DNA from: an uncultured Clostridia bacterium
GTDB lineage: Bacteria; Bacillota; Clostridia; Oscillospirales; Oscillospiraceae
Length of the DNA stretch: 64,000 bases
Reading direction: 5' to 3'
Assembly (NCBI GenBank): GCA_947649615.1
Contig: CANSSG010000002.1
Span: forward strand, 62,001-126,000
Within the stretch, counting starts at the first letter, position 1. The number at the start of each line of letters is the position of its first letter. Position numbers and translations under genes: made by a program. Shown piece by piece: positions 1-64,000 of this stretch. Under the pieces are notes generated by a model. That model was not told the DNA's origin and did not search any database. It saw only the letters and a list, made by a program, of their open reading frames with translations.

Positions 1-1
1 T

Positions 2-256
2 GAGCCTACCAACGGCCTGGACGTACTGACCGCCAAGGTAGTGACAGACTTCCTCCAGCAGCTTCGTGAGGAGGGGAAAACCATTATCGTCTCTACCCAT
101 ATTTTCAGCCTGATTGAAAAGCTATGCGACCGGGTGGGCATTATCATTAACGGGAAAATGACCGTCTGCGACACTCTGGATAAAATTACCGGCGGCATGA
201 GCCTGGAAGACCGGTTTTTTGAGATTTACAAGGAAACGGTAGGTGACGAGGGATGA
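2..256 (+). CDS. ABC transporter ATP-binding protein, C-terminal end (partial)
   Basis: The window opens inside this gene; the reading frame runs in from position 2 with no start. It begins in the Walker B/D-loop region (EPTNGLD), followed about 30 residues later by the H-loop STH (IIVSTHIFSLIEKLCD), so it is the last ~84 residues of an ABC ATPase. The tail is typical of the ABC-2 exporter class (NatA/CcmA-like). Its stop codon overlaps the start of the permease gene in an ATGA arrangement, so the two are translationally coupled and should form one exporter. The substrate cannot be told from the sequence. Confidence 0.93.
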   Translation, partial: EPTNGLDVLTAKVVTDFLQQLREEGKTIIVSTHIFSLIEKLCDRVGIIINGKMTVCDTLDKITGGMSLEDRFFEIYKETVGDEG

Positions 257-1431
257 AAAGCGGCATCATAACCATTTTGAAAAAAGAGCTTGCCCGGTTT
301 TTCGGCGACAAGCGCATGGTGGTCAGCATTCTGATCCCCGGCGTACTGGTCTATATCATGTACTGTTTCATGGGCGACGCCATGGGCAGCGCCTTTGGTG
401 TGAGCGAGGACTACGTCCCCTCTATCCAGGCTGTCGAGATGTCCGGCAATGTCAAGACACTGCTGGGCGCAGCAGAGATTTCCGTGGAGGATATCCCGGC
501 GGCAGGGCTGGCGGACGCCAAGGCCGCCGTAACGGAGCAAAGCCTGGACCTTCTGCTGGTGTTCCCGGAGAACTTCGACCAGGATGTGGCGGAATACGCC
601 GCTTCTTCCGGGCAGGCGGCACCCAACGTGGAAATTTACTACAACTCTGCGTCAACCAATTCCACCTTCGTTTACCGCACGATGGTAGAGCTTCTGGACG
701 CCTATGAGTCCCAGATGGTGAACAAGTTCGACGTCAACGCCGGCGGCGAGGGCTACGACCTGGCTACGGCGGAGGATACGGCTGGCTCCTTCTTTGCGAT
801 GATGATGCCTCTGCTGCTGATGATGTTCCTCTATTCCGGATGCGCGGCAGTCGCGCCGGAATCCATCGCCGGGGAGAAGGAGCGTGGCACCATCGCCACC
901 ATGCTTATCACCCCCATCCGCCGCAGCGACATTGCCATGGGAAAAATCCTGGCCTTGGCAATCATCGCCATGATCTCCGCAGCGTCCAGCACCATCGGCA
1001 CGGTCCTCTCCCTGCCGAAGATTATGGGAGGCGTTACAGACGAGGTCAACGCTTCGATTTACGGCGTAAAGGAATACCTCCTGCTGTCGGCGGTGATTTT
1101 GTCCACAGTGCTGGTGCTGGTGACGGCAATTTCCGTCATTTCCGCCTACGCGAAAACCATCAAGGAAGCCCAGACATACGCCTTGCCGGTAATGTTTATC
1201 GCCATGGGCGTAGGCATTTCCGGCATGTTCGGGAACGGAGCGTCCCAGGACCTCTCCGTTTACTGCATCCCGCTGTACAACAGCGCACAGTGCATGGCGG
1301 GCGTGTTCTCCTTTAGCATAACGCCTGCTGCCGTAGCGGTAACGGCTGGGGTCAACCTGGCGGTCACGCTGCTGGGCGTGTTTGTGCTGGCGCGGATGTT
1401 CAACAGCGAAAAAATCATTTTTTCCCAATAA
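253..1431 (+). CDS. ABC-2 type transporter permease (NatB-like)
   Basis: 392 residues. There is one N-terminal membrane segment (about residues 20-45), a large extracytoplasmic loop (about 50-175) and a C-terminal block of about five hydrophobic segments, the usual shape of ABC-2/NatB permeases. The cytoplasmic GEKERGTIATMLITPI stretch before the third membrane segment is the family's hallmark (GEKERGT...L..P). It starts inside the stop codon of the upstream ATPase gene. Family role: export of sodium, drugs or peptides; the actual cargo is unknown. Confidence 0.9.
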   Translation: MKSGIITILKKELARFFGDKRMVVSILIPGVLVYIMYCFMGDAMGSAFGVSEDYVPSIQAVEMSGNVKTLLGAAEISVEDIPAAGLADAKAAVTEQSLDLLLVFPENFDQDVAEYAASSGQAAPNVEIYYNSASTNSTFVYRTMVELLDAYESQMVNKFDVNAGGEGYDLATAEDTAGSFFAMMMPLLLMMFLYSGCAAVAPESIAGEKERGTIATMLITPIRRSDIAMGKILALAIIAMISAASSTIGTVLSLPKIMGGVTDEVNASIYGVKEYLLLSAVILSTVLVLVTAISVISAYAKTIKEAQTYALPVMFIAMGVGISGMFGNGASQDLSVYCIPLYNSAQCMAGVFSFSITPAAVAVTAGVNLAVTLLGVFVLARMFNSEKIIFSQ

Positions 1432-1460
1432 ATCTACAACGCGAGCATCTTTTGTGACAT

Positions 1461-1495
1461 GTAGAGACGCCCCGGCTTTGCCGGGGCGTCTCTAC
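1461..1495. terminator. Bidirectional rho-independent terminator
   Basis: A perfect 16-bp stem (gtagagacgccccggc and its complement) with a TTT loop lies between the convergent exporter operon and the lipoprotein gene. There is no strong T-run on either side, but position and symmetry fit a shared terminator. Confidence 0.8.
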
Positions 1496-1517
1496 GCATC
1501 ATCCTATGCGGCCATGC

Positions 1518-2420
1518 TCAGCCGCAAGCTATAAGTTCCACAGGGGCAACGTCAAACGCGCCATAAGCCGCGCCGTCTGTATCAAAGTCCGCCCCAGCCC
1601 GATAGTGCAGGCGGTACCGTCCTTCCGCCAGCATCCCCCAAAGCATCTGCACGTTTTCCGACCAGTTCCGGCCACCGGCAGGCAGCGTACTGGGCGTTCC
1701 GCAGAAGCCAACGCCCTCTTTGTAAGGCACTTCCGTCCACGCCCCGTCCTCGTTCTGACGTTCCAAATGGGGGATGTCCACAACCTGCCCATCCCTGCCA
1801 GTGGTGTTGATAAAGTGTACGGGAAGGTTTTCTGTCAAACCGGAAACCGGCTGGCCCGGAATATACAGGCAATAATCAGGCTCCGCTGCGGCGGACGCCG
1901 CAACGCGGACGCCCAACTGCCAGGGTTCGGTCTCCTCTCCGGTTTCTCCCAGGGCCAGCGAAGTACCGGTCAGGCGGTACACGCCTTCCCCCAGCGGCTC
2001 GGGCAAGTAGTCCAAATGGATGTCCATTGTTTCAACAGAATGGGGCTGGGCGGTCATCATCACCATAGGGAAGTCCCCTCCCGGTACGCTCTGCCACCGT
2101 CCATCCACATACTTCTCACATGCAAAGGCAGCGCCATACCCAAACTCCACCTCACCGGTATTCTCTACCACCAGCGTCAGCCGCTCCGCCCCCACCGGGC
2201 AGCATTCCTGGAGCAGCGACAGCCTGGCCGTCCCCGGGACCTCCCAAACAGAATCCATTTCCGGCGGCTCCATGGAAACCTGCCTGATTTCCGGCGGCCC
2301 CACCGGCCCGGATGGCAGCGGCGCCAGGCTTTCTCCGTTTGGCGGCGGCGCGTCTGTTCCACATGCTGCCAGCCCCAGGCATAGCAGCAAGGCAAAAGCT
2401 GCGAAAAGCATCCTTTTCAT
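1518..2420 (-). CDS. Predicted lipoprotein with Ig-like repeats
   Basis: 300 residues. The N-terminus has a lipoprotein signal peptide with lipobox LAAC, Cys20 being the predicted lipidated residue. The mature part appears to hold two beta-rich segments (about 75-160 and 185-290), each with phrases such as RLTLVVENTGEVEFGYG and EGVYRLTGTSL or EGRYRLHYRAGADFD. These resemble the bacterial Ig-like domains of many clostridial secreted proteins that carry a GxYRL beta-strand. It follows the thioesterase gene by 27 bp on the same strand and is probably cotranscribed with it. No function can be assigned. Confidence 0.75.
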   Translation of the reverse strand: MKRMLFAAFALLLCLGLAACGTDAPPPNGESLAPLPSGPVGPPEIRQVSMEPPEMDSVWEVPGTARLSLLQECCPVGAERLTLVVENTGEVEFGYGAAFACEKYVDGRWQSVPGGDFPMVMMTAQPHSVETMDIHLDYLPEPLGEGVYRLTGTSLALGETGEETEPWQLGVRVAASAAAEPDYCLYIPGQPVSGLTENLPVHFINTTGRDGQVVDIPHLERQNEDGAWTEVPYKEGVGFCGTPSTLPAGGRNWSENVQMLWGMLAEGRYRLHYRAGADFDTDGAAYGAFDVAPVELIACG

Positions 2421-2447
2421 GGGACATTTCCTCCTGCGTCCGTTTAC

Positions 2448-2888
2448 CTATTCAGACGGAGACCCGCCCTCTTTTGTTCCCCTTGCCTGCACCTGCTTCA
2501 CCGCAAATCCGTTCACCGTCGCATGGGCCACGTAAACCCCCGTCTCGTCCCGCACATCCACGGCATACAGACAGGTCGTGCGTCCGGATTTCAGGCATGT
2601 GGCCTCCGCCAGCAGCACCTTGCCCTTGGCTGGGGCCAAAAAGCTAATAGACACCTGCTGGGACACAATGATTTGTTCCGTAAAAGCGTTGGACGCCACA
2701 GCGTAAGTGAAATCCGCCAGCGTAAACACCGCCCCGCCCATCGGTACGCCGTTGGCGTTCATATGGCGGTCCTCCAGGGGCATTGCGCAGACGGCCCGCC
2801 CCGGTTCAGCTTCCCGAATCTCCACTCCGGCCAATGCCGCAAAGCGGTCGCCCTGGAAGCGCCTCGCTAATTCCTCCATACCCGGCAT
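2448..2888 (-). CDS. PaaI-family hotdog-fold thioesterase
   Basis: 146 residues, the usual size of a single hotdog domain. The motif GGAVFTLADFTYAVASN (about residues 51-67) is the PaaI/YdiI-type catalytic helix, with Asp in ADF as the likely general base. The ATG is set by AAAGGAGG seven bases upstream. Known family role: hydrolysis of aryl- or acyl-CoA thioesters, for example phenylacetyl-CoA. A phenylacetate-CoA ligase gene lies 57 kb away in this window, but that link is only suggestive. It heads a two-gene unit with the lipoprotein gene. Confidence 0.85.
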   Translation of the reverse strand: MPGMEELARRFQGDRFAALAGVEIREAEPGRAVCAMPLEDRHMNANGVPMGGAVFTLADFTYAVASNAFTEQIIVSQQVSISFLAPAKGKVLLAEATCLKSGRTTCLYAVDVRDETGVYVAHATVNGFAVKQVQARGTKEGGSPSE

Positions 2889-2924
2889 AGCGATTCCTCC
2901 TTTACCGTTACACAGTCAGTATAT

Positions 2925-2977
2925 CCAAAAAACACCCCACCTACCAGTCCGCAAGGCCGCGTACCGGCAGGTGGGGT
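2925..2977 (-). terminator. Rho-independent terminator after the YjfB-like gene
   Basis: On the minus strand a hairpin with arms aaccccacct / aggtgggg and a GC-rich interior is followed by a T-run (complement of the A-rich run at 2927-2932). It ends the flagellar-associated block that starts at fliD. Confidence 0.75.
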
Positions 2978-3000
2978 TGTCTTAGCCGCAGCGTCCCGGC

Positions 3001-3183
3001 TTAGCCGTAGACGTCAAAGCCGTACTGGCTGGGCGCAGGTACAGCGGCCAGCATATCGTTAATCAGCGTCTCCGCCTGGCTCTCCATGCTGTCCATCGAC
3101 TTCTTCATAATCGCCGTGTCATAAGCGGCGGCAAACTGTGCCTGGCTCATGCTCATGCTGGCGGCGGCAATGCTTTCCATCAT
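3001..3183 (-). CDS. YjfB-family putative motility protein
   Basis: 60 residues, about the family's usual length. The pattern is MESIAAASMSMSQAQFAAAYDTAIMKKSMD, then ETLINDML: two amphipathic helices with Met and Ala. This matches the short YjfB_motility family found in motile Firmicutes. The family is linked to motility by association, not biochemistry. It is the last gene before the terminator, downstream of a lipoprotein and an FtsA-like gene, which keeps it in the flagellar neighbourhood. Confidence 0.75.
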   Translation of the reverse strand: MMESIAAASMSMSQAQFAAAYDTAIMKKSMDSMESQAETLINDMLAAVPAPSQYGFDVYG

Positions 3184-3257
3184 GGTCCTGCTCTCCTTTC
3201 CTGGTTTTCAATTTATGACAGCGCGGCCTCCCCGTCTCCGGGGGCGCGTTTGCCATC

Positions 3258-4088
3258 TCAGTTCATCTGCACCGGGGTAATCTGCCCATCGCTGGTCTTC
3301 TTGTAAATCTTGGTCAGATCGCTGCTGAGGTAGAAGGTGCCTATAATCTCATTGGTAGCGGTCTGGGGATTCATCTGGTAGACCATAATCTCACGGCAGT
3401 CCACCTCGTCCACCTTGACCCAGCCCTGCTGGGGGAAGGTGAGGTATTCCGACATGCTCTCTCCCTCCAGTCCCAGCTTCCTGGGGTCCAGAGAGTTAAA
3501 GTACTCTGTCTGCTCCTTGATGCCGGTAGCCGCAGGCGTACTGCTGCCGCTGCCGGAACCGTTGGCGTCCTCGGATTCCTTTTTCACAGGCGGCAGAATG
3601 GAGCCTTCGATATAGGTCACCTGTACCGCCACCGCGTACTCCGACCACCCTACCAGCACCCGCAGGAACCGCTTGCCCGCCTCTTCATTTTCAGCGGCTT
3701 TTTTCCCAAGAGCGATGCTGCCGAAGAGGGTGTCCGTGGTGGGGGTTTCTTCCAGCCGGTGGTTCTCGCCGTCAATCGCGGCAAATCCCTGCTCCTCGCT
3801 GAGCAAAAGGGCAACGTACCGCCCCGCCAGCTCCGCCGGGTCCGCCATCTGGCGGTAGTGATAGGTATGATGAATGTCCAGCCCCTCTGTAACAGCCACA
3901 TCCGTAGGAGAATCAATGGACGCCAGAATGGCCTCCCCCTCCTCCAGAATGGTGTCCAGAGCGACTACATTATCTTCCTCGCTCTCCCCCAGGGAGTAGA
4001 CCTCCAAGGCGGTTGGTCCCTTTTTGCAGGCGGTGAGCAGGCACAGCGCCGCTACAAGCAGCAGCAAGACTTTGGTTTGCTTTTTCAT
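3258..4088 (-). CDS. Predicted lipoprotein of unknown function
   Basis: 276 residues. The signal peptide ends in lipobox LTAC (Cys21). The mature region is acidic, with a low-complexity spacer (NGSGSGSSTPAATG, about residues 178-191) separating two globular parts. The C-terminal part reads EYLTFPQQGWVKVDEVDCREIMVYQMNP, followed by an IGTFYLSSDLTKIYKK beta-hairpin. I do not recognise a family. It lies 60 bp after the FtsA-like gene and 74 bp before the YjfB-like gene, so all three are probably one transcript. Confidence 0.7.
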   Translation of the reverse strand: MKKQTKVLLLLVAALCLLTACKKGPTALEVYSLGESEEDNVVALDTILEEGEAILASIDSPTDVAVTEGLDIHHTYHYRQMADPAELAGRYVALLLSEEQGFAAIDGENHRLEETPTTDTLFGSIALGKKAAENEEAGKRFLRVLVGWSEYAVAVQVTYIEGSILPPVKKESEDANGSGSGSSTPAATGIKEQTEYFNSLDPRKLGLEGESMSEYLTFPQQGWVKVDEVDCREIMVYQMNPQTATNEIIGTFYLSSDLTKIYKKTSDGQITPVQMN

Positions 4089-4148
4089 GAAAAACTTTCC
4101 TCGCTTTGCGCGGGACTTTCCAATCCCGCCAAAATGCGCCTCCGGCGT

Positions 4149-6038
4149 TTACTGCCCCCGGCGAATCACCACTTGGTCGTTATGCCGCAGCTCTTGGGTA
4201 AAGGGGCAGTCCGCCCCATTCACTTGCAGCACCAACGGCACATCCAAGGTCTCAAAATCAATACCGGAACGGTCCAGCAAATCCATTAAGAAGTATGCCC
4301 CGCCGTCCTGTTTCCCGGGCAGCACCAACGGCTCCCCGTTAAGGTACAAAAACAGCGGCCTGCGGACAGCGGGCGTCTCCGCCGCCCCCCCGCCCTGCCA
4401 GGAGGCCGGCGCCGCCGCCGGTTCCGGCTCTGGCTCAGGCTCCTCCGGCAGCACAGCGGCCACCGTAGAGATCACCTGGTCGCCAGACCGCAGGGGCGTA
4501 TCCAGCGCAGCCGGACGGCCGTTGACCAGCACCCCGCCGGCGTAATCCACACCCAGCAAATCCGCAGGCGTCCGCTCCGCAGAAGCCCCCGGCACTGCCG
4601 GGATAAACTCAATGGAGTCCCCTGCGTAAACCAAGGCGGAGGGCTTTGTGTCCTCCCCGTTCCGCCGCAGGGTGCATGGCATGGCGCTCTCGCCCCGGAA
4701 GGTAAGCCGCTGCCCATCCACCGTCACGCTGAGGGTCCTGCCGGTGCGCCCCACCAGGTCGGCGGACGTATAGCCGTTCATCATCAACAGGTCCAACACC
4801 GTCAGGGAGCCGCTGCGGAACAGCTTGGCGGGCTTGCCGTTGAGCATAATCCGGTAGCTGTCGCTAATCAGCCCCAGCCCCGCCGATACGGCGATGCCCA
4901 GGGGCGTTGCAAACTCCGGGTCATTCAGTTCATATTCCCGTGAGAAGGCGCTGATGTCGTAATTGTTCCCCGCCAGGGCCACCCGGCGCTCATCCATGCC
5001 CAATTCCTGGGCGACCATCTCCCGCAGGCCCAGCAGCTTGCTGCCGCCGCCCGCCAGGAACATAGCCGAAGGCGGCGCGCCGTTGATACCGGTAACCCGC
5101 TGGGCGATTTCCTGCGCCAGGGCCTTGGCCGCGCTCTTCAAGGTCTCCTGAATCTCGCTTCCGGCCACGCTCTGTTCCAGCCCCAGGATATCCCGGTAGG
5201 AAACGGTGGCCTCATTGAGCAGCATCTTCATCCGCTCCGCTGTAGCAAAGTCGATTAAGAACCGCCGCATCAGGGTCTCGGTGATCTCGTCCCCCGCCGT
5301 CGTCGCCATGGTATAACCCACCACGGCCCCGTCCCGGCAGATGGCGATATCCGTAGTTCCCGCGCCGATGTCCGCCAGCACCAGGTTCAACAGCCGCAAA
5401 TCAGCAGGAATCACCGCGTTCAGCGCGGCAATCGGCTCCAAGGTCAGGCTGGCAACCTCAAGCCCCGCCGCCGCCATGACAGCATACAGGCTTTCCACCA
5501 CCTCGCTGGGCAGGAAGGTGGCCACCACCTCCGCTTCCAACTGCTGGCCGTTGTGGTCCTTCAGCGTGGTCAGCGGATAGCGGTCCAGCAGATACCCCGA
5601 CACGGTGTAGCCCACCAGGTAAGACCGCCGCTGGCTGTCCTGCTCTTCGCCGATCTGGCGTTCGGCATCCGCCACTGCGCCGCTCTCCAAATTGCTGATG
5701 ATATCGCTGGTAATTCTGGTCACCTGGGGCAGCTCCATCGCGTAATGCCCCTTCTCCGTCCGCAAAGCCCGCCCTGCGGCGGCGACGCACACCCGGCTGA
5801 GCCGACAGCCGAGCTTGGCTTCCATCCGCTCTGTTACCCGCCGCGCCACCTTGGCCACCTGATCGATGTCCTCGATCTGGCCGTCCAGCATGGCCCGCCG
5901 CCCATGTTCTTCTTTTTCGATGGCCAGGACTTCCAGGCGTTCGTCCGCCACCCGGCCCGCCACGCCAATGATGCTGCGGGTGCCGATATCCATGGCGTAA
6001 ATCAGCGAGTGGTCCTGCTTTTTCCATTCCTGGGGCAT
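4149..6038 (-). CDS. FtsA/actin-like ATPase with C-terminal beta-grasp-like extension
   Basis: 629 residues with the ATG at 6038, chosen because GGAGG lies eight bases upstream; an earlier in-frame GTG overlaps that ribosome binding site. The first ~400 residues are an FtsA-type actin fold: phosphate-1 (AMDIGTRSIIGV, about 15-26), an SHS2-like 1C region, phosphate-2 (LADIGAGTTDIAI) and the adenosine motif (FLAGGGSKLLGL). The C-terminal ~230 residues are not in classical FtsA. They look like two or three small beta-grasp/ubiquitin-like domains separated by an EPEPEP linker. This is a paralogue of cell-division FtsA, not the ftsA of an ftsQAZ cluster: no ftsZ is near, and it sits behind a chemoreceptor gene. 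Confidence 0.8.
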   Translation of the reverse strand: MPQEWKKQDHSLIYAMDIGTRSIIGVAGRVADERLEVLAIEKEEHGRRAMLDGQIEDIDQVAKVARRVTERMEAKLGCRLSRVCVAAAGRALRTEKGHYAMELPQVTRITSDIISNLESGAVADAERQIGEEQDSQRRSYLVGYTVSGYLLDRYPLTTLKDHNGQQLEAEVVATFLPSEVVESLYAVMAAAGLEVASLTLEPIAALNAVIPADLRLLNLVLADIGAGTTDIAICRDGAVVGYTMATTAGDEITETLMRRFLIDFATAERMKMLLNEATVSYRDILGLEQSVAGSEIQETLKSAAKALAQEIAQRVTGINGAPPSAMFLAGGGSKLLGLREMVAQELGMDERRVALAGNNYDISAFSREYELNDPEFATPLGIAVSAGLGLISDSYRIMLNGKPAKLFRSGSLTVLDLLMMNGYTSADLVGRTGRTLSVTVDGQRLTFRGESAMPCTLRRNGEDTKPSALVYAGDSIEFIPAVPGASAERTPADLLGVDYAGGVLVNGRPAALDTPLRSGDQVISTVAAVLPEEPEPEPEPAAAPASWQGGGAAETPAVRRPLFLYLNGEPLVLPGKQDGGAYFLMDLLDRSGIDFETLDVPLVLQVNGADCPFTQELRHNDQVVIRRGQ

Positions 6039-6075
6039 ATAGCCCACCTCCTAACCGGCGCAGTTGCAGGGAGAA

Positions 6076-6112
6076 TGGATATGGCATCCCGGCTTCCGGG
6101 ACGCCATATCCA
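6076..6112 (-). terminator. Hairpin between chemoreceptor and FtsA-like genes
   Basis: Inverted repeat tggatatggc / gccatatcca, extended inward by tcccgg / ccggga around a short loop. It lies 40 bp after the chemoreceptor stop. The T-run is poor, so it may be a partial terminator or an mRNA-stabilising hairpin. Confidence 0.5.
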
Positions 6113-6152
6113 CGATGTATCTTGGGGTTAAAATTCCGGTTTTCCCAGAGAA

Positions 6153-7940
6153 TCAATACTTGGAATTACCGAAGGGGCTGTCGTTGCGCCCGTTGAGCAT
6201 CAGGGGATCGGAAGTGCTGTCGCCCCAGCTATCGCTGCTGGAGAAAGAGGGGGCCGGGCTGCCGGAGAAGCCACCCTTGTTGCCCACCTGGAACTCAGCC
6301 ATAAGCTGGTGCATGATGTTGGCCTGGCTGGACAGCTCTTCGCTGGCGGCAGCGCACTCCTCACTGGTAGCGGAGTTGGTCTGAACCACGGCAGAAATCT
6401 GGTCAATGCCCTCGGTAATCTGAGAGATGGCAGTAGTCTGGTTCTCTACAGCTTCGGTGACCTGATCCATCAGGCGCACTACATCCCCGGCCAACACAGT
6501 GGTCCGCTCCAGAGAATCGGTGACCTTACTCACCACATCCGCACCCTCGCGGACAGCAGTGATGGAATTCTCAATCAGATCCTTCGTAGCCTTGGCAGCT
6601 TCGTCGGACTTGCTGGCCAGATTGCGGACCTCGTCGGCCACAACGGCAAAGCCCTTGCCGGCGGAACCGGCGCGGGCCGCTTCCACCGCAGCATTCAGCG
6701 CCAGGATGTTGGTCTGGAACGCAATATTCTCAATGGTGGCAATGATCTTGCCGATTTCTTCGGAGGAATTGGAGATGTTCTGCATGGCCACATTAAGCTG
6801 CTTAACATACTCGTTGCTGGCTTCCACCTGGGCGCCGGCCTGGCCGGTGCTGGCGCGGGCTTCTTCGGCGGACGCGGCGGTCTGCTTGGAGCTGTTGGAG
6901 ATGTCGTTGATGGTAGCGGCAAGCTCCTCCACGGCGCTGGCCTGCTCGGTCGCGCCCTGGGCCAGGGATTGGGAGCTGTTGGAGACCTGCTCGGAACCGG
7001 CGGACACCTGGCTGGCAGACTGGGAAATGTTGGTAATGGTATCGCTCATACGCACCACGAACTGATTGACGCTGGCCTGGATGGGAGCCAAATCGCCGGG
7101 GAAGGTGGCGGTCAGTTCCACATTGAAGTTGCCCTTGGCCATCTGGGTGGTGGTATCGGAGATATCCTGGATCACGCTGTGAAGGACCTTCTGGCTGGTG
7201 CGCAGGGCATCGCACATCTCGCCCAGCTCGTTCTTACCGTCAAAGGAGACGGGTACGCCCAAATTACCCTGGCTGAAACCAACCAGCGCGTTGCGCACCT
7301 GGGTGCTGGGCTCCACCAGGCTTCTGATAATCCGGGCGGCCATCAGAAGAACGATGATGGTAGCAACCACCATAACCGCAAGGATGACACCCAAGCTGAT
7401 GTTGGAGGTCAAGTTCTGCTGGGCAATGATCTGCTCCTGCGCAACGGCCAGGGCGTTGGCGGCGTTTTCACCGGCCACAGCGGCGGCATTCAGCTTCGGG
7501 GTACATGCGTTGACAATCATTTCGGAAGCCCGGTTCCGGTCCGTGGACACAACGGAAGCGATTTCACGGGCATCGGCCTCCCAGGCCTTGATGGCGCTGG
7601 AAAACACTTCCAGCGTGCTCTTATCCTCCAGAGGGAACGTTTTTTCCAGTTGCGCGAACTGGGCATCCAGTTCCTCCAGCTTGGTGGTCACGGTGCTCAG
7701 TCCGGAGGTGTTGCCAGAGAGGACCACGTCCCGCAGGTTCCGGGCGGCAATGTTGTAATCAATACGGCAGGTTGCAATCATCTCGGTGGATTCCACGTAG
7801 TGGTCAATGATGTCGCTATAGGCGCTTTTCTGGCTGTTCATCAAAAGCAGAGATGCCACAATGATAATCACCGAAATTAAAATAGTGGTGCCGAAGCCTA
7901 TGATCAAGCTTTTCTTGATGGACATGTTCTTAATATTCAT
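6153..7940 (-). CDS. Methyl-accepting chemotaxis protein
   Basis: 595 residues. Membrane segments are at about 11-34 and 181-203. The extracytoplasmic part between them (35-180) is all-helical, matching a four-helix-bundle sensor. A HAMP domain follows (about 204-257). The cytoplasmic hairpin carries the conserved tip around residues 396-440 ([20 protein letters not shown], then [14 protein letters not shown]). No xWxxF CheR/CheB tether is seen at the C-terminus, which is Ser/Gly-rich. CheA and CheW, its expected partners, are not in the window; CheV, CheC, CheD and CheY are. The ligand is unknown. Confidence 0.95.
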
Positions 7941-8100
7941 GATGCGTTTTCCTCCTAATTTTCCCCCGAGCCGGAGTTATGCCAGCGGCGGGTTCTTTCT
8001 TCTCCGCCGGCAAGCCGGCAGGCTTTGTCTCTGCCCCAGGGTTCCGGCTGCGGCGGCAGAAACTCCGCAGTCAGTGTTGGAATCTATGGCAGACGGCGTC

Positions 8101-8799
8101 TTACTTCAGGTCGCCGTACTTCCCTTTTTTCACGTCCCCCGCCACCCGTCCGTCAACCAGGGTAATAACACGCCGCCGCATGATATTCACATACTGGCTG
8201 GCGTGGGTTGCCATGACAATAGTGGTCCCCTTGGCGTTCATCTCCATGAGCAAATGGAGCAGATCCCAGATGACATCGTCATCCAGATTAGCGGTCAGCT
8301 CATCCAGCAGCAGGATGTTGGGGCTGTTGACCACCGCCCGGGCTAATTCCACCCGGCGGCTCTCGCCGATGGACAGTTCCGCCGGATAGCAACCCTCCAC
8401 CCCGGGCAGCCCCACGATGCCCAGCGCCTTTTTTACGGCCTCCCGGCCCTTGCGCCGCATCCCGGCGGCGTTGGCGGCCAGCAGCAGGTTGTCGCCCACC
8501 GTCCGTTTACGGATCAGCATGCCTTGCTGGCTGACCACGCCGAAGGTCCGGGTAGCCCGGACCCGCCACGGCCCGATCAGCCGCGCCATATTCGCGCCAT
8601 TGAGACACACAGCCCCTTCATCGGGGGACAGCTCGCCGCTCATAAGCTTAAGCAGAGTGGTTTTCCCCGCGCCGCTGCTGCCGATGAGAAACACGAACTC
8701 CCCCTGCTCGATGGTTAGGCTGATGTCCTTAAGGGCGTAGACCGAATGCCGGTCCTCAATATAGTGCTTTGATACTTGTTCCAGACGAAGTTCCGCCAT
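8101..8799 (-). CDS. FtsE-like ABC ATPase without an FtsX partner
   Basis: 232 residues, the length of FtsE. Walker A is GSSGAGKTT (about 40-48), the Q-loop is VVSQQ, and the signature is LSIGESRR instead of the usual LSGGEQQR. Walker B/D-loop is ILLLDELTANLD and the H-loop is ATH. Overall closest to the FtsE/LolD group. No permease gene of the FtsX or MacB type is adjacent: the neighbours are the FliT-like gene (73 bp upstream) and a chemoreceptor gene (160 bp downstream). It may pair with a membrane protein encoded elsewhere. Confidence 0.85.
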   Translation of the reverse strand: MAELRLEQVSKHYIEDRHSVYALKDISLTIEQGEFVFLIGSSGAGKTTLLKLMSGELSPDEGAVCLNGANMARLIGPWRVRATRTFGVVSQQGMLIRKRTVGDNLLLAANAAGMRRKGREAVKKALGIVGLPGVEGCYPAELSIGESRRVELARAVVNSPNILLLDELTANLDDDVIWDLLHLLMEMNAKGTTIVMATHASQYVNIMRRRVITLVDGRVAGDVKKGKYGDLK

Positions 8800-8834
8800 T
8801 GCGCGGCGCCGCCTCCCGTTCTTGCAAGCGCGCT

Positions 8835-8862
8835 TGTTCCGCCGGGATTCTCCGGCGGAACA
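8835..8862 (-). repeat. Intergenic hairpin between FliT-like and FtsE-like genes
   Basis: A perfect 11-bp inverted repeat (tgttccgccgg / ccggcggaaca) with a 6-base loop. No T-run follows, so an mRNA-stabilising or processing hairpin is more likely than a terminator. Confidence 0.5.
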
Positions 8863-8871
8863 TCAGCGGCT

Positions 8872-9261
8872 TTACTTGTGATAAAAAGATTGTTCGCCGG
8901 CCATCCGCACACTGACCCGGCGGTCCAGGTCCACCACCTGCTCCAGCAGGCGGCGGGTTTTTCCCGCCTGTTCCAGGAAAATCTTTTCCCCGTCATCCTG
9001 GGGAGCACCGCCGCCCCGCAACTCCTGAACCCGTTCCCAGGCTTCATCGCCCAGGGCGGCCAGCCGGGTTTTTGCCCCTCTGTCCACTTCCGCCGCCTGG
9101 CGGATGGGGTCCTGGCGCATGGCGACCAGCATACGCGCGGAGACCTGGTCGTTCCGGTCCAGGCTCTCGGCCAACTGGCGGGTCAAGTCCTGCACCTCGG
9201 CAAGGTAATTATACTTCTTCCGCTCTAGTACTGTCAACTCCAACCAATCATCCCGGGTCAT
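8872..9261 (-). CDS. FliT-like flagellar export chaperone (putative)
   Basis: 129 residues, mostly charged helices with heptad-like spacing (VLERKKYNYLAEVQDLTRQLAESL, later EKIFLEQAGKTRRLLEQVVDLDRRVS). Its start overlaps the fliS stop codon by 4 bp (ATGA). That is the standard place for FliT after FliD and FliS. FliT-type chaperones hold the cap protein FliD before export. Sequence similarity in this family is weak, so the call rests on position, size and helical pattern. Confidence 0.6.
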   Translation of the reverse strand: MTRDDWLELTVLERKKYNYLAEVQDLTRQLAESLDRNDQVSARMLVAMRQDPIRQAAEVDRGAKTRLAALGDEAWERVQELRGGGAPQDDGEKIFLEQAGKTRRLLEQVVDLDRRVSVRMAGEQSFYHK

Positions 9262-9653
9262 GCCTGTCCTACCTTCCCGGCCTGGGCGGCGGCATTGCGC
9301 TCGGCGGTGTGGAAGGCGTCCCGCATATCCGCCAGCATAGGCCGGAGCTGTTCCAGCTCCTTTTTATTCCGCCCGATCTTGATCCGGCCGAGCTGATATG
9401 TAAAATACTCGTACATCCGGCTCAAATCCTGGCTGATAGGATACTGGCGGTCCAGGGTTTCGTCCAGGTAGTTGACGATGTCCGTACACCGGTCCACCGC
9501 GGCCTCAAAGGCGGGGAAATCCTCCTTATCCAGGGAGATAGACGCCATTGTGGCCCGCTTCACCAATTCGTCGTACAGCAGCAGCAGCAGCTCGCCGGGG
9601 GTCATAGACCCCACGGACTGCTGCTTATACTGCTGATAGCCTCTTCTATCCAT
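9258..9653 (-). CDS. fliS: Flagellin export chaperone FliS
   Basis: 131 residues, normal FliS size. The N-terminus carries GYQQYKQQSVGSMTPGELLLLLYDELVK, the conserved FliS opening (YxxxxVxTxxPxxLxxMLYDG). The rest is an antiparallel helical bundle. FliS binds the disordered C-terminus of newly made flagellin and keeps it unfolded for export. No flagellin gene is present in the window, so its client is encoded elsewhere. It lies 33 bp after fliD and overlaps the FliT-like gene. Confidence 0.93.
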   Translation of the reverse strand: MDRRGYQQYKQQSVGSMTPGELLLLLYDELVKRATMASISLDKEDFPAFEAAVDRCTDIVNYLDETLDRQYPISQDLSRMYEYFTYQLGRIKIGRNKKELEQLRPMLADMRDAFHTAERNAAAQAGKVGQA

Positions 9654-9686
9654 ATGAGGCGGCGCTCCTTTCTGTCAATCGGGGGC

Positions 9687-12497
9687 TTAGCCCATTCCCA
9701 TCATACCGGCGAGACTGGAGCTTTGGGAGTTCATCTGGTAGATCAGGGTTTCCAGCTTACTGAACATACTGGTATACTTATCCACTTGAGCGGACAGCTT
9801 ATCCTGCCACTTTTCGATCTCGGTGCTGATGTTGTCAATTTCCTTCTGCCAGGTGTTGTTCATCAGGCTCAGGGAACTAAGGGGCGTACCCGCCTGCTCC
9901 ACCAGGATGCCCTTGGTCGCGCCGGTCAGGCCCGCGTAGCGGTCAAGCTGGGTTTTCATGCTCTGCATGATGCCCGGAACATTCCCATCATCGCCGGTGC
10001 GCGTGAAAGCGTCGGCTACCGCATCGGGGTCCATGTCCAGGGCGCTGCGCAATTTGTTTTCATCCAAGGTAAGCTGGGCCGCGCCGTCCACAGCGGAATA
10101 TGTGACGCTGATGCCCATAGCCCGCAGTTGGGCGTTCGCCTGAGCACTGGCCTGGGTGTTGCCCTGGGTGTTGCCGGTAAAGATGCCCAGCATCTTCTCA
10201 TACAAGCCAGACAGGTTCCGGTCGTTGAACAGCAGGCCTTGCTTCGCCTTCTCCTCATAGGCCTTGATGGCGCTTTCGCTCATGCTGGCCTTATCCTCAT
10301 CGGTCAGGGGATCATAATCGGAGAAGGAGCCGTTGGAACTTTTCCGGTACGGCAGGGTGGCGTACTGCTTGCGGATCTCCGACATCATCTCGTTGTAGTC
10401 GTTGACCATGCTGCGGACCGCGTCCACAATCTTGTCGGAGTCGGTGGTACGCTGGAAGGTGACGGCTTCGCCCTCCTCCGCCTGGAAGGTGCCTTTGAGC
10501 GCAACGCTCATGCCGTCCAGGTTGACGTTGTTGGTAGGACGGGTCATCTGCATCTTCTCGCCGTTGATCTCCACCTCGAACTTAGCGTCCTTACCGGGCG
10601 TGTAGTTGACCGCAGGCGCGTACTTTGAATCAAATTCAATATCAAACTCCGTCACCGGATTCTTGGCACTTATCGTAAAGTCTACCTTTGCGCCATTCTT
10701 ATCGGTTATATCCAGTTCACCCGTGTATTTATTGTAAGCGGCCGTATAGCCAAAGTTAAATATAGTGCCATTCAACTCAGCGGCAACTTTCTCAATCGAA
10801 GTGTCCTTCGAAAAGGTGCCAAATGCAATGTCACCTGGAGGATTATCCTTGAAATGGAACGTAACTTTATCTCCCCTGGTGGGATCCAGCCAGCTACTAA
10901 TGCCATAAGCTTCCGCAAAAGAAGCCGTGCTCGTGTCGCTGATCTTGGTCGAGCCGAACATCTTCTCCGCCAGGCCCCCGTCAATGTTGATCTCGGTCTC
11001 AGAGCCGGTTTCCTTGCTGACGAAGGTAAACTGGCGGGTGGTCTGGGAGAAGGTGACCTTCACCCCGGCGGCGGCGTTGCTGTTGATATCGTTAAGGACT
11101 TCGGACAGCTTGGTCTTGCTGTCATAGCTGCCGATTTTGACGCCGTTGATGATGAAGTCCTGCTTCTCCTCCTTGCCGTCGTAATTCTGCTTGAAGGTTC
11201 CCTCAGGCAGAAGCTCGCCCAAGGTTTTGCCGGTATTGAGGTAGTTGGTGGCGGCATTGCCGATGCCCAGGGCCTTGCCCGCGTCGGTGTTGATGATGAG
11301 GTCGGAGTTCTCAGGGGCCTTGATCTTTAGCTGCAAGGTATCGGCGCTGCCGGACTCGTTGGAGACGGTGAGCTTGCCCTTGCCGAACTGCTCATCAAGG
11401 GATTTCTGGAGAAGCTTGACATAATTGTCGGCGTTGACCTCCAATTCCTTACCGTCCTCGCCCTTGATATACTGGCCATCGTTGTCCATAAACTTATCGC
11501 CCGCGATGCGCGGCATGGTGATGGACTTGACCTTGCCATCCAGAGAGATGTTCATGGTCTTACCAGAGATATGGCCTCCCACGGTGGTCTTATTCGTATA
11601 CTTGGTAATCTTATTGGTGTCGATGGTGGCGGGCTTGTTCTTCTCGGCGTCCTCCAAGTCCAGGCCCAGCTTCTTTTTCAGATCATCGCTGGCATCAGAG
11701 ATATACACGCTGTTGCCGCCGCTGGTCTTGTCGGAGAAGCTAATTTTGCCGTTCTTGAACTCCACATTAATCAGGTCGGTGGCCTTCTTGCTCTCGCCGC
11801 TGGACAGGGATATCTGGGCATCCCCCAGCTTCTCCTGAATCATCTTGTAGAAAGCTTCGGCCTTCTCCTCACTGGTCAGCTTGACTTCTTCCGTGGTGCC
11901 ATCATCCTTTTTGACCGTCTTTGTATCAGGAATCACATCCTCATACTGGTCAAAGCTGATGCTCACATTCTGCCCGCCGTATTTCAGCGTCAGGGAGCCG
12001 GCCAGGGCGTTGGTGGTGAAGGTATCGCTGAACTTGACGCCGTCCTCTGCCATGATAGAGAAATCGTCGTTGACGCCCCGCATGCTGCTGCTGGTGCTGT
12101 ACCGGGCGGCGGTAGCAAGCTGGGAAACGCTGTTAATCCGCACGTCGCTTTCCGTGCGGCCGCTGGCGGAGACCTTGTCGGCATACTTTCCCTGGGCCGC
12201 AACCCGGATGGCGTTGTTGAAGAAGGACGCGCTCATCAGGTTGGTGGAGGATGCAAAGGAGGTATATTTGCTGGAGAAGGAGTACATTTTAGAAATAATA
12301 TTGCGGTACGCCTCCTGCTTCCACTCCGTCTTCGTCACTTTGTTGGACAAGCTCTGGATTTTCTTCTGATAACTCTGTACCAGGCCCTCGATCATGCCCT
12401 CGGTATCGAGGCCGCTGGCTAGACCGCTGATGACATTGGCGCTGTTATACAGGCTGCTGGTCAGGTTGCTGCCGCTTACGCCGTTGATAGAAGCCAT
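9687..12497 (-). CDS. fliD: Flagellar filament cap protein FliD
   Basis: 936 residues, clearly longer than the usual 450-700. The N-terminal FliD domain begins with SGLASGLDTEGMIEGLV, after which come coiled-coil helices (YQKKIQSLSNKVTKTEWKQ). The C-terminal FliD_C part has VRSMVNDYNEMMSEIRKQY and closing coiled coils that end at a Met-rich tail. The extra length lies in the middle (about 150-640), rich in Lys/Thr/Asp beta-strand sequence, probably surface-exposed inserted domains. Ribosome binding site AAAGGAGAG precedes ATG. A sigma-28-like promoter lies about 80 bp upstream. Confidence 0.95.
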   Translation of the reverse strand: MASINGVSGSNLTSSLYNSANVISGLASGLDTEGMIEGLVQSYQKKIQSLSNKVTKTEWKQEAYRNIISKMYSFSSKYTSFASSTNLMSASFFNNAIRVAAQGKYADKVSASGRTESDVRINSVSQLATAARYSTSSSMRGVNDDFSIMAEDGVKFSDTFTTNALAGSLTLKYGGQNVSISFDQYEDVIPDTKTVKKDDGTTEEVKLTSEEKAEAFYKMIQEKLGDAQISLSSGESKKATDLINVEFKNGKISFSDKTSGGNSVYISDASDDLKKKLGLDLEDAEKNKPATIDTNKITKYTNKTTVGGHISGKTMNISLDGKVKSITMPRIAGDKFMDNDGQYIKGEDGKELEVNADNYVKLLQKSLDEQFGKGKLTVSNESGSADTLQLKIKAPENSDLIINTDAGKALGIGNAATNYLNTGKTLGELLPEGTFKQNYDGKEEKQDFIINGVKIGSYDSKTKLSEVLNDINSNAAAGVKVTFSQTTRQFTFVSKETGSETEINIDGGLAEKMFGSTKISDTSTASFAEAYGISSWLDPTRGDKVTFHFKDNPPGDIAFGTFSKDTSIEKVAAELNGTIFNFGYTAAYNKYTGELDITDKNGAKVDFTISAKNPVTEFDIEFDSKYAPAVNYTPGKDAKFEVEINGEKMQMTRPTNNVNLDGMSVALKGTFQAEEGEAVTFQRTTDSDKIVDAVRSMVNDYNEMMSEIRKQYATLPYRKSSNGSFSDYDPLTDEDKASMSESAIKAYEEKAKQGLLFNDRNLSGLYEKMLGIFTGNTQGNTQASAQANAQLRAMGISVTYSAVDGAAQLTLDENKLRSALDMDPDAVADAFTRTGDDGNVPGIMQSMKTQLDRYAGLTGATKGILVEQAGTPLSSLSLMNNTWQKEIDNISTEIEKWQDKLSAQVDKYTSMFSKLETLIYQMNSQSSSLAGMMGMG

Positions 12498-12578
12498 ATC
12501 GATCTCTCCTTTATGATAAATATAACGATAATCTTTTTCGAAATTTTGCAGAAAAAGAGAATATCCCTCTGTACTTTT

Positions 12579-12605
12579 TTATCGTCACGTAGTATAGTAA
12601 AGTTA
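12579..12605 (-). promoter_or_regulatory. Sigma-28-type promoter of fliD
   Basis: On the minus strand TAAC, 15 bases, then GACGATAA. The sigma-28 consensus is TAAA-N15-GCCGATAA, so the match is 3/4 and 7/8, with the ACGATAA core fitting well. It points toward fliD. The opposite strand of the same region carries the likely promoter of the parA gene, so the two units diverge. Confidence 0.6.
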
Positions 12606-12646
12606 AGAGAGCCACTGAAAAGATTTTGCAGAGCGGAGGGGATAAT

Positions 12647-13417
12647 TTGTCTGCTGTAATTGCCATCACAAACCAAAAGGGCGGCGTGGGGAAAACCACC
12701 ACCTCCTGCGCCCTGCTGGCGGGCCTGCACCAGAGGGGCCGCCGGGTACTGGGCGTGGACCTGGACCCCCAGGGGAGCCTGGGGTTCTGCCTGGGTCTGG
12801 ATATTGATAACTGCGCCACCGTTTATGACGTTATGAAGGGTACCCGCCCGATTAAAGAAGTCATCGTCCCGTCGGAATGCGGGGACATCCTGCCCAGCAA
12901 CATCCTGCTCAGCGCCGCCGAGCTGGAGTTCAACCGCGCCGGGAGGGAATTCCTCCTTAAAAATGCCCTAGCCGAGGTGCAGGATGACTATGACTATATC
13001 ATCGTGGATACGCCGCCGGCGCTGAACGTGCTGACGGTGAACGCCTATGTAGTTGCGGACGGCCTGGTGATACCCATGGCCCCGGAAATTCTCAGCCTTC
13101 TGGGCGTAGCCCAGATCCGGGAAACCATCGACACCGTCCGCCGCTGCTACAACTCCCGGCTAAAGGTGCTGGGCATCCTGCTCAACAAGTACAACCAGCG
13201 GTTCACCCTCAACCGGGAGGTGCTGGACATGGCCGGCCAGATTGCCGCCCAATTGGACACCACCGTGTTCGAAGCCAAGATCCGCACCAGCGTATCGGTG
13301 GCAGAGGCGCCGGCCCACGGCGAGAGCGTACTCACCTACGCGCCTTCTTCCAAGCCCGCCGGGGATTTCCGGACCCTGATCGACGAGATCGTCCGGGCGC
13401 TTCCCGCCGCCCATTGA
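12647..13417 (+). CDS. ParA-family ATPase (chromosome/cargo positioning type)
   Basis: 256 residues from a TTG start at 12647, set by GGAGGGG about seven bases upstream. The deviant Walker A is NQKGGVGKTTTS with the signature lysine, Walker A' is VDLDPQGS and Walker B is YIIVDTPPA. The NQKGG and DLDPQG forms place it with ParA/Soj rather than MinD or FlhG. It lacks the long N-terminal HTH region of plasmid ParA. No parB gene follows. Instead, a gene for a basic-tailed EP-repeat ComFB protein begins 42 bp downstream, an arrangement like that of ParA-type cargo positioning pairs. A TATAGT -10-like box at 12593 could serve as promoter; the -35 is weak. Confidence 0.92.
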   Translation: MSAVIAITNQKGGVGKTTTSCALLAGLHQRGRRVLGVDLDPQGSLGFCLGLDIDNCATVYDVMKGTRPIKEVIVPSECGDILPSNILLSAAELEFNRAGREFLLKNALAEVQDDYDYIIVDTPPALNVLTVNAYVVADGLVIPMAPEILSLLGVAQIRETIDTVRRCYNSRLKVLGILLNKYNQRFTLNREVLDMAGQIAAQLDTTVFEAKIRTSVSVAEAPAHGESVLTYAPSSKPAGDFRTLIDEIVRALPAAH

Positions 13418-13459
13418 CCGCAGCGCCAATCAAAACTAGTCTAAGGAGAGATCGCATAC

Positions 13460-14323
<864 letters not shown>

Positions 14324-14334
14324 AACACAGACCA

Positions 14335-14365
14335 AAGCGCCGGACCCTGAATGGGTCCGGCGCTT
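14335..14365. terminator. Terminator between convergent ComFB and EAL-HDOD genes
   Basis: A perfect 13-bp stem (aagcgccggaccc and its complement) with a TGAAT loop; on the plus strand a T-rich stretch (tgcttttatgtttctt) follows. It ends the parA-comFB unit and, on the other strand, lies just past the end of the fla/che operon. Confidence 0.85.
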
Positions 14366-14369
14366 GCTT

Positions 14370-15644
14370 TTATGTTTCTTCTCCTCCGGCGCCAACGCCG
14401 GTATTCATAAGCTGCTGCCAGATATTGTTCACATCGTCCAAGCACTGGAAGTAGATTTCCGGGAGCCGGTCCATCGGCAGCCCCAATTCCTCGCCCAAAC
14501 GGTTGATGGCGGCCCAGTCCGCCCGCTCATACGCCAAAATCAGGTCGTACAGCATCCCGGGACGGCCCTCATGATGGAGCAGCGCATTCTTGACATCCGT
14601 GGAAATCGCCACCTCTGCCAAGATTTCCTCCAACGGGGCCGCAATCAAAAACGGCAGCGTGGAGAACATACCCATCAGATAGGCGTCGTTGCGGTTGATT
14701 GGCATGCTCTTGGCGTACCGCATCAGTTCGCTGGCAAAGGAAGCCCTGCTGAAGGACAGCTTCAGCATCTCCTCCTGGTTCTCGTCCATCTCGCCCTTCT
14801 CGTTGCTGCACCCCATCAGGTAAATCCACTGGCGGAGCTGTCCCAGCCCCAGAATGGTTACCGCCTGATGAACGCTGGTGGCCCGGTTGCGCAGGGCGAA
14901 GTAGGCAGAGTTGACAATTCGCAGCAGGCTGTAGGTTAAAGTGGCGTCCATCGAGATGATCTGCTCGATCTCCTCCACCTCCGGCTCATCCTTGGTGACG
15001 GCAATCAGCAGCCGGAAGAAGTTGCTTTGCAAATAGCTGCTGGAATGGACGGCGGTGAACATCTGCTCGGCGGCGTAGCGCCCGCACATGGCGTCCATGC
15101 CCAGGATAAAAGCTTTCTGATACAAATCCTCATCATCCACCCCGGTAGCCACGCACTTCTTGCCCATGCTGTGGACCATCTCAGCCAGCCGCTTGACGCT
15201 CTTGTCGTCCACATGATGGAAATCCACCATCACGTAATCAAAGTGCCGCAGGTTGGAGATGTAGCGGGGCGCAAACTGAAAGTCCTTCACCGCGATGGAG
15301 TAGCCCTCCTGATGGTACCGCTCCAAAAAGCGCATCGCCAGGGGGTGGATAATGGCGCTTTCCGTCACCTCAATTACCAGGTCCTCCGGCGCAAACAGCT
15401 TGGGCGTGTTCTTCATGAGCAGATTGGTGGTGAAGGTCATAAAGTTCTTGCCGTCCTTCAGCGCGCCTTCCCCCGCCTGGGTCAGGAAGTTATAAATCGT
15501 TTCCGCCGCCAGGAAGTCCTGGCCCGCTTCCTCGTTATACCCGTAATTCTCTCCGGTGTACCGGATTTCATAGCCCAGAATATTCCCCTGCAAATCCTTG
15601 ATTGGCTGGCGGACGATATATTTAGTCTTAGCGATTTTGGCCAT
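14370..15644 (-). CDS. EAL (degenerate) plus HDOD domain signalling protein
   Basis: 424 residues. The N-terminal half has an EAL fold (residues 1-190) in which the signature is YEIRYT rather than E-A-L/V-L, and few metal-binding acids remain, so phosphodiesterase activity is unlikely. The C-terminal half is an HDOD domain (about 200-400; MDATLTYSLLRIVNSAYFALRN, then SVHQAVTILGLGQLRQW). This is the YuxH-type architecture, usually a cyclic-di-GMP-linked scaffold. It is the last gene of the fla/che operon, 25 bp after cheV. Confidence 0.88.
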   Translation of the reverse strand: MAKIAKTKYIVRQPIKDLQGNILGYEIRYTGENYGYNEEAGQDFLAAETIYNFLTQAGEGALKDGKNFMTFTTNLLMKNTPKLFAPEDLVIEVTESAIIHPLAMRFLERYHQEGYSIAVKDFQFAPRYISNLRHFDYVMVDFHHVDDKSVKRLAEMVHSMGKKCVATGVDDEDLYQKAFILGMDAMCGRYAAEQMFTAVHSSSYLQSNFFRLLIAVTKDEPEVEEIEQIISMDATLTYSLLRIVNSAYFALRNRATSVHQAVTILGLGQLRQWIYLMGCSNEKGEMDENQEEMLKLSFSRASFASELMRYAKSMPINRNDAYLMGMFSTLPFLIAAPLEEILAEVAISTDVKNALLHHEGRPGMLYDLILAYERADWAAINRLGEELGLPMDRLPEIYFQCLDDVNNIWQQLMNTGVGAGGEET

Positions 15645-15669
15645 AGCGTTCCCTTCTTCCCTACTTGGC

Positions 15670-16587
15670 TTAGAGAGCGGCCTTCTCCAGCAGATGGTCC
15701 ATTACATCCACCAGATGCCCAATCTCCGGCTTGGTCAACTGCTCGTCAGCGCCAAGCTGCCGGCCCTTGATCCGCATTTCCTCGCTGATCAGGGAGGAGA
15801 AGATAATCAGCGGAATATTCTTAAACCGCGGGCTGTCCTTCACCAGCTTGGTCAGGCGGTGGCCGTCCATCTGGGGCATTTCGATATCGGTAATAATCAG
15901 CGCCACCTGCTTCTCCAGGTTGCCCTCCGGCAGGGCGCTGAGCGCCTCCCACAGCTCCCGGCCGTCGGAGAACATCTGCAAATTCACATAGTTGGCCTTC
16001 CGCAGGGAATCCCCGATCATCTTGCTGAGCAGGATGGAGTCTTCTGCCACCCAGATGGGCTTTTCATTGCGGTCCCGCGGCCCAAGGCTCTCCACCTCGG
16101 ACATCTGAATACTGGTCTCCGGGGCGATCTCCGCCACGATGCGCTCAAAGTCGAGGATGGTAACCAGTTCGCCGTCGCACTGGGCGATGCCGGTGGCCAC
16201 GCCTTCCGCGCCGCCGGACACGGTCTTGTCGGGCTTCTGGATGTCGGTCCAGGAAATCCGGCTGATCCGGTCCACCGTATGGACGCGGAAAGCGATAAAC
16301 ATCTTGTTAAAGTTGGTGATGATAAAAATATCCTTGGGATTCTTCTCGCTCTCCTCCCCCAGGTACCGGGGCAGGTCCACCACTGTAAGCACAGCGTCCC
16401 TGGGCTTGAAGATCCCCTCCACCGCCGGGTGCGCATGGGGCATGGGCTTGACCGGCTCGGAAATCATAATCTCGCGGACCTTGGCCACGTTAATGCCGTA
16501 GAGATTTCCCCCGATGGTAAACTTCATGATCTCAATCTCATTGGTACCGGACTCCAGAAGGATCCGGCTGTTTTGCGTATCAGCCAT
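15670..16587 (-). CDS. cheV: Chemotaxis coupling/response protein CheV
   Basis: 305 residues from the ATG at 16587 (MADTQNSRILLESG), preferred over a longer frame that lacks a ribosome binding site. The N-terminal CheW domain (about 1-160) contains NEIEIMKFTIGGNLYGINVAKVREI in register with other CheV proteins. The C-terminal receiver domain (about 175-300) has the acidic pocket VAEDS and the phospho-acceptor in LIITDIEMPQMDG. CheV couples receptors to CheA and aids adaptation by phosphorylation. With no cheW in the window, it is the only coupling protein here. Confidence 0.93.
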   Translation of the reverse strand: MADTQNSRILLESGTNEIEIMKFTIGGNLYGINVAKVREIMISEPVKPMPHAHPAVEGIFKPRDAVLTVVDLPRYLGEESEKNPKDIFIITNFNKMFIAFRVHTVDRISRISWTDIQKPDKTVSGGAEGVATGIAQCDGELVTILDFERIVAEIAPETSIQMSEVESLGPRDRNEKPIWVAEDSILLSKMIGDSLRKANYVNLQMFSDGRELWEALSALPEGNLEKQVALIITDIEMPQMDGHRLTKLVKDSPRFKNIPLIIFSSLISEEMRIKGRQLGADEQLTKPEIGHLVDVMDHLLEKAAL

Positions 16588-16634
16588 TTTTCTAACGCTC
16601 CCATCTCTTAAATTTTGCCATACATCCGCTTTAC

Positions 16635-17114
16635 TTAGAAAAGTACGTCCTGCCGGCCATAAGACCGAATACATCCCTGTCCGGTGGCCACATCAAACAG
16701 CAGCGTACGCGCCACCGTCCCCCCCACGTCCTCGGCGGTCAGGCGGATGCCCTCCTGCCGCAGGATCGTGTGGACGCTTTCGATATTCCGCTGTCCAATG
16801 TTGCCAAGGCTTCCGCCGTTGACCTCAAACATCTTGGCTCCGCCTGCAATCTTTACCGTGATCCGGGTTTTCAGCGCCCCCTTGGCGGTCATCTGCCGCA
16901 GGGTCTCCCGGATGCCGGTGTCCGCGTATTTAAACGCGTTTTTCCGGCCCGCCTCCAGGTTCATAGGCAGCATCACATGCAGCAGGGCACCCAGCCGCAG
17001 CGCCGGATCCTCAAAGCATAGTCCGATGCACGACCCAAGGGCATAGGTAATCAGCACCCCGGTGCCCTTGGCCATTTTCATATCCGCAATTCCGACAGTT
17101 ATCTTCTCATTCAT
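16635..17114 (-). CDS. cheD: Chemoreceptor glutamine deamidase CheD
   Basis: 159 residues, the family length. The catalytic pair is visible as Cys29 (TYALGSCIGLCF) and His46 (GALLHVMLP), and the ARNIESV-like segment appears as IGQRNIESVHTILRQEGI. CheD deamidates receptor glutamines and binds CheC, stimulating its phosphatase activity. Its start overlaps the cheC stop codon by 4 bp, so the two partners are coupled in translation. Confidence 0.95.
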   Translation of the reverse strand: MNEKITVGIADMKMAKGTGVLITYALGSCIGLCFEDPALRLGALLHVMLPMNLEAGRKNAFKYADTGIRETLRQMTAKGALKTRITVKIAGGAKMFEVNGGSLGNIGQRNIESVHTILRQEGIRLTAEDVGGTVARTLLFDVATGQGCIRSYGRQDVLF

Positions 17115-17734
17115 TCCGCAACGCCCAGCTTTGCTAACAAGAAATTCAGGGACCTCACGTCAGGAGAAAGTAGCAGGTGGCAGGGGACCTGCTTGTTGTC
17201 GCAGACGAAATTTCCCCCTATGGTCATCAGGTAATCACTGGTTCCGCCGTACATCGCCATTGGCACAGCCAGAATGGCCCCCTGCATATCCACCGCGAAC
17301 GCGGGGACAGTCAGGCTCACGGCAATGTCGGAAAGGCCGGAGAGCGCGTTTATAAAGGTGGAAATCAGGATGTTCCCCACTTCCACAAGGGTGGACTGGC
17401 GCAGCTCGTCCAGCTCCCCATAGTCTTCCACACGCACATTCAGCATGGTTTCCAGCACCAGATTGATAAATTCCATCTTCTGCACGGACAGCATTACACC
17501 GCTCATCTGCCCGCCCATACCCATCAATACACCGGCTGTGACGGCCTCTGGGCCGCCGATCCAGTCGATAGCCTCGTTATAGCCCATGATCCGCACATCC
17601 GGCAGGGTAATACGCACTTCGCGGTTGAGCAGGTCGCTGAGCGCCGTTGCGGCGTTCCCGGTGCCGATGCTGCTGATTTCCCGCAGCGTATCCAGCTCCA
17701 AAGAGCTTAGCTGGTCAAAGCTCTTGATTTTCAT
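17111..17734 (-). CDS. cheC: CheY-P phosphatase CheC
   Basis: 207 residues with the two-fold CheC repeat. The first active-site motif reads E19-I-S-S22 (EISSIGTGNAATAL), where the usual Asn of ExxN is Ser. The second is intact (E118-V-G-N121). CheC dephosphorylates CheY-P and is activated by CheD, encoded immediately downstream. FliY, a second phosphatase of this fold, is encoded in the same operon with both sites intact. The loss at site one may shift the work to site two, which the family can tolerate. Confidence 0.93.
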   Translation of the reverse strand: MKIKSFDQLSSLELDTLREISSIGTGNAATALSDLLNREVRITLPDVRIMGYNEAIDWIGGPEAVTAGVLMGMGGQMSGVMLSVQKMEFINLVLETMLNVRVEDYGELDELRQSTLVEVGNILISTFINALSGLSDIAVSLTVPAFAVDMQGAILAVPMAMYGGTSDYLMTIGGNFVCDNKQVPCHLLLSPDVRSLNFLLAKLGVAE

Positions 17735-17749
17735 ATTCCGCCCCCTAAA

Positions 17750-18526
17750 TTACCCTCTCAGGCTGTTGAAGGTGGTCTCGATCTCATCAGAGGTAGTTAC
17801 CATCTTCAGCGCGTAGCTGAAGGCCCTCTGGGACTCGATCACTTTAATAAACTCCTGGGCCAGGTCGGTGTTAGACTGCTCCAGCAGCCCCCGCTGCACC
17901 TGCCCGGTGCCCAGATAAAGCTGCCCATTCATATCGGTCGCAGCCATCCGGGAGCTGTCCAAGTGCTGCATCCCGTAATGGATGGCGTAGTCGAAGACGC
18001 CAAGCTCCAGCTCCGCCCCCCGGTTTTCCGGGTCGATAACGATAAAGTTTCCCTGGGGGTCCAGGACGCAGCGGCCCTGGTTGTCGCTGAGCCGCCAGAC
18101 CTCGGTCGGCTCCGGGGGGATCTCGTTCCCCTCCTCGTCCACCTCCGGCACCGCGTCCTCAGCCGGCGGAATCCAGAACTGGCTCATGGTGAAGGAGCCG
18201 TCCCTTGTAAAAGAGATTTCCTGGGTCGCGGGGTCGAACAGAGCGAAAAACCCGTCGCCGTTGATAGCGAAATCAAAGGTTTTCCCCGTGTCGATAAACC
18301 CTCTGGTCGTGTAGTCCACCGGCGCGTGAATCATCCGCGCGCCCGTGCCTTTGGGCAGACGGGAATTATCAATACCCTCCACGTCCCGGATCATCAGCTC
18401 GCCGAAAGCGGCCCGCTGGCAGCGGAAGCCCTGGGTATTCACGTTAGCGATATTGTTCGCCTGCACGTTCATCCGGAGCTGCTGCTGGTAAGCGCCCACG
18501 GCGGCATTGTAAAACGACATATTCAT
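17750..18526 (-). CDS. flhP: Flagellar distal rod protein FlhP (FlgG family)
   Basis: 258 residues. The N-terminal rod motif (MSFYNAAVGAYQQQLRMNVQANNIANVNT, read in two parts) and the C-terminal motif (LAQEFIKVIESQRAFSYALK) are the paired helices of FlgG-type axial proteins. The central beta domain carries the FAINGDGFFAL signature. The second of two adjacent rod genes, it matches flhP in Bacillus-type order. A Pro/Glu loop (VPEVDEEGNEIPPEPTE, about 128-144) is an insertion. It forms part of the distal rod through the cell wall. Confidence 0.9.
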   Translation of the reverse strand: MNMSFYNAAVGAYQQQLRMNVQANNIANVNTQGFRCQRAAFGELMIRDVEGIDNSRLPKGTGARMIHAPVDYTTRGFIDTGKTFDFAINGDGFFALFDPATQEISFTRDGSFTMSQFWIPPAEDAVPEVDEEGNEIPPEPTEVWRLSDNQGRCVLDPQGNFIVIDPENRGAELELGVFDYAIHYGMQHLDSSRMAATDMNGQLYLGTGQVQRGLLEQSNTDLAQEFIKVIESQRAFSYALKMVTTSDEIETTFNSLRG

Positions 18527-18577
18527 GTCAGATGCCCACCTTCCTTTCCATCGGCCGGCGGCGCCGGCCTCTCTCTA

Positions 18578-19333
18578 TTACAATCGGCCTAATTCCGTCG
18601 TATCTTTAGTGATAACCTGGTCATAAATCTTGCTCATCTGCGCCGCGCTCTGCAAGGCCCGCTGGGCGCTCATCATAGAGACCATTTCATGAACCATGTT
18701 GCTGTTGGAGCGCTCCACCCATTTGTGGTGGATAACGTAGTTTTCGCTGGCCTGGGGCTGCCCGCCGGTGAACAAGCCGTAGTCGTTGCGTTCCAGGGCG
18801 GCGTTGTCCTCAAAGGCGAAAATCCCCAGATCCGCCACATGGTTGCGGTTGTTCAGCGTATAGATGCCGCCGTCCACATCCACATAAATCTGGTCGGTAG
18901 GAAGCTGAATCGGCTGGTTGTTGACGTCCAGAACCCGTCCCTGGCCGGGGAGCACCAAATACAGCTCGTCGTCCAGGTTGAAGCTGCCCGCCCGGGTGTA
19001 GGCGATCTCCCCGTTCCACTCAATGGCGAAGAAGCCGTCCCCCTCAATGGCAAAGTCCAGCGGCAGCTCCGTCTCCTCCAAGGAGCCTTGGGTATAGTCG
19101 GTATACTGCTGGTCGGGGGCCAGGATATAGCTGATGGGACCGATTTCCTCGGTGTTCACCTTATCCTTGTTGCCCACCCGGCTGAGGACCGCCTCGCGGA
19201 AAGCGGTGCTGTCGGTGTACCGCTCGGACTTATAGCCAGCGGTAGAGATATTGGTCATGTTGTTGGCGATCACATCCAGCCGCCGCCCATGGCTGAGCAT
19301 GGCGGATGTCAACTGATAAAATCCTCTGAACAT
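18578..19333 (-). CDS. flhO: Flagellar rod protein FlhO (FlgF/FlgG family)
   Basis: 251 residues. It opens with RGFYQLTSAMLSHGRRLDVIANNMTN, the axial-protein helix, has FAIEGDGFFAI in the middle and ends with NMVHEMVSMMSAQRALQSAAQ. It lies directly upstream of flhP and after the sigma-28 gene, as in other Gram-positive flagellar loci. A GC-rich hairpin lies between it and flhP (about 18553-18569). Role: distal rod subunit below the hook. Confidence 0.9.
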   Translation of the reverse strand: MFRGFYQLTSAMLSHGRRLDVIANNMTNISTAGYKSERYTDSTAFREAVLSRVGNKDKVNTEEIGPISYILAPDQQYTDYTQGSLEETELPLDFAIEGDGFFAIEWNGEIAYTRAGSFNLDDELYLVLPGQGRVLDVNNQPIQLPTDQIYVDVDGGIYTLNNRNHVADLGIFAFEDNAALERNDYGLFTGGQPQASENYVIHHKWVERSNSNMVHEMVSMMSAQRALQSAAQMSKIYDQVITKDTTELGRL

Positions 19334-19360
19334 ATGTAGCCGCTCCTCTCGCGTTTCGGG

Positions 19361-20176
19361 TTACCTTTCCCCGTTCATATATTGCTGCATATACAGTTTA
19401 AGCTTCTGAATCGCCCGGGAGTGTATCTGGGAGATACGGGGTTCGCTGACCTCCATCACCTGGGCGATTTCCTTCATGCTGAGGTTTTTCCGGTAATACA
19501 GGGACACCACCATCTGCTCATTCTCCCGCAGGGACGCGATGCCGTCGGTCAAGGTATCCAGCAGTTCCCGCCGCAGCAGGGAATCCTCCGGCCGGCCCGT
19601 ACCGCCGCTGTCCGCCACATCCACCCCGCCCTGGTCCTGGTCGTCGAAGATAGAATCCAGGCTCAGCAGATTACATAAAGCAGAATTTGCCAAATCCTCC
19701 TGATACTGCTGGGACGTAACGCCAAGGCGCTGGGCAATCTCCTCGTCGGTAGGGCTGCGCCCCAGCTCGTTGTAAAGCTCCACGCTGGCCCGGTCGATCT
19801 CCCTGGCCTTGCGCCGTACGCTGCGGGGGACCCAGTCCTGGCGGCGGGCCAGGTCAATGACCGCGCCCCGGATCCGTTTAGAGACGAAGGTTTCAAACTT
19901 GATGCCCTTGCCGGGGTCGAACTTGTCGATCGCCCCCACCAGAGCCAACACGCCTTCATTGATGATGTCATCCACCTGGGCAAAGCTGGAGTAGACGCCC
20001 CGCACCTGCAAGGCAATGGACTTCACCAGCCCCACATACCGCAGCGCCAAGGTCCATTTCAGTTCTTGGCACCCGCTGGAACGGTAGAGCAGGAGGAGGT
20101 CCTCCTTGCTCATGGCGTCTAGCTGCTCCTGGGTATAGCCCAGCTCAGGGATCACCGGGGCGGCCCGGGCGCTCAT
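19361..20176 (-). CDS. fliA: Flagellar RNA polymerase sigma factor FliA (sigma-28/SigD)
   Basis: 271 residues. Region 2 includes [30 protein letters not shown] and [16 protein letters not shown]; region 4 ends with [38 protein letters not shown], each recognisable as the FliA/WhiG family. Its start overlaps the flhA stop codon by 4 bp. It should read the sigma-28-type promoters seen before fliD and flgM in this window and be held back by FlgM, encoded at 48325-48630. Confidence 0.96.
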
Positions 20177-22263
20177 ACCGCCGCCGCCTTTCTGGCGTCT
20201 CGGAGGGTAATATTGCCCAGGGATTGAATCTGTACATCGCTGGTAATCTCATTAAAGGCCAGCACGTACAAGTTGGGATAGAACTGGGCCAGCATCCGGC
20301 TGAAATAGACCCGGATCACCTGGCTGGTGAGCACAATGGGCGTCTGCCCCAGATCGTTAAACTTCTTAATCAATTCCGCAAGCTGCGTAACAATCTGCTG
20401 CATCAAATCCGGACCCATAGCCAGATAGATGCCCTGTTCGTTCTTGCTGAGGGAAGCGATAACCCGCTTTTCCACCTCGGCGTCCAGCGTAACCACCCGA
20501 AGCTGCCCATGCTCGCAGAACCGCCGGGTAATGGTCCGGCTGAGGGCGGCGCGGACGTTTTCGGTCACCATATCCAAATCCTTGGTTGCGCCCAAAGCGT
20601 CCACGGCAGTTTCCAGGATAGTCCCCAAATCCCGGATGGGTACGCCTTCCCGCAGCAGGTTCCGAAGGATGCGTTCCAGGTTGGCGTAGGACAGGAAATT
20701 GGGAATGGCCTCCTCCACCAGTTCGGGGGCGGTGCGCTTGAGGTTATCCACCAACTGGATGACCTCCGCCCGGCCCAGCAGCTCATAGGCGTGGGAACGG
20801 ACCACCTCGCTCAGATGGGTCTGCATAACAGACAAGGGGTCGATAACGGTATAGCCGTAAATCTCCGCCATTTCCTTGTTTTCCGGCAGAATCCACCGGG
20901 AGGGAATCCCGTAAGCCGGCTCCACGGTTTCGATGCCGTCGATCTCGCCGGTCGGATTGCTAGGTTCCAGCGCCAGGAAGTAATCCACCAGGATTTCGCC
21001 TCTGGCGACCTCCTCGCCCTTGATCTTCACCACATACTGGTTCGTACCCAAGGCGGAGGAGTCATGGAACCGGATCGACGGGATAACAAAGCCCATATCC
21101 TGGGCGTACTGCCGCCGGAAAATGACGATGCGCCCGATGAGCTTGCCGCCGCTGTTCTCGTCCACCATGGGAATCAGGCTGTAGCCAAACTCCATCTCGA
21201 TGGGGTCCACGGTCAGCAGGGTGTAAACATTATTAATATCCTTGTAGTACTCGTTGGCGGTAGGTGGCGCGCTCTCCTCCTGCTGCTGCACGGCGGCAGC
21301 GGCTTCGGCGGCGGCTTCCTCCACCTTTTTCTTATCGGAACGGCTGGTCATCACCCAGCCCGCCGCCGCAAAGCCAAAGCCTACAATCAGCAGCGGCGCG
21401 TGGGGCGTGCCGGGGATGCACCCCAGCAGGGCAATAACCATGCCCGCGGTAAGGATTGCCTTCGGCTGGCCGGTGAACTGGCGGACCACGTCGTCGTTCA
21501 GGCTTCCGTCGGAGACGGTCCGGGTCACCACCATGGCGGTAGCCGTAGAAATCATCAGAGAGGGGATCTGGCTGACCAGGCCGTCACCGATGGTCGCAAT
21601 AGAGTAGACCTCCAGCACGTTTTCGATGCCGTCCAGGGAGCCAAGGATAAGGCCGCCCACGAAGTTGATCGCGGTAACGATCAGGCTCAAGATGGCGTCG
21701 CCCTTGACGAACTTGGTCGCGCCGTCCATGGCGCCGTAGAAATCGGCTTCCTTCTGAATCTTAGCGCGGCGGGCCTTGGCCCCCTGCTCGTCAATCAGGC
21801 CCGATGACAAATCCGCGTCAATAGCCATCTGCTTACCAGGCATAGCGTCCAAGGTAAACCGGGCCGCCACTTCGGAAACGCGTTCCGCGCCCTTAGTGAC
21901 CACGATCATCTGCACCAGCACGATGATCAGGAAGATAATAACGCCCAGCACGATATTGCCCTGCGCGATCATCAGGCCGAAAGACCGGATGACCGAACCC
22001 GCATCGCCTCCGTTGCCCAAGATCTGCCGGGTAGTAGACACGTTCAGTCCCAATCGGAACAAGGTGGTAATCAGCAGCAGGGACGGGAAGATGGAGAAAT
22101 CCAGCGCGTCCGACACCGTCATGGTAATGACGAGGATCAGCATGGACAGCGAGATATTCACCACCAGCAGTACGTCCAGCAGCGCCACCGGCAGAGGCAC
22201 GATGATAAACAGGACAATGACGACAACTGCGAGTGCTATGCCGTTTTGGAGAATCCGCTTCAT
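20173..22263 (-). CDS. flhA: Flagellar export gate protein FlhA
   Basis: 696 residues from the ATG at 22263 ([17 protein letters not shown]), which follows GGAAAGGA; an upstream in-frame extension has no ribosome binding site and is poorly conserved in character. The N-terminal half has about eight membrane segments and the conserved FHIPEP-region acidic loop ([23 protein letters not shown]). The C-terminal half is the cytosolic ring that binds export chaperones. It lies directly upstream of fliA: flhF and flhG, usually between them, are missing. Confidence 0.96.
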
Positions 22264-22411
22264 TGGCACTGTCCTTTCCAGAAATGAGCTTAAGGTAACA
22301 AACGCCGGGCCTGGCCCAGCCCCGCCCAAAGGCGGAAAACGCTGCGCCGCAAAGTTTCCCGGCGCATGCTTCTATATAAAAACGCCTGCTGTCAGGCTGG
22401 AATCAGCAGCA

Positions 22412-23485
22412 TCATTCCCCAGCGCCGCCGTCCTGGTCCAGCTTGAGCACATAGACCAAAACCTCGGCCACCGGGCCGTAAAGGTCGAAAGGAATCTGAT
22501 AATTCAGTTCCGTCTCGGCGTAAAGGCTTCTTGCCAGCGGCACGTTTTCCACCACGGCCACCCCGTTGTCCTCGGCCACCTGCACGATGCGCAGGGCCAA
22601 CTCGTCCAAGCCTTTCGCCACCACCACAGGCGCATCGTCCTGATCGGGTTTGTACCGCAGCGCCACCGCGACGTGTGTGGGGTTACGGATAACCACATCC
22701 GCGCCCGGCACCTGCTGCATCATACGCTGTTGGGCGCGGCGGCGCTGAATCTCCTTGATTTTCCCCTTGACCTGGGGATCGCCTTCGGTTTGCTTGTATT
22801 CTTCCTTGACTTCCTGTTTCGACATTTTGAGCTGCCGCTCATAGTCCCACCACTGGTAGAAGTAGTCCGCCGCCGCCAAGGCGATAAAGGCGATGGCCAC
22901 CCGCAGCACCAGGTTGAAAATGTCATCGACAAGAATGGCGCAGGCCTCGCTGATCTCCATATCCAGGAACCGTGCAAAGCCAAGGGCCACGCTTTGAAAG
23001 TAATCGTAAATTAAAAAGAGCAGGATGCCGATTTTCAGCAGTCCTTTCAGCGCCTCCACGACGCTGCGCAGGGAAAACAGCCGTTTAAAGCCCTGCAAGG
23101 GATTGATCCGGCTGAACTTAGGCTTCAGCGACTCGCCGCTGACCAGCAGCTTTGTCTGGGCAAAGGTGGCTGACACCGCCAGCACCAGGGTCACCAGCAG
23201 GAACGGCCCTGCCACGATAGCAACCGTCTTCAGCGCAAAATACGCCAGCGGCCGCAGGATGCCGGGCATATCCGCCGGCGCGGTGCTGGAAATGAACCCG
23301 AAACAGGTGCGGAACATGTTCTCCGCCTGTTCGCTTATCACATTCCCCATTACCCGGAACATCACCAAGCTTCCGATCAGCGTAGCGACGGCCACAACGT
23401 CCTTGCTCATCATGACGTTGCCCTTTTTTCGCTCGTCTCGCCGCTTTTTTGGGGTTGCTTTTTCGGTCTTGGATTCGCCGGCCAC
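22412..23485 (-). CDS. flhB: Flagellar export switch protein FlhB
   Basis: 357 residues with a GTG start. Four membrane segments in the first ~210 residues are followed by a cytosolic domain with the autocleavage site NPTH (268-271), intact. The N-terminus is the usual TEKATPKKRRDERKKGNV basic stretch. FlhB switches export from hook to filament substrates after cleavage and a signal from FliK. It lies 148 bp upstream of flhA in the operon. Confidence 0.96.
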   Translation of the reverse strand: MAGESKTEKATPKKRRDERKKGNVMMSKDVVAVATLIGSLVMFRVMGNVISEQAENMFRTCFGFISSTAPADMPGILRPLAYFALKTVAIVAGPFLLVTLVLAVSATFAQTKLLVSGESLKPKFSRINPLQGFKRLFSLRSVVEALKGLLKIGILLFLIYDYFQSVALGFARFLDMEISEACAILVDDIFNLVLRVAIAFIALAAADYFYQWWDYERQLKMSKQEVKEEYKQTEGDPQVKGKIKEIQRRRAQQRMMQQVPGADVVIRNPTHVAVALRYKPDQDDAPVVVAKGLDELALRIVQVAEDNGVAVVENVPLARSLYAETELNYQIPFDLYGPVAEVLVYVLKLDQDGGAGE

Positions 23486-23532
23486 CGGATGATCCCCCCT
23501 TTCCTAGGCCGCAGCCCTCTCCCGGCGGGGCG

Positions 23533-24294
23533 TCACCCCATCCCCTGGAGAAGGAATTGTATCTGCCGGAGCATCTCATTTTCCACATGGAGGAGATACT
23601 CGCTGAAGGGCGTCATCATCAGCAGAAGCAAGACCAATCCGATAATGACCTTCAGCTCAATATTGATGGCGAAAACATTGATTTGGGGGATCACCTTCAA
23701 TAGGATGCCCATGCCCACCTGTCCCAGCAGCTCCGCCGCCAGAATGGGAAGGCACAGCTTAATGCCCATAATGGTACACGCCACAAACAGTTCAATCAAC
23801 GCCTGAAAGGTATTCTGGCCGAAGGCCGCCTGCCCATAGGGCAACGCCTGCCCGGACGCCATAAAGACCCGCAGTAAGGTATGATGCCCATTTGCCGTAA
23901 AAAACAGCAGCATCATCAAGATGTTCAGCAGGGAGGCCGTCACTGTGGTAGACGCGTGGCTTCCCGGGTCATAGGTCTTGCCCATGCTCATACCCATCTG
24001 GATATCAATGGTCTCGCCGCCCAGCATGGGAATATAGAAGAAGAACACCATCACCAGCCCGGTCAGATACCCCACGCCGATCTCCAGGAAGATTTTCAGC
24101 CCCAGTTCCAGGATATGCCCTGGAACTGCAGGCCGGTAGCCGGTCATGGAATACACAGTAAAGCTCAGCAGCAGGATTAGCCCGCTTTTGACGATGCCGG
24201 GAATGCTCTGCCGACCGAAGATGGGGTTGAACAGCACAAAGCCGCTCATGCGGGAAAGAATCAGGATAAAGAGGGTAACCTGCGCCCAATCCAC
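23533..24294 (-). CDS. fliR: Flagellar export gate protein FliR
   Basis: 253 residues with a GTG start preceded by a G-rich ribosome binding site. Six hydrophobic segments; the conserved opening SRMSGFVLFNPIFGRQSIPG and PILAAELLGQVGMGILLKVIPQINVF are typical of FliR. It forms the core export gate with FliP and FliQ. The gene lies 11 bp after fliQ. Confidence 0.94.
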   Translation of the reverse strand: MDWAQVTLFILILSRMSGFVLFNPIFGRQSIPGIVKSGLILLLSFTVYSMTGYRPAVPGHILELGLKIFLEIGVGYLTGLVMVFFFYIPMLGGETIDIQMGMSMGKTYDPGSHASTTVTASLLNILMMLLFFTANGHHTLLRVFMASGQALPYGQAAFGQNTFQALIELFVACTIMGIKLCLPILAAELLGQVGMGILLKVIPQINVFAINIELKVIIGLVLLLLMMTPFSEYLLHVENEMLRQIQFLLQGMG

Positions 24295-24305
24295 GACGCC
24301 GCCCC

Positions 24306-24566
24306 CTAACCGCGCATCAGCTCATATAGCCCCCGGGTGTAATCCAGCAGGCTCTCCATCATCCATCCCCCGCCCACCAGCAGCACAATCATCACCACGG
24401 TAAGCTTAAAGATGAAAGACAAGGTCTGCTCATGGATCTGGGTCACAGCTTGGAAGATAGCCAGCAGGACGCCCACGGACATACTCAGCAGCAGCATCGG
24501 CGCACACAGCTTGATTACCACCCAAACGCCCTCCCGCAGGACTTGGGCCACCATTGTTGCATCCAC
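24306..24566 (-). CDS. fliQ: Flagellar export gate protein FliQ
   Basis: 86 residues with two membrane segments (about 14-38 and 50-75) and the family signature VLLAIFQAVTQIHEQTLSFI. GTG start, chosen because GGAGG lies nine bases upstream. It sits between fliP and fliR, as in nearly all flagellar loci. Confidence 0.94.
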   Translation of the reverse strand: MDATMVAQVLREGVWVVIKLCAPMLLLSMSVGVLLAIFQAVTQIHEQTLSFIFKLTVVMIVLLVGGGWMMESLLDYTRGLYELMRG

Positions 24567-24582
24567 GTCGAGCCGCCTCCTC

Positions 24583-25260
24583 TCACTTGACGGTCTGGAT
24601 CAACGTGGAGAACAGCAGGCTCCACCCATCCAGCAGGATAAACAGCAAAATCTTAAAAGGCGTAGAGATCATGGACGGCGGCAGCATAATCATACCCATG
24701 CTCATCAGCGTGGAGGAAACAATCACGTCGATAAGCATAAAGGGGATATACACCAAAAAGCCGATCCAGAACGCAGCCTTCAACTCGCTGGTGACGAACG
24801 CCGGGGCAATCACCAGCAGCGGCAGGTCCACCGCCTGGTCCAGCTCCTCCGAAGTCGTGGGTACCGGTTCTCCCGCCATGTTGCAGTATAGCTGTAAACT
24901 CCCAGGCTCGGTATTGCGCAGCATGAACTGCTTGAGCGGAAGCTGGACCTCGTCGAAAAATTCCTCCTGGGTAATCTCCCCCGCCACATAGGGGTCATAG
25001 GCGCTGTCCTTAATAAGCCCCAGGGTAGGGGTCATAGCAAACAGCGTCAGCACCAGGGCCATTCCCACCAGCACCGAGTTGGGCGGCGTCTGCTGGGTAC
25101 CCATGCCGGTGCGCAGGAAGGAGAGGGAGACCACAAACTTGGTAAAGGAGGTCATCATGACCATCAGCGTGGGCAGCAGGGTGACAACCACCAGCAGCAG
25201 GGTCACATCCAACGCCTGTATACTGTCGCCGTTTACGTTGATGATCGAGTCGGTTGACAC
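24583..25260 (-). CDS. fliP: Flagellar export gate protein FliP
   Basis: 225 residues with a GTG start nine bases after GGAGG. The protein carries the FliP signatures MMTSFTKFVVSLSFLRTGMG and PFMLIDVIVSSTLMSMGMIM. It lacks the cleavable signal peptide found in enterobacterial FliP and begins almost directly with membrane segment one. FliO, FliP, FliQ and FliR genes follow one another with short gaps. Confidence 0.95.
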   Translation of the reverse strand: MSTDSIINVNGDSIQALDVTLLLVVVTLLPTLMVMMTSFTKFVVSLSFLRTGMGTQQTPPNSVLVGMALVLTLFAMTPTLGLIKDSAYDPYVAGEITQEEFFDEVQLPLKQFMLRNTEPGSLQLYCNMAGEPVPTTSEELDQAVDLPLLVIAPAFVTSELKAAFWIGFLVYIPFMLIDVIVSSTLMSMGMIMLPPSMISTPFKILLFILLDGWSLLFSTLIQTVK

Positions 25261-25281
25261 GGGTATTCTCCTCCTCTCGGA

Positions 25282-25656
25282 CTATTTCTTGTCCCGAAAT
25301 TTCCGCAGGATGGCGCGAAAATCCGGACTTTCCCTCCCCGCGGCGTCCGCGCCGGGAGGGGGTACGGCCCATAAGGCCCCCTCCTCCTCCGTCAGTTCGG
25401 CCAGCAGGGAGAATCCGGAGGGAGAACTGCCAATCAAAAAGGTCCGCCCCGCCAGTTGGACCACCAGCAGGGCTTGGTCTCTGCCCACGGCCAGCCGCTC
25501 CACCACCTTCATCTGCCTCCGGTCTGCCGGAACGCCAAAGCGCCCGGCCAGCCCCGTACCGGCCCAGCGGGTGAACAGCCAGCAAGCCCCCAGCACCAGC
25601 AGCAGTACCGCCACCATGCCCAGCAGGCTCAGCAGAGAAAGGGTATCGCCGGTCAA
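25282..25656 (-). CDS. fliO: FliO-like flagellar biosynthesis protein
   Basis: 124 residues: one membrane segment (about 5-28), then a basic cytosolic region with DRRQMKVVERLAVGRDQALLVVQLAGRTFLIG, the short FliO/FliZ beta domain. Its start overlaps the cheY stop codon (ATGA). FliO helps assemble the FliP ring. The family is poorly conserved, but position directly before fliP makes the call secure. Confidence 0.85.
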   Translation of the reverse strand: MTGDTLSLLSLLGMVAVLLLVLGACWLFTRWAGTGLAGRFGVPADRRQMKVVERLAVGRDQALLVVQLAGRTFLIGSSPSGFSLLAELTEEEGALWAVPPPGADAAGRESPDFRAILRKFRDKK

Positions 25657-26018
25657 GGCTCGCCTACAATGGAGGTAACGGTCTTAAGCACGCGCTCGAT
25701 CTTGAAGGGCTTGACGATGAAGTCCTTCGCGCCGGAGCGGATGGCGTCGATGACCATGGTCTCCTGTCCCATGGCGGAACACATCACCACGTTGGCGTTG
25801 CCGTCGGCGGCGCGGATGGCCTTCAGGGCCTCCAGGCCGTCCATGTTGGGCATCGTGATGTCCATAAGCACCAGGTCGGGCTTCAGGCTGTTGTACTTCT
25901 CCACAGCGTCCGCGCCGTCCACGGCCTCATGCAGGTCGGTATACCCCGCCTTACTCAGACCGTCCTTGACCACCTTGCGCATAAAGGCGGCGTCGTCAAC
26001 CAATAAAATCTTAGCCAT
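25653..26018 (-). CDS. cheY: Chemotaxis response regulator CheY
   Basis: 121 residues, a single receiver domain. The acidic pair is in ILLVDDAAF, the phospho-acceptor Asp is in LVLMDITMPNMDG, the switch Ser in VMCSAMGQ and the Lys in FIVKPF. It lies between fliY and fliO, as in other Gram-positive operons. CheY-P binds the FliM/FliY switch; CheC and FliY remove the phosphate. Confidence 0.95.
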   Translation of the reverse strand: MAKILLVDDAAFMRKVVKDGLSKAGYTDLHEAVDGADAVEKYNSLKPDLVLMDITMPNMDGLEALKAIRAADGNANVVMCSAMGQETMVIDAIRSGAKDFIVKPFKIERVLKTVTSIVGEP

Positions 26019-26082
26019 TACAATACACCTTTTTCCTTTTCATTATTGTTGATAGGGTTATATGTTATACTGCCAAATTCTT

Positions 26083-27411
26083 TTAGAACTTTGTCAGTTC
26101 ATTGATATCGGGTTTTTGCAGGATTTCGGTAATCCGGATGCCGAAGTCGTCGTCGATAACCACCACGTCGCCTCTGGCGATGCACTGGCCGTTGACCAGC
26201 AGATCCACCGGCTCGCCCGCCAGCTTATCCAGCACCACCAGGGAGCCTTTGGAAAAGGCGATGATGTCCTGGATTTTCCGTCTGGTCCGACCGATTTCCA
26301 CCGCCACCTCCAGGGACACGCCCATAATGAGGTCCAGGTTTTCCTTCTGCTCCTGGCTCAGCCGGTTGTCGGCGCTAAGCGGCTCCATCTGGGGCTTCTG
26401 CGTATTGATAACCTTCGGCTCGACCGCCTGGGGCTGGGGCGGGTACATATAGTAAGGCGGATAGGGGGGATAGGGGGGATAGGGATACCCGCCCTGGCCC
26501 GGCTGCTGGGCCGGATAGGGGGGATACCCGGCCGGCGGATACCCCTGGGCCTGCTCCGCGCCGACCACAGGCTGGGGCGCAGGCGCCGCCGGTGCGGGGG
26601 CCGCAGCGCCGCCGCCCGCCATCATCCGTTCGATCTCCTCCTGGCTCATGGTGCCGCCGGAGGACGCCGCAGGCGCAGGCTCCGGCGCAGGCGCGCCGCC
26701 GCCCGCCAGCATCCGCTCGATCTCCTCCTGGCTCATAGTGCCGCCGGAGGACGCCGCAGGCGCAGGCTCCGGCGCGGGCGCCGCCGGCGCTGTCTCGCCG
26801 CCTGCATCCCCGTCCAGTTCCAGCCCCATGCCGGACACCAGTTCTCTGGCCAGTTCCACGCTCATGACGTTCATGAACTCGCTCTCTACCACGCCCTCGA
26901 TGCTCAACTGGAAGCTGACCACCACAATCGGTCCCGCTTCCACAGGGAAGTGTTCCCGGCGGACTTCGTCCAGGTCGTTTAACTCAAAGGACTCCGGCGT
27001 GGAAATGTTGACCATCCGCCCCAGCAGGTCGCTCAGCGCCGTGGAGGCCGCGCCCATCATCTGGTTCATGACCTCGCAGACCACGCTGATGCTCAGCTCG
27101 TCCAGTTGGAACTCCTCGTCGGGAGTCTCCGTGCCAAGCAGGATGTCAACGATGGACTTTACGTCGCTGCGCTTGAGCAGCATGATGTTGCTGCCCTCCA
27201 AGCCGCAGACGTATTTAATCTCTACGCCAACGGCCGGCTCGATCCGCCCCAGGGAAAAATCCTCCGCATTGATCACTTTGACGGTAGGCGTGGTAATGTC
27301 CACGCGGTGGTCGAGCATATTGGAAACCGCCGTGGCAGAGGAGCCAAGACTGATATTCATTGCCTCCCCAATGGCATCGATCGCCATTGGATTAAAGATT
27401 ACTTCTCCCAT
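26083..27411 (-). CDS. fliY: Flagellar motor switch phosphatase FliY
   Basis: 442 residues. Residues 1-200 are a CheC-type phosphatase with both ExxN sites intact (E16-N19 and E113-N116). Residues 355-442 are the FliN/SpoA domain (ENLDLIMGVSLEVAVEIG to ITEILQ). Between them is a long Pro/Ala/Gly/Tyr linker holding two copies of MSQEEIERM(L/M)AGG (226-238 and 255-267) and a Tyr-Pro tract (290-323). In Bacillus FliY a similar motif (SQDEIDALL) sits at the extreme N-terminus and binds CheY-P; here that N-terminal copy is absent and the motif appears in the linker, doubled. It lies 14 bp after fliM. Confidence 0.94.
   Translation of the reverse strand: MGEVIFNPMAIDAIGEAMNISLGSSATAVSNMLDHRVDITTPTVKVINAEDFSLGRIEPAVGVEIKYVCGLEGSNIMLLKRSDVKSIVDILLGTETPDEEFQLDELSISVVCEVMNQMMGAASTALSDLLGRMVNISTPESFELNDLDEVRREHFPVEAGPIVVVSFQLSIEGVVESEFMNVMSVELARELVSGMGLELDGDAGGETAPAAPAPEPAPAASSGGTMSQEEIERMLAGGGAPAPEPAPAASSGGTMSQEEIERMMAGGGAAAPAPAAPAPQPVVGAEQAQGYPPAGYPPYPAQQPGQGGYPYPPYPPYPPYYMYPPQPQAVEPKVINTQKPQMEPLSADNRLSQEQKENLDLIMGVSLEVAVEIGRTRRKIQDIIAFSKGSLVVLDKLAGEPVDLLVNGQCIARGDVVVIDDDFGIRITEILQKPDINELTKF
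26614..26787 (-). repeat. Tandem 87-bp duplication inside fliY
   Basis: Two adjacent 87-bp units (29 codons each) at 26701-26787 and 26614-26700 encode the repeated GTMSQEEIERM...AASSG segment. They are almost identical at the DNA level, which points to a fairly recent in-frame duplication. Confidence 0.85.
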
Positions 27412-27425
27412 CAGGATACGCTCCT

Positions 27426-28415
27426 TTACGCCTTAATGTATGTCTCACCGATTTTCACGGCCATTTGCTTGTTGTATATACCCATGCGTCCGTCGAACCA
27501 CCGGCGTCCGCTGATATTGAGGAAGATGGGGCTGTCCTTGGGCTGCTTGATATCCACCACGTCGCCCACGTTCAGATGATAGATGTCCCGGAGCTGGAGT
27601 TTGGTGCGGGCCAATTCCGCAATAATTTCCAAATCGGAATCCCGCAAAGAATCGAAGATTTCCTCCGACTTATCCTCCCCGGTATGCCGGTGTCCGCTGC
27701 TCTTGCTGATCTCGGTAAAGATATTGGTCAGCATTTCTCCCGGCAGGCACATGCTCAGCCGCCCGCTGCTGTTGGGAAAGCGGATATCCAGCCCCACGAT
27801 CACCACCGTGTCGTCGTATCCGATAAGCTGCACCAGGGTGGGGTTGGTCTCAGTGCGCACATAGGAGAAATTCAGGGTGATGTAGTTCTCCCAGCTCCGC
27901 CCCATGAACTCCACCATGTCGGTGATGATATCCCTGTACATGAACAGCTCCAGGTCCGTCATCTTATAGTCGGCGTCCAGGCTGTCGTCCGGCTCGCCCT
28001 CGCCGCCCATCATCCGATCCATCATGGTCAGCAGCACTGGCGTATCCAGGTGGATCAGTATGGGGGCTTCCTCCTGAAGCTCCTCCCGGTCGATCTTCGC
28101 CAAAGCCAGCACGTCGCCCTCATGCAGGGCGTTGGAGAACTCGTAGTAGTGCAACTCCTCAATGGACCCCACCTCGATTTCGCAGGTGGAATGGAACATG
28201 GCGTTCAGCCGCGAATTGATGACCCGGGTGTAGTTCTCATAAATACTGTTGAGTATCTTCAAGCGGTCTTTGCTGAACTTACGGGGACTGAAAAAGTCGT
28301 ATTTCTTATATTTTTTTTCTGGGGACTCCTCTTTTTTAGGGCCCTCCTCCAGACCGCCGCTCTGGGCTGCCGCCAGCAGGGCGTCAATCTGACTTTGTGA
28401 TAAGACTTCTGCCAT
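27426..28415 (-). CDS. fliM: Flagellar motor switch protein FliM
   Basis: 329 residues. The N-terminal CheY-P-binding peptide is present (LSQSQIDALLAA, residues 5-16). It is followed by the middle CheC-like domain without phosphatase residues, with the GGxG-type loop MDRMMGGEGE, and a C-terminal SpoA domain (LQLRDIYHLNVGDVVDIKQP). It forms the C-ring with FliG and FliY. Confidence 0.95.
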   Translation of the reverse strand: MAEVLSQSQIDALLAAAQSGGLEEGPKKEESPEKKYKKYDFFSPRKFSKDRLKILNSIYENYTRVINSRLNAMFHSTCEIEVGSIEELHYYEFSNALHEGDVLALAKIDREELQEEAPILIHLDTPVLLTMMDRMMGGEGEPDDSLDADYKMTDLELFMYRDIITDMVEFMGRSWENYITLNFSYVRTETNPTLVQLIGYDDTVVIVGLDIRFPNSSGRLSMCLPGEMLTNIFTEISKSSGHRHTGEDKSEEIFDSLRDSDLEIIAELARTKLQLRDIYHLNVGDVVDIKQPKDSPIFLNISGRRWFDGRMGIYNKQMAVKIGETYIKA

Positions 28416-28529
28416 ATTGTCTCCTTACTCCCAACATTGGATTCCAGAACGCCGCTCCTCCGGCGCCGCCGCGCGGCCCGGGAAACGGGGGCGCATCTGC
28501 TTTGACGGATATGGCGCGGAGCGCCTCGG

Positions 28530-29372
28530 CTACTCCGCCGTGTCGGTATACATGCTTGCGGTAGGATCGGGGTTTTCCTGTTCTGTGCGGGTATAATACT
28601 GCTCAATGCTCCCCTCAAAGGGGTTATCCAACTCTGTGTCCGAGAAGGAAATCATAATCTCTACCCGCCGGTTTTTCTTCCGGTTTTCCTCCACGTCGTT
28701 GGGTGCAATCGGCATCCACTGCCCCTTCTCCGAACCTGTGATCCGGGCGGGCTGGATTTCGGAATTATCCTGCAAATACGCCGTCACCTCGGCGGAGCGG
28801 AGGGCGGCCAGCCGCCGGTCCGAGCGCGCGTTATATTCCACCCGGGAGGTAGCGGTATGCCCGGTAATCTCGATTTCATCAATATAGAGCTTATGCTCAT
28901 TGAGAATCAGAATCAGCTTATCCAGCTCTTCCTTCCCCGCGTCCAGCAGCGTACTGCTGTCGCCCCGGAAGAACACGGAGTTCGGGAAGGAAAAGAACGC
29001 ATAGTTATCGCCTTTTGTGAAAGTCACCTGGTCGCTGGTGGACTCTGCGGCGGCGTTTTGGGACGCGGCGTACTCCGCCAGATATTCCAGGATCATCTCC
29101 TGCATCTCATTGACCTCGTCCTGGGTCATCGGCATATCGTTACCGTCCTCGGCATCGTTGTCGCCGTCCGGCCCACGGGGGAAATCGTCCACGCTGATTT
29201 CCGCGTCCTTGTTAAAGCTCTGGACGATCAGCATCCACTTCTCCTGGTCGATGGTGGACATGGAGTACAGCAGAACGAAGAAGCACAGCAGCAGCGTAAC
29301 CATGTCGCCGTAGGTGTCCATCCAGTTCGCGCCGCCCTCGCCGCCGCCCTTTTTTCTTTTAATGGAAGCCAT
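28530..29372 (-). CDS. motB: Flagellar stator protein MotB
   Basis: 280 residues. One membrane segment (about 17-42) carries the ion-binding Asp23 in TYGDMVTLLLCFFVLLYSMS. The C-terminal OmpA-like peptidoglycan-binding domain is at about 125-255 (EITGHTATSRVEYNARSDRRLAALRSAEV). It follows motA by 33 bp. The ion (proton or sodium) cannot be decided from the sequence with confidence. Confidence 0.94.
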   Translation of the reverse strand: MASIKRKKGGGEGGANWMDTYGDMVTLLLCFFVLLYSMSTIDQEKWMLIVQSFNKDAEISVDDFPRGPDGDNDAEDGNDMPMTQDEVNEMQEMILEYLAEYAASQNAAAESTSDQVTFTKGDNYAFFSFPNSVFFRGDSSTLLDAGKEELDKLILILNEHKLYIDEIEITGHTATSRVEYNARSDRRLAALRSAEVTAYLQDNSEIQPARITGSEKGQWMPIAPNDVEENRKKNRRVEIMISFSDTELDNPFEGSIEQYYTRTEQENPDPTASMYTDTAE

Positions 29373-29405
29373 GTTTCGCTCACCTCATTTTCACGGCTCC
29401 GCCGC

Positions 29406-30230
29406 TTACTCCGCGTCGCCGCCCTTGTCCTTCTTACCGCCCGAGCCGTCGCGGGACCGCTGGGCTACGAAGGTGAGAAGCTTCTCCCGCAGCGCCTTGG
29501 GGTTGGAACCGGCCTGAATGGACATGATGCCCTCCACGATAATCAGCTTGCAGAGCATCTCCTCCTCGTCACGCTGCCGGAGTTGGTTGGCAATCGGCCC
29601 GAAGATCATATGGGCCAGGATACAGCCGTACAGCGTCGTAACCAGGGCGGTAGCCATAGCGGGGCCAAGGTCGCCGCCGCCGCTCTCCACGTCCATGGCC
29701 TTCAGCATGTTAATCAGGCCGACCAGGGTACCGACCATGCCGAAGGCGGGGGCTACGGAGCTTCCCCGGTCATACATGCCCGCGCCGGATTCATGCCGCG
29801 CGGCGGACTGCTCGATATCGTTCATCATGATTTCCCGGGCCTGGTCCGCGTCGTTATTGTCCACAATGAGCATGATGCACTGCTTGAAGAAGGGGTTCTC
29901 CTGCTGGTTGCCCTTTTCTTCCAGGGCCAGCAGGCCGTTCTTACGGGCCACCTGGGCCAGCTCCACCAGCTCGTCAATGATGGCCAGGGGGTCGTTGCCC
30001 TTGGTGTTCATCAAAATCTTGAAGTGCTTGGGGATATCCTTCAGCGCGGAGGGGGGGAAGGACGCAATGATGATCATGAGCGTACATCCGATGGTAATGA
30101 AGATACTGGCCGGGTCAAAGAAGTTCCCAATCTGCGAGGGTGTCAGCAGACCGTCCTTGCCGCCGAACATCATACCAATGAGCATGATGACAACCGCGCC
30201 AACAACACCGATTATATATGTAATATTCAT
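29406..30230 (-). CDS. motA: Flagellar stator protein MotA
   Basis: 274 residues with four membrane segments (about 1-22, 33-52, 150-175, 185-210) and a large cytosolic loop between the second and third. The conserved stretch GMVGTLVGLINMLKAMD is present. Located between flbD and motB inside the fla/che operon, in the place where fliL lies in Bacillus. Confidence 0.95.
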   Translation of the reverse strand: MNITYIIGVVGAVVIMLIGMMFGGKDGLLTPSQIGNFFDPASIFITIGCTLMIIIASFPPSALKDIPKHFKILMNTKGNDPLAIIDELVELAQVARKNGLLALEEKGNQQENPFFKQCIMLIVDNNDADQAREIMMNDIEQSAARHESGAGMYDRGSSVAPAFGMVGTLVGLINMLKAMDVESGGGDLGPAMATALVTTLYGCILAHMIFGPIANQLRQRDEEEMLCKLIIVEGIMSIQAGSNPKALREKLLTFVAQRSRDGSGGKKDKGGDAE

Positions 30231-30347
30231 ATTTTACAACCACCATTTTACTCCCGCAGGGAGAAATTGTCTCTCACGAGGGCGCATTTGAAGCCCGTCC
30301 AGCCGGTTTCCCCCGTCTCAACGTCCCTCAAACGCGCCCTGCGCGCG

Positions 30348-30563
30348 TCAGCGTCTATCTGTCACCGTGATAATGCGGTGAACATCCTGCACCTTGGCGC
30401 AGTAGTCCTGGATTTTTTTGATGATGTCCTCGGGGGACTCCTTGACGATGAAATAGTCCCGGTTCATCATCACGATTTTGGACTCGGGAATCATTTCAAT
30501 GCTCTCGATCTGGTTGTGGTTAATGAGAAATCGCTCGTTGTTCCGTTTTGTCAGTACGATCAT
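30348..30563 (-). CDS. flbD: FlbD/SwrD-family flagellar protein
   Basis: 71 residues beginning MIVLTKRNNERFLINHNQIESIE, the full signature of the small FlbD family. In Bacillus subtilis the homologue SwrD raises flagellar motor power, apparently through the stators. Here it lies directly before motA and motB, which supports a stator-related job. Confidence 0.92.
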   Translation of the reverse strand: MIVLTKRNNERFLINHNQIESIEMIPESKIVMMNRDYFIVKESPEDIIKKIQDYCAKVQDVHRIITVTDRR

Positions 30564-30583
30564 AGCGGCTCCTTTCTTTGTCC

Positions 30584-30609
30584 CCCCGGCCGCCTCCCGG
30601 CGGCCGGGG
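30584..30609 (-). repeat. GC-rich hairpin between flgE and flbD
   Basis: An 11-bp perfect stem (ccccggccgcc and its complement) with a 4-base loop in the flgE-flbD gap, just before the flbD ribosome binding site. No T-run follows, so it is probably a stabilising or attenuating mRNA structure rather than a terminator. Confidence 0.5.
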
Positions 30610-30655
30610 TATAGAGGGTTACATCACAGTACTTACGGGAAGCGGCGCGTTACGC

Positions 30656-31951
30656 TTACCGCTTCATGTTGACCAGCTCTTCCAGCATGGAGTCGGTCAC
30701 AGTCACGATACGGGTATTGGCCTGATAGCCGCGCTGGGTCGTGATCATATTGGCGAACTCGGTAGCCACGTCGGCGGTGGAAGCTTCCAGGCCGCCGTTG
30801 CGGATTTCGTTTTCCTTGTTCTGGCCCAGCAGGTCCTTGATGCCGGGGGTTGTGTCGTCCGTAACAATCTGGTTGTTCAGGTACGTCCCCTCCTGCAAAA
30901 GGCCGCCGGCCACGCCCACAGTCATCTCGCCCGCGCCTTCCATAGCCTTGTAGTAGGGTCCGCCCACATGGGTCACGCCGTCGGGGGCGGTCACCTTGCC
31001 AACAGCGGCGTAGCCGATCACCACGGTGTCGCCGTTCTCCGCCACGCCGGTGATGGCGCCGTTGGAGTTGATGCTGATGCTGTTGAGGGAAACCAGGTCG
31101 CCGCCCATGCTGGGCAGGGGTCCGGTATACGCAAGTTGTCCGTCGACGGTGCCGTCAGCCTTCGTCGGCATACCAACGCCCTCCGGAAGGTTCGCATCAG
31201 CTAATGCGCCCGTATCATTGTCAAACAGCTCCGGATGGTCGGCAAGGGACCAGTTCCCGCGTCCGGTAGCCGTATCGCCCTTCAGCGGCCCCAGGAAGTC
31301 ATAAACGGGGTCGCCCGCCTGCCACTTATTTTCGCCGTTGACAATGCCGCCGTTTTCCTTGGTAGGCGCTTTCGCCGCCAGGGGGACCCGCAGGGGGACC
31401 AGCTCCGTGCTGAGGATCAGCTTATCCTGGATATTGATCCAATTGCCGTTGGCGTCTTGATCATACTGCTTCTGCGCGTCCGGCTTATAATTGGGGTTGT
31501 TGACCATCGCAAACCCATACACCACGTTCCGGTTGCCGTCCACCACATAGCCGTTGGCATCAATGTTGAAGTCGCCCACGCGGGTCAACTGCAGCTTGGG
31601 CAGATCGGTAGCGTCCTTGAACACCAAATCCTTATTGCCCACCAGGAAGAACCCGTCGCCCTCAATCATGCAGTCCATCGCCACGCCGGTGGGATTGAAC
31701 GTACCGGGGGACATGTTCAGGTCGATGGAACCCACCTGGGAGCCGTAGCCGATCTGGGAGGGGGTATTGCCGCCCCGGATTTCGGTGCCGTTGCTGCCGG
31801 CCCGGGAGGTGGTGTAGATGGTTTCCTGGAAGATCATCCGCTGGGCCTTATAGCCCGCGGTATTGACGTTAGCGATATTGTTGCCGATGACGTTGAGGTT
31901 CGTCATATGGGTTTTCAAGCCGCCGATTGCGGCATACATAGCTCCAGTCAT
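30656..31951 (-). CDS. flgE: Flagellar hook protein FlgE
   Basis: 431 residues. N-terminal helix MYAAIGGLKTHMTNLNVIGNNIANVNTAGYK and C-terminal FANMITTQRGYQANTRIVTVTDSMLEELVNMKR are the hook-protein end domains. The central MIEGDGFFLV matches the D1 domain. The central D2 region (about 120-290) is the variable surface part. Exported by the flagellar machine and capped by FlgD during assembly. Confidence 0.95.
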   Translation of the reverse strand: MTGAMYAAIGGLKTHMTNLNVIGNNIANVNTAGYKAQRMIFQETIYTTSRAGSNGTEIRGGNTPSQIGYGSQVGSIDLNMSPGTFNPTGVAMDCMIEGDGFFLVGNKDLVFKDATDLPKLQLTRVGDFNIDANGYVVDGNRNVVYGFAMVNNPNYKPDAQKQYDQDANGNWINIQDKLILSTELVPLRVPLAAKAPTKENGGIVNGENKWQAGDPVYDFLGPLKGDTATGRGNWSLADHPELFDNDTGALADANLPEGVGMPTKADGTVDGQLAYTGPLPSMGGDLVSLNSISINSNGAITGVAENGDTVVIGYAAVGKVTAPDGVTHVGGPYYKAMEGAGEMTVGVAGGLLQEGTYLNNQIVTDDTTPGIKDLLGQNKENEIRNGGLEASTADVATEFANMITTQRGYQANTRIVTVTDSMLEELVNMKR

Positions 31952-32039
31952 GCGATAAAATCTCCTTTTTTACCTTATAGCGCCGCCGCCCTCCCGCCAA
32001 TCGGGCGGAAAGGCAAAGCATCCTGCAAGGTCCTGCTTT

Positions 32040-32441
32040 CTATTTTAACAGAACGGCGCCGTCGATGTTGGTGAAAATATTCTCCTGCATCTCTTCCTGG
32101 GACATGGTGGTAATCACCCGCCCATGGGGGACATTGATGATAAACGCTCTTGTCGCGTCGAACGCCAGGATATTGGTCGCGCCCTTTGCGCTGGCCCGCT
32201 CCACGCTGTCCGCGAGCTGGCCCATCAGCGCAGGCGTAACCTCAATGCCCCGCTCCTCCGCCCGCTCTTTGGCGTGTTTGGAGAAAGCCACGGAAAAACT
32301 TTCCCCGGCCGGGGCGGCGCTCTGTATTTCCCTTTGGAGCATGGTACCGAAGCTTCCCGCGTCCCTGCGGCGCACCGGCTGCACCTGCTCCACCTGCGCC
32401 AGCCTATCTACTGGCGGAATGGGGGTGATTCGATCTATCAT
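32040..32441 (-). CDS. Flagellar operon protein of the flg_new (TIGR02530) family
   Basis: 133 residues. The core FSVAFSKHAKERAEERGIEVTPALMGQLADSVERASAKG and FIINVPHGRVITTM match the small conserved protein found between flgD and flgE in Gram-positive and some other flagellar operons. Its biochemical role is not established. It lies 41 bp after flgD. Confidence 0.85.
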   Translation of the reverse strand: MIDRITPIPPVDRLAQVEQVQPVRRRDAGSFGTMLQREIQSAAPAGESFSVAFSKHAKERAEERGIEVTPALMGQLADSVERASAKGATNILAFDATRAFIINVPHGRVITTMSQEEMQENIFTNIDGAVLLK

Positions 32442-32482
32442 ACGATTCGGCCTCTTTCCCGCTCCGGATGCAGGGATGAAGG

Positions 32483-33190
32483 TTATCCCAGCGCCTGGGG
32501 CGTTTTGTCAGCGGCATCCGTTCCGCTTCCGTCGGGATTCTCGGTATCGGGCTTCTCAGTCTCGCCCGGGTTCTCAGGGTTTTCCGGTTTATCGGTATCG
32601 CCGGGCTTTTCTACATCGCCAGGCTTCTCCACATTATCCGGGTCTTCGGTTTCGTTGCCGGACTCATCCCGTTTCGGGGGCAGCTTGCCTACGGCAAGGA
32701 TTTGGTTCAAGGGGTAGTACTTCTCGCCGATATAAATGACCCGCTGTCCGTTATAGGTGCCGGTAGCGGTAACCACGCCTTCGAGTTCGCCCACCAGCTT
32801 CCCATCTTTATCCAGCTCGCCCACCGTAACGGTCTGGCCCACCAGGGAAGCGGAATAGCTGAGGATGTTGGCCTCGGTCAAATCCTCCACCTGCCCGCTC
32901 ATTTCGGTAATGGCCTGCATGACGGTCATCTGGATGATCTGGTTCATCATATCGTTGGTATCGGCCTGGTTGTCGATGGTCTGGTTCTGGAGCTGTGTGA
33001 CCATCAGCAGCAGCATATCCTCGAAGGACAAGGTATTGTTGGCCTCGTCGGAATCCGGCAGCACGGTAGTGGACTTATGCCCCACATCGGAAGTAGGGAT
33101 AGGCACCCGTGCGGGCTGGTACAAGCCGCCCTCGGTTTTATTGTTGTTGTAGTAGCCGTACAGATCGGCCACAGTGCTGATATCGCTCAT
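32483..33190 (-). CDS. flgD: Hook assembly cap protein FlgD
   Basis: 235 residues. The N-terminal FlgD region has SFEDMLLLMVTQLQNQ and the ITEMSGQVEDLTEANILSYSASLVGQ stretch, then a short Ig-like beta region up to about residue 175. The last ~60 residues are an unusual low-complexity acidic tail with EKPGD-type repeats, ending DKTPQALG. FlgD is needed for hook polymerisation and is then discarded. Confidence 0.9.
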   Translation of the reverse strand: MSDISTVADLYGYYNNNKTEGGLYQPARVPIPTSDVGHKSTTVLPDSDEANNTLSFEDMLLLMVTQLQNQTIDNQADTNDMMNQIIQMTVMQAITEMSGQVEDLTEANILSYSASLVGQTVTVGELDKDGKLVGELEGVVTATGTYNGQRVIYIGEKYYPLNQILAVGKLPPKRDESGNETEDPDNVEKPGDVEKPGDTDKPENPENPGETEKPDTENPDGSGTDAADKTPQALG

Positions 33191-33203
33191 AGCTTACTCC
33201 TTC

Positions 33204-34403
33204 TCAAAGTTCGTCCGTGCCAAACAGGCCCAAACGCAGCTTTTGCAGGAACTCCAGGCTGTTCTCTTCCGTTTCCTCACGCCGCTCATGGTGCTGCTGG
33301 TGCTGGTGCTGGTTGCGCCCATCGGGGTCGGCGTGTTTGAAGTGCTGTTCCTGGCCTTCCTGTCCTCTCTGGACCTCCACCCGGACCTCTTCGTGTCCGT
33401 AGCCCAGCAGAGCGTTGTGCAGCCCATCCAAGTGCTGGCTGAGCACACCCGCCGCCTTGGCGTTGGAAGCATGGAGCACCACCTGCAAGGCGCCGCTGGC
33501 GTCCTTGGCCATCTCGATCACCAAGCTGCCCAAGTTCTGGGGCGCGAGATGGATCTGGATGCGCTCTCCCCCGGCCTGCATGGCGGTCTGAATGGTATCG
33601 GCCAGCTTAGCGTCCACCTCTGGCTGCTGGGTATCCACGGCTTCATACCGCTCGCCCACCTTCACAGGGACGGACTGGGTCTCATGGAACACCGGCGCTT
33701 CCTCCGCGACGGCCTCGCCGTGAACCGCTTCCTCGCCATCCTCCCGGCGCACTTCCCTTACCTGGGTCTGGACTTCCGGCTGGTCGGGCTTGTCTATTGT
33801 CTCCGGCTGCTGCTCCACAGCCTGTTCGGGGGCGGCCTCCTGGGTTTCCACAGGCTGAGCGGCCTCCTGGGTCTGGGCGGGCGCTTCTTCCATCGCCTGT
33901 CCGAAGTCCTTCGGCTGCTGCTCCATAGAGACCTCCGCGCCCACATTGGTATCGACGGCAGTCTCCATCTCCGGCATCTCGCTGTTGAGGTCCATCGCGG
34001 CCTCCGGGACGGCTTCCTCAGGAATCGGCGCAGGAATGGCTTCCACGGCTTGTTCAACGGCGCCCTCCACGATTTCGGGCCGGAACAAATCCATCACCAT
34101 CACGGCGTTGGGGTTCCCCACCAGGTTCTCAGGCTTAAGCTCTTCCTCCTCCTGGTTCTCCACCGGGAGTTTGCCCTCTTCCGCAGCTTCCTCAACGTCC
34201 TGCTCCTCAACGGGCTTTTTCACAGGGCCGGGTTCATCGGCATGCTGGCTGGAAGATGTAGCCTTCCCGCTGCTGGGGGAATTCATCATGTCCTTAAAGC
34301 TGGTGCGGACCGGGTTGTCCTTATTCCCCGCGCCTGCCATGGAGCCTAAAGCGGCGGCCATTTTCTGCATTTGCTTTAAAAGGGTAATTTCCATATTCGT
34401 CAT
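33204..34403 (-). CDS. fliK: Flagellar hook-length control protein FliK
   Basis: 399 residues. Residues 1-265 are low-complexity, rich in Glu, Gln, Pro and Val, as in most FliK rulers. The C-terminal Flg_hook domain (about 270-350) has IQTAMQAGGERIQIHLAPQNLG and LVIEMAKDASGALQVVLHAS. A His/Gln-rich stretch follows (about 356-375). FliK measures the hook and triggers FlhB to switch substrates. Confidence 0.9.
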   Translation of the reverse strand: MTNMEITLLKQMQKMAAALGSMAGAGNKDNPVRTSFKDMMNSPSSGKATSSSQHADEPGPVKKPVEEQDVEEAAEEGKLPVENQEEEELKPENLVGNPNAVMVMDLFRPEIVEGAVEQAVEAIPAPIPEEAVPEAAMDLNSEMPEMETAVDTNVGAEVSMEQQPKDFGQAMEEAPAQTQEAAQPVETQEAAPEQAVEQQPETIDKPDQPEVQTQVREVRREDGEEAVHGEAVAEEAPVFHETQSVPVKVGERYEAVDTQQPEVDAKLADTIQTAMQAGGERIQIHLAPQNLGSLVIEMAKDASGALQVVLHASNAKAAGVLSQHLDGLHNALLGYGHEEVRVEVQRGQEGQEQHFKHADPDGRNQHQHQQHHERREETEENSLEFLQKLRLGLFGTDEL

Positions 34404-34423
34404 GTCTGTGCGTTCACCTCTTT

Positions 34424-35431
34424 TCAGATGATGGTGCTAAGGTCTGGGTCATCCGTTTCCTCACGAATGAGGGATTGCGTCAGCGTCTCCCCGGTCTCGT
34501 CCTCGTCCTTCACGCCCACATCCAGGTCGGCGTAAATACCAAGGTTTTGCAGCCGTTCCCGCAGAAGGTTAAGCTGTTCTTTCCTGGGATCGTCCTTATC
34601 CAGTGAATCAATGGTTTCCGACAATTCCGCCATGGAGCGCACGGTAGTCTTTTTCGGGGGATAATCGTCCTTCTTGGCGCTCAGGCTCTCCAGGATGGCA
34701 TCCAGCGCGTCAATAATGGCCTGTTTTTCCTGCTCCTCCTTGGACTTCTCCAGCTGCACCCTCATCCGGTTGTACATATCCCGGTAGAAATCACTGTTAG
34801 GGTCCCGGATCTGGTCAACAACGTTCTCTTCCGTGCCGCCATAGGTACCCGGCACATTTCTGCCCACCTCATAGTGCGTACCGGTGGCCCGGTAGACAAC
34901 ATCGATGAGCGCGCCGTACATTTCCAGGCGTTGGACCGCTCTCTTCATGCCCTCCGGATCGCGGACGCCGCCGTCCACGCCGGGGATCATCTGGGCCAGC
35001 CACGCCACCATATTGCCGTCCCCAACCGCGCCGTCCTCCAGGAACGGAGTGTTTTGGCTATATGGCTCCTCCATACCGGCCGGGCGCATAACGCACAGCC
35101 GGCTGTCAGCGTCTTCCAGGCGGATCTGGCCGCCATAGCCGAAATATTCCGTCTCGGCCCTGGTGAGCACGCCTTTCTGCACCAGATCGTCCAGAAACGC
35201 GTCATAACTCTCCTGGGTCATGTGCCGGAAATCATACTTACGGGCAAATTCATTAATTTCACTGTCCGTCAATTGGGGCCGGCTGCTGAGGATGTAGGCA
35301 TTGGTACGGTTACGCATCGAGCCGTCCAGATTGCCCATACCGTTGTAGAAAACATCCCTGTCGGACCTTGTTCCCGTCCTCCGTGAGACAGTGCTGGGGT
35401 GGTAGCTGCCAAAAATGCTGCCGATGTTCAT
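34424..35431 (-). CDS. Unknown protein of the flagellar operon
   Basis: 335 residues, no family recognised. No signal peptide or membrane segment. It begins MNIGSIFGSYHPSTVSRRTG, has an internal helical/loop region around LTDSEINEFARKYDFRHMTQESYDAFLDDLV, and a charged C-terminus with likely coiled coil (MYNRMRVQLEKSKEEQEKQA). It lies between fliJ and fliK, where Bacillus has the MotE-like ylxF gene, but it shows no membrane anchor and no MgtE_N-type region. A flagellar export, chaperone or regulatory role is possible from position only. Confidence 0.75.
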   Translation of the reverse strand: MNIGSIFGSYHPSTVSRRTGTRSDRDVFYNGMGNLDGSMRNRTNAYILSSRPQLTDSEINEFARKYDFRHMTQESYDAFLDDLVQKGVLTRAETEYFGYGGQIRLEDADSRLCVMRPAGMEEPYSQNTPFLEDGAVGDGNMVAWLAQMIPGVDGGVRDPEGMKRAVQRLEMYGALIDVVYRATGTHYEVGRNVPGTYGGTEENVVDQIRDPNSDFYRDMYNRMRVQLEKSKEEQEKQAIIDALDAILESLSAKKDDYPPKKTTVRSMAELSETIDSLDKDDPRKEQLNLLRERLQNLGIYADLDVGVKDEDETGETLTQSLIREETDDPDLSTII

Positions 35432-35616
35432 GGTTTTTCCTTCTCCTTTGTCATTTCTCCGCGCATCCGCGTGGGTAAGTCAACTCAAACGGCGTTCCCG
35501 CCGCCTTGCCCGCTCACCTCCCTTCCTTCTGGAATGGGATATGCGCCTGAGACCGGCCTCACCTCCTTTAATGATATGTATATCTGAGAACGCCCGTGCG
35601 GGCGCATCCCACAAAT

Positions 35617-36069
35617 TTACGCGCTCTGCGCTTCCATAATCCGCTTGGTGGTCACGAACTCGTCAATAAGCGCCTCTTCGCTTTTCTGCACAGCCTTGTT
35701 GTAGGCCTCCAGCTTTTTCTCCCGCAGCTTTTCGATAGAGGAAGTATCCTTCTTGGCGTCCACCACCTGGGCGCGTTTTTCCTCCTCCTGCTTTTGCAGC
35801 TTCCGGAGAACCTCATAAGCTTCTTCAATCTGCCGCTCCCCCGCCCGGAGGTACTGCTCGTACTTCAGCGCGTCCAGGACGCTGATGCCCTCCGCCTTCC
35901 GCCGGTTAAATTCCTGGCTAAGGTGGCGGTACGCGGCCTCCAGCTCTGCAATATGGTCCTCCTGCTGCCGGATCCGGGCGAGGATCGCGCCGTGCTCGGC
36001 CTGCAAGGACTCCAATACCTGCTGCTTGTAATCTAAAACCGTTTCCAGGGAAAAGCGGAATTTCTTCAT
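35617..36069 (-). CDS. fliJ: Flagellar export protein FliJ
   Basis: 150 residues, almost entirely coiled coil, opening with FRFSLETVLDYKQQVLESLQAE as FliJ proteins do. FliJ acts as the central stalk of the FliI ATPase ring. It lies 26 bp after fliI. A 185-bp gap separates it from the next gene; in that gap two perfect ribosome-binding-like sequences appear without a convincing gene. Confidence 0.9.
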   Translation of the reverse strand: MKKFRFSLETVLDYKQQVLESLQAEHGAILARIRQQEDHIAELEAAYRHLSQEFNRRKAEGISVLDALKYEQYLRAGERQIEEAYEVLRKLQKQEEEKRAQVVDAKKDTSSIEKLREKKLEAYNKAVQKSEEALIDEFVTTKRIMEAQSA

Positions 36070-36095
36070 GGTAAAACTCCCATTCCTCCATGTTG

Positions 36096-37403
36096 TCAGC
36101 GCATCAGACGCCGCAGCAGTTCCAGGCTTTGGTCGTAAGTAAAGTTCTCATTGATGCCCTGCATCAGAAATTGGTTAATGCCATCAATCTTCCCCAGCGC
36201 GTTGTCCAGCTTCGGGTTGGTCCCCGCCTTATACGCGCCGATTGATACCAGGTCGGCGTTTTTCTCATATACGCTCATAATATCCCGCAGCTTCCCGGCC
36301 AGCTGCCGGTGTTCCGGCGAAACGATCTCCACCATCAAACGGGAGATGCTGGCCCCCACGTCGATGGCGGGGAAGTGGTTGGCGTTGGCAAGCTGCCGGG
36401 ACAGCACAATGTGTCCGTCCAGAATGCCGCGCACCGTGTCGGCAATCGGCTCATTGGTATCGTCGCCTTCCACCAGCACGGTGTAGACCCCGGTAATAGA
36501 GCCTTTCTCAAAGTTCCCGCTCCGCTCCAGCAGCTTCGGCATTTCCGCATACATGGAGGGCGTATACCCTCTCGCCACCGGCGGCTCCCCAATCGCCAGC
36601 CCGATTTCCCTCTGGGCCATGGCGAACCGGGTCAAGGAATCCATCATCAGCAGCACATCGTACCCCTGGTCCCGGAAGTACTCCGCGATACTGGTCGCCA
36701 CGCTGGGGCATTTCATCCGCAGCATGGCCGGCTGGTCGGAAGTCGCCACCACCAAAATGGAGCGGCGCATTCCCTCCTCGCCCAGGTCCTTCTGGATAAA
36801 CTCCAAAACTTCCCGTCCACGCTCGCCCACCAGGGCGATCACATTGATATCGGCCTTCACATTTTTCGCGATCATGCCCAACAGCGTGGACTTTCCCACG
36901 CCGGACCCGGCAAAAATCCCGATTCTCTGCCCTTTCCCGATGGTGAGCAGGCTGTCAATAGCCTTCACGCCGAATTCCATCCGCTCCCGGATGGGCGGCC
37001 TCGTCATAGGATTTATGTATGCGGTGTCAATGGAAAAGGTGTCGCCCCGCCCAAACGGCTCCAGCCCGTCAATCGGCTGGCCCAGGGCGTTGATGACCCG
37101 TCCCCGGAGGAACGGACCCACCGGCAACGTCAGCCGCTTCCCGGTGTTGCGCACGAAGTTCCCGGCAGATATCCCACTCATATTAGCATAAGGCATGAGT
37201 AGAATATGGTCGTTTTTGAACCCCACCACCTCGGCAGGAATCTGCCCGCCGGACTCATTGGAATAAATCCGGCAGATATCCCCGATAGCGGCCCTGCCGC
37301 CGGAGGCTTCAATGGACATGCCCACGATATTTTCAATTTTCCCCGTCCGGCTCATGGTCTCAGCCGACCGGATTTGCGGAATCAACTCGCGGAACATAGC
37401 CAT
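36096..37403 (-). CDS. fliI: Flagellum-specific ATPase FliI
   Basis: 435 residues, family length. Walker A is GSGVGKST (about 166-173), Walker B lies in DVLLMMDSLTRFAMAQREIGL, and the sequence ATSDQPAMLRMK is typical of the F1-beta/FliI family. It hydrolyses ATP at the base of the flagellar export apparatus with FliH and FliJ, both adjacent. Confidence 0.96.
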   Translation of the reverse strand: MAMFRELIPQIRSAETMSRTGKIENIVGMSIEASGGRAAIGDICRIYSNESGGQIPAEVVGFKNDHILLMPYANMSGISAGNFVRNTGKRLTLPVGPFLRGRVINALGQPIDGLEPFGRGDTFSIDTAYINPMTRPPIRERMEFGVKAIDSLLTIGKGQRIGIFAGSGVGKSTLLGMIAKNVKADINVIALVGERGREVLEFIQKDLGEEGMRRSILVVATSDQPAMLRMKCPSVATSIAEYFRDQGYDVLLMMDSLTRFAMAQREIGLAIGEPPVARGYTPSMYAEMPKLLERSGNFEKGSITGVYTVLVEGDDTNEPIADTVRGILDGHIVLSRQLANANHFPAIDVGASISRLMVEIVSPEHRQLAGKLRDIMSVYEKNADLVSIGAYKAGTNPKLDNALGKIDGINQFLMQGINENFTYDQSLELLRRLMR

Positions 37404-37432
37404 CCTTTCTCAGCGCCCATCCAACGGCCGGG

Positions 37433-38293
37433 TCAAAACGCTCCCATCTGGTCCCGGAGCAAATCCCGGATATTGGTCATCTGGGTAGACACGCTGGCGT
37501 CAATAATTTCCTCCGGCGTCTCCACGATGCAGGTGCCGCCCTCATCGTCCCCCATAGGAATAATCTTCACATGCTGGCTCAAAGCCCCCAGCGCCGTTGT
37601 CAGCGCCGGCGAAATCTGCGCCACGCCCTTGGTGTCGCAGCCGGAGATATAAATATGCACCCACTCCTGCCGCTTGAGCCGCTCGGTGGCCGTCTGGATC
37701 ATCCGCACGATCACCTCGCTGCTGCTTTTCAAGCTGACCCGCACGACCTTCTCAGCCACGGCGATGCACAAATCCAGCAACTCATCCCGGGCTTGCAGCA
37801 GCACTTCCTCCCGGGCCATATCCGCCTTCTCCAAGAAAGCCTGCACTTCTTTTTCCATCCGTTCGGCCACGGCTTCCCGGTCCCGCTGGGCGTCTTCCAC
37901 GGCCTTAGCCATCCCTTGGGCATAGCCCTCCCGATAGCCCTCGTCCCGGGCGCCCATGCGTATTTCCTCCTGTTCCGCCTTAGCAGCGGCGCGCGCACCG
38001 GCCAGAAGCTCTTCTGCTTCCTCCCGGGCCTGCTTCAAAATCAGCTCCGCCTGGAGCTGGGCATACTGCACGGGGCCTTTGGACTCCGGCGGCGGGGCGG
38101 CATCCATCCCCCTGGGGGGCGGAAGCGGCTCCTCCTCCAAGAGCGGCTCCTCCGGCTCCGGCAGGGGGGCCGCTTCTTCCAGCGGCGGCTCCTCCGGAAC
38201 ATCCTCCGGAAGTTCCGTTTCTACCTCAAGCTCCTCGGCATCGGGAAAGCGGTATGCCTGGGCGTCAAGAAGCCCCTTGAGTATATTACGCAA
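37433..38293 (-). CDS. fliH: Flagellar assembly protein FliH
   Basis: 286 residues with a TTG start set by AAAGGA eight bases upstream. The N-terminal third is Glu/Pro-rich and disordered; the middle is a long coiled coil (LILKQAREEAEELLAGARAAAKAEQEEI). The C-terminal domain is V-ATPase subunit E-like. The start overlaps the fliG stop by 8 bp. FliH docks FliI to the C-ring. Confidence 0.92.
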   Translation of the reverse strand: MRNILKGLLDAQAYRFPDAEELEVETELPEDVPEEPPLEEAAPLPEPEEPLLEEEPLPPPRGMDAAPPPESKGPVQYAQLQAELILKQAREEAEELLAGARAAAKAEQEEIRMGARDEGYREGYAQGMAKAVEDAQRDREAVAERMEKEVQAFLEKADMAREEVLLQARDELLDLCIAVAEKVVRVSLKSSSEVIVRMIQTATERLKRQEWVHIYISGCDTKGVAQISPALTTALGALSQHVKIIPMGDDEGGTCIVETPEEIIDASVSTQMTNIRDLLRDQMGAF

Positions 38294-39302
38294 TGATATC
38301 GTCCTTTCCGCCCTTCAGGATCACGATTTCGTTCTTCTCCTCCAGGTCGCGGATGACCCCGACGATCCGCTGCTGGGCGTCTTCCACGTCCTTCATACGG
38401 ACGTTGGTTGTAATCTCCAAGTCGTCCCGGATGCTCTCGGCCATACGGGCGGACATGTTCATAAACAGCTTGTTGGACACATCGCCGTTGGCGGACTTGA
38501 GGGCCAGCACCAAATCTCTCGGGTCGCAGTCCCGGACGAACCGCTGGACAGACCGGTCGTCCATGGTGACAATATCCTCGAACACGAACATCCGCTTGCG
38601 GATCTCGTCCGCCAGGTCTGCGTTGTTGACGCCCAAGCGGTCGAAAATCGCCTTCTCGCTGGAACGGTCCAAATTGTTCATGATGCCGGCCACATAATCG
38701 ATGCCGCCCACCTTGACGTTGGAAGTGGTAAGCATGCTGGAGAACTTCTTCTCCATCTCCGCCTCGATAATCTTGATGGCGGAGGGGGAGGCGCTTTCCA
38801 TGGTGGCGATGGATTCCACCACCCGCACCTGCCGCTCCGGCGGGAGCTGTTCGATAACACCTGCGGCCTTTCCCGGGTCCACATAGCTGAGGACCAGGGC
38901 GATGGTCTGGGGACGCTCGTTTTGCAGGGCGGAGTAGAGACTCTTGACATCTGCCTTGTCCAGGAAGGCGAATTCCCGGTTTTTCAGGCTCTTGGTGACC
39001 TTCTCCAGCAGGCTGGTGGCGGTAGCCGCGCCGAAAGCCTTTTCCAGCACGGACCGGGCGTATTCCAAACCGCCCTCCGTAACCGCCTTCTGGGTCATGC
39101 AGCTCTGGTAAAACTCGCTGAGCACATCCTCGGTCTGCTGGGCGTCCAGCATCCCCAGCCGCGCCACCTCCAGCGTCAGCGTCTCCAAATCGGAGGCCTC
39201 GATATGCTGGTAGATCAGGGACGCCTTATCCGCTCCCAGAGAGACGACGACGGCGGCGGCCTTCTGGGGGCCGGTCAGCTCGGGTCTCATGACGTCAGCC
39301 AT
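38286..39302 (-). CDS. fliG: Flagellar motor switch protein FliG
   Basis: 338 residues. Middle-domain motif RPQTIALVLSYVDPGKAAGVI (normally EHPQ; here ERPQ) and the C-terminal torque helix region LFVFEDIVTMDDRSVQRF-like (FVFEDIVTMDDRSVQRFVRD) are both present. FliG links the MS-ring to the stator. It overlaps fliF and fliH by 8 bp each. Confidence 0.95.
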   Translation of the reverse strand: MADVMRPELTGPQKAAAVVVSLGADKASLIYQHIEASDLETLTLEVARLGMLDAQQTEDVLSEFYQSCMTQKAVTEGGLEYARSVLEKAFGAATATSLLEKVTKSLKNREFAFLDKADVKSLYSALQNERPQTIALVLSYVDPGKAAGVIEQLPPERQVRVVESIATMESASPSAIKIIEAEMEKKFSSMLTTSNVKVGGIDYVAGIMNNLDRSSEKAIFDRLGVNNADLADEIRKRMFVFEDIVTMDDRSVQRFVRDCDPRDLVLALKSANGDVSNKLFMNMSARMAESIRDDLEITTNVRMKDVEDAQQRIVGVIRDLEEKNEIVILKGGKDDIIA

Positions 39303-40962
39303 TCTCGTCGTCCCCTCCTTTCAGCCAGGTCTTGAGCATCATTGCGGCGACCTCGGGATTGTTCTGAACGAACTGCCGCACGGTCTTACGCAGCTCCATG
39401 CTCTTCTCGGTATTGATTTCCATAATATCCGCACCGGCGGTAGGCGGCGGCACAGCGCCATCCTCGCCGGGGACGGCCGCCAGGCCAAGTTCGCCCAGCA
39501 GGCCCTCCGCGCCCATTTCATTAAGCTGCTCTTCGATAATCCGCTGGTCTTCCTCCTCCTGCTGCTTCTTCCTCCGGCGGAGCAGAAGGACCACGATCAG
39601 GATAATAATAAGGAGCAGCAGCGCCACGGCGGCAATAATCAGGATGGGCATATTCTCCGGCGTAAAGAACCCGGTCTGAACCGGCTCATCCGTCTCTTCC
39701 ACCGGGAAGGGCGCCAGCAGTACGCTGACCTTCTCCGCCGGGTTCTCGCCGCCGATATTGGCGGCGGTAGCCACATGGCTGCGCAGCCGGTCCTCGTCCA
39801 CGCCCGCCGCCTCGTTGGCGTTGGAGTTGATGGTAACGGCCACACTGATATCGGTAATTCTGGGCGCCAGGTAGTCGGTCTGTTCCAGGTGGGTGTCGAT
39901 CTTATTCACCCGCTCATAGGAACTGACCACGCCGTCCCCGTTCTGCACATCCTGGGCGGCGTCCTGCACATAAGTAGGGATGTCAGAGTTGGGCGTGGTG
40001 CCTGGGACGCCGCCCACCATCTCGTATCCCTCCCGGGTCAGCGCCCAGTATCCCAGCTCCTTGCCAATCAGCCCGCCGCTCTCATAGGAGCCGTCCGGCT
40101 GATGGTAAGTCGTATCCTCCGTGTACCGCTTAATAACCTCCACGGAGACATTCGGCGACACGCTGACATTCTCAGCCCCATAGATGGGGTCGAGGAGCTG
40201 CTTGATCTGGCTGCGGAGCCGGTTGGTCTCCCGCTCCACCATCTGGAATTGCAGTTCCGCCGCGTCATTGGCGCTGGTCGCCCCGTCAGAGTATGTATTA
40301 CCCACATTATCGGTAATGGCCACGCCCTCGATGCTCAGCCCCGACCAGGCATGGCTCACCATCCGCCGGATGCCGTCGGCCTGCTCATCGGTAAGCACAT
40401 ACCCGCTACGCAGGGTAAGCTGTACGGAAGCGGTCGTCTCGGTAGCCACGTCTTCCAGCACGTACGTCCGGTCCTCTCCCGGCGCAATGTAGACGGTAGC
40501 GTCCAGTATGCCGTCCATCGTCCGGATGCTGGTTTCCAGCCGCTCCTGGGTGGCGATCTGGAAAGCAATCGCCCGCTCGGAAGTCGTAGACATAGTGCCT
40601 GCATGCTCCCAATAGGGGCCGTACAAGCTGCCGTCCTTCGGATAACCGGCCTGGGCCAGCTTCGCCAGCAGGGAGGCGTACTGCTCCTCCCGCACCATGA
40701 TGGAGGTACCCTCCATCCGGTAATCGGCGATGCCGTTATTTTGGAAATAGGTCATGATCTCGCTGGCCTCCGTAGGCGTCAACTCCTGATACAAGACCGT
40801 ATACGGCTCCTTGCCGCCGAACATGACCACGGCCGCGATAATGGCAATCAGGATCACAGCCAGGGCGGCGGCCAGTATGATGCGCAATTTCTTGCTCATA
40901 TTTTTGAAGAAGTCTTTGATTTTTTCCCAAAGACCTTTCAGCTTTGAGGTATCCACAGGCAA
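39295..40962 (-). CDS. fliF: Flagellar MS-ring protein FliF
   Basis: 555 residues with membrane segments at about 25-47 and 435-460 and the YscJ/FliF ring-building domains between (ELTPTEASEIMTYFQNNGI and YARSIAFQ-type TTSERAIAFQIATQ). The cytosolic tail, which binds FliG, is acidic and ends KTWLKGGDDENG. The start is uncertain by two codons: a TTG (40962) or a GTG (40956) both lie near the G-rich ribosome binding site. Confidence 0.95.
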   Translation of the reverse strand: MPVDTSKLKGLWEKIKDFFKNMSKKLRIILAAALAVILIAIIAAVVMFGGKEPYTVLYQELTPTEASEIMTYFQNNGIADYRMEGTSIMVREEQYASLLAKLAQAGYPKDGSLYGPYWEHAGTMSTTSERAIAFQIATQERLETSIRTMDGILDATVYIAPGEDRTYVLEDVATETTASVQLTLRSGYVLTDEQADGIRRMVSHAWSGLSIEGVAITDNVGNTYSDGATSANDAAELQFQMVERETNRLRSQIKQLLDPIYGAENVSVSPNVSVEVIKRYTEDTTYHQPDGSYESGGLIGKELGYWALTREGYEMVGGVPGTTPNSDIPTYVQDAAQDVQNGDGVVSSYERVNKIDTHLEQTDYLAPRITDISVAVTINSNANEAAGVDEDRLRSHVATAANIGGENPAEKVSVLLAPFPVEETDEPVQTGFFTPENMPILIIAAVALLLLIIILIVVLLLRRRKKQQEEEDQRIIEEQLNEMGAEGLLGELGLAAVPGEDGAVPPPTAGADIMEINTEKSMELRKTVRQFVQNNPEVAAMMLKTWLKGGDDENG

Positions 40963-40997
40963 TTCCCCCGGCCCTTTCTATGGAATACGCACCGCGC

Positions 40998-41309
40998 TTA
41001 CAGGCTGATGCGGCTGATTTCGTTATAGGCGTTCAGCGCCTTTTCCCGAAGCTGGACGAAAAGCTGTATGGAGACGTCCGCCTTATACAGCGCCATATTC
41101 AGCTCCGCAGGGTTGTCCAACTGCCCTGTAGACAACAGGTATTCCTTTTTTGCCACATCGTCCTCGCTCTCCCGGACGTTGTCAACGAGGGACTGGAAAA
41201 TATCCGCAAAAACAGAGCCTTCCGCCGCCCTTTTTTTCTCAACGGGCTGGGCTTCGCGGGTGGGAAAGCTTTCCCACAGCGGGGAAATCTTCTGAAAATT
41301 CATATTCAT
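40998..41309 (-). CDS. fliE: Flagellar hook-basal body protein FliE
   Basis: 103 residues from the ATG at 41309, eight bases after GGAGG; a longer frame begins upstream of that site. The C-terminal half holds the FliE signature (NPAELNMALYKADVSIQLFVQLREKALNAYNEISRI). FliE joins the MS-ring and rod. Confidence 0.93.
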   Translation of the reverse strand: MNMNFQKISPLWESFPTREAQPVEKKRAAEGSVFADIFQSLVDNVRESEDDVAKKEYLLSTGQLDNPAELNMALYKADVSIQLFVQLREKALNAYNEISRISL

Positions 41310-41371
41310 ATTCGTATCCTCCAGGTAATCCAAACTGGTTTCCGCCCGCCGGCAGCAGGCGTATAAACATG

Positions 41372-41427
41372 GAGAATTGGGTCAGATAGTTAAGCTGAAT
41401 GCACACGCCAACCTGACCCGAATTCTC
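41372..41427 (-). repeat. Long hairpin between flgC and fliE
   Basis: Inverted repeat with arms gagaattgggtcag and ctgacccgaattctc: 14 pairs with one bulged base and a 27-base loop, inside the early fla operon. No T-run follows. Its place between flgC and fliE suggests an mRNA processing or attenuation element. Confidence 0.55.
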
Positions 41428-41434
41428 TCTATCT

Positions 41435-41899
41435 CTATCTGCCGATTTCCAAACCGGAACTGATGACGCCCTTCAAAACGTTAAAGGCGGTCACGTCCGC
41501 CGAATAGGCCTGGCTCGCGGCCATTGCGTCGGTGATTTCCTTGACCAGGTCCACGTTGGGAAGCTCCACATAGCCCTCCTCGTTGGCATCCGGGTCGGTG
41601 GGATCGTACTTCAGCTTAAAGTCCGACGGATCCTCCGCGATTTCCACCACGCGGACGCCGCCGCTGTTTTCAAACCCAGCGTTGCTGACCCTTCCATTCC
41701 TGGCCCTGGCCATCGCCACCCGGAACGCGTCCCTGGTCGCATTCTGCGCCTGGAAAACCACAAGCTTCCGGCGGTAAGGCCCGCCGTCCTCCGTGCGGGT
41801 AGTGTTGATATTGGTGACGTTCTCGCTGATCACGTCCAGCCGGAGGTGCTGGGCGGTGATGCCGGAACCGATAATATTGATGGTACTCAGAAAAGACAT
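41435..41899 (-). CDS. flgC: Flagellar proximal rod protein FlgC
   Basis: 154 residues. Opens with NIIGSGITAQHLRLDVISENVTNINTTRTEDG and ends with NVDLVKEITDAMAASQAYSADVTAFNVLK, the paired FlgC motifs. It follows flgB by 57 bp and precedes fliE. Confidence 0.95.
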   Translation of the reverse strand: MSFLSTINIIGSGITAQHLRLDVISENVTNINTTRTEDGGPYRRKLVVFQAQNATRDAFRVAMARARNGRVSNAGFENSGGVRVVEIAEDPSDFKLKYDPTDPDANEEGYVELPNVDLVKEITDAMAASQAYSADVTAFNVLKGVISSGLEIGR

Positions 41900-41956
41900 A
41901 CGAACTCTCCTTTATCTCAGTCCCCGCCGCCCGGCGGAGGAGCCGTCATTACCCGG

Positions 41957-42352
41957 TTACTGCCCCCGGATCGCCGTCAGCAGCCGGCCCATATCCTTGC
42001 TGATTGCCCGGTACACATGCTGGATCTGATATGCGTTGCGCACCAGTTCAATGGACTGCTCCGAGACGTTGACGCCGTTCTCGTCCAGCCGGGCGGACTC
42101 ATCCACGGCGGTGTGGACCACCGGCGCGGACGCGGCGATGGCGCTGCGCATTGCCGCCTGGGGGGACTGTCCGGTCCGGGCGGCCTGCCGGATGCTGGAA
42201 CGCAGGGCTTCCTCGAAAGTGACATATTTAACCTTATACTCGGGGGTCTCGGCGTTGCTGATATTATCCAGGATCGCCCGCTGCTTAGTCCATTGGAAGT
42301 GGGCTGCTTTTTCCAGCATCATCATGGAGTTGGATGTGAAAAAGTCCGACAT
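41957..42352 (-). CDS. flgB: Flagellar proximal rod protein FlgB
   Basis: 131 residues from the ATG at 42352 (MSDFFTSNSMMMLEKA), preceded by GGAGG nine bases upstream; a longer frame lacks such a site. The QWTKQRAILDNISNAETPEYK motif is the FlgB hallmark. First gene of the 28 kb fla/che operon. Confidence 0.94.
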   Translation of the reverse strand: MSDFFTSNSMMMLEKAAHFQWTKQRAILDNISNAETPEYKVKYVTFEEALRSSIRQAARTGQSPQAAMRSAIAASAPVVHTAVDESARLDENGVNVSEQSIELVRNAYQIQHVYRAISKDMGRLLTAIRGQ

Positions 42353-42503
42353 AGCCAACGTCCTCCATTTCAAAAAATCACAATATTTCTTCTATCTTTT
42401 GCGGAAAATGCCGCCCATTTTGTGAAAAAACCATCTTCAAAAGGGGGCGTTGAATACAGCCCCGACCCACGCGCGGCAATGCAGGATATTGATAACAGGG
42501 TTA

Positions 42504-42532
42504 ATTATACTATATTCTGTCGAAATAAGCAA
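42504..42532 (-). promoter_or_regulatory. Vegetative (sigma-A) promoter of the fla/che operon
   Basis: On the minus strand TTGCTT, 17 bases, TATAAT, pointing at flgB about 150 bp away. The -10 is perfect and the -35 matches 4 of 6. The surrounding 42373-42660 stretch is AT-rich and holds no gene; it contains this promoter and the Spo0A-type boxes described separately. Confidence 0.75.
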
Positions 42533-42607
42533 GAACAAAATCTAAAATTGTCGAAATCATCCATACCCTGTCGCACTTTGCGGCAAAATTTTGCTATATT
42601 TCCGACA
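42518..42607. promoter_or_regulatory. Cluster of Spo0A-type (0A) boxes at the fla/che promoter
   Basis: TGTCGAA occurs exactly at 42518-42524 and 42549-42555 (31 bp apart, same orientation, shared TGTCGAAAT). One-mismatch versions are TGTCGCA at 42569-42575 and, on the other strand, TGTCGGA at 42601-42607. The 0A consensus is TGTCGAA. The first box lies inside the -10/-35 spacer, the others upstream, so bound Spo0A could block or modulate flgB transcription. Confidence 0.6.
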
Positions 42608-42683
42608 CAATATCCAAAGCCTTCCAAATCTTCCTATTTCTGCGCATTTTTTTACTAAAACATCCCAACCCGCCCAGAAAAGG

Positions 42684-42720
42684 AAAACACCCACAGGCCA
42701 TAATATGCGGCCCGTGGGTG
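42684..42720 (-). terminator. Terminator of the flgM-csrA operon
   Basis: On the minus strand a 12-bp stem (cacccacgggcc / ggcctgtgggtg, one G-U pair) with a 9-base loop is followed by ttttccttttct. It lies just past csrA and separates that operon from the flgB promoter region. Confidence 0.88.
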
Positions 42721-42754
42721 CAGTATGACGTTTGCATGGAAAAAGGGGGACAGC

Positions 42755-42988
42755 CTAATTCCCGCCCGCGTCCCGCAGGACGTCCAGCAGGGCCAGGGGG
42801 GACTCCTCCTCCCCGGCGGCTTCCCGGTTGACCTCCGCAGCGATTTTCAGTTCGCTGCGAAGGATAGGCACCGCCTTAGGCGCCTGGATAGCCAGCCGCA
42901 CCCGGCCGGCATCCACAGAGAGGACTGTAACCTCGATCTCGTCCCCGATGAGCAGGGATTCCCCCGCCTTCCGCTGGAGAATCAGCAT
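42755..42988 (-). CDS. csrA: Translational regulator CsrA
   Basis: 77 residues. [38 protein letters not shown] is the complete RNA-binding CsrA fold; the C-terminal tail is acidic. CsrA represses flagellin (hag) translation by binding its leader, and FliW, encoded directly upstream with a 7-bp overlap, sequesters it. No flagellin gene is in the window. Last gene of the flgM operon. Confidence 0.96.
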
Positions 42989-43437
42989 CCGCCCTCCCCC
43001 TTCCGGCCGCCAAACTCCGAGAGGAGGTGGCGCATATGGTACTGCCCGTCATCCAGGATCACCTGCATGGCCAGCCCCTTCCGGTCATTGACGGCCACGG
43101 GGCAGCGCAGGTTGACGGTGCTTTCCGCCACCGGGCTGCGCACGACGCACAGGGCGTAGAAGCACAGGTCCTCGCTGCGCTCCACCTCCAGCGCCCGCAG
43201 TTCTTCGGCCGGCAGCACCGGCGCGTAGTCAGGCTTCAGGGAAAAGGGGTTCATCGCCACGAAGGCGAGCTGGGGCGTCTGGACGCTCTGGAAGCACAGC
43301 AAGCTTCCCCCGCCGCCCTCAAAGGGCAGCAAGCAGAACGCCTTTTCCTCCTCAAACCCGAACAACCCCCGTTCAAACCGGAGCAGTTCCCCCGGCTGAC
43401 ATTCCACAGCGCCGAAATACTTAGTTTGAAGCTGCAC
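42982..43437 (-). CDS. fliW: Flagellar assembly factor FliW
   Basis: 151 residues from a GTG at 43437, six bases after GGAGG; an in-frame TTG two codons earlier abuts the ribosome binding site and is unlikely. The start [25 protein letters not shown] and [16 protein letters not shown] match FliW. FliW binds either flagellin or CsrA, tying CsrA release to flagellin export. Confidence 0.95.
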
Positions 43438-43451
43438 GGCCAACCTCCTTG

Positions 43452-44057
43452 TCAGGCTCTCACATCCACCGGCTCATAATTAGGGTCGGCAGAGGGCGGC
43501 ACATAGATCGGCCCGCCCACGTACTTAATAATGACCTCCGGCTTCTGGGTGACCGTCAGCTCGATATCGCCGGGTGTAAACTCGAAGCTGCCCCCGCCGA
43601 TTTTCCAATCGAAATTCAGCTTATCCATCTCATAACGGATGTTCATTTCCGCGGGGTCCCAGGTAATTTCCGGCCCAACCTTGGGCAAGAACTGCAATCC
43701 CACGTCCTTTACGTCCTCCAGCAAGGACTGCTTGGAGAACCGGGTAATGACCTCCTCGCCCAGCTTGGTCTGCATCATCAGCTTCCCTTCCTGGGCAAAG
43801 GCGGCCGTCGCCTTGTAAGACGCCTGAATCCCCTTCTCCGCCCCCTGCTCCTGGCTGCGGGCCAAGGTCGGGGTAATAGAGTTGCGGGCTTCGAAGGTAT
43901 CAATGTTCAGCCGGATGGGCCGGCTCTTGATTTGCAGGCCGCCCTTGTCCCTGGTAACTTCCATCTCGGCCGTACCCCGGGCGTATTCCAGTTTCGCGTT
44001 AGTGGTTTTCATTTCGATCTGGATAGGCACGGTAGTGATCTCAATTAACGGTTTCAT
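43452..44057 (-). CDS. DUF6470 (YviE-like) flagellar locus protein
   Basis: 201 residues, no signal peptide. PLIEITTVPIQIEMKTTNAKLEY at the start and a beta-rich C-terminus ending in KYVGGPIYVPPSADPNYEPVDV match the protein found between flgL and fliW in many Firmicutes (YviE in Bacillus). Its function is not established. Confidence 0.85.
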   Translation of the reverse strand: MKPLIEITTVPIQIEMKTTNAKLEYARGTAEMEVTRDKGGLQIKSRPIRLNIDTFEARNSITPTLARSQEQGAEKGIQASYKATAAFAQEGKLMMQTKLGEEVITRFSKQSLLEDVKDVGLQFLPKVGPEITWDPAEMNIRYEMDKLNFDWKIGGGSFEFTPGDIELTVTQKPEVIIKYVGGPIYVPPSADPNYEPVDVRA

Positions 44058-44132
44058 TGTGCGACGCGCGCTCCCTTCTGCTATAATCTAAGCGGCTTCC
44101 TTGCCGTAACACACAATAACGTTTATTTGATC

Positions 44133-45671
44133 TTAACTCATATAATCGATCAAGGACTGGCTCAAAAGCTGGGTCCCCACCTTCAGCGCGGCGCTGTAGC
44201 AGTAGTAGTCCCAGGAGAAATTGATAATGGCGTCCGCCAGATCCACGTCCTCGATGGAGGAACGCTGTTCATTGAGGTAATTGACCTGCAAATCCAGCCG
44301 TTCCTGATTCTGCTTCAGGAAGGACGCTTCCGCGCTGATATCCACGTACTTGCCGGAGGCGTACCCCTGGGCGTCCTTGAGCTTATTCATCAGGCGCATG
44401 GCGTCTTCATAATCCTGGTCGCTGGCATAGCGCCCCTCGTCCTTCGAACACCGGCTGTAAATTTCGCCGAGCTGCTTCATAATCATGCAGACGTTTTTCG
44501 GGTCGCCGTCCGCATCCACGCCGAAGCCCAGCATATTGATGCCGGGGAGCGTCCTATTATAGTATGTGCCGGGGACAAGGTTCCCATTATCATCCCTCAG
44601 CAGGCCCATGCCCAAATCGATAGGCGCCTCTTCTTCGGACATCTTCTGGAGGTGCTTCACATCGCCCTGGTCCAGGTAGTATTCCGCCCAAGCCCGGTCA
44701 AAGGAACTGCTATTCGGGTCATCCAGCTTTTGCCTGGAACCCATCGGTACGCCGAAATCATCCTTATCGCCGTTCGCCCAGCCCGGCTCAACATCCGGCT
44801 TCAGTATGCTGTTGCCCTTATAATAATCGACCCACGCCTGTTCCGTATTACTCATCTGGGCATACTCCGCCGACCCCCGGGCCGGCAGGCTGTCCTTATA
44901 CGCCTGCGCCAGGGACGCGTCATCGTTCGCCACAGGCTTGCCAGCCGCATCCTTCGGCACCCAATCCGGCGCCGCGCTGCTGGGCTGCGTGTTGGTCACG
45001 CCCTTATAATAATCCACCCACTCCCGTTCAGCCTCACTCTCGCTTGCCGGGATACTGTCCTTAAACGCCTGCGCCAGCGCAGCGTTATCCGTAACATCCG
45101 CTCCCTTCGACGGGTCGGCGCCGTTCTTCGGCGCCCATTTGGGCGGCTCCGCCGGACTTTTCACGCTCCCTGCGTTGACATTGACCCCGCGGTAATAGAG
45201 GATCGTCCGGTCCGCGTTCCAAGTAAAGGGCGCGTTCAACTCATCGTCCCCAGAGAACACGAAGTCCGACCCGGACTTCGCGCCGTTCATGGCATGTATA
45301 ACAGACTCCGCCGTCTCACTAAGCACCTTGCCCAGCTCATTGCGCCCGGCGGCGGTAGGGTCGTTGGCGGCATAGATGTCCGCGCTGCGCCCATCCAGGT
45401 CGGTCAGTTCATGGGTTACCGCGCCCATGGTGGCGTAGGCGATGTCAAACCGGGTCAGGGTGTCCTTGTTGTTCTTGGCATAACAGGCGGTGTTGACCAT
45501 GGACCGCCGCACACGCCACGCCTGGATCGCGGATGCGGGGTCCTCGGCGAAGCTGTCGAATTTCCGGTGGGTGAGCACCTTATTCCGGGAATCGGTCATA
45601 TTGGCGGTAGAGTTTTGCAGATTATAGCGGTATGTGTTCATAGCCATACCGGTCGTAATGCGCATACGCAT
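44133..45671 (-). CDS. flgL: Hook-filament junction protein FlgL with repeat insertion
   Basis: 512 residues, against ~300 in most FlgL. The N-terminus (RITTGMAMNTYRYNLQNSTANM) and C-terminus (LDLQVNYLNEQRSSIEDVDLADAIINF) are the flagellin-like helices D0/D1. The insertion at about residues 175-350 contains three related units ending in EWVDYYKG (to 224), AWVDYYKG (to 286) and AWAEYYLDQG (to 336), each preceded by a W-x-P/N-K-like start and an A-Q-A-(F/Y)-K-D-S-(I/L)-P-A helix in the first two. These are presumably surface domains on the junction. Confidence 0.9.
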   Translation of the reverse strand: MRMRITTGMAMNTYRYNLQNSTANMTDSRNKVLTHRKFDSFAEDPASAIQAWRVRRSMVNTACYAKNNKDTLTRFDIAYATMGAVTHELTDLDGRSADIYAANDPTAAGRNELGKVLSETAESVIHAMNGAKSGSDFVFSGDDELNAPFTWNADRTILYYRGVNVNAGSVKSPAEPPKWAPKNGADPSKGADVTDNAALAQAFKDSIPASESEAEREWVDYYKGVTNTQPSSAAPDWVPKDAAGKPVANDDASLAQAYKDSLPARGSAEYAQMSNTEQAWVDYYKGNSILKPDVEPGWANGDKDDFGVPMGSRQKLDDPNSSSFDRAWAEYYLDQGDVKHLQKMSEEEAPIDLGMGLLRDDNGNLVPGTYYNRTLPGINMLGFGVDADGDPKNVCMIMKQLGEIYSRCSKDEGRYASDQDYEDAMRLMNKLKDAQGYASGKYVDISAEASFLKQNQERLDLQVNYLNEQRSSIEDVDLADAIINFSWDYYCYSAALKVGTQLLSQSLIDYMS

Positions 45672-45698
45672 ATTAAAAGTCCTCCTTTATTCCAATCA

Positions 45699-47813
45699 TC
45701 ACCGCGCGGTGCCGTTAATGAGCGTATCCAGCATAGAATCAATCGTGGTGAGCAGACGGCAGGCCGCCGAATAGGACTTGCTGAACTGCATCATATTGGT
45801 CGCCTCATCATTAAGGTCCACGCCGGAGATACTCTGCCTGCTGTTTTCCAGGTCGAGGGTAGAGAGGGCGTAATTCTCGGCCTTCCCCTCGGTAGCCTGG
45901 GCGTCATCGCCCAACACGCCGGAGATGGCGGTAAACACCTCCTGGAAAGACCCATGGAACACGGGCAGCGTCGCGTGGGCGTCGCCCTGGACATCCTTGG
46001 CGATAAAGTCCCGCTTCTTGGTAAACTCGGCGATCATATCCACAATGTTATCCCGCCGGGTCGTGTGGCTGACCTCGGTGCCATCCTCCTTGACCTCGCT
46101 CTTTTCCCTGGTATTGAGCAGCCGCACGGTATGGTTGCCCCAGGCGTCAGAGATAGAGATATTCGCGGCGGTAATCCCGGTCGGATCATTATTATCGCCC
46201 CGGTTACTGAGCAGTACGCCGCCGTCGTAGAAGCCATACCCCGGCTGCTTAGCGGCATGGGCGCGCACCGCGTCGATCATCGCCGCTTCCTCCTCGGTGG
46301 GCTGCTGCTTGAACACCATCACCTTCTCGCCCTTGCTGTTTTCCACTTCCTCGGTGATAACGTCCCAATCAATCGTCAAGGCATTCCCGTCCGCGTCCAG
46401 GATAGGCCCGCCGTCCTTCGTCACAGGCGCCTTCGTCATATCGTACACCACATCCAAGGAAATCTGGTTCATCTCATTAAAGACCTTGGCGAACTCCTTG
46501 GCGAGGTTATCCAGCGCCCTTTCATAGTATGGGATGCCTCGTTTAATATTGGCGTTCGCATCCCGGGCGATATCATCCTTCGAGGAATACTCCCCTTCCC
46601 GGGTCAGCATTTCGCGGATTGCCTGCAAGCTGCCCAGGGCGGTGGTAGCATGCACCGTCCCATCGGGATTGGTATAATTCCCGCAGAAGGTCGTATCTCC
46701 CAGCGCGATTTCCTCGCTTTTCCCGCTGGCGGTACCCTTATCCTCCATCTTGCGGCCCCTCTGGTCAATCAGCGGCTCCACCCGCATCAGATAGCGGCTC
46801 TCAGCTTCCGTAGGGTTCTTCTCATCGAAGTTAAAGTACCCGTTGCTTTTCGTCGGGTCAGCGGGGTCTTCCGCCACGGCCGCATCCCAATCGCTGGTGG
46901 TCGTACCGTCCGCCAGCATATACTTGCCGCCATTCGCGGGATTCTTCGGATCATAATTCGGATTCAAATTCGGCATCCGCCCCGGCATGGTGATCTGCCC
47001 GCCGAAGATGCCGTCCACCAGCTTGATAGGCTTGCCATCCGGCCCCTTGCTGTCGGCGATGGTAACGGTCAGCTTCTCCACCTCAGAGAACTGGTCGATG
47101 CGCTCCATGGAGTAGGTAACCTCGATATTCATATACCCGGACAGCTTATCCAGCGCCAGGTTCCGGGCGTCCTTCAGTTCCAGGGCCTTGTCGCCGTAGA
47201 TATTCTGGGTACGGATCTGGGCGTTCAAATCCCGGATTTCGGTCAGCAGCTTGTTGACGTCGGAGAGGGATTCCTTCAGCTCATTGACCTTATTGTCCTT
47301 GATGTCGGCCAGGTCGTCGGCGGCCTTGTTGAAGTAAGTGGTCAGTACGCTGGCGGCGGAGCGCACCAGCTTATCATATTCCTCGGAACCAATATTGGTG
47401 TTTTCATCCTCGAGGGCTTCCATCAGCTTGCCGAACTGGGCCTCGATCACGCCGAACCCGCCCTGGCCCTTTCCCACCTCGTCCAGGATGTTGCCAATCT
47501 GGTAGAGGGAGTTCAGCTTCTCGTCATTGGCCGCCAGCTTGGAGTTCTCATTGCGGTAGCGGATGTCCAGATAGGGGTCGCGGAGTTGGGTCGCCCCCCG
47601 GGTCAGTACGCCGTAGCCCACGTTGGTGTTAAAGATGTTCGCGTATTTTCCCTGGCCGGTAGAGTAGAGACTCACCAGATCCATCCTCTGCCGGGTGTAC
47701 CCCTTGGTATTGATGTTCGCGATATTGTTTCCGGTAACGCTCAGCGACGCCTGGGACGCATAAATCCCCAGGCGCGCCGTCGTAAACTGCCCAAAAGTAC
47801 CGATAACAGCCAT
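45699..47813 (-). CDS. flgK: Hook-filament junction protein FlgK
   Basis: 704 residues, at the long end of the family. The start reads FTTARLGIYASQASLSVTGNNIANINTKGYTRQR, and the end SISGVDLNDEATNMMQFSKSYSAACRLLTTIDSMLDTLING is the matching D0 helix. The middle D2/D3 region is long and variable. Expressed after the hook is complete, with FlgL. Confidence 0.95.
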   Translation of the reverse strand: MAVIGTFGQFTTARLGIYASQASLSVTGNNIANINTKGYTRQRMDLVSLYSTGQGKYANIFNTNVGYGVLTRGATQLRDPYLDIRYRNENSKLAANDEKLNSLYQIGNILDEVGKGQGGFGVIEAQFGKLMEALEDENTNIGSEEYDKLVRSAASVLTTYFNKAADDLADIKDNKVNELKESLSDVNKLLTEIRDLNAQIRTQNIYGDKALELKDARNLALDKLSGYMNIEVTYSMERIDQFSEVEKLTVTIADSKGPDGKPIKLVDGIFGGQITMPGRMPNLNPNYDPKNPANGGKYMLADGTTTSDWDAAVAEDPADPTKSNGYFNFDEKNPTEAESRYLMRVEPLIDQRGRKMEDKGTASGKSEEIALGDTTFCGNYTNPDGTVHATTALGSLQAIREMLTREGEYSSKDDIARDANANIKRGIPYYERALDNLAKEFAKVFNEMNQISLDVVYDMTKAPVTKDGGPILDADGNALTIDWDVITEEVENSKGEKVMVFKQQPTEEEAAMIDAVRAHAAKQPGYGFYDGGVLLSNRGDNNDPTGITAANISISDAWGNHTVRLLNTREKSEVKEDGTEVSHTTRRDNIVDMIAEFTKKRDFIAKDVQGDAHATLPVFHGSFQEVFTAISGVLGDDAQATEGKAENYALSTLDLENSRQSISGVDLNDEATNMMQFSKSYSAACRLLTTIDSMLDTLINGTAR

Positions 47814-47863
47814 AATAAACGATCTCCTTCTGCAAAATCAAATCATCGTGAAACGCCCGTGGC

Positions 47864-48328
47864 TCACGCCCGGAAATCAGCCTGCCTTGGCTGGCCCTCA
47901 GGGGGCGGCCCGCCCTGCGCGGCCTGGTCTTCCACAGCCTTCTGAATATTCTCAATCGTCCGCAGATTGCACTCGAGGGTGTTGCGCGCCACCTCGGACG
48001 CGGACTGGAACACCTCGTACCGCCTCCGCAGCCGTTCTACAACAGCCTTGGTTTCCAAATGGGACTCCCTTGGGCCGCGCTCCTCCAGCTCCCGCAGGGG
48101 GACGCCTTTCAGGCCGAGCTGTTCCAGCATTTTCCCCCGCTTCTGCTCCATGCCCCGCAGGGACAGGCTGATCACCTGCTCCTGCTTCATACACGCTTCC
48201 ACCTTGTCCAGCGCGCCCTGGCTGACGGCGGCGGTTTTTTCCCGCTCGATGACGGTCAGCCTCTCCATGGTTTCCCCAAGCTGGTCGAGCAGTTGGAGAT
48301 AATCCCGCCAAACGGCCATATCCATCAT
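47864..48328 (-). CDS. flgN: Flagellar export chaperone FlgN
   Basis: 154 residues, coiled-coil throughout (LLDQLGETMERLTVIEREKTAAVSQ, later RLRRRYEVFQSASEVARNTL). Located between flgM and flgK, with its start overlapping the flgM stop codon. FlgN keeps FlgK and FlgL soluble before export. Confidence 0.85.
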   Translation of the reverse strand: MMDMAVWRDYLQLLDQLGETMERLTVIEREKTAAVSQGALDKVEACMKQEQVISLSLRGMEQKRGKMLEQLGLKGVPLRELEERGPRESHLETKAVVERLRRRYEVFQSASEVARNTLECNLRTIENIQKAVEDQAAQGGPPPEGQPRQADFRA

Positions 48329-48630
48329 TCGCCATCCTCCATCAGCAGGAGCATCCTGGCGGCGGTCTCCCGCGGCTCAATCTGATACTCGCCCGCGCTG
48401 ACCTGGCGGCGCAGCTCTTGAATCTTGCCGGTGGTGTTATAAGTCCTCACCTGGTAGGAGAGGTTGGCCACCATTTCCCGGAAGCTTCCCCGGTCCTGAC
48501 ACGCGGACGCGCTAAACTGGTCATAGCGGCTGTCCTGGGCCTGCGTCCGGCCCGCGCCGGATGGGGCGGCGGAACGCGCGGCGTTAGTTTGAATGGGCAG
48601 AAAGCCCTCTGCACCCTTAATTTTCATCAT
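48325..48630 (-). CDS. flgM: Anti-sigma-28 factor FlgM
   Basis: 101 residues from the ATG at 48630, six bases after GGAGG. Start MMKIKGAEGFLPIQ; the C-terminal half (FREMVANLSYQVRTYNTTGKIQELRRQVSAGEYQI) is the sigma-28-binding part, with KIQELRRQVSAGEY close to the family core (KIxxLKxxIxxGxY). It should bind FliA until exported through the finished hook. First gene of the flgM-csrA operon. Confidence 0.9.
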   Translation of the reverse strand: MMKIKGAEGFLPIQTNAARSAAPSGAGRTQAQDSRYDQFSASACQDRGSFREMVANLSYQVRTYNTTGKIQELRRQVSAGEYQIEPRETAARMLLLMEDGE

Positions 48631-48713
48631 GAACGACCTCCCAAATTCGTGCCGGCCAGACCGGGCCGGCCTTACGGGCCACATCATCCGGCATAGACGT
48701 CTTTGTACTATTT

Positions 48714-48740
48714 TTATCGGACTAAAAACAGAAAACATAA
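48714..48740 (-). promoter_or_regulatory. Possible sigma-28 promoter of flgM
   Basis: On the minus strand TCCGATAA (7 of 8 to GCCGATAA) with TTAT 15 bases upstream, a poor match to TAAA. The -10 core CCGATAA is good; the -35 leaves the call tentative. If real, flgM would be expressed under the sigma factor it inhibits. Confidence 0.45.
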
Positions 48741-48834
48741 CGTGGCGGGAGAAAATTTTTGCAAAATCCTGGTACCGGGCCGGCCCGCGTCCGGCGCGGC
48801 TGCGGAAAAAGAGGAAAAGAATTTGAAAATTCCA

Positions 48835-48863
48835 TTGCAAGCGGGCGCGGTTTCCGATATAAT
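48835..48863 (+). promoter_or_regulatory. Sigma-A promoter of the PilZ operon
   Basis: TTGCAA, exactly 17 bases, TATAAT, about 115 bp before the PilZ ATG. The bases around the -10 also read TCCGATAT, a sigma-28-like core, so the promoter might respond to both factors. Confidence 0.7.
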
Positions 48864-48979
48864 AAAGCAGAGACAAAGAAGGACCGGGCCGGACCCTGCG
48901 CGGGTGCGTCCGGCGCTTCCATAACAGCGCGGGCCGCACCGCCGTCCCGCGCGGAATAACGGGGGGATTTGATCTGCCT

Positions 48980-49621
48980 ATGTTTGAGAAATGCAAGAAA
49001 GCGGACATTATTGAAAAGACCGGCGCATTGATTTGCCAAAGCCGGGTCAGCGTCAGCCGCACCGGGGACGTCCTTTTAGTGATCCCCCGCGCCGCCACAT
49101 ATAAAGCCAACTCCAACTACCGGGTTGTATTTTACGACCCCGTGTTGGGCCGCGTCACCTGCCGGTGCCGCTTAAGCGCGTCCCTGCCCCTGCCGGGGGG
49201 CGAGCTGTGCTCCCTGCGCTGCGAAGTCCTCGAGCAGCTCGCCCAGGACCAGCGGCGCCAGGACGTCAAGATTCCCCTTGGGGTCAACGTCATGCTTCAC
49301 GCCCTCTACCAGCCCGGGGACACCGTCCGCGCGCCGGAATCCGGCGTACCGGCCACCATTGTCAACATCAGCGCGGGGGGCGTCTACCTGCGCACCTCCC
49401 TGCTGATGGCCAAGGGCCGGCGGGTATGGTTCGACTTCCAGCCTGGAGAGGAAAAGCTGACCCTCAGCGCCCAGGTGCTCCGGGCGGAAAACGCGTCCTT
49501 GAGCCAGAACCAGATTCTATACGGCTACGGCTGCAAATTCATCAACATGCTCTCCAAGCACGAAACGATGCTGCGCAGCTTCATTTTCCAGCAGCAGCGC
49601 CAGCAGCGCAATCAGGAGTGA
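48980..49621 (+). CDS. PilZ-domain protein (YcgR/YpfA-like)
   Basis: 213 residues: an N-terminal YcgR-like beta domain (about 15-88) and a C-terminal PilZ domain. The c-di-GMP-binding motif reads RRQDVK (92-97), with Lys where the second Arg of RxxxR normally is, and the second motif NISAGG (129-134) is intact. The neighbouring flagellar genes suggest a flagellar brake or output role, as in YcgR. The leader is long and the ribosome binding site GGGGGG is 12-13 bases from the ATG. First gene of a three-gene unit. Confidence 0.85.
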   Translation: MFEKCKKADIIEKTGALICQSRVSVSRTGDVLLVIPRAATYKANSNYRVVFYDPVLGRVTCRCRLSASLPLPGGELCSLRCEVLEQLAQDQRRQDVKIPLGVNVMLHALYQPGDTVRAPESGVPATIVNISAGGVYLRTSLLMAKGRRVWFDFQPGEEKLTLSAQVLRAENASLSQNQILYGYGCKFINMLSKHETMLRSFIFQQQRQQRNQE

Positions 49622-49625
49622 CCCG

Positions 49626-50393
49626 ATGCGCCATCTATACGCCGTAGAAGGCGAAGCCCAGCTTCGCGCCTATCAAGTCTCCGTCTCGCTCCTCCAGCCC
49701 CGGCTGGAGGAGTATCTCCATTTTCTCCGGACCCGTTACGAAGTAAGGGACCTTCCCCGCGCCATTGTCTGGACGAGCGCGGAGACGGCCACGAGCCTTC
49801 TCAGCGGCATCCCGGTCCCGGCCTACACCAACGATTACCGGGTCGTGCTGGCAGCGGAGCTGCCCGCCTGGCGGGATATCTACCTGCGCCAGCTGGAGGG
49901 CCTCCCGGACGCCCCGGAGGCCCGGGAGGTCCGGGCCTATTACGAAACGGCGCTGAACGAAAACCATCTTCTCGCCATCCTGGGCCACGAGCTGGCCCAC
50001 CACAGCGAGCTGTTTCTGGACGGCTTTGACAGCGGCCGGGAGGCCGGCGTCTGGTTCGAGGAGGGCATGGTGGAGTACATCGCCCGCCGCTATTTCCTGA
50101 CGCCCCGGGAGTTTGCGGAGGCATCCCATGTCAACCGCCTGCTGGTAAGCCTTCACTCTCCCCGTCTTGGGAGCCGTTCCCTGGAGGAATTTGGCGCGTC
50201 CACCTACGACGGCAGCTACGCCGCCATATTTTTCGAATACTGGCGCAGCTTCCTGGCGGTAGAATCCCTGACCGCCCGTTTCGGCGGGGTGGAAGCGGTA
50301 TTCGCCTCCTACCGCCGCTGGCACGAAGAGGGGGAGCGCCAGCCCCTAACCCAATGGTTCTCTCTGGAACCGCCCTTAAAGGAGCCAACATGA
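49626..50393 (+). CDS. Predicted zinc metallopeptidase (HELAH motif)
   Basis: 255 residues, no signal peptide. HELAHH (121-126) gives the HExxH zinc site, and WFEEGMVEYIARRY (143-156) supplies a downstream glutamate as in gluzincins. Otherwise the protein is helical, and no larger family is recognised. It lies 4 bp after the PilZ gene and overlaps the methyltransferase start, so all three are likely translated together. Substrate unknown. Confidence 0.75.
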   Translation: MRHLYAVEGEAQLRAYQVSVSLLQPRLEEYLHFLRTRYEVRDLPRAIVWTSAETATSLLSGIPVPAYTNDYRVVLAAELPAWRDIYLRQLEGLPDAPEAREVRAYYETALNENHLLAILGHELAHHSELFLDGFDSGREAGVWFEEGMVEYIARRYFLTPREFAEASHVNRLLVSLHSPRLGSRSLEEFGASTYDGSYAAIFFEYWRSFLAVESLTARFGGVEAVFASYRRWHEEGERQPLTQWFSLEPPLKEPT

Positions 50394-51136
50394 AAGAAAA
50401 CAAATACGACAACGAAGCCTTCCAGCAAAAATACGCCGCCATGCCCCGCTCGCAGAAGGGCCTGGCCGGCGCCGGCGAGTGGCCCGCCCTGCAATCGCTC
50501 CTGCCCGCCTTCGCCGGGCGGCGGGTGCTGGACCTGGGCTGCGGCTACGGCTGGCACTGCGCCTATGCCCGCAGCCAAGGCGCGTCCTATGTGCTGGGGA
50601 CGGATTTATCCGAAAAGATGCTGGAACGCGCCGCCCGGGAAAACGGGGGCGGATGTATCGAGTACCGCCGCGCCGCCATGGAGGACCTGGCCTTCCCGCC
50701 GGGGAGCTTCGACATCGTCCTCAGTTCCCTGGCCTTCCACTACGTTCGGGACTTCGCCCCCCTGGTGGAAAACATCTACCGCTGGCTGGCCCCGGGCGGG
50801 GACTTCATCTTCTCCATGGAGCACCCGGTATTCACCGCCTACGGCAGCCAGGACTGGTACTACGATGAAAACGGCGGCATCCTCCACTTCCCGGTGGACA
50901 ATTATTATATGGAAGGACCCCGGGACGCCTGTTTCCTCGGCGAGCACGTCGTCAAATACCACCGCACCCTGACCACCTGCACCGGCGCGCTTCTGCAAGC
51001 CGGCTTCCAGCTCCGCGGCCTTGTGGAGCCGCAGCCCCCGGCGGACATGCTGGACCTCCCCGGCATGCGGGACGAGCTTCGCCGCCCCATGATGCTCCTG
51101 GTTTCCGCGTCAAAGCCCCCGCAGGAGCATTTTTAA
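50390..51136 (+). CDS. Class I SAM-dependent methyltransferase
   Basis: 248 residues from the ATG at 50390, which overlaps the previous stop codon (ATGA) and follows AAAGGAG. Motif I is VLDLGCGYGWHCAY; the post-I and motif IV regions follow (FDIVLSSLAFHYVRDFA). This is the UbiE/Methyltransf_11 class acting on small molecules. The substrate is not evident; the partnership with a PilZ protein and a metallopeptidase is unusual. Confidence 0.88.
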   Translation: MKENKYDNEAFQQKYAAMPRSQKGLAGAGEWPALQSLLPAFAGRRVLDLGCGYGWHCAYARSQGASYVLGTDLSEKMLERAARENGGGCIEYRRAAMEDLAFPPGSFDIVLSSLAFHYVRDFAPLVENIYRWLAPGGDFIFSMEHPVFTAYGSQDWYYDENGGILHFPVDNYYMEGPRDACFLGEHVVKYHRTLTTCTGALLQAGFQLRGLVEPQPPADMLDLPGMRDELRRPMMLLVSASKPPQEHF

Positions 51137-51141
51137 CGCAA

Positions 51142-51171
51142 AAAAAGCGGTCTCAAATGAGACCGCTTTTT
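51142..51171 (+). terminator. Terminator of the PilZ operon
   Basis: Stem aaaaagcggtctc / gagaccgcttttt with a 4-base loop and A/T runs on both sides, just after the methyltransferase gene. It could also serve the opposite strand. Confidence 0.88.
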
Positions 51172-51183
51172 GCATGCCGCCTT

Positions 51184-51231
51184 AGAACCTGTATTCGCAG
51201 GCGATTGACGCCGTCTATGAATACAGGTTCT
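51184..51231. repeat. 48-bp palindrome with inner hairpin (REP-like)
   Basis: Arms agaacctgtattc and gaatacaggttct are perfect 13-bp complements; inside the loop GGCG-ATTGA-CGCC forms a second stem. It touches the stop codon of the diguanylate cyclase gene. There is no T-run. It may be a dispersed repeat of the genome; no second copy was seen in this window. Confidence 0.55.
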
Positions 51232-52148
51232 TACTTTTCCATCCACTGCTCTTTCCCGCCGTTGGACCAAACCACCCGGTTGCGGCCCAGCCGCTTGGCG
51301 TCATAGAGCATCGTGTCCGCCAGCTTCAGGAACGTCCCATAGTCGTCCCCGGACTTCGGCACCAGGCTCACGCCGCCCACGCTGATGGTAACCCACTCGC
51401 AAACCGGGGAGTTGTGGGGGATATGGAGGTCCTCCACCGCCTGCCGGATCGTTTTCAAGAACTCGAACGCGGACCGCCCGTCATTCCCCACGAACACGGC
51501 GACGAACTCCTCCCCGCCGTACCGCGCGAACAGGTCGGTAGACCGCTGGAAATAGGCCCCCGCCGTTTTCGCCACAGCGGAGATGACCTTATCCCCCGCC
51601 GGATGGCCGAAGGTATCGTTATAAAGCTTGAACTTATCAATATCGAACATGCACACGGAGAACGGCAGCCCGAACCGCACCGCTTCCCGCCACTTGGCGA
51701 TGCTGGCGCCCTCATAGCACCTGCGGTTCGCCACGCCGGTCAAATCATCCACCAACGCCTGCTGCTTAAACTCCGCCTGATAGTGGTAGAGGTTGATATG
51801 GGTATTGACCCGCGCCTTAATAATGACGGGGCTGAAGGGCTTGGCCACATAGTCCACGGCGCCCAGCAGCAGCCCCCGCTCCTCATACTGCTCCTCCGCC
51901 AGGCTGGTCAGCAGGATAATAGGCACATGCCTGGTCAGCTCGGTGCCTTTCAGCTCCCGCAGGACGGTAAACCCGTCCATATCCGGCATAATGACGTCCA
52001 GGAGGATGAGGGAGTAGCCCCCCTCCTTGGCGGCCTCCAGGCCCTCCCTGGCGGTATTGCGGATGGACACATCGTAGTCATCCTTTAAAATCGAGCGTAA
52101 AAACTCCGCCTGTACGGCGCTGTCGTCGATCACCAAAATTCTGTCCAT
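51231..52148 (-). CDS. REC-GGDEF diguanylate cyclase
   Basis: 305 residues from the ATG at 52148 after AAAGGA; a longer TTG-started frame upstream is less likely. The N-terminal receiver domain has DD8-9, phospho-acceptor Asp51 (LLDVIMPDMDG) and Lys103 (VAKPFSP). The C-terminal GGDEF domain carries GGEEF (211-215) and an inhibitory RxxD site (RSTD, 202-205) five residues before it, so it should be active and product-inhibited. It makes c-di-GMP from two GTP. It follows the PAS-sensor gene by 50 bp. Confidence 0.93.
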   Translation of the reverse strand: MDRILVIDDSAVQAEFLRSILKDDYDVSIRNTAREGLEAAKEGGYSLILLDVIMPDMDGFTVLRELKGTELTRHVPIILLTSLAEEQYEERGLLLGAVDYVAKPFSPVIIKARVNTHINLYHYQAEFKQQALVDDLTGVANRRCYEGASIAKWREAVRFGLPFSVCMFDIDKFKLYNDTFGHPAGDKVISAVAKTAGAYFQRSTDLFARYGGEEFVAVFVGNDGRSAFEFLKTIRQAVEDLHIPHNSPVCEWVTISVGGVSLVPKSGDDYGTFLKLADTMLYDAKRLGRNRVVWSNGGKEQWMEK

Positions 52149-52198
52149 ACTTACAAATCCTTTCCCATCGCGTCCCCGCGTCCTGCGGCGGGCGTCAT

Positions 52199-54145
52199 TC
52201 AATCTTTCACACCGTCGCCGTCGCTGATATCCCGCGCGACGTACACCACAGTTTTCGGCAGATCATCCCCCCCGGTCTGGGCCAGCACGGCGGTCGCCCG
52301 GACCTTCCGGCATCCGTCCTCCCCCAGTTCCGGGCAATCGGGCAGCTTGCGGTATTCCACCTCCACATACGGCTTCCACCACCGCAGAACCTCCCGCAGG
52401 TTTGCTATATCCATAGCGCCCAGATACCTCTCCCGGTCCTCCGGATGGACAAAATGCTGGGCATAAATCTGCAAAGCGTTCGTAAAATTAACCTCGGCCC
52501 CCAGCAGATTGGACACCTTATGCTGCTGCGTGACGGCCCGAAAGGTATCCCGTTCCAGGTCCACGTAATAAGTAGAGAAAAACAAGGTGCTGAGGCTGGA
52601 GATCATATAGGCCCGGTCTTCCAGCGCCCGCAGCCGGTCATGCTCCTGCTGCTTTTCCTTGGTGATATCCTGCCCCAGGATGTTGACCATCACCTGGTCT
52701 TTCTGGCGGCTGTAGAGCACATGGACCTCAATCCACCGCACCTCTTCCCCCAAAAGGCGGTACTGGCACACCTCGTCGTCGTAATCCTCGATAGTCTCCG
52801 CCTTCCGCCGCAGGTGTTCCAGGGACATAACCGCCCGGAACTGGGCCGCGTCGCTGGGGTGGACGAACCGGTCCAAGGCGTTCTGAATATAGCTCTCATA
52901 GTCCCCGGTCAGCACATTGCCGGACCCTGCGAACTGCGCCAGGTTCATCCTCTCGCACAACCCGCTGTCCAAATACACGGTATTCATCATCTGGTACCGG
53001 GACTTAAGGATTGCGGCTATCTGCATATCCCGCTTGGAGTGGGCCAACTCCTGCCTTGTCCGCTCGTCCACGTCCTGAAGGGCCAGCACCGTATACCCCC
53101 CGGCCCTGGGATTCTCGCTGAAATAGGCGGTGACGGAGATATAGCGGTAGGCTTCCCCGCAGTGCCACTGGCACAGCAACTCATTTTTCTGCTGGCCCGC
53201 CGCTACGGCCTGCCGCAGGCCTTCCAGCGAGAAGCGGCGCTGGAACTCGTCCTGGTAGGCCTCATGGAGCCGGTCATGGACACGCTCCTTCATCAGCACG
53301 TCCCAATCCTGCGCGGTTAAACTCTCCACCATCACCCCGTCCGCCCGGATCGTCTTTGCGGTTCCGGTGGAGAGGTCAACGGTATAAATACTGAAATTCC
53401 GCTCACCCAGGCTACGGATCAATTCCTGGCTCCGGACGGCCAGCCCCTCCCGCTCCAAGCCTTCCCGCAGCACGTCATGGACGTCCTTGCAGCACAGCAC
53501 CGCGTTCCGCCCGCCCTCTCCCTGTCCCGGGAGCAGTTCCATCAGGTTCCAGCGGTAGCCCTCCTCCATCCTGCGCCGGTAGATAAGGGTGGCCGTCCGC
53601 TTTTCCGCCTGGGCTTCGCGCATGCGCTCCAACCGGGTAAAGGCCACGAAACGCTCCACGTCTTCCGGGTGGACGGCGCCGCTTTTGGCGAACCGTTCCA
53701 GCCCCTCCGAGAGCAGCCCCTCCCCCAGCTTCCATCCCTCCGCGTCGGATTTAAGCACATTGCACCTGTCCCGTTCCAGGTCTATCCGGAGGATCTTCCG
53801 GTATGTATACCCCGGGATGTCGGCCCTCGGGTCCACGGTCACCACGAAGGCGGGTACGGAGTCCTCCCAGAGAATTCTAGCGGCGGTAACATCCACCATG
53901 CCGCCATAGGGGGCGTTATAGCTGACGGTCCGGCTCTCCCGTCCGTCCTTGGCGTAAGGCAGGGGGCAGCAGGCGCAGGAGCCGCCCCAGAACGTGTAGC
54001 AGGGCTTCCCCAGTTCTGCCTCCGGCGAGACCTCCCGGACCCGCTGGTTAAAATAGAGCAGCCCCCGGTCTTCCTCCCGGATGACATACACGCCGGTTGT
54101 CGGCATAGCGTTCAAGATAGCGGCCAAATCACTGTTTTCCAACAC
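52199..54145 (-). CDS. Multi-PAS sensor protein without output domain
   Basis: 648 residues, cytosolic, made of about four or five PAS-like segments. Segment one (about 5-115) has a Cys cluster PCYTFWGGSCACCPLPY. Later ones end with PAS-like phrases such as GGYTVLALQDVDERTRQE and MVNILGQDITKEKQQEHDRL. No kinase, GGDEF, EAL or phosphatase domain follows, so it may signal by binding a partner, most likely the diguanylate cyclase encoded next. Confidence 0.8.
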   Translation of the reverse strand: MLENSDLAAILNAMPTTGVYVIREEDRGLLYFNQRVREVSPEAELGKPCYTFWGGSCACCPLPYAKDGRESRTVSYNAPYGGMVDVTAARILWEDSVPAFVVTVDPRADIPGYTYRKILRIDLERDRCNVLKSDAEGWKLGEGLLSEGLERFAKSGAVHPEDVERFVAFTRLERMREAQAEKRTATLIYRRRMEEGYRWNLMELLPGQGEGGRNAVLCCKDVHDVLREGLEREGLAVRSQELIRSLGERNFSIYTVDLSTGTAKTIRADGVMVESLTAQDWDVLMKERVHDRLHEAYQDEFQRRFSLEGLRQAVAAGQQKNELLCQWHCGEAYRYISVTAYFSENPRAGGYTVLALQDVDERTRQELAHSKRDMQIAAILKSRYQMMNTVYLDSGLCERMNLAQFAGSGNVLTGDYESYIQNALDRFVHPSDAAQFRAVMSLEHLRRKAETIEDYDDEVCQYRLLGEEVRWIEVHVLYSRQKDQVMVNILGQDITKEKQQEHDRLRALEDRAYMISSLSTLFFSTYYVDLERDTFRAVTQQHKVSNLLGAEVNFTNALQIYAQHFVHPEDRERYLGAMDIANLREVLRWWKPYVEVEYRKLPDCPELGEDGCRKVRATAVLAQTGGDDLPKTVVYVARDISDGDGVKD

Positions 54146-54204
54146 AGCGCCCCCCTTTCCGCGCGCACCGCCCCGGCGCGCGGGGCGGGATTACATTCGC
54201 TGCC

Positions 54205-54233
54205 AGTATACCACAAACCCGCTGGAGAATCAA
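54205..54233 (-). promoter_or_regulatory. Sigma-A promoter of the PAS-DGC operon
   Basis: On the minus strand TTGATT, 17 bases, TATACT, about 60 bp upstream of the PAS gene start. Confidence 0.65.
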
Positions 54234-54268
54234 TGCAAGGTTTGCCTCCTTTTCTGAAAAATTTACAC

Positions 54269-54303
54269 AAAAAAAGCGGAGCAGCCATCCAGCCGCTCCG
54301 CCA
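54269..54303 (-). terminator. Terminator of the fucosidase-transglutaminase operon
   Basis: Stem gcggagc / gctccgc followed on the minus strand by seven T residues, right after the transglutaminase-like gene. Confidence 0.75.
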
Positions 54304-54305
54304 GT

Positions 54306-56600
54306 CTACGTCTCTCCGCAAAGGAACTCTGCCGCCCGGACCAGCAGCTCTGCCGAGCCGACCTGGTACCCCCCGGTGCTGTAGACGGCCCTGCCGTCCC
54401 CGGCGCAGGCCGCCGCCAGCGGCGCGCTTTCCGGATCAAGCCCCAGGCACCGCGCGGCGGCTTCCAGGTCGTACGCCCAGTCGTCCAGCATCACCTCCGG
54501 CTTGTCCCACCGGGCCAGGACCTCCGCCAGGGTCCGCTGCGCCAGGCTTTCCCGCCCCCGGACCAGGAACAGCACCCTCACCGGCAGCGCGTCCAGCCGT
54601 CCCCGCAGGGCCAGCAGCTCGCCCAGCAGATGCTCCGTCGGCTCGCCGCCCTCCTCCAGCCAGAGGGCCAGGGCAGGCCGTCCGCTTTCCCGAAGCACGT
54701 CCGCCGACTGCCGCCCATCCAGCGATTGCGCGGGCAGGGCCGGCATCGCCCGGCTATCCAGCACGTCCTCCCACCGGTAGCTTCTCCGGCGCAGTTCGAT
54801 TTCCACGCTCTGCCCATCCGCTATCTGCAAATCCCGCATGGAAGCGGCCTGGCTGCCGTTAGGCAGCCGCTCCGCCGCCGCCACCCGGTAGCAGCCAACC
54901 GGCAGCGCCAGCTCCCGCGCCCCCTCGGGGCGCAGGAGCGTCCATCCCCGCCCGGTCCGGCGGGATAGGGACCAGTCCACCTCCGGGCCTGTCAGCCGGA
55001 GCGTCCCCGTCCCCAGGGACCGCACGGCGGAGAACCGCCCATCCCGCCAGACCTCCGGCTCACCGTCCAAGGGCCGCAGCCTTGCCGGGATGCCAAGGGT
55101 CCGCATGCAGGCGATGAAAAAGGTTTTCCTGCCCTTCCCGTCGCACCTCCCGGCCTCCAGCACCCGGTCTGGCGGCCAGCAGAGACGGCTGTACACATTT
55201 TCGCCAGCGTCCGGGAAAATGTCCGCCAACTGCGCCCACAGCTCCTCCGGACTGCCCCGCCGCTCCGCCAGCCAGTCCTGAAGGGGCTTCCGCCAAGCGG
55301 TCAGCGGCTCCCAGGCGATACGGGGGCAGGCGGCATACTCCCAATAGACGTCCTCCGGCACATCCTTCCGCCTGGGCAGGCGGCGGAAATGGTCCTCCCA
55401 GACCGCCCGCGCCCCATCCCGCAGGTCCTTGGGCGTCAGCGTTTGCAGGAACCGCTCCCGATCCCCGGGCCGGTCCCCTTCCAGGAACGCCCGGACGTCC
55501 TCCCGCCATCCTCCGCCGGCGAGCCACTGGCGGCGCAGCGCATTTCCCCGCTGCAAGACCGCCTTGCGCTCCGCTTTTTGTTCTTCGCTGAGGGGCGGCG
55601 GCACAGGGCCGCCCGCCGGGGGCAGGAAGTCGAAATCCTGCCAATCCGAGCCGCCGCCTTCCGCCCCGGTGAGATGAAGGGCGATGCCGTCCCCGCTGCA
55701 AAAGCCTTCGGCGGACAGCCCGCCCAAGCCCGCTTCCACATAGAGGCTGCCCATCCCCAGCCGCGCCTGGGCGGACCCGTCCTCCCCGGCGGTAAGCACG
55801 GCGATGGTATGGAAGGCCGCCTCATTTAAAATTTTCAGCCGGAATTCCGCCCCTGCCGCCGGTTTGCCGTCCACAAAAGCCTGGAAGGTGTACGTTTTCA
55901 CCCCGGCGTACCGCTCCGTCTGATTGAACCACCGCACCGCGCCCGTCCGGCCCAGCGGCTCCCCATGGAGGGGGGAGCGCCCCTCCCCGAAAATCCTGCT
56001 GTGGACCAGCACCGCCCGGGACGCGGCGGCGGTGAACCAGCCCCGGTCCAATACCGGCTCCGGCTCGCAGGCCCCCATATACCGCCACCGCTCCCCGCAC
56101 AGGACCTCTACCCAGGCGTGGTTGTCGCCGCAGTGGGACCAGCGGGGTACGTAGACCTGTCTCGCCGGGATCCCCACGCTGCGCAGGGCGGACACCAGAA
56201 AGGCCGACTCCTCCCCGCACCGCCCGCTGCCGCTGCGGTACACGGTCATAGGCGAAGCCGTCCGCTCATCCTGGGCTTCATAGGAGGCATGCTCATGGCA
56301 CCAGCGGTTGACCTCCAAGGCCCGCTCTTCCTGGGAGGGCAGGTCCTTCACCCGCGGCCAGAGGGCGTCGTGGAACACGGCCCGGTGGAAGGACAGTTCC
56401 TCGTCGTTCACCCGGGGAAACAGTACGTAGTGGGCGAAAATCTCCCAATCCAGCGCCCCGCACCAGCTTGCCTTTTCCCGGACCATCAACCCGTGGCGGA
56501 CGAATTCCAGGAACATTTCCGCCGGGTAGCATTCCAGATCGCTCTGGGGCAGGTGGCTGCGGAGGAAGTCCATGGCTTCCCATTCGTTCTTCAGCGCCAT
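54306..56600 (-). CDS. Transglutaminase-like domain protein
   Basis: 764 residues from the ATG at 56600 (MALKNEWEAMDFL). The core transglutaminase/protease fold has Cys128 in GRCGEES, His161 in GDNHAWVEV and an acidic residue in ACEPE, the usual catalytic triad order. A second, degenerate copy follows (KTFFIACMRTLGIPARLRPL, about 530-550), with beta-rich linkers. The last ~150 residues are thioredoxin-like in pattern (VRVLFLVRGRESLA). No signal peptide is visible. It overlaps the fucosidase gene by 10 bp, which suggests joint handling of a glycan or glycopeptide. Confidence 0.82.
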   Translation of the reverse strand: MALKNEWEAMDFLRSHLPQSDLECYPAEMFLEFVRHGLMVREKASWCGALDWEIFAHYVLFPRVNDEELSFHRAVFHDALWPRVKDLPSQEERALEVNRWCHEHASYEAQDERTASPMTVYRSGSGRCGEESAFLVSALRSVGIPARQVYVPRWSHCGDNHAWVEVLCGERWRYMGACEPEPVLDRGWFTAAASRAVLVHSRIFGEGRSPLHGEPLGRTGAVRWFNQTERYAGVKTYTFQAFVDGKPAAGAEFRLKILNEAAFHTIAVLTAGEDGSAQARLGMGSLYVEAGLGGLSAEGFCSGDGIALHLTGAEGGGSDWQDFDFLPPAGGPVPPPLSEEQKAERKAVLQRGNALRRQWLAGGGWREDVRAFLEGDRPGDRERFLQTLTPKDLRDGARAVWEDHFRRLPRRKDVPEDVYWEYAACPRIAWEPLTAWRKPLQDWLAERRGSPEELWAQLADIFPDAGENVYSRLCWPPDRVLEAGRCDGKGRKTFFIACMRTLGIPARLRPLDGEPEVWRDGRFSAVRSLGTGTLRLTGPEVDWSLSRRTGRGWTLLRPEGARELALPVGCYRVAAAERLPNGSQAASMRDLQIADGQSVEIELRRRSYRWEDVLDSRAMPALPAQSLDGRQSADVLRESGRPALALWLEEGGEPTEHLLGELLALRGRLDALPVRVLFLVRGRESLAQRTLAEVLARWDKPEVMLDDWAYDLEAAARCLGLDPESAPLAAACAGDGRAVYSTGGYQVGSAELLVRAAEFLCGET

Positions 56601-57922
56601 TCCGCCACCCCCCCGGGCCTGACCCGGACTTCCAGCACCGTGTCCACCGGGTCGGGCAGCACCGGGTCGGGTCCCATGTCCGCGAAAACAATTTCCGGAT
56701 AATTGCTGTATATCCAATTCCGGTTAACCGGCACCTCGCTGCCGTCCGCCAGGCGGCGGATGGACAGCACGTCCTCATGCCGCAGGCCCATCAGGGGGAC
56801 GGCGCCGATGGTGTTGTCGAAAATGTGGAAATAGAAGGTATCCCCCTTCCGGGTGACCCGGCCGTAGTCCGGCTTGCTGATCCCGGACGGCCCGCAGCCG
56901 TAGATGCTCTCCCCGTTGCGCTCCATCCACCGGCCGATGCCGCCGAGGATTTCCAGGGACTCGTCAGGGATGCGGCCCTGGGCGTCCGGGCCTACGTTCA
57001 GCAGCAGGTTTCCGCCCTTGCTGACGCACTCCACCAGCTTTTTCACCAGCATGGGCGCGGGCTTGAAAAAGCGGTCCCCGGCGCAGTAGCCCCAGTGGTT
57101 GTTCATGGTAATGCAGCTTTCCCAGCACAGGGGGTTCCCTTCCGCATCCCGCAGGCCGTTGGGCGGGATAATCTGTTCAGGGCTGACGAAGTCGCCGTGG
57201 TAAGGGGTGGGCCTGCACTCCGCCAGGGAGCCAAAGCCCTCGCCGCTGACCTCCAGGCGGTTGTCCACGATCACGTCCGGCTGAAGGGACCGGACCATCT
57301 CCATCAGCGCGGTCCCCCGCCACGCTTCGCCCCGCAGCTCGCCGTAGGAGAAGTCGAACCACAGCAGGTCCAGCCTGCCGTAGTTGGTGCAAAGCTCCCG
57401 GACCTGGTTGTGGAGGTAGTCCAGGTAGCGGTTGAAATCCCGGCCCTCATTGCCATAGGCCGGGTCGTCCCGCATGGGGTGGTGGGCGTCGCCGCAGTGG
57501 GGGTAGTCCGGGTGCCGCCAGTCCAGCAGGGAGAAGTACAATCCCGCCCGCAGGCCCCGGGAGCGGGCCGCCTCCAGGAATTCCCGGACGAAATCCCGGC
57601 CCGCCGGGGTGTTGGTGGACTTAAAATCCGTGTAGGCGCTGTCAAAGAGACAGAAGCCGTCGTGGTGCTTGGCGGTCATGACCACATACCGCATGCCCGC
57701 CGCCTTGGCCGCGTCCATCCACGCGCCCATATCGCAATGCCGGGGATTGAACTCCCGCATCAGGGGTTCATATGCTTCATGGGGGATGCGCTCCGCGCTG
57801 CGAACCCACTCGCCCCGGGCGGGGATGGCGTACAGCCCCCAGTGGATGAACATTCCGAACCGCGCCTGGGTGTACCAGGCCATCCGGCGTTCATAAGCTT
57901 CTTTGGAAAACACAAACGGCAT
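56591..57922 (-). CDS. GH29 alpha-L-fucosidase
   Basis: 443 residues. The start WYTQARFGMFIHWGLYAIPARGEW, the substrate-loop KHHDGFCLFDSAYTDFKS and the nucleophile region LDLLWFDFSYGE are GH29 hallmarks, with Asp in WFD the expected nucleophile. No signal peptide is seen, so it acts in the cytosol on imported fucosides. Ribosome binding site AGGAGGCGG. It leads a two-gene operon with the transglutaminase-like protein. Fucose release from host mucin glycans is a common gut trait, but the substrate is inferred. Confidence 0.92.
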   Translation of the reverse strand: MPFVFSKEAYERRMAWYTQARFGMFIHWGLYAIPARGEWVRSAERIPHEAYEPLMREFNPRHCDMGAWMDAAKAAGMRYVVMTAKHHDGFCLFDSAYTDFKSTNTPAGRDFVREFLEAARSRGLRAGLYFSLLDWRHPDYPHCGDAHHPMRDDPAYGNEGRDFNRYLDYLHNQVRELCTNYGRLDLLWFDFSYGELRGEAWRGTALMEMVRSLQPDVIVDNRLEVSGEGFGSLAECRPTPYHGDFVSPEQIIPPNGLRDAEGNPLCWESCITMNNHWGYCAGDRFFKPAPMLVKKLVECVSKGGNLLLNVGPDAQGRIPDESLEILGGIGRWMERNGESIYGCGPSGISKPDYGRVTRKGDTFYFHIFDNTIGAVPLMGLRHEDVLSIRRLADGSEVPVNRNWIYSNYPEIVFADMGPDPVLPDPVDTVLEVRVRPGGVAEWR

Positions 57923-58005
57923 GATTTCCGCCTCCTATTACAATAAATTGGGTTGGAACCCCCGGCGGCCGGCCGGGGATCGTACATCTCGGCCGCATTA
58001 CCGCT

Positions 58006-58034
58006 ATTATAGCGGCAGATTGCCTCCGTGGCAA
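58006..58034 (-). promoter_or_regulatory. Sigma-A promoter of the fucosidase operon
   Basis: On the minus strand TTGCCA, 17 bases, TATAAT. The -10 sits in the palindrome CCGCTATTATAGCGG (58001-58015), which could be an operator. It lies back to back with the cutC promoter. Confidence 0.75.
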
Positions 58035-58041
58035 GCTTTTC

Positions 58042-58070
58042 TTGACACGCTCCGGCAAGAATATTATAAT
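58042..58070 (+). promoter_or_regulatory. Consensus sigma-A promoter of cutC
   Basis: TTGACA, 17 bases, TATAAT: a perfect match to both hexamers, about 50 bp before the cutC start. Confidence 0.88.
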
Positions 58071-58119
58071 GTCGCTGGCAAACAACTCATTATTATAAAA
58101 ATAAAGGCGGTGCAAATTT

Positions 58120-58881
58120 ATGAAACAAGTGCTATTGGAAGTCTGCTGCGGCAGCGCGGACGACGTAATTGAGACCCATAAGGCCGGCGCAGACCGGGTG
58201 GAGCTGAACAGCGACCTGTTCCACGGCGGCCTGACCCCCACCCTGGGCGAGCTGGTTGTCGCCAAGCGGGAAACCGGTATGAAGGTCATAACCATGGTCC
58301 GGCCCAGGGAGGGCGGCTTCTGCTACACAGACGCGGAGTTTGCTACGGCGGTGGAGGACGCAAAGCTGCTGCTGGCGCATGGCGCCGACGGGCTGGTGTT
58401 CGGCTTCCTCCATCAGGACGGGACCCTGGACAAGGAGCGGACGAAAATCCTGGCGGACCTGGCCCTGTCGGCGGGGAAGGAAGCGGTATTCCACCGCGCC
58501 ATCGACGTGGTCCCCGACTGGCGGGAAACCCTGGACGACCTTATCGCGCTGCATATCACCCGGGTGCTGACCAGCGGGCAGGAGCCGGACGTCTCCCAGG
58601 CCACCGGCACGGTGCGGGAGATGATTGCGTACGCGGCGGGCCGCATCCAGATCCTCCCCGGCGCAGGCATTACTGCCAGGAATATGGACCGGGTCATTGC
58701 GGAAACCGGATGCAGCCAGATTCACCTGGCCGCGCACCGGATGATGACGGACGCTTCCGTCAACAACAACCGCTCCATCTATTACGGTGGATGCCTGTAC
58801 CCGGCAGAGGACCGGTTCCAAATCATTGACAGGGATTACATCGGCGGCATGGTGGCCCGCCTGCCGGGAAAAGAGGGCTGA
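58120..58881 (+). CDS. cutC: CutC family protein
   Basis: 253 residues, family length. The N-terminus LLEVCCGSADDVIETHKAGADRVELNSDLFHGGLTP and VITMVRPREGGFCYTDAEF are signature stretches of the TIM-barrel CutC family. The family was first named for copper tolerance, a role now considered doubtful in several species. Coupled to the hexapeptide transferase gene 6 bp downstream. Confidence 0.9.
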   Translation: MKQVLLEVCCGSADDVIETHKAGADRVELNSDLFHGGLTPTLGELVVAKRETGMKVITMVRPREGGFCYTDAEFATAVEDAKLLLAHGADGLVFGFLHQDGTLDKERTKILADLALSAGKEAVFHRAIDVVPDWRETLDDLIALHITRVLTSGQEPDVSQATGTVREMIAYAAGRIQILPGAGITARNMDRVIAETGCSQIHLAAHRMMTDASVNNNRSIYYGGCLYPAEDRFQIIDRDYIGGMVARLPGKEG

Positions 58882-58887
58882 CCGGCC

Positions 58888-59361
58888 ATGAACCTGCGGG
58901 AACGGCTGACGGATTACTCCCTTGGCAACAACCTGAGACTGTTTTGGAAGCTGTTCCGCCGCCGGGAGAAAACCGGATGCCGCTGGTGGGCGGACGTCCT
59001 CACCTTTTTCCTCAACCGCATGGCCCACAGGCGGGGCGGCTATATCGGCCGGGGCGCAAAAATCGCCGGGATTCCCTCCCTGCCCCATGGGCTGCATGGG
59101 ATTTACATTTCCCGGTACGCTTCCATCGGGTCGGGGTGCCGGATCTATCAGAATGTGACCATCGGGGAGGTGAACGGGAGGGCGCCCCAGATCGGGGACG
59201 GATGCCTGATTGGCGCGAACGCTTCCTTGGTAGGGGACATCCGGGTCGGCCGCTTTGCCAAAATCGGCGCGGGCGCCGTTGTTTTCGCCGACGTCCCGGA
59301 GGGCGCCACCGTGGTAGCCCAGCCGCCCAGAGTCATCGAAAAAGCCGCGCATTCTGCATAA
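58888..59361 (+). CDS. Hexapeptide-repeat acetyltransferase (CysE-like)
   Basis: 157 residues. The left-handed beta-helix repeats run from about residue 50 to 145 (ISRYASIGSGCRIYQNVTIG, LIGANASLVGDIRVG, AKIGAGAVVFADVPEGA). It resembles serine O-acetyltransferase CysE but lacks most of CysE's N-terminal helical domain, so serine specificity is not assured. It follows cutC by 6 bp. Confidence 0.8.
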   Translation: MNLRERLTDYSLGNNLRLFWKLFRRREKTGCRWWADVLTFFLNRMAHRRGGYIGRGAKIAGIPSLPHGLHGIYISRYASIGSGCRIYQNVTIGEVNGRAPQIGDGCLIGANASLVGDIRVGRFAKIGAGAVVFADVPEGATVVAQPPRVIEKAAHSA

Positions 59362-59381
59362 CTTTACATTTTGGCAGAGAA

Positions 59382-59423
59382 TTTCATTGACTTTACCTAT
59401 TCAATGTGATAAAGTCAATGAAA
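59382..59423 (+). promoter_or_regulatory. Promoter with perfect 14-bp inverted repeat before paaK
   Basis: tttcattgacttta and its exact complement taaagtcaatgaaa are separated by 14 bp. The arms cover TTGACT (-35, 59387-59392) and TAAAGT (-10, 59410-59415), spaced 17 bp. The symmetry makes it a likely repressor operator or a leader hairpin controlling the ligase-ACT genes. Confidence 0.65.
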
Positions 59424-59472
59424 GGCTGGGCGGGGACGCCCGGCGATACATATAGAACCAAGGAGACCTTTT

Positions 59473-60771
59473 ATGGAGCGTTATTATCAACCTGATATTG
59501 AAACCGCTTCCCGGGAACAGATTCTCGTCTGGCAGAACGAGCGGCTGGTAAAGCAGGTGAAGCACGTCTGGGACGACGTACCCTACTACCGGAAAAAAAT
59601 GGAAGAAGCGGGCATTTCTCCTGATGATATCCAGGGCGCCGGCGACCTGCATAAGCTGCCGTTTTTGAGCAAGGACGACCTGCGGGACGCTTACCCCTAC
59701 GGGCTGCTGGGCAAGCCGCTGAAGGACTGCGTACGCATCCAGTCCACCTCCGGCACCACGGGGCGGCGGGTGGTGGCTTTTTACACCCAGCATGACGTGG
59801 ACCTGTGGGAGGACTGCTGCGCACGGGCGATTACCGCCGCCGGAGGCGGCCAGGACGATGTCTGCCACGTCTGCTATGGCTACGGCCTGTTTACCGGCGG
59901 GCCGGGGCTGAACGGCGGGAGCCACCGGGTTGGCTGCCTGACCCTGCCGATGTCCTCCGGGAATACCGACCGGCAGCTTCAATTTATGGTCGATTTAGGC
60001 TCTACAATCCTCTGCTGCACCCCCTCTTACGCCGCTTACCTGGCGGAGAGCATCCATGAGCGGGGCCTGCGGGATCAGATTAAGCTGAAAGCCGGCATCT
60101 TCGGCGCGGAAGCCTGGAGCGAGGAAATGCGCCGGGATATCGAGGAAAAGCTGGGCATTAAGGCGTATGACATCTATGGGCTGACCGAAACCAGCGGGCC
60201 GGGGGTCGCTTTTGAATGCTCTGAGCAGTCCGGCATGCACATCAACGAGGACCACTTCATCGCTGAAATCATTGACCCCGATACCGGCGAGGTGCTGCCG
60301 GAGGGCAGCAAGGGCGAACTGGTGTTTACTTCTATTACCAAGGAAGCGTTTCCTTTGCTGCGCTACCGGACCCGGGATATCTGCGTACTCACCCGAAAGG
60401 CCTGCTCCTGCGGGCGGACCCATGTGAAAATGTGCAAGCCCATGGGCCGCGGCGACGATATGCTGATCGTCAAGGGCGTGAACGTGTTCCCGTCCCAGAT
60501 TGAAACCGTGCTGCTGGAGCAGGGATATCCCGCCAATTACCAAATCCTTGTGGACCGGGTGAACAACTCCGATACCCTGGAGGTCATGGTCGAAATGACG
60601 CCGGAGAACTTCTCCGACAGCCTCGGCCAGATCACCGAGATGGAAAAGAGCCTGGTCGCCGCCCTCAAGGCCATGCTGGGCATCTACGCAAAGGTGCGGC
60701 TCGTTGCGCCTAAAACCATTACCCGCAGCGAGGGCAAGGCCGTGCGGGTCATCGACAAGCGGAAAATTTAG
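59473..60771 (+). CDS. paaK: Phenylacetate-CoA ligase
   Basis: 432 residues. The AMP-binding motif QSTSGTTGRRV, the later YDIYGLTETSGPGVAFEC and the hinge-to-C-terminal RGDDMLIVKGVNVFPSQIE are typical of the PaaK subgroup of adenylate-forming enzymes. It activates phenylacetate or a related aryl acid to its CoA thioester. The ACT-domain gene 28 bp downstream is its frequent partner. Confidence 0.92.
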   Translation: MERYYQPDIETASREQILVWQNERLVKQVKHVWDDVPYYRKKMEEAGISPDDIQGAGDLHKLPFLSKDDLRDAYPYGLLGKPLKDCVRIQSTSGTTGRRVVAFYTQHDVDLWEDCCARAITAAGGGQDDVCHVCYGYGLFTGGPGLNGGSHRVGCLTLPMSSGNTDRQLQFMVDLGSTILCCTPSYAAYLAESIHERGLRDQIKLKAGIFGAEAWSEEMRRDIEEKLGIKAYDIYGLTETSGPGVAFECSEQSGMHINEDHFIAEIIDPDTGEVLPEGSKGELVFTSITKEAFPLLRYRTRDICVLTRKACSCGRTHVKMCKPMGRGDDMLIVKGVNVFPSQIETVLLEQGYPANYQILVDRVNNSDTLEVMVEMTPENFSDSLGQITEMEKSLVAALKAMLGIYAKVRLVAPKTITRSEGKAVRVIDKRKI

Positions 60772-60799
60772 ACCAGATTAAAAAAGGAGGAACTCCACC

Positions 60800-61195
60800 A
60801 TGATGATTCAGCAGCTTTCTATTTTCCTGGAAAACCGGGCAGGCCAGCTCTCGGAGGTGACCGAGCTGCTGGCACAGAACCATATTGACATGTTGGCCTT
60901 GAATATCGCGGAGACTTCCGACTACGGGGTGCTGCGCCTGATCGTGGACGCGCCGTCCAAGGCGGCGGCGCTGCTGCGGGAGCACGGGTACATCGTCCGG
61001 GAAACCGCCGTGGTGCAAGCACCGGTGCCAGACCGGCCCGGCGGGCTGAGCGATGTGCTCAAGGTCGTTTCCGGCGCGGGCATTGACCTTGAATATATGT
61101 ATTCCGTGCTGGGGCAGCAGCATGGCTTGGCTTACATGGTCTTTAAAGTCGCCGCGCCGGAAAAGCTGGACGCGGTGCTGGCGAAAATCTCCTAG
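60800..61195 (+). CDS. Tandem ACT-domain regulatory protein
   Basis: 131 residues with two ACT domains (about 3-65 and 70-131; QQLSIFLENRAGQLSEVTELL and QAPVPDRPGGLSDVLKVV). No catalytic domain. Proteins like this follow paaK in many anaerobes and probably sense an aromatic amino acid. Strong ribosome binding site AAAGGAGGAA. Confidence 0.88.
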   Translation: MMIQQLSIFLENRAGQLSEVTELLAQNHIDMLALNIAETSDYGVLRLIVDAPSKAAALLREHGYIVRETAVVQAPVPDRPGGLSDVLKVVSGAGIDLEYMYSVLGQQHGLAYMVFKVAAPEKLDAVLAKIS

Positions 61196-61522
61196 CCGCT
61201 TGCTTTTTTGTGCCTGTGATGCAGTTGTCAAGGTGCCTCCGTTTGCAACCGGCGCTGGGAATTTTCCAGGCGGGCCAGGCCTGTTGAGCGTTTTTGTTTG
61301 AACGCGCGAAGTTCCGGTAGGTGACGCTCGCTACACTAGTAGGCCGCATTTGGTTAAAAGTTGCCGTGTTTCGTGCAACCTTTTCCCCAATTTTAAAAAA
61401 TATTTTCCCAGCGGCCCGGTCCTTTTCCTCAAAAAAAGATGCTTTGCGTCTTTTTTGACGCGCAGGGCGGCCCGGAGGGCCGCGGCCACCGCATTTCGTT
61501 TAAGAAAGAAGGATTACCCCCT
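61196..61522. other. Intergenic region before the aminotransferase gene
   Basis: 327 bp without a gene. No convincing -35/-10 pair was found. It contains a hairpin with T-run (61432-61456) and a GC-rich stem (gcggccc / gggccgc, about 61466-61482) 40 bp before the start codon. No T-box or known riboswitch core was seen. Confidence 0.6.
61432..61456 (+). terminator. Leader or intergenic terminator upstream of the aminotransferase
   Basis: Stem aaaaaagatgc / gcgtctttttt (one G-U pair, TTT loop) ending in a six-T run, 66 bp before the aminotransferase start. It may end the paaK-ACT transcript or act as an attenuator. Confidence 0.6.
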
Positions 61523-62689
61523 ATGCAGGAAATGAGCAGGAAAAATAAGCTTTTTACCGATTCCGTCATCCGCAGAATGACCAGAATCGCTATCGACGTG
61601 GGCGCAATCAACCTCGCCCAGGGCTTCCCCGACTTCGACCCCCCTAAGGCGATGATGGACCGCCTGGAAGAGGTCAGCCACCTGGGTCCGCATCAATACC
61701 CCATTACCATGGGCGCGCCGAATTTCCGGCGGGCGCTGGCGGAAAAATGCGGGCGGTTTATGGGGAGGACCTTGGACCCCGACAGGGAAATCGTCGTTAC
61801 CATCGGGTCTACCGAGGCGATGGTGGACACAATCTTCGCCCTCACGAACCCAGGGGATAAAATTATCCTCTTCTCCCCCTATTTCGAAAATTACCACGCC
61901 CAGGCCATCCTCGCAGACTGCGAGCCGGTCTATGTACCCCTCGTCCCGCCGGAATTCGGCTTTGACCCGAACGTGCTGGAGGACGCGTTCAAGCAGGGCG
62001 CCAAGGCTATCCTAATCTGCAACCCCTCCAACCCCAGCGGCAAGGTCTTTACCTATGACGAGCTGAAGCTCATCGCCGGTCTCTGTATCAAATACGACGT
62101 ATACGCGATTATGGACGAGGTCTATGAACACATCATCTATGAGGGGAGCCGGCACACCTATATGAACAGCCTCCCCGGGATGTGGGAACGTACCGTAAGC
62201 TGTTCCAGCTTGTCTAAAACCTACTCCGTGACCGGATGGCGGCTGGGGTACGCCATCGCGCCGGAGCCCATTATGGAACGGATCAAGCAGTACCATGACT
62301 TCAATACCGTCGGCGCCCCCTCCCCCTTGATGGAAGCCGCCGTCGTGGGGCTGGAAATGCCGGACAGCTATTATCAGGAGTTCGGCGCCCACTATGCCCA
62401 TATGAAAAAACTCTTTACCGATGGGCTGCGGAATATCGGGATTCCTTTTACCGACCCCCAAGGGGCCTACTTCGTGCTGGCAAACATCGGGCCGTACCTT
62501 AAAAAGGGCCAGACCGACGTGGCGTTCTGCGAGGAAATGGCCAGGAAGGTGGGCGTGGCCTGCGTACCGGGAACTTCCTTCTTTAAGGAAAATGTCCAGG
62601 ATATTGTCCGGGTGCATTTCGCGAAAAAGGATGAAACCCTGCTGGACGCCTTGGACCGGCTGTCCCATATGAAAGAAAAAATGGCCTGA
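61523..62689 (+). CDS. PLP-dependent aminotransferase, class I/II
   Basis: 388 residues from the ATG at 61523, after AAGAAGGA. The opening GAINLAQGFPDFDPPKAM, the middle NPSNPSGKVFTYDEL and the PLP-lysine region SCSSLSKTYSVTGWRLGY are those of fold-type I aspartate/aromatic aminotransferases. Lys in SKTY binds PLP. The neighbouring phenylacetate-CoA ligase suggests an aromatic amino acid substrate, by context only. Confidence 0.92.
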   Translation: MQEMSRKNKLFTDSVIRRMTRIAIDVGAINLAQGFPDFDPPKAMMDRLEEVSHLGPHQYPITMGAPNFRRALAEKCGRFMGRTLDPDREIVVTIGSTEAMVDTIFALTNPGDKIILFSPYFENYHAQAILADCEPVYVPLVPPEFGFDPNVLEDAFKQGAKAILICNPSNPSGKVFTYDELKLIAGLCIKYDVYAIMDEVYEHIIYEGSRHTYMNSLPGMWERTVSCSSLSKTYSVTGWRLGYAIAPEPIMERIKQYHDFNTVGAPSPLMEAAVVGLEMPDSYYQEFGAHYAHMKKLFTDGLRNIGIPFTDPQGAYFVLANIGPYLKKGQTDVAFCEEMARKVGVACVPGTSFFKENVQDIVRVHFAKKDETLLDALDRLSHMKEKMA

Positions 62690-62716
62690 TATGGGCCGGA
62701 AACGCCCCTAAAGCGC

Positions 62717-62752
62717 AAAAAGTCCGGGACGCTGATGCGTCCCGGACTTTTT
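62717..62752. terminator. Bidirectional terminator between aminotransferase and pckA
   Basis: Perfect 16-bp stem aaaaagtccgggacgc with TGAT loop; A/T runs on both sides serve the two convergent genes. Confidence 0.92.
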
Positions 62753-62777
62753 ATCGCTTGGCTGCGCTGCTGCCGGA

Positions 62778-64000
<1,223 letters not shown>

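Follow-up and report, generated by a model that had tools for sequence, protein, structure and literature searches.

Organisation of the csrA-flgB locus

The stretch of DNA analysed here, referred to below as the window, comprises 64,000 nucleotides of an uncultured, spore-forming member of the Oscillospiraceae of gut type. Its minus strand carries a block of motility genes downstream of the csrA-flgB gap, which encodes FlgB, CheC, CheD, a CheV-like protein and a FliA/WhiG sigma factor. The following features frame the block:

41957-42352, minus strand: flgB, the first gene of the flagellar and chemotaxis operon (best match TIGR01396 FlgB, 53.9 bits, just below the cut-off)
19361-20176, minus strand: FliA/WhiG (sigma-D type) gene, within the block downstream of flgB (TIGR02479, E 7e-68)
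15670-16674, minus strand: CheV-like gene at the far end of the block, an open reading frame whose CheW-like plus receiver arrangement was read from the sequence
42687-42721, minus strand: terminator-like hairpin after csrA, with a 14-bp stem

Because a hairpin terminator separates csrA from flgB, flgB is expected to have a promoter of its own. A search of the flgB leader against Rfam returned no riboswitch family above its gathering score, only sub-threshold chance matches; by the same score, the c-di-GMP riboswitch of the C. difficile type of flgB leader is absent. Where the flagellar block ends, the protein encoded immediately beyond the cheV-like gene (window positions 14370-15644, minus strand) gives a weak EAL/HmsP-type match and is possibly a c-di-GMP or HDOD-like signalling protein.

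The flgB promoter and its 0A boxes

The flgB promoter reads TTGCTT, 17 bp, TATAAT on the minus strand (42532-42504). Several matches to TGTCGAA, the 0A box of Spo0A, lie within or upstream of it:

42504-42509, minus strand: -10 element TATAAT of the flgB promoter
42518-42524, plus strand: second perfect TGTCGAA box, within the 17-bp spacer and species-specific (the spacer box)
42527-42532, minus strand: -35 element TTGCTT; CTTGC is invariant in all genus representatives
42539-42545, plus strand: degenerate half-box candidate AATCTAA, 10 bp from the distal box
42549-42555, plus strand: distal 0A box TGTCGAA (TTGTCGAAA including flanks), TTCGACA on the flgB strand
42569-42575, plus strand: one-mismatch box TGTCGCA, 20 bp beyond the distal box
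42601-42607, minus strand: one-mismatch box TGTCGGA

The distal box starts 46 bp upstream of the -10 element and is centred at about -55. The two perfect boxes lie on the plus strand with a spacing of 31 bp, as a preliminary description of this DNA had it. That description also listed the two one-mismatch boxes; both are present, but they are weak as evidence. On a matrix trained solely on spo0A and spoIIA boxes, with a maximum of 15.5 bits, the distal and spacer boxes score 13.9 and 14.1, whereas TGTCGCA and TGTCGGA score 3.5 and 4.7, and these two were dropped as evidence for Spo0A. When relatives are aligned, only the GACAG portion of TGTCGCA is semi-conserved; TGTCGGA is unconserved and probably not a site.

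Two further elements were noted in the window. A promoter-like sequence on the opposite strand (TTGATA-16-TATATT, 42489-42516, plus strand) points antisense into csrA. A box scoring 13.7 of 15.5 bits occurs at 22818-22824 (minus strand), inside the open reading frame 22412-23485 of the flagellar block, and is probably due to chance.

Could the boxes at the promoter also be chance occurrences of a common 7-mer? Across the whole window TGTCGAA is not enriched (six perfect copies against 5.2 expected), which is what such an explanation would predict. Local density speaks against it. The 402-bp csrA-flgB gap contains two perfect boxes against 0.029 expected (P ~0.00015, or about 1 in 7,000 shuffles), and none of 20,000 shuffles placed two boxes in the 100-bp promoter. 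The paired arrangement TTCGACA-N3..40-TTCGACA occurs a single time in the 2.65-Mb genome, at the flgB promoter; a reversed control pattern of the pair occurs twice, so the rarity of the pair alone proves little. Together with the conservation and the family-wide enrichment described below, the local density makes a chance origin very improbable.

Spo0A and its reference targets in the genome

Is there a Spo0A protein to bind these boxes? The preliminary description had made its proposal depend on a spo0A gene, and the genome encodes a single Spo0A_C protein (profile match, 159 bits). Its DNA-binding domain aligns over the full length with the solved Spo0A domains 1lq1 and 1fc3, and the stretch SRVERAIRHAIEVAW is identical. 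The same core box is described in the B. subtilis and C. difficile literature, with contacts to G2, C4 and G5 (PMC3485338).

Upstream regions of spo0A and spoIIA, located by tblastn, supply reference sites. In this genome and its relatives, a NTTCGACAAA box lies upstream of spoIIA and several boxes lie upstream of spo0A; both the spoIIA box (TTTCGACAAA) and those of spo0A are retained among the relatives. The flgB promoter resembles the abrB and spo0A promoters in having multiple boxes, some of them degenerate, and the upstream region of the organism's own spo0A likewise has boxes 30 bp apart. A genome-wide word count gave 76 matches, of which 19 are perfect (TTGTCGAA[AT]) and the remainder are the A variant (TTGTCAAA[AT]); the 19 perfect words include the sites ahead of spo0A, the spoIIA operon and flgB.

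Another strong box, TTGTCGAAT, is found at L129:1501-1509 (C27:17824-17832 in the organism's own genome), in the gap between two divergent genes for a membrane permease-like protein and a small cysteine-rich protein. From its sequence, this gap is a candidate for a further Spo0A target. The genome (G000; 95.8% complete) gave no TIGR02865 match for SpoIIE, while all nine relatives tested have one; the gene may fall in an assembly gap.

Conservation of the distal box

Whole genomes belonging to the family and the genus, together with named contigs, supplied 90 flgB upstream regions, 70 of them non-redundant. The core promoter, CTTGC...TATWMT, is conserved throughout the genus. The nearest flagellated relatives share a conserved block, TTCGACAATTTTNGATTTTT-NN-CTTGC, which contains the distal box at a distance of exactly 46 bp from the -10. 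This distance holds in nine regions (L002, L032, L033, L003, L036, L035, L004, L042 and L073); the box has one mismatch in L035 and L042 and is the A variant in L073. The variants TTTGACA (L073) and TTTCGACAAA (L004) still fit the TTTGTCRAA consensus. Four genus members (L038, L005, L006 and L185) have no good box at the distal position. When up to two mismatches are allowed, G000, G029 and G184 each have a single match to the extended block, in every case at flgB, and 400 family genomes contain just three other scattered two-mismatch matches to it.

In an ungapped nine-species set anchored on CTTGC, mean column conservation is 0.95 for the distal box and 0.93 for the adjoining A/T tract; the 50 bp upstream average 0.66, and the sequence following the -10 element 0.45. 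The spacer box shows a different pattern. Its stretch is only 25-38% identical in the five closest relatives and is thus unconserved, and the box is possibly a chance gain; TTCGACA is found close to this position of the spacer in an Intestinimonas-type genome (L010/L048). The expectation that the boxes would be conserved in relatives is therefore borne out for the distal box, which keeps a fixed position at orthologous promoters, and not for the spacer box.

Does the conserved block instead serve another regulator, or RNA polymerase as an UP element, and resemble a 0A box only incidentally? The A/T tract beside the box is nearly as well conserved as the box itself, and L006 and L042 retain TTTGATT better than TTCGACA. 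This TTTGATT is the half-box candidate read on the opposite strand; it is AATCAAA in most relatives and AATCTAA in the window. At the 10-bp spacing of tandem 0A boxes, AATCAAA/AATCTAA makes four to five of the seven box matches within an A/T-rich tract, which is no more than suggestive, at the level of sequence, of the second half of a tandem 0A site; it could alternatively be part of an A/T-rich UP element. An UP element, however, has no need of the C and G positions in the box core. These genomes also carry the box word at spo0A and spoIIA, and 0A boxes occur elsewhere near the flgB promoter in different genera. An incidental likeness to 0A is, for these reasons, quite unlikely.

Some relatives have additional elements upstream of flgB. 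In L003 and L036, TGTCAAA (the A variant, GGAAATCTGTCAAAA) lies about 41 bp upstream of the distal box, where the aligned window sequence is GGAAATATAGCAAAA. A second sigma-A-like promoter of the TTGATT...TATAAT type is found about 45-60 bp ahead of flgB in L042, L073 and L005, and in L005 a perfect 0A box directly follows its -10 element.

Gain and loss of boxes across the family

How widespread is the arrangement? A strong box is present in 8 of 14 flgB upstream regions from the genus (0.45 expected) and in 6 of 24 from other genera (0.68 expected), counts that are not independent across species because the species are related. None was found in the 32 further flgB upstream regions, which include the whole Lawsonibacter/Flintibacter clade, so that control of flgB by Spo0A is not general. 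Box density reaches 0.65/kb in flgB upstream regions and 0.039/kb in neighbouring DNA at the same loci, a difference of about 17-fold.

The boxes also differ in position. In other genera they lie 37 bp before the -10 element (L011, L019 and L020), in the spacer (L010) or downstream of the -10 element (L014). A helical phasing that would link all of these positions was considered and set aside, since a spread of 1-2 bp makes the argument unsafe. On a FlgB-FlgC tree, in which L016 is a long branch of unsure placement, the presence of the box needs at least eight changes, four of them forced by well-supported branches. The varied positions and the changes on the tree suggest that Spo0A input came and went several times. 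It is tentatively proposed that the flgB promoter of Oscillospiraceae carries an evolutionarily labile Spo0A switch, with boxes repeatedly gained and lost at several places around a conserved core promoter; species would then differ in whether, and how tightly, sporulation stops motility. We regard this broader picture as a real possibility, held with less than even confidence.

Repression or activation?

The preliminary description proposed that Spo0A-P could directly switch off, or adjust, the operon from flgB to cheV. The first part of this proposal, direct input, is well supported by the sequence, while the sign of the effect is something we infer. It is likely that flgB...fliA...cheV is transcribed from a sigma-A-type promoter in the csrA-flgB gap and that this promoter receives direct, probably repressing, input from Spo0A~P. 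That Spo0A~P would lower and not raise transcription of flgB-cheV is suggested by the anatomy of the promoter and by other clostridia (PMC4028888, PMC3395874).

Spo0A~P would bind the distal 0A box, just upstream of the -35 element, possibly as a dimer that also uses the degenerate half-box at about -45, 10 bp nearer the -35. In the window species, it would additionally occupy the newly gained box between the -35 and -10 elements. Rising Spo0A~P would then shut off the flagellar and chemotaxis genes and the FliA sigma factor; as the block includes the FliA/WhiG gene, the late flagellar genes should stop too. Repression is favoured because the -35 and -10 elements are already good and because a protein occupying the spacer should keep RNA polymerase out.

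The spacer box is the best argument for repression, yet it is missing from the closest relatives, and the position of the conserved distal box upstream of the -35 is compatible with activation as well. Spo0A~P at the distal box could activate the operon, so that cells in the transition state, not yet committed, would show a burst of motility, with the spacer box as a later, local brake. Activator sites typically show such a conserved, fixed spacing (here 46 bp) immediately ahead of the -35; the strong boxes at 37 bp in three other genera are about one helical turn closer, and the spoIIA box, 28 bp ahead of a TATAAT, has an activator-like placement. Classic Spo0A-activated sigma-A promoters do not have a good pair of -35 and -10 elements, unlike flgB, where both are good. 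The spacer boxes of the window species and of L010/L048 would oppose activation, and Spo0A lowers flagellar expression in C. difficile (PMC4028888). Activation is thus considered unlikely, though less so than an incidental likeness to 0A.

For the repression that we favour, overlap with the promoter is no proof in itself, as the Ps promoter of B. subtilis illustrates: there, Spo0A binds at 0A4, which overlaps the -10 element, without repressing (PMC12090719). At abrB and Pv of B. subtilis, boxes downstream of the promoter act as roadblocks (PMC12090719), in contrast to the upstream and spacer positions found here.

Spo0A and motility in other species

Control of motility by Spo0A has itself been reported or proposed in Bacillus and Clostridium. 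According to the account in PMC3395874, which cites Molle et al. 2003, the flagellar/motility operon of B. subtilis is under negative Spo0A control. The TGTCGAA box and the DNA-binding domain are shared between B. subtilis and the window species; what differs here is the presence of strong boxes within the flgB promoter itself, in Oscillospiraceae and in a csrA-flgB arrangement.

The flgB gene of C. beijerinckii is down 6-7 fold during stationary phase, and repression has been proposed for 0A boxes lying near motility operons (PMC3395874). The same account, citing Tomas 2003 and Paredes 2005, describes 0A boxes upstream of chemotaxis/motility operons in C. acetobutylicum and C. beijerinckii and suggests negative control. 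As summarised there, the evidence from these two species consists of box matches, whereas the present case adds conservation anchored on the promoter.

In C. difficile, mutation of spo0A gives hyperflagellate cells in which flgB and further flagellar genes are expressed more strongly; apart from CD0241-0244, no consensus box turned up in the upstream regions of the flagellar genes (PMC4028888). The effect of Spo0A there is possibly indirect, in contrast to the perfect boxes at the flgB promoter described here. A search of the open-licence literature found no report of Spo0A control of flgB in Oscillospiraceae. What is new is thus a well-resolved, conserved site and its pattern of turnover in this family.

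While no direct flagellar site was found in C. difficile, the Oscillospiraceae lineage studied here seems to show direct wiring. Judging by the promoter sequences, the decision to form spores probably has a direct effect on swimming ability, and that effect is most likely to switch it off. This may help to explain how commensal spore-formers of the gut cease to swim on commitment, and the lineages with and without the box provide a natural test of whether the sporulation-linked shut-off of motility is direct.
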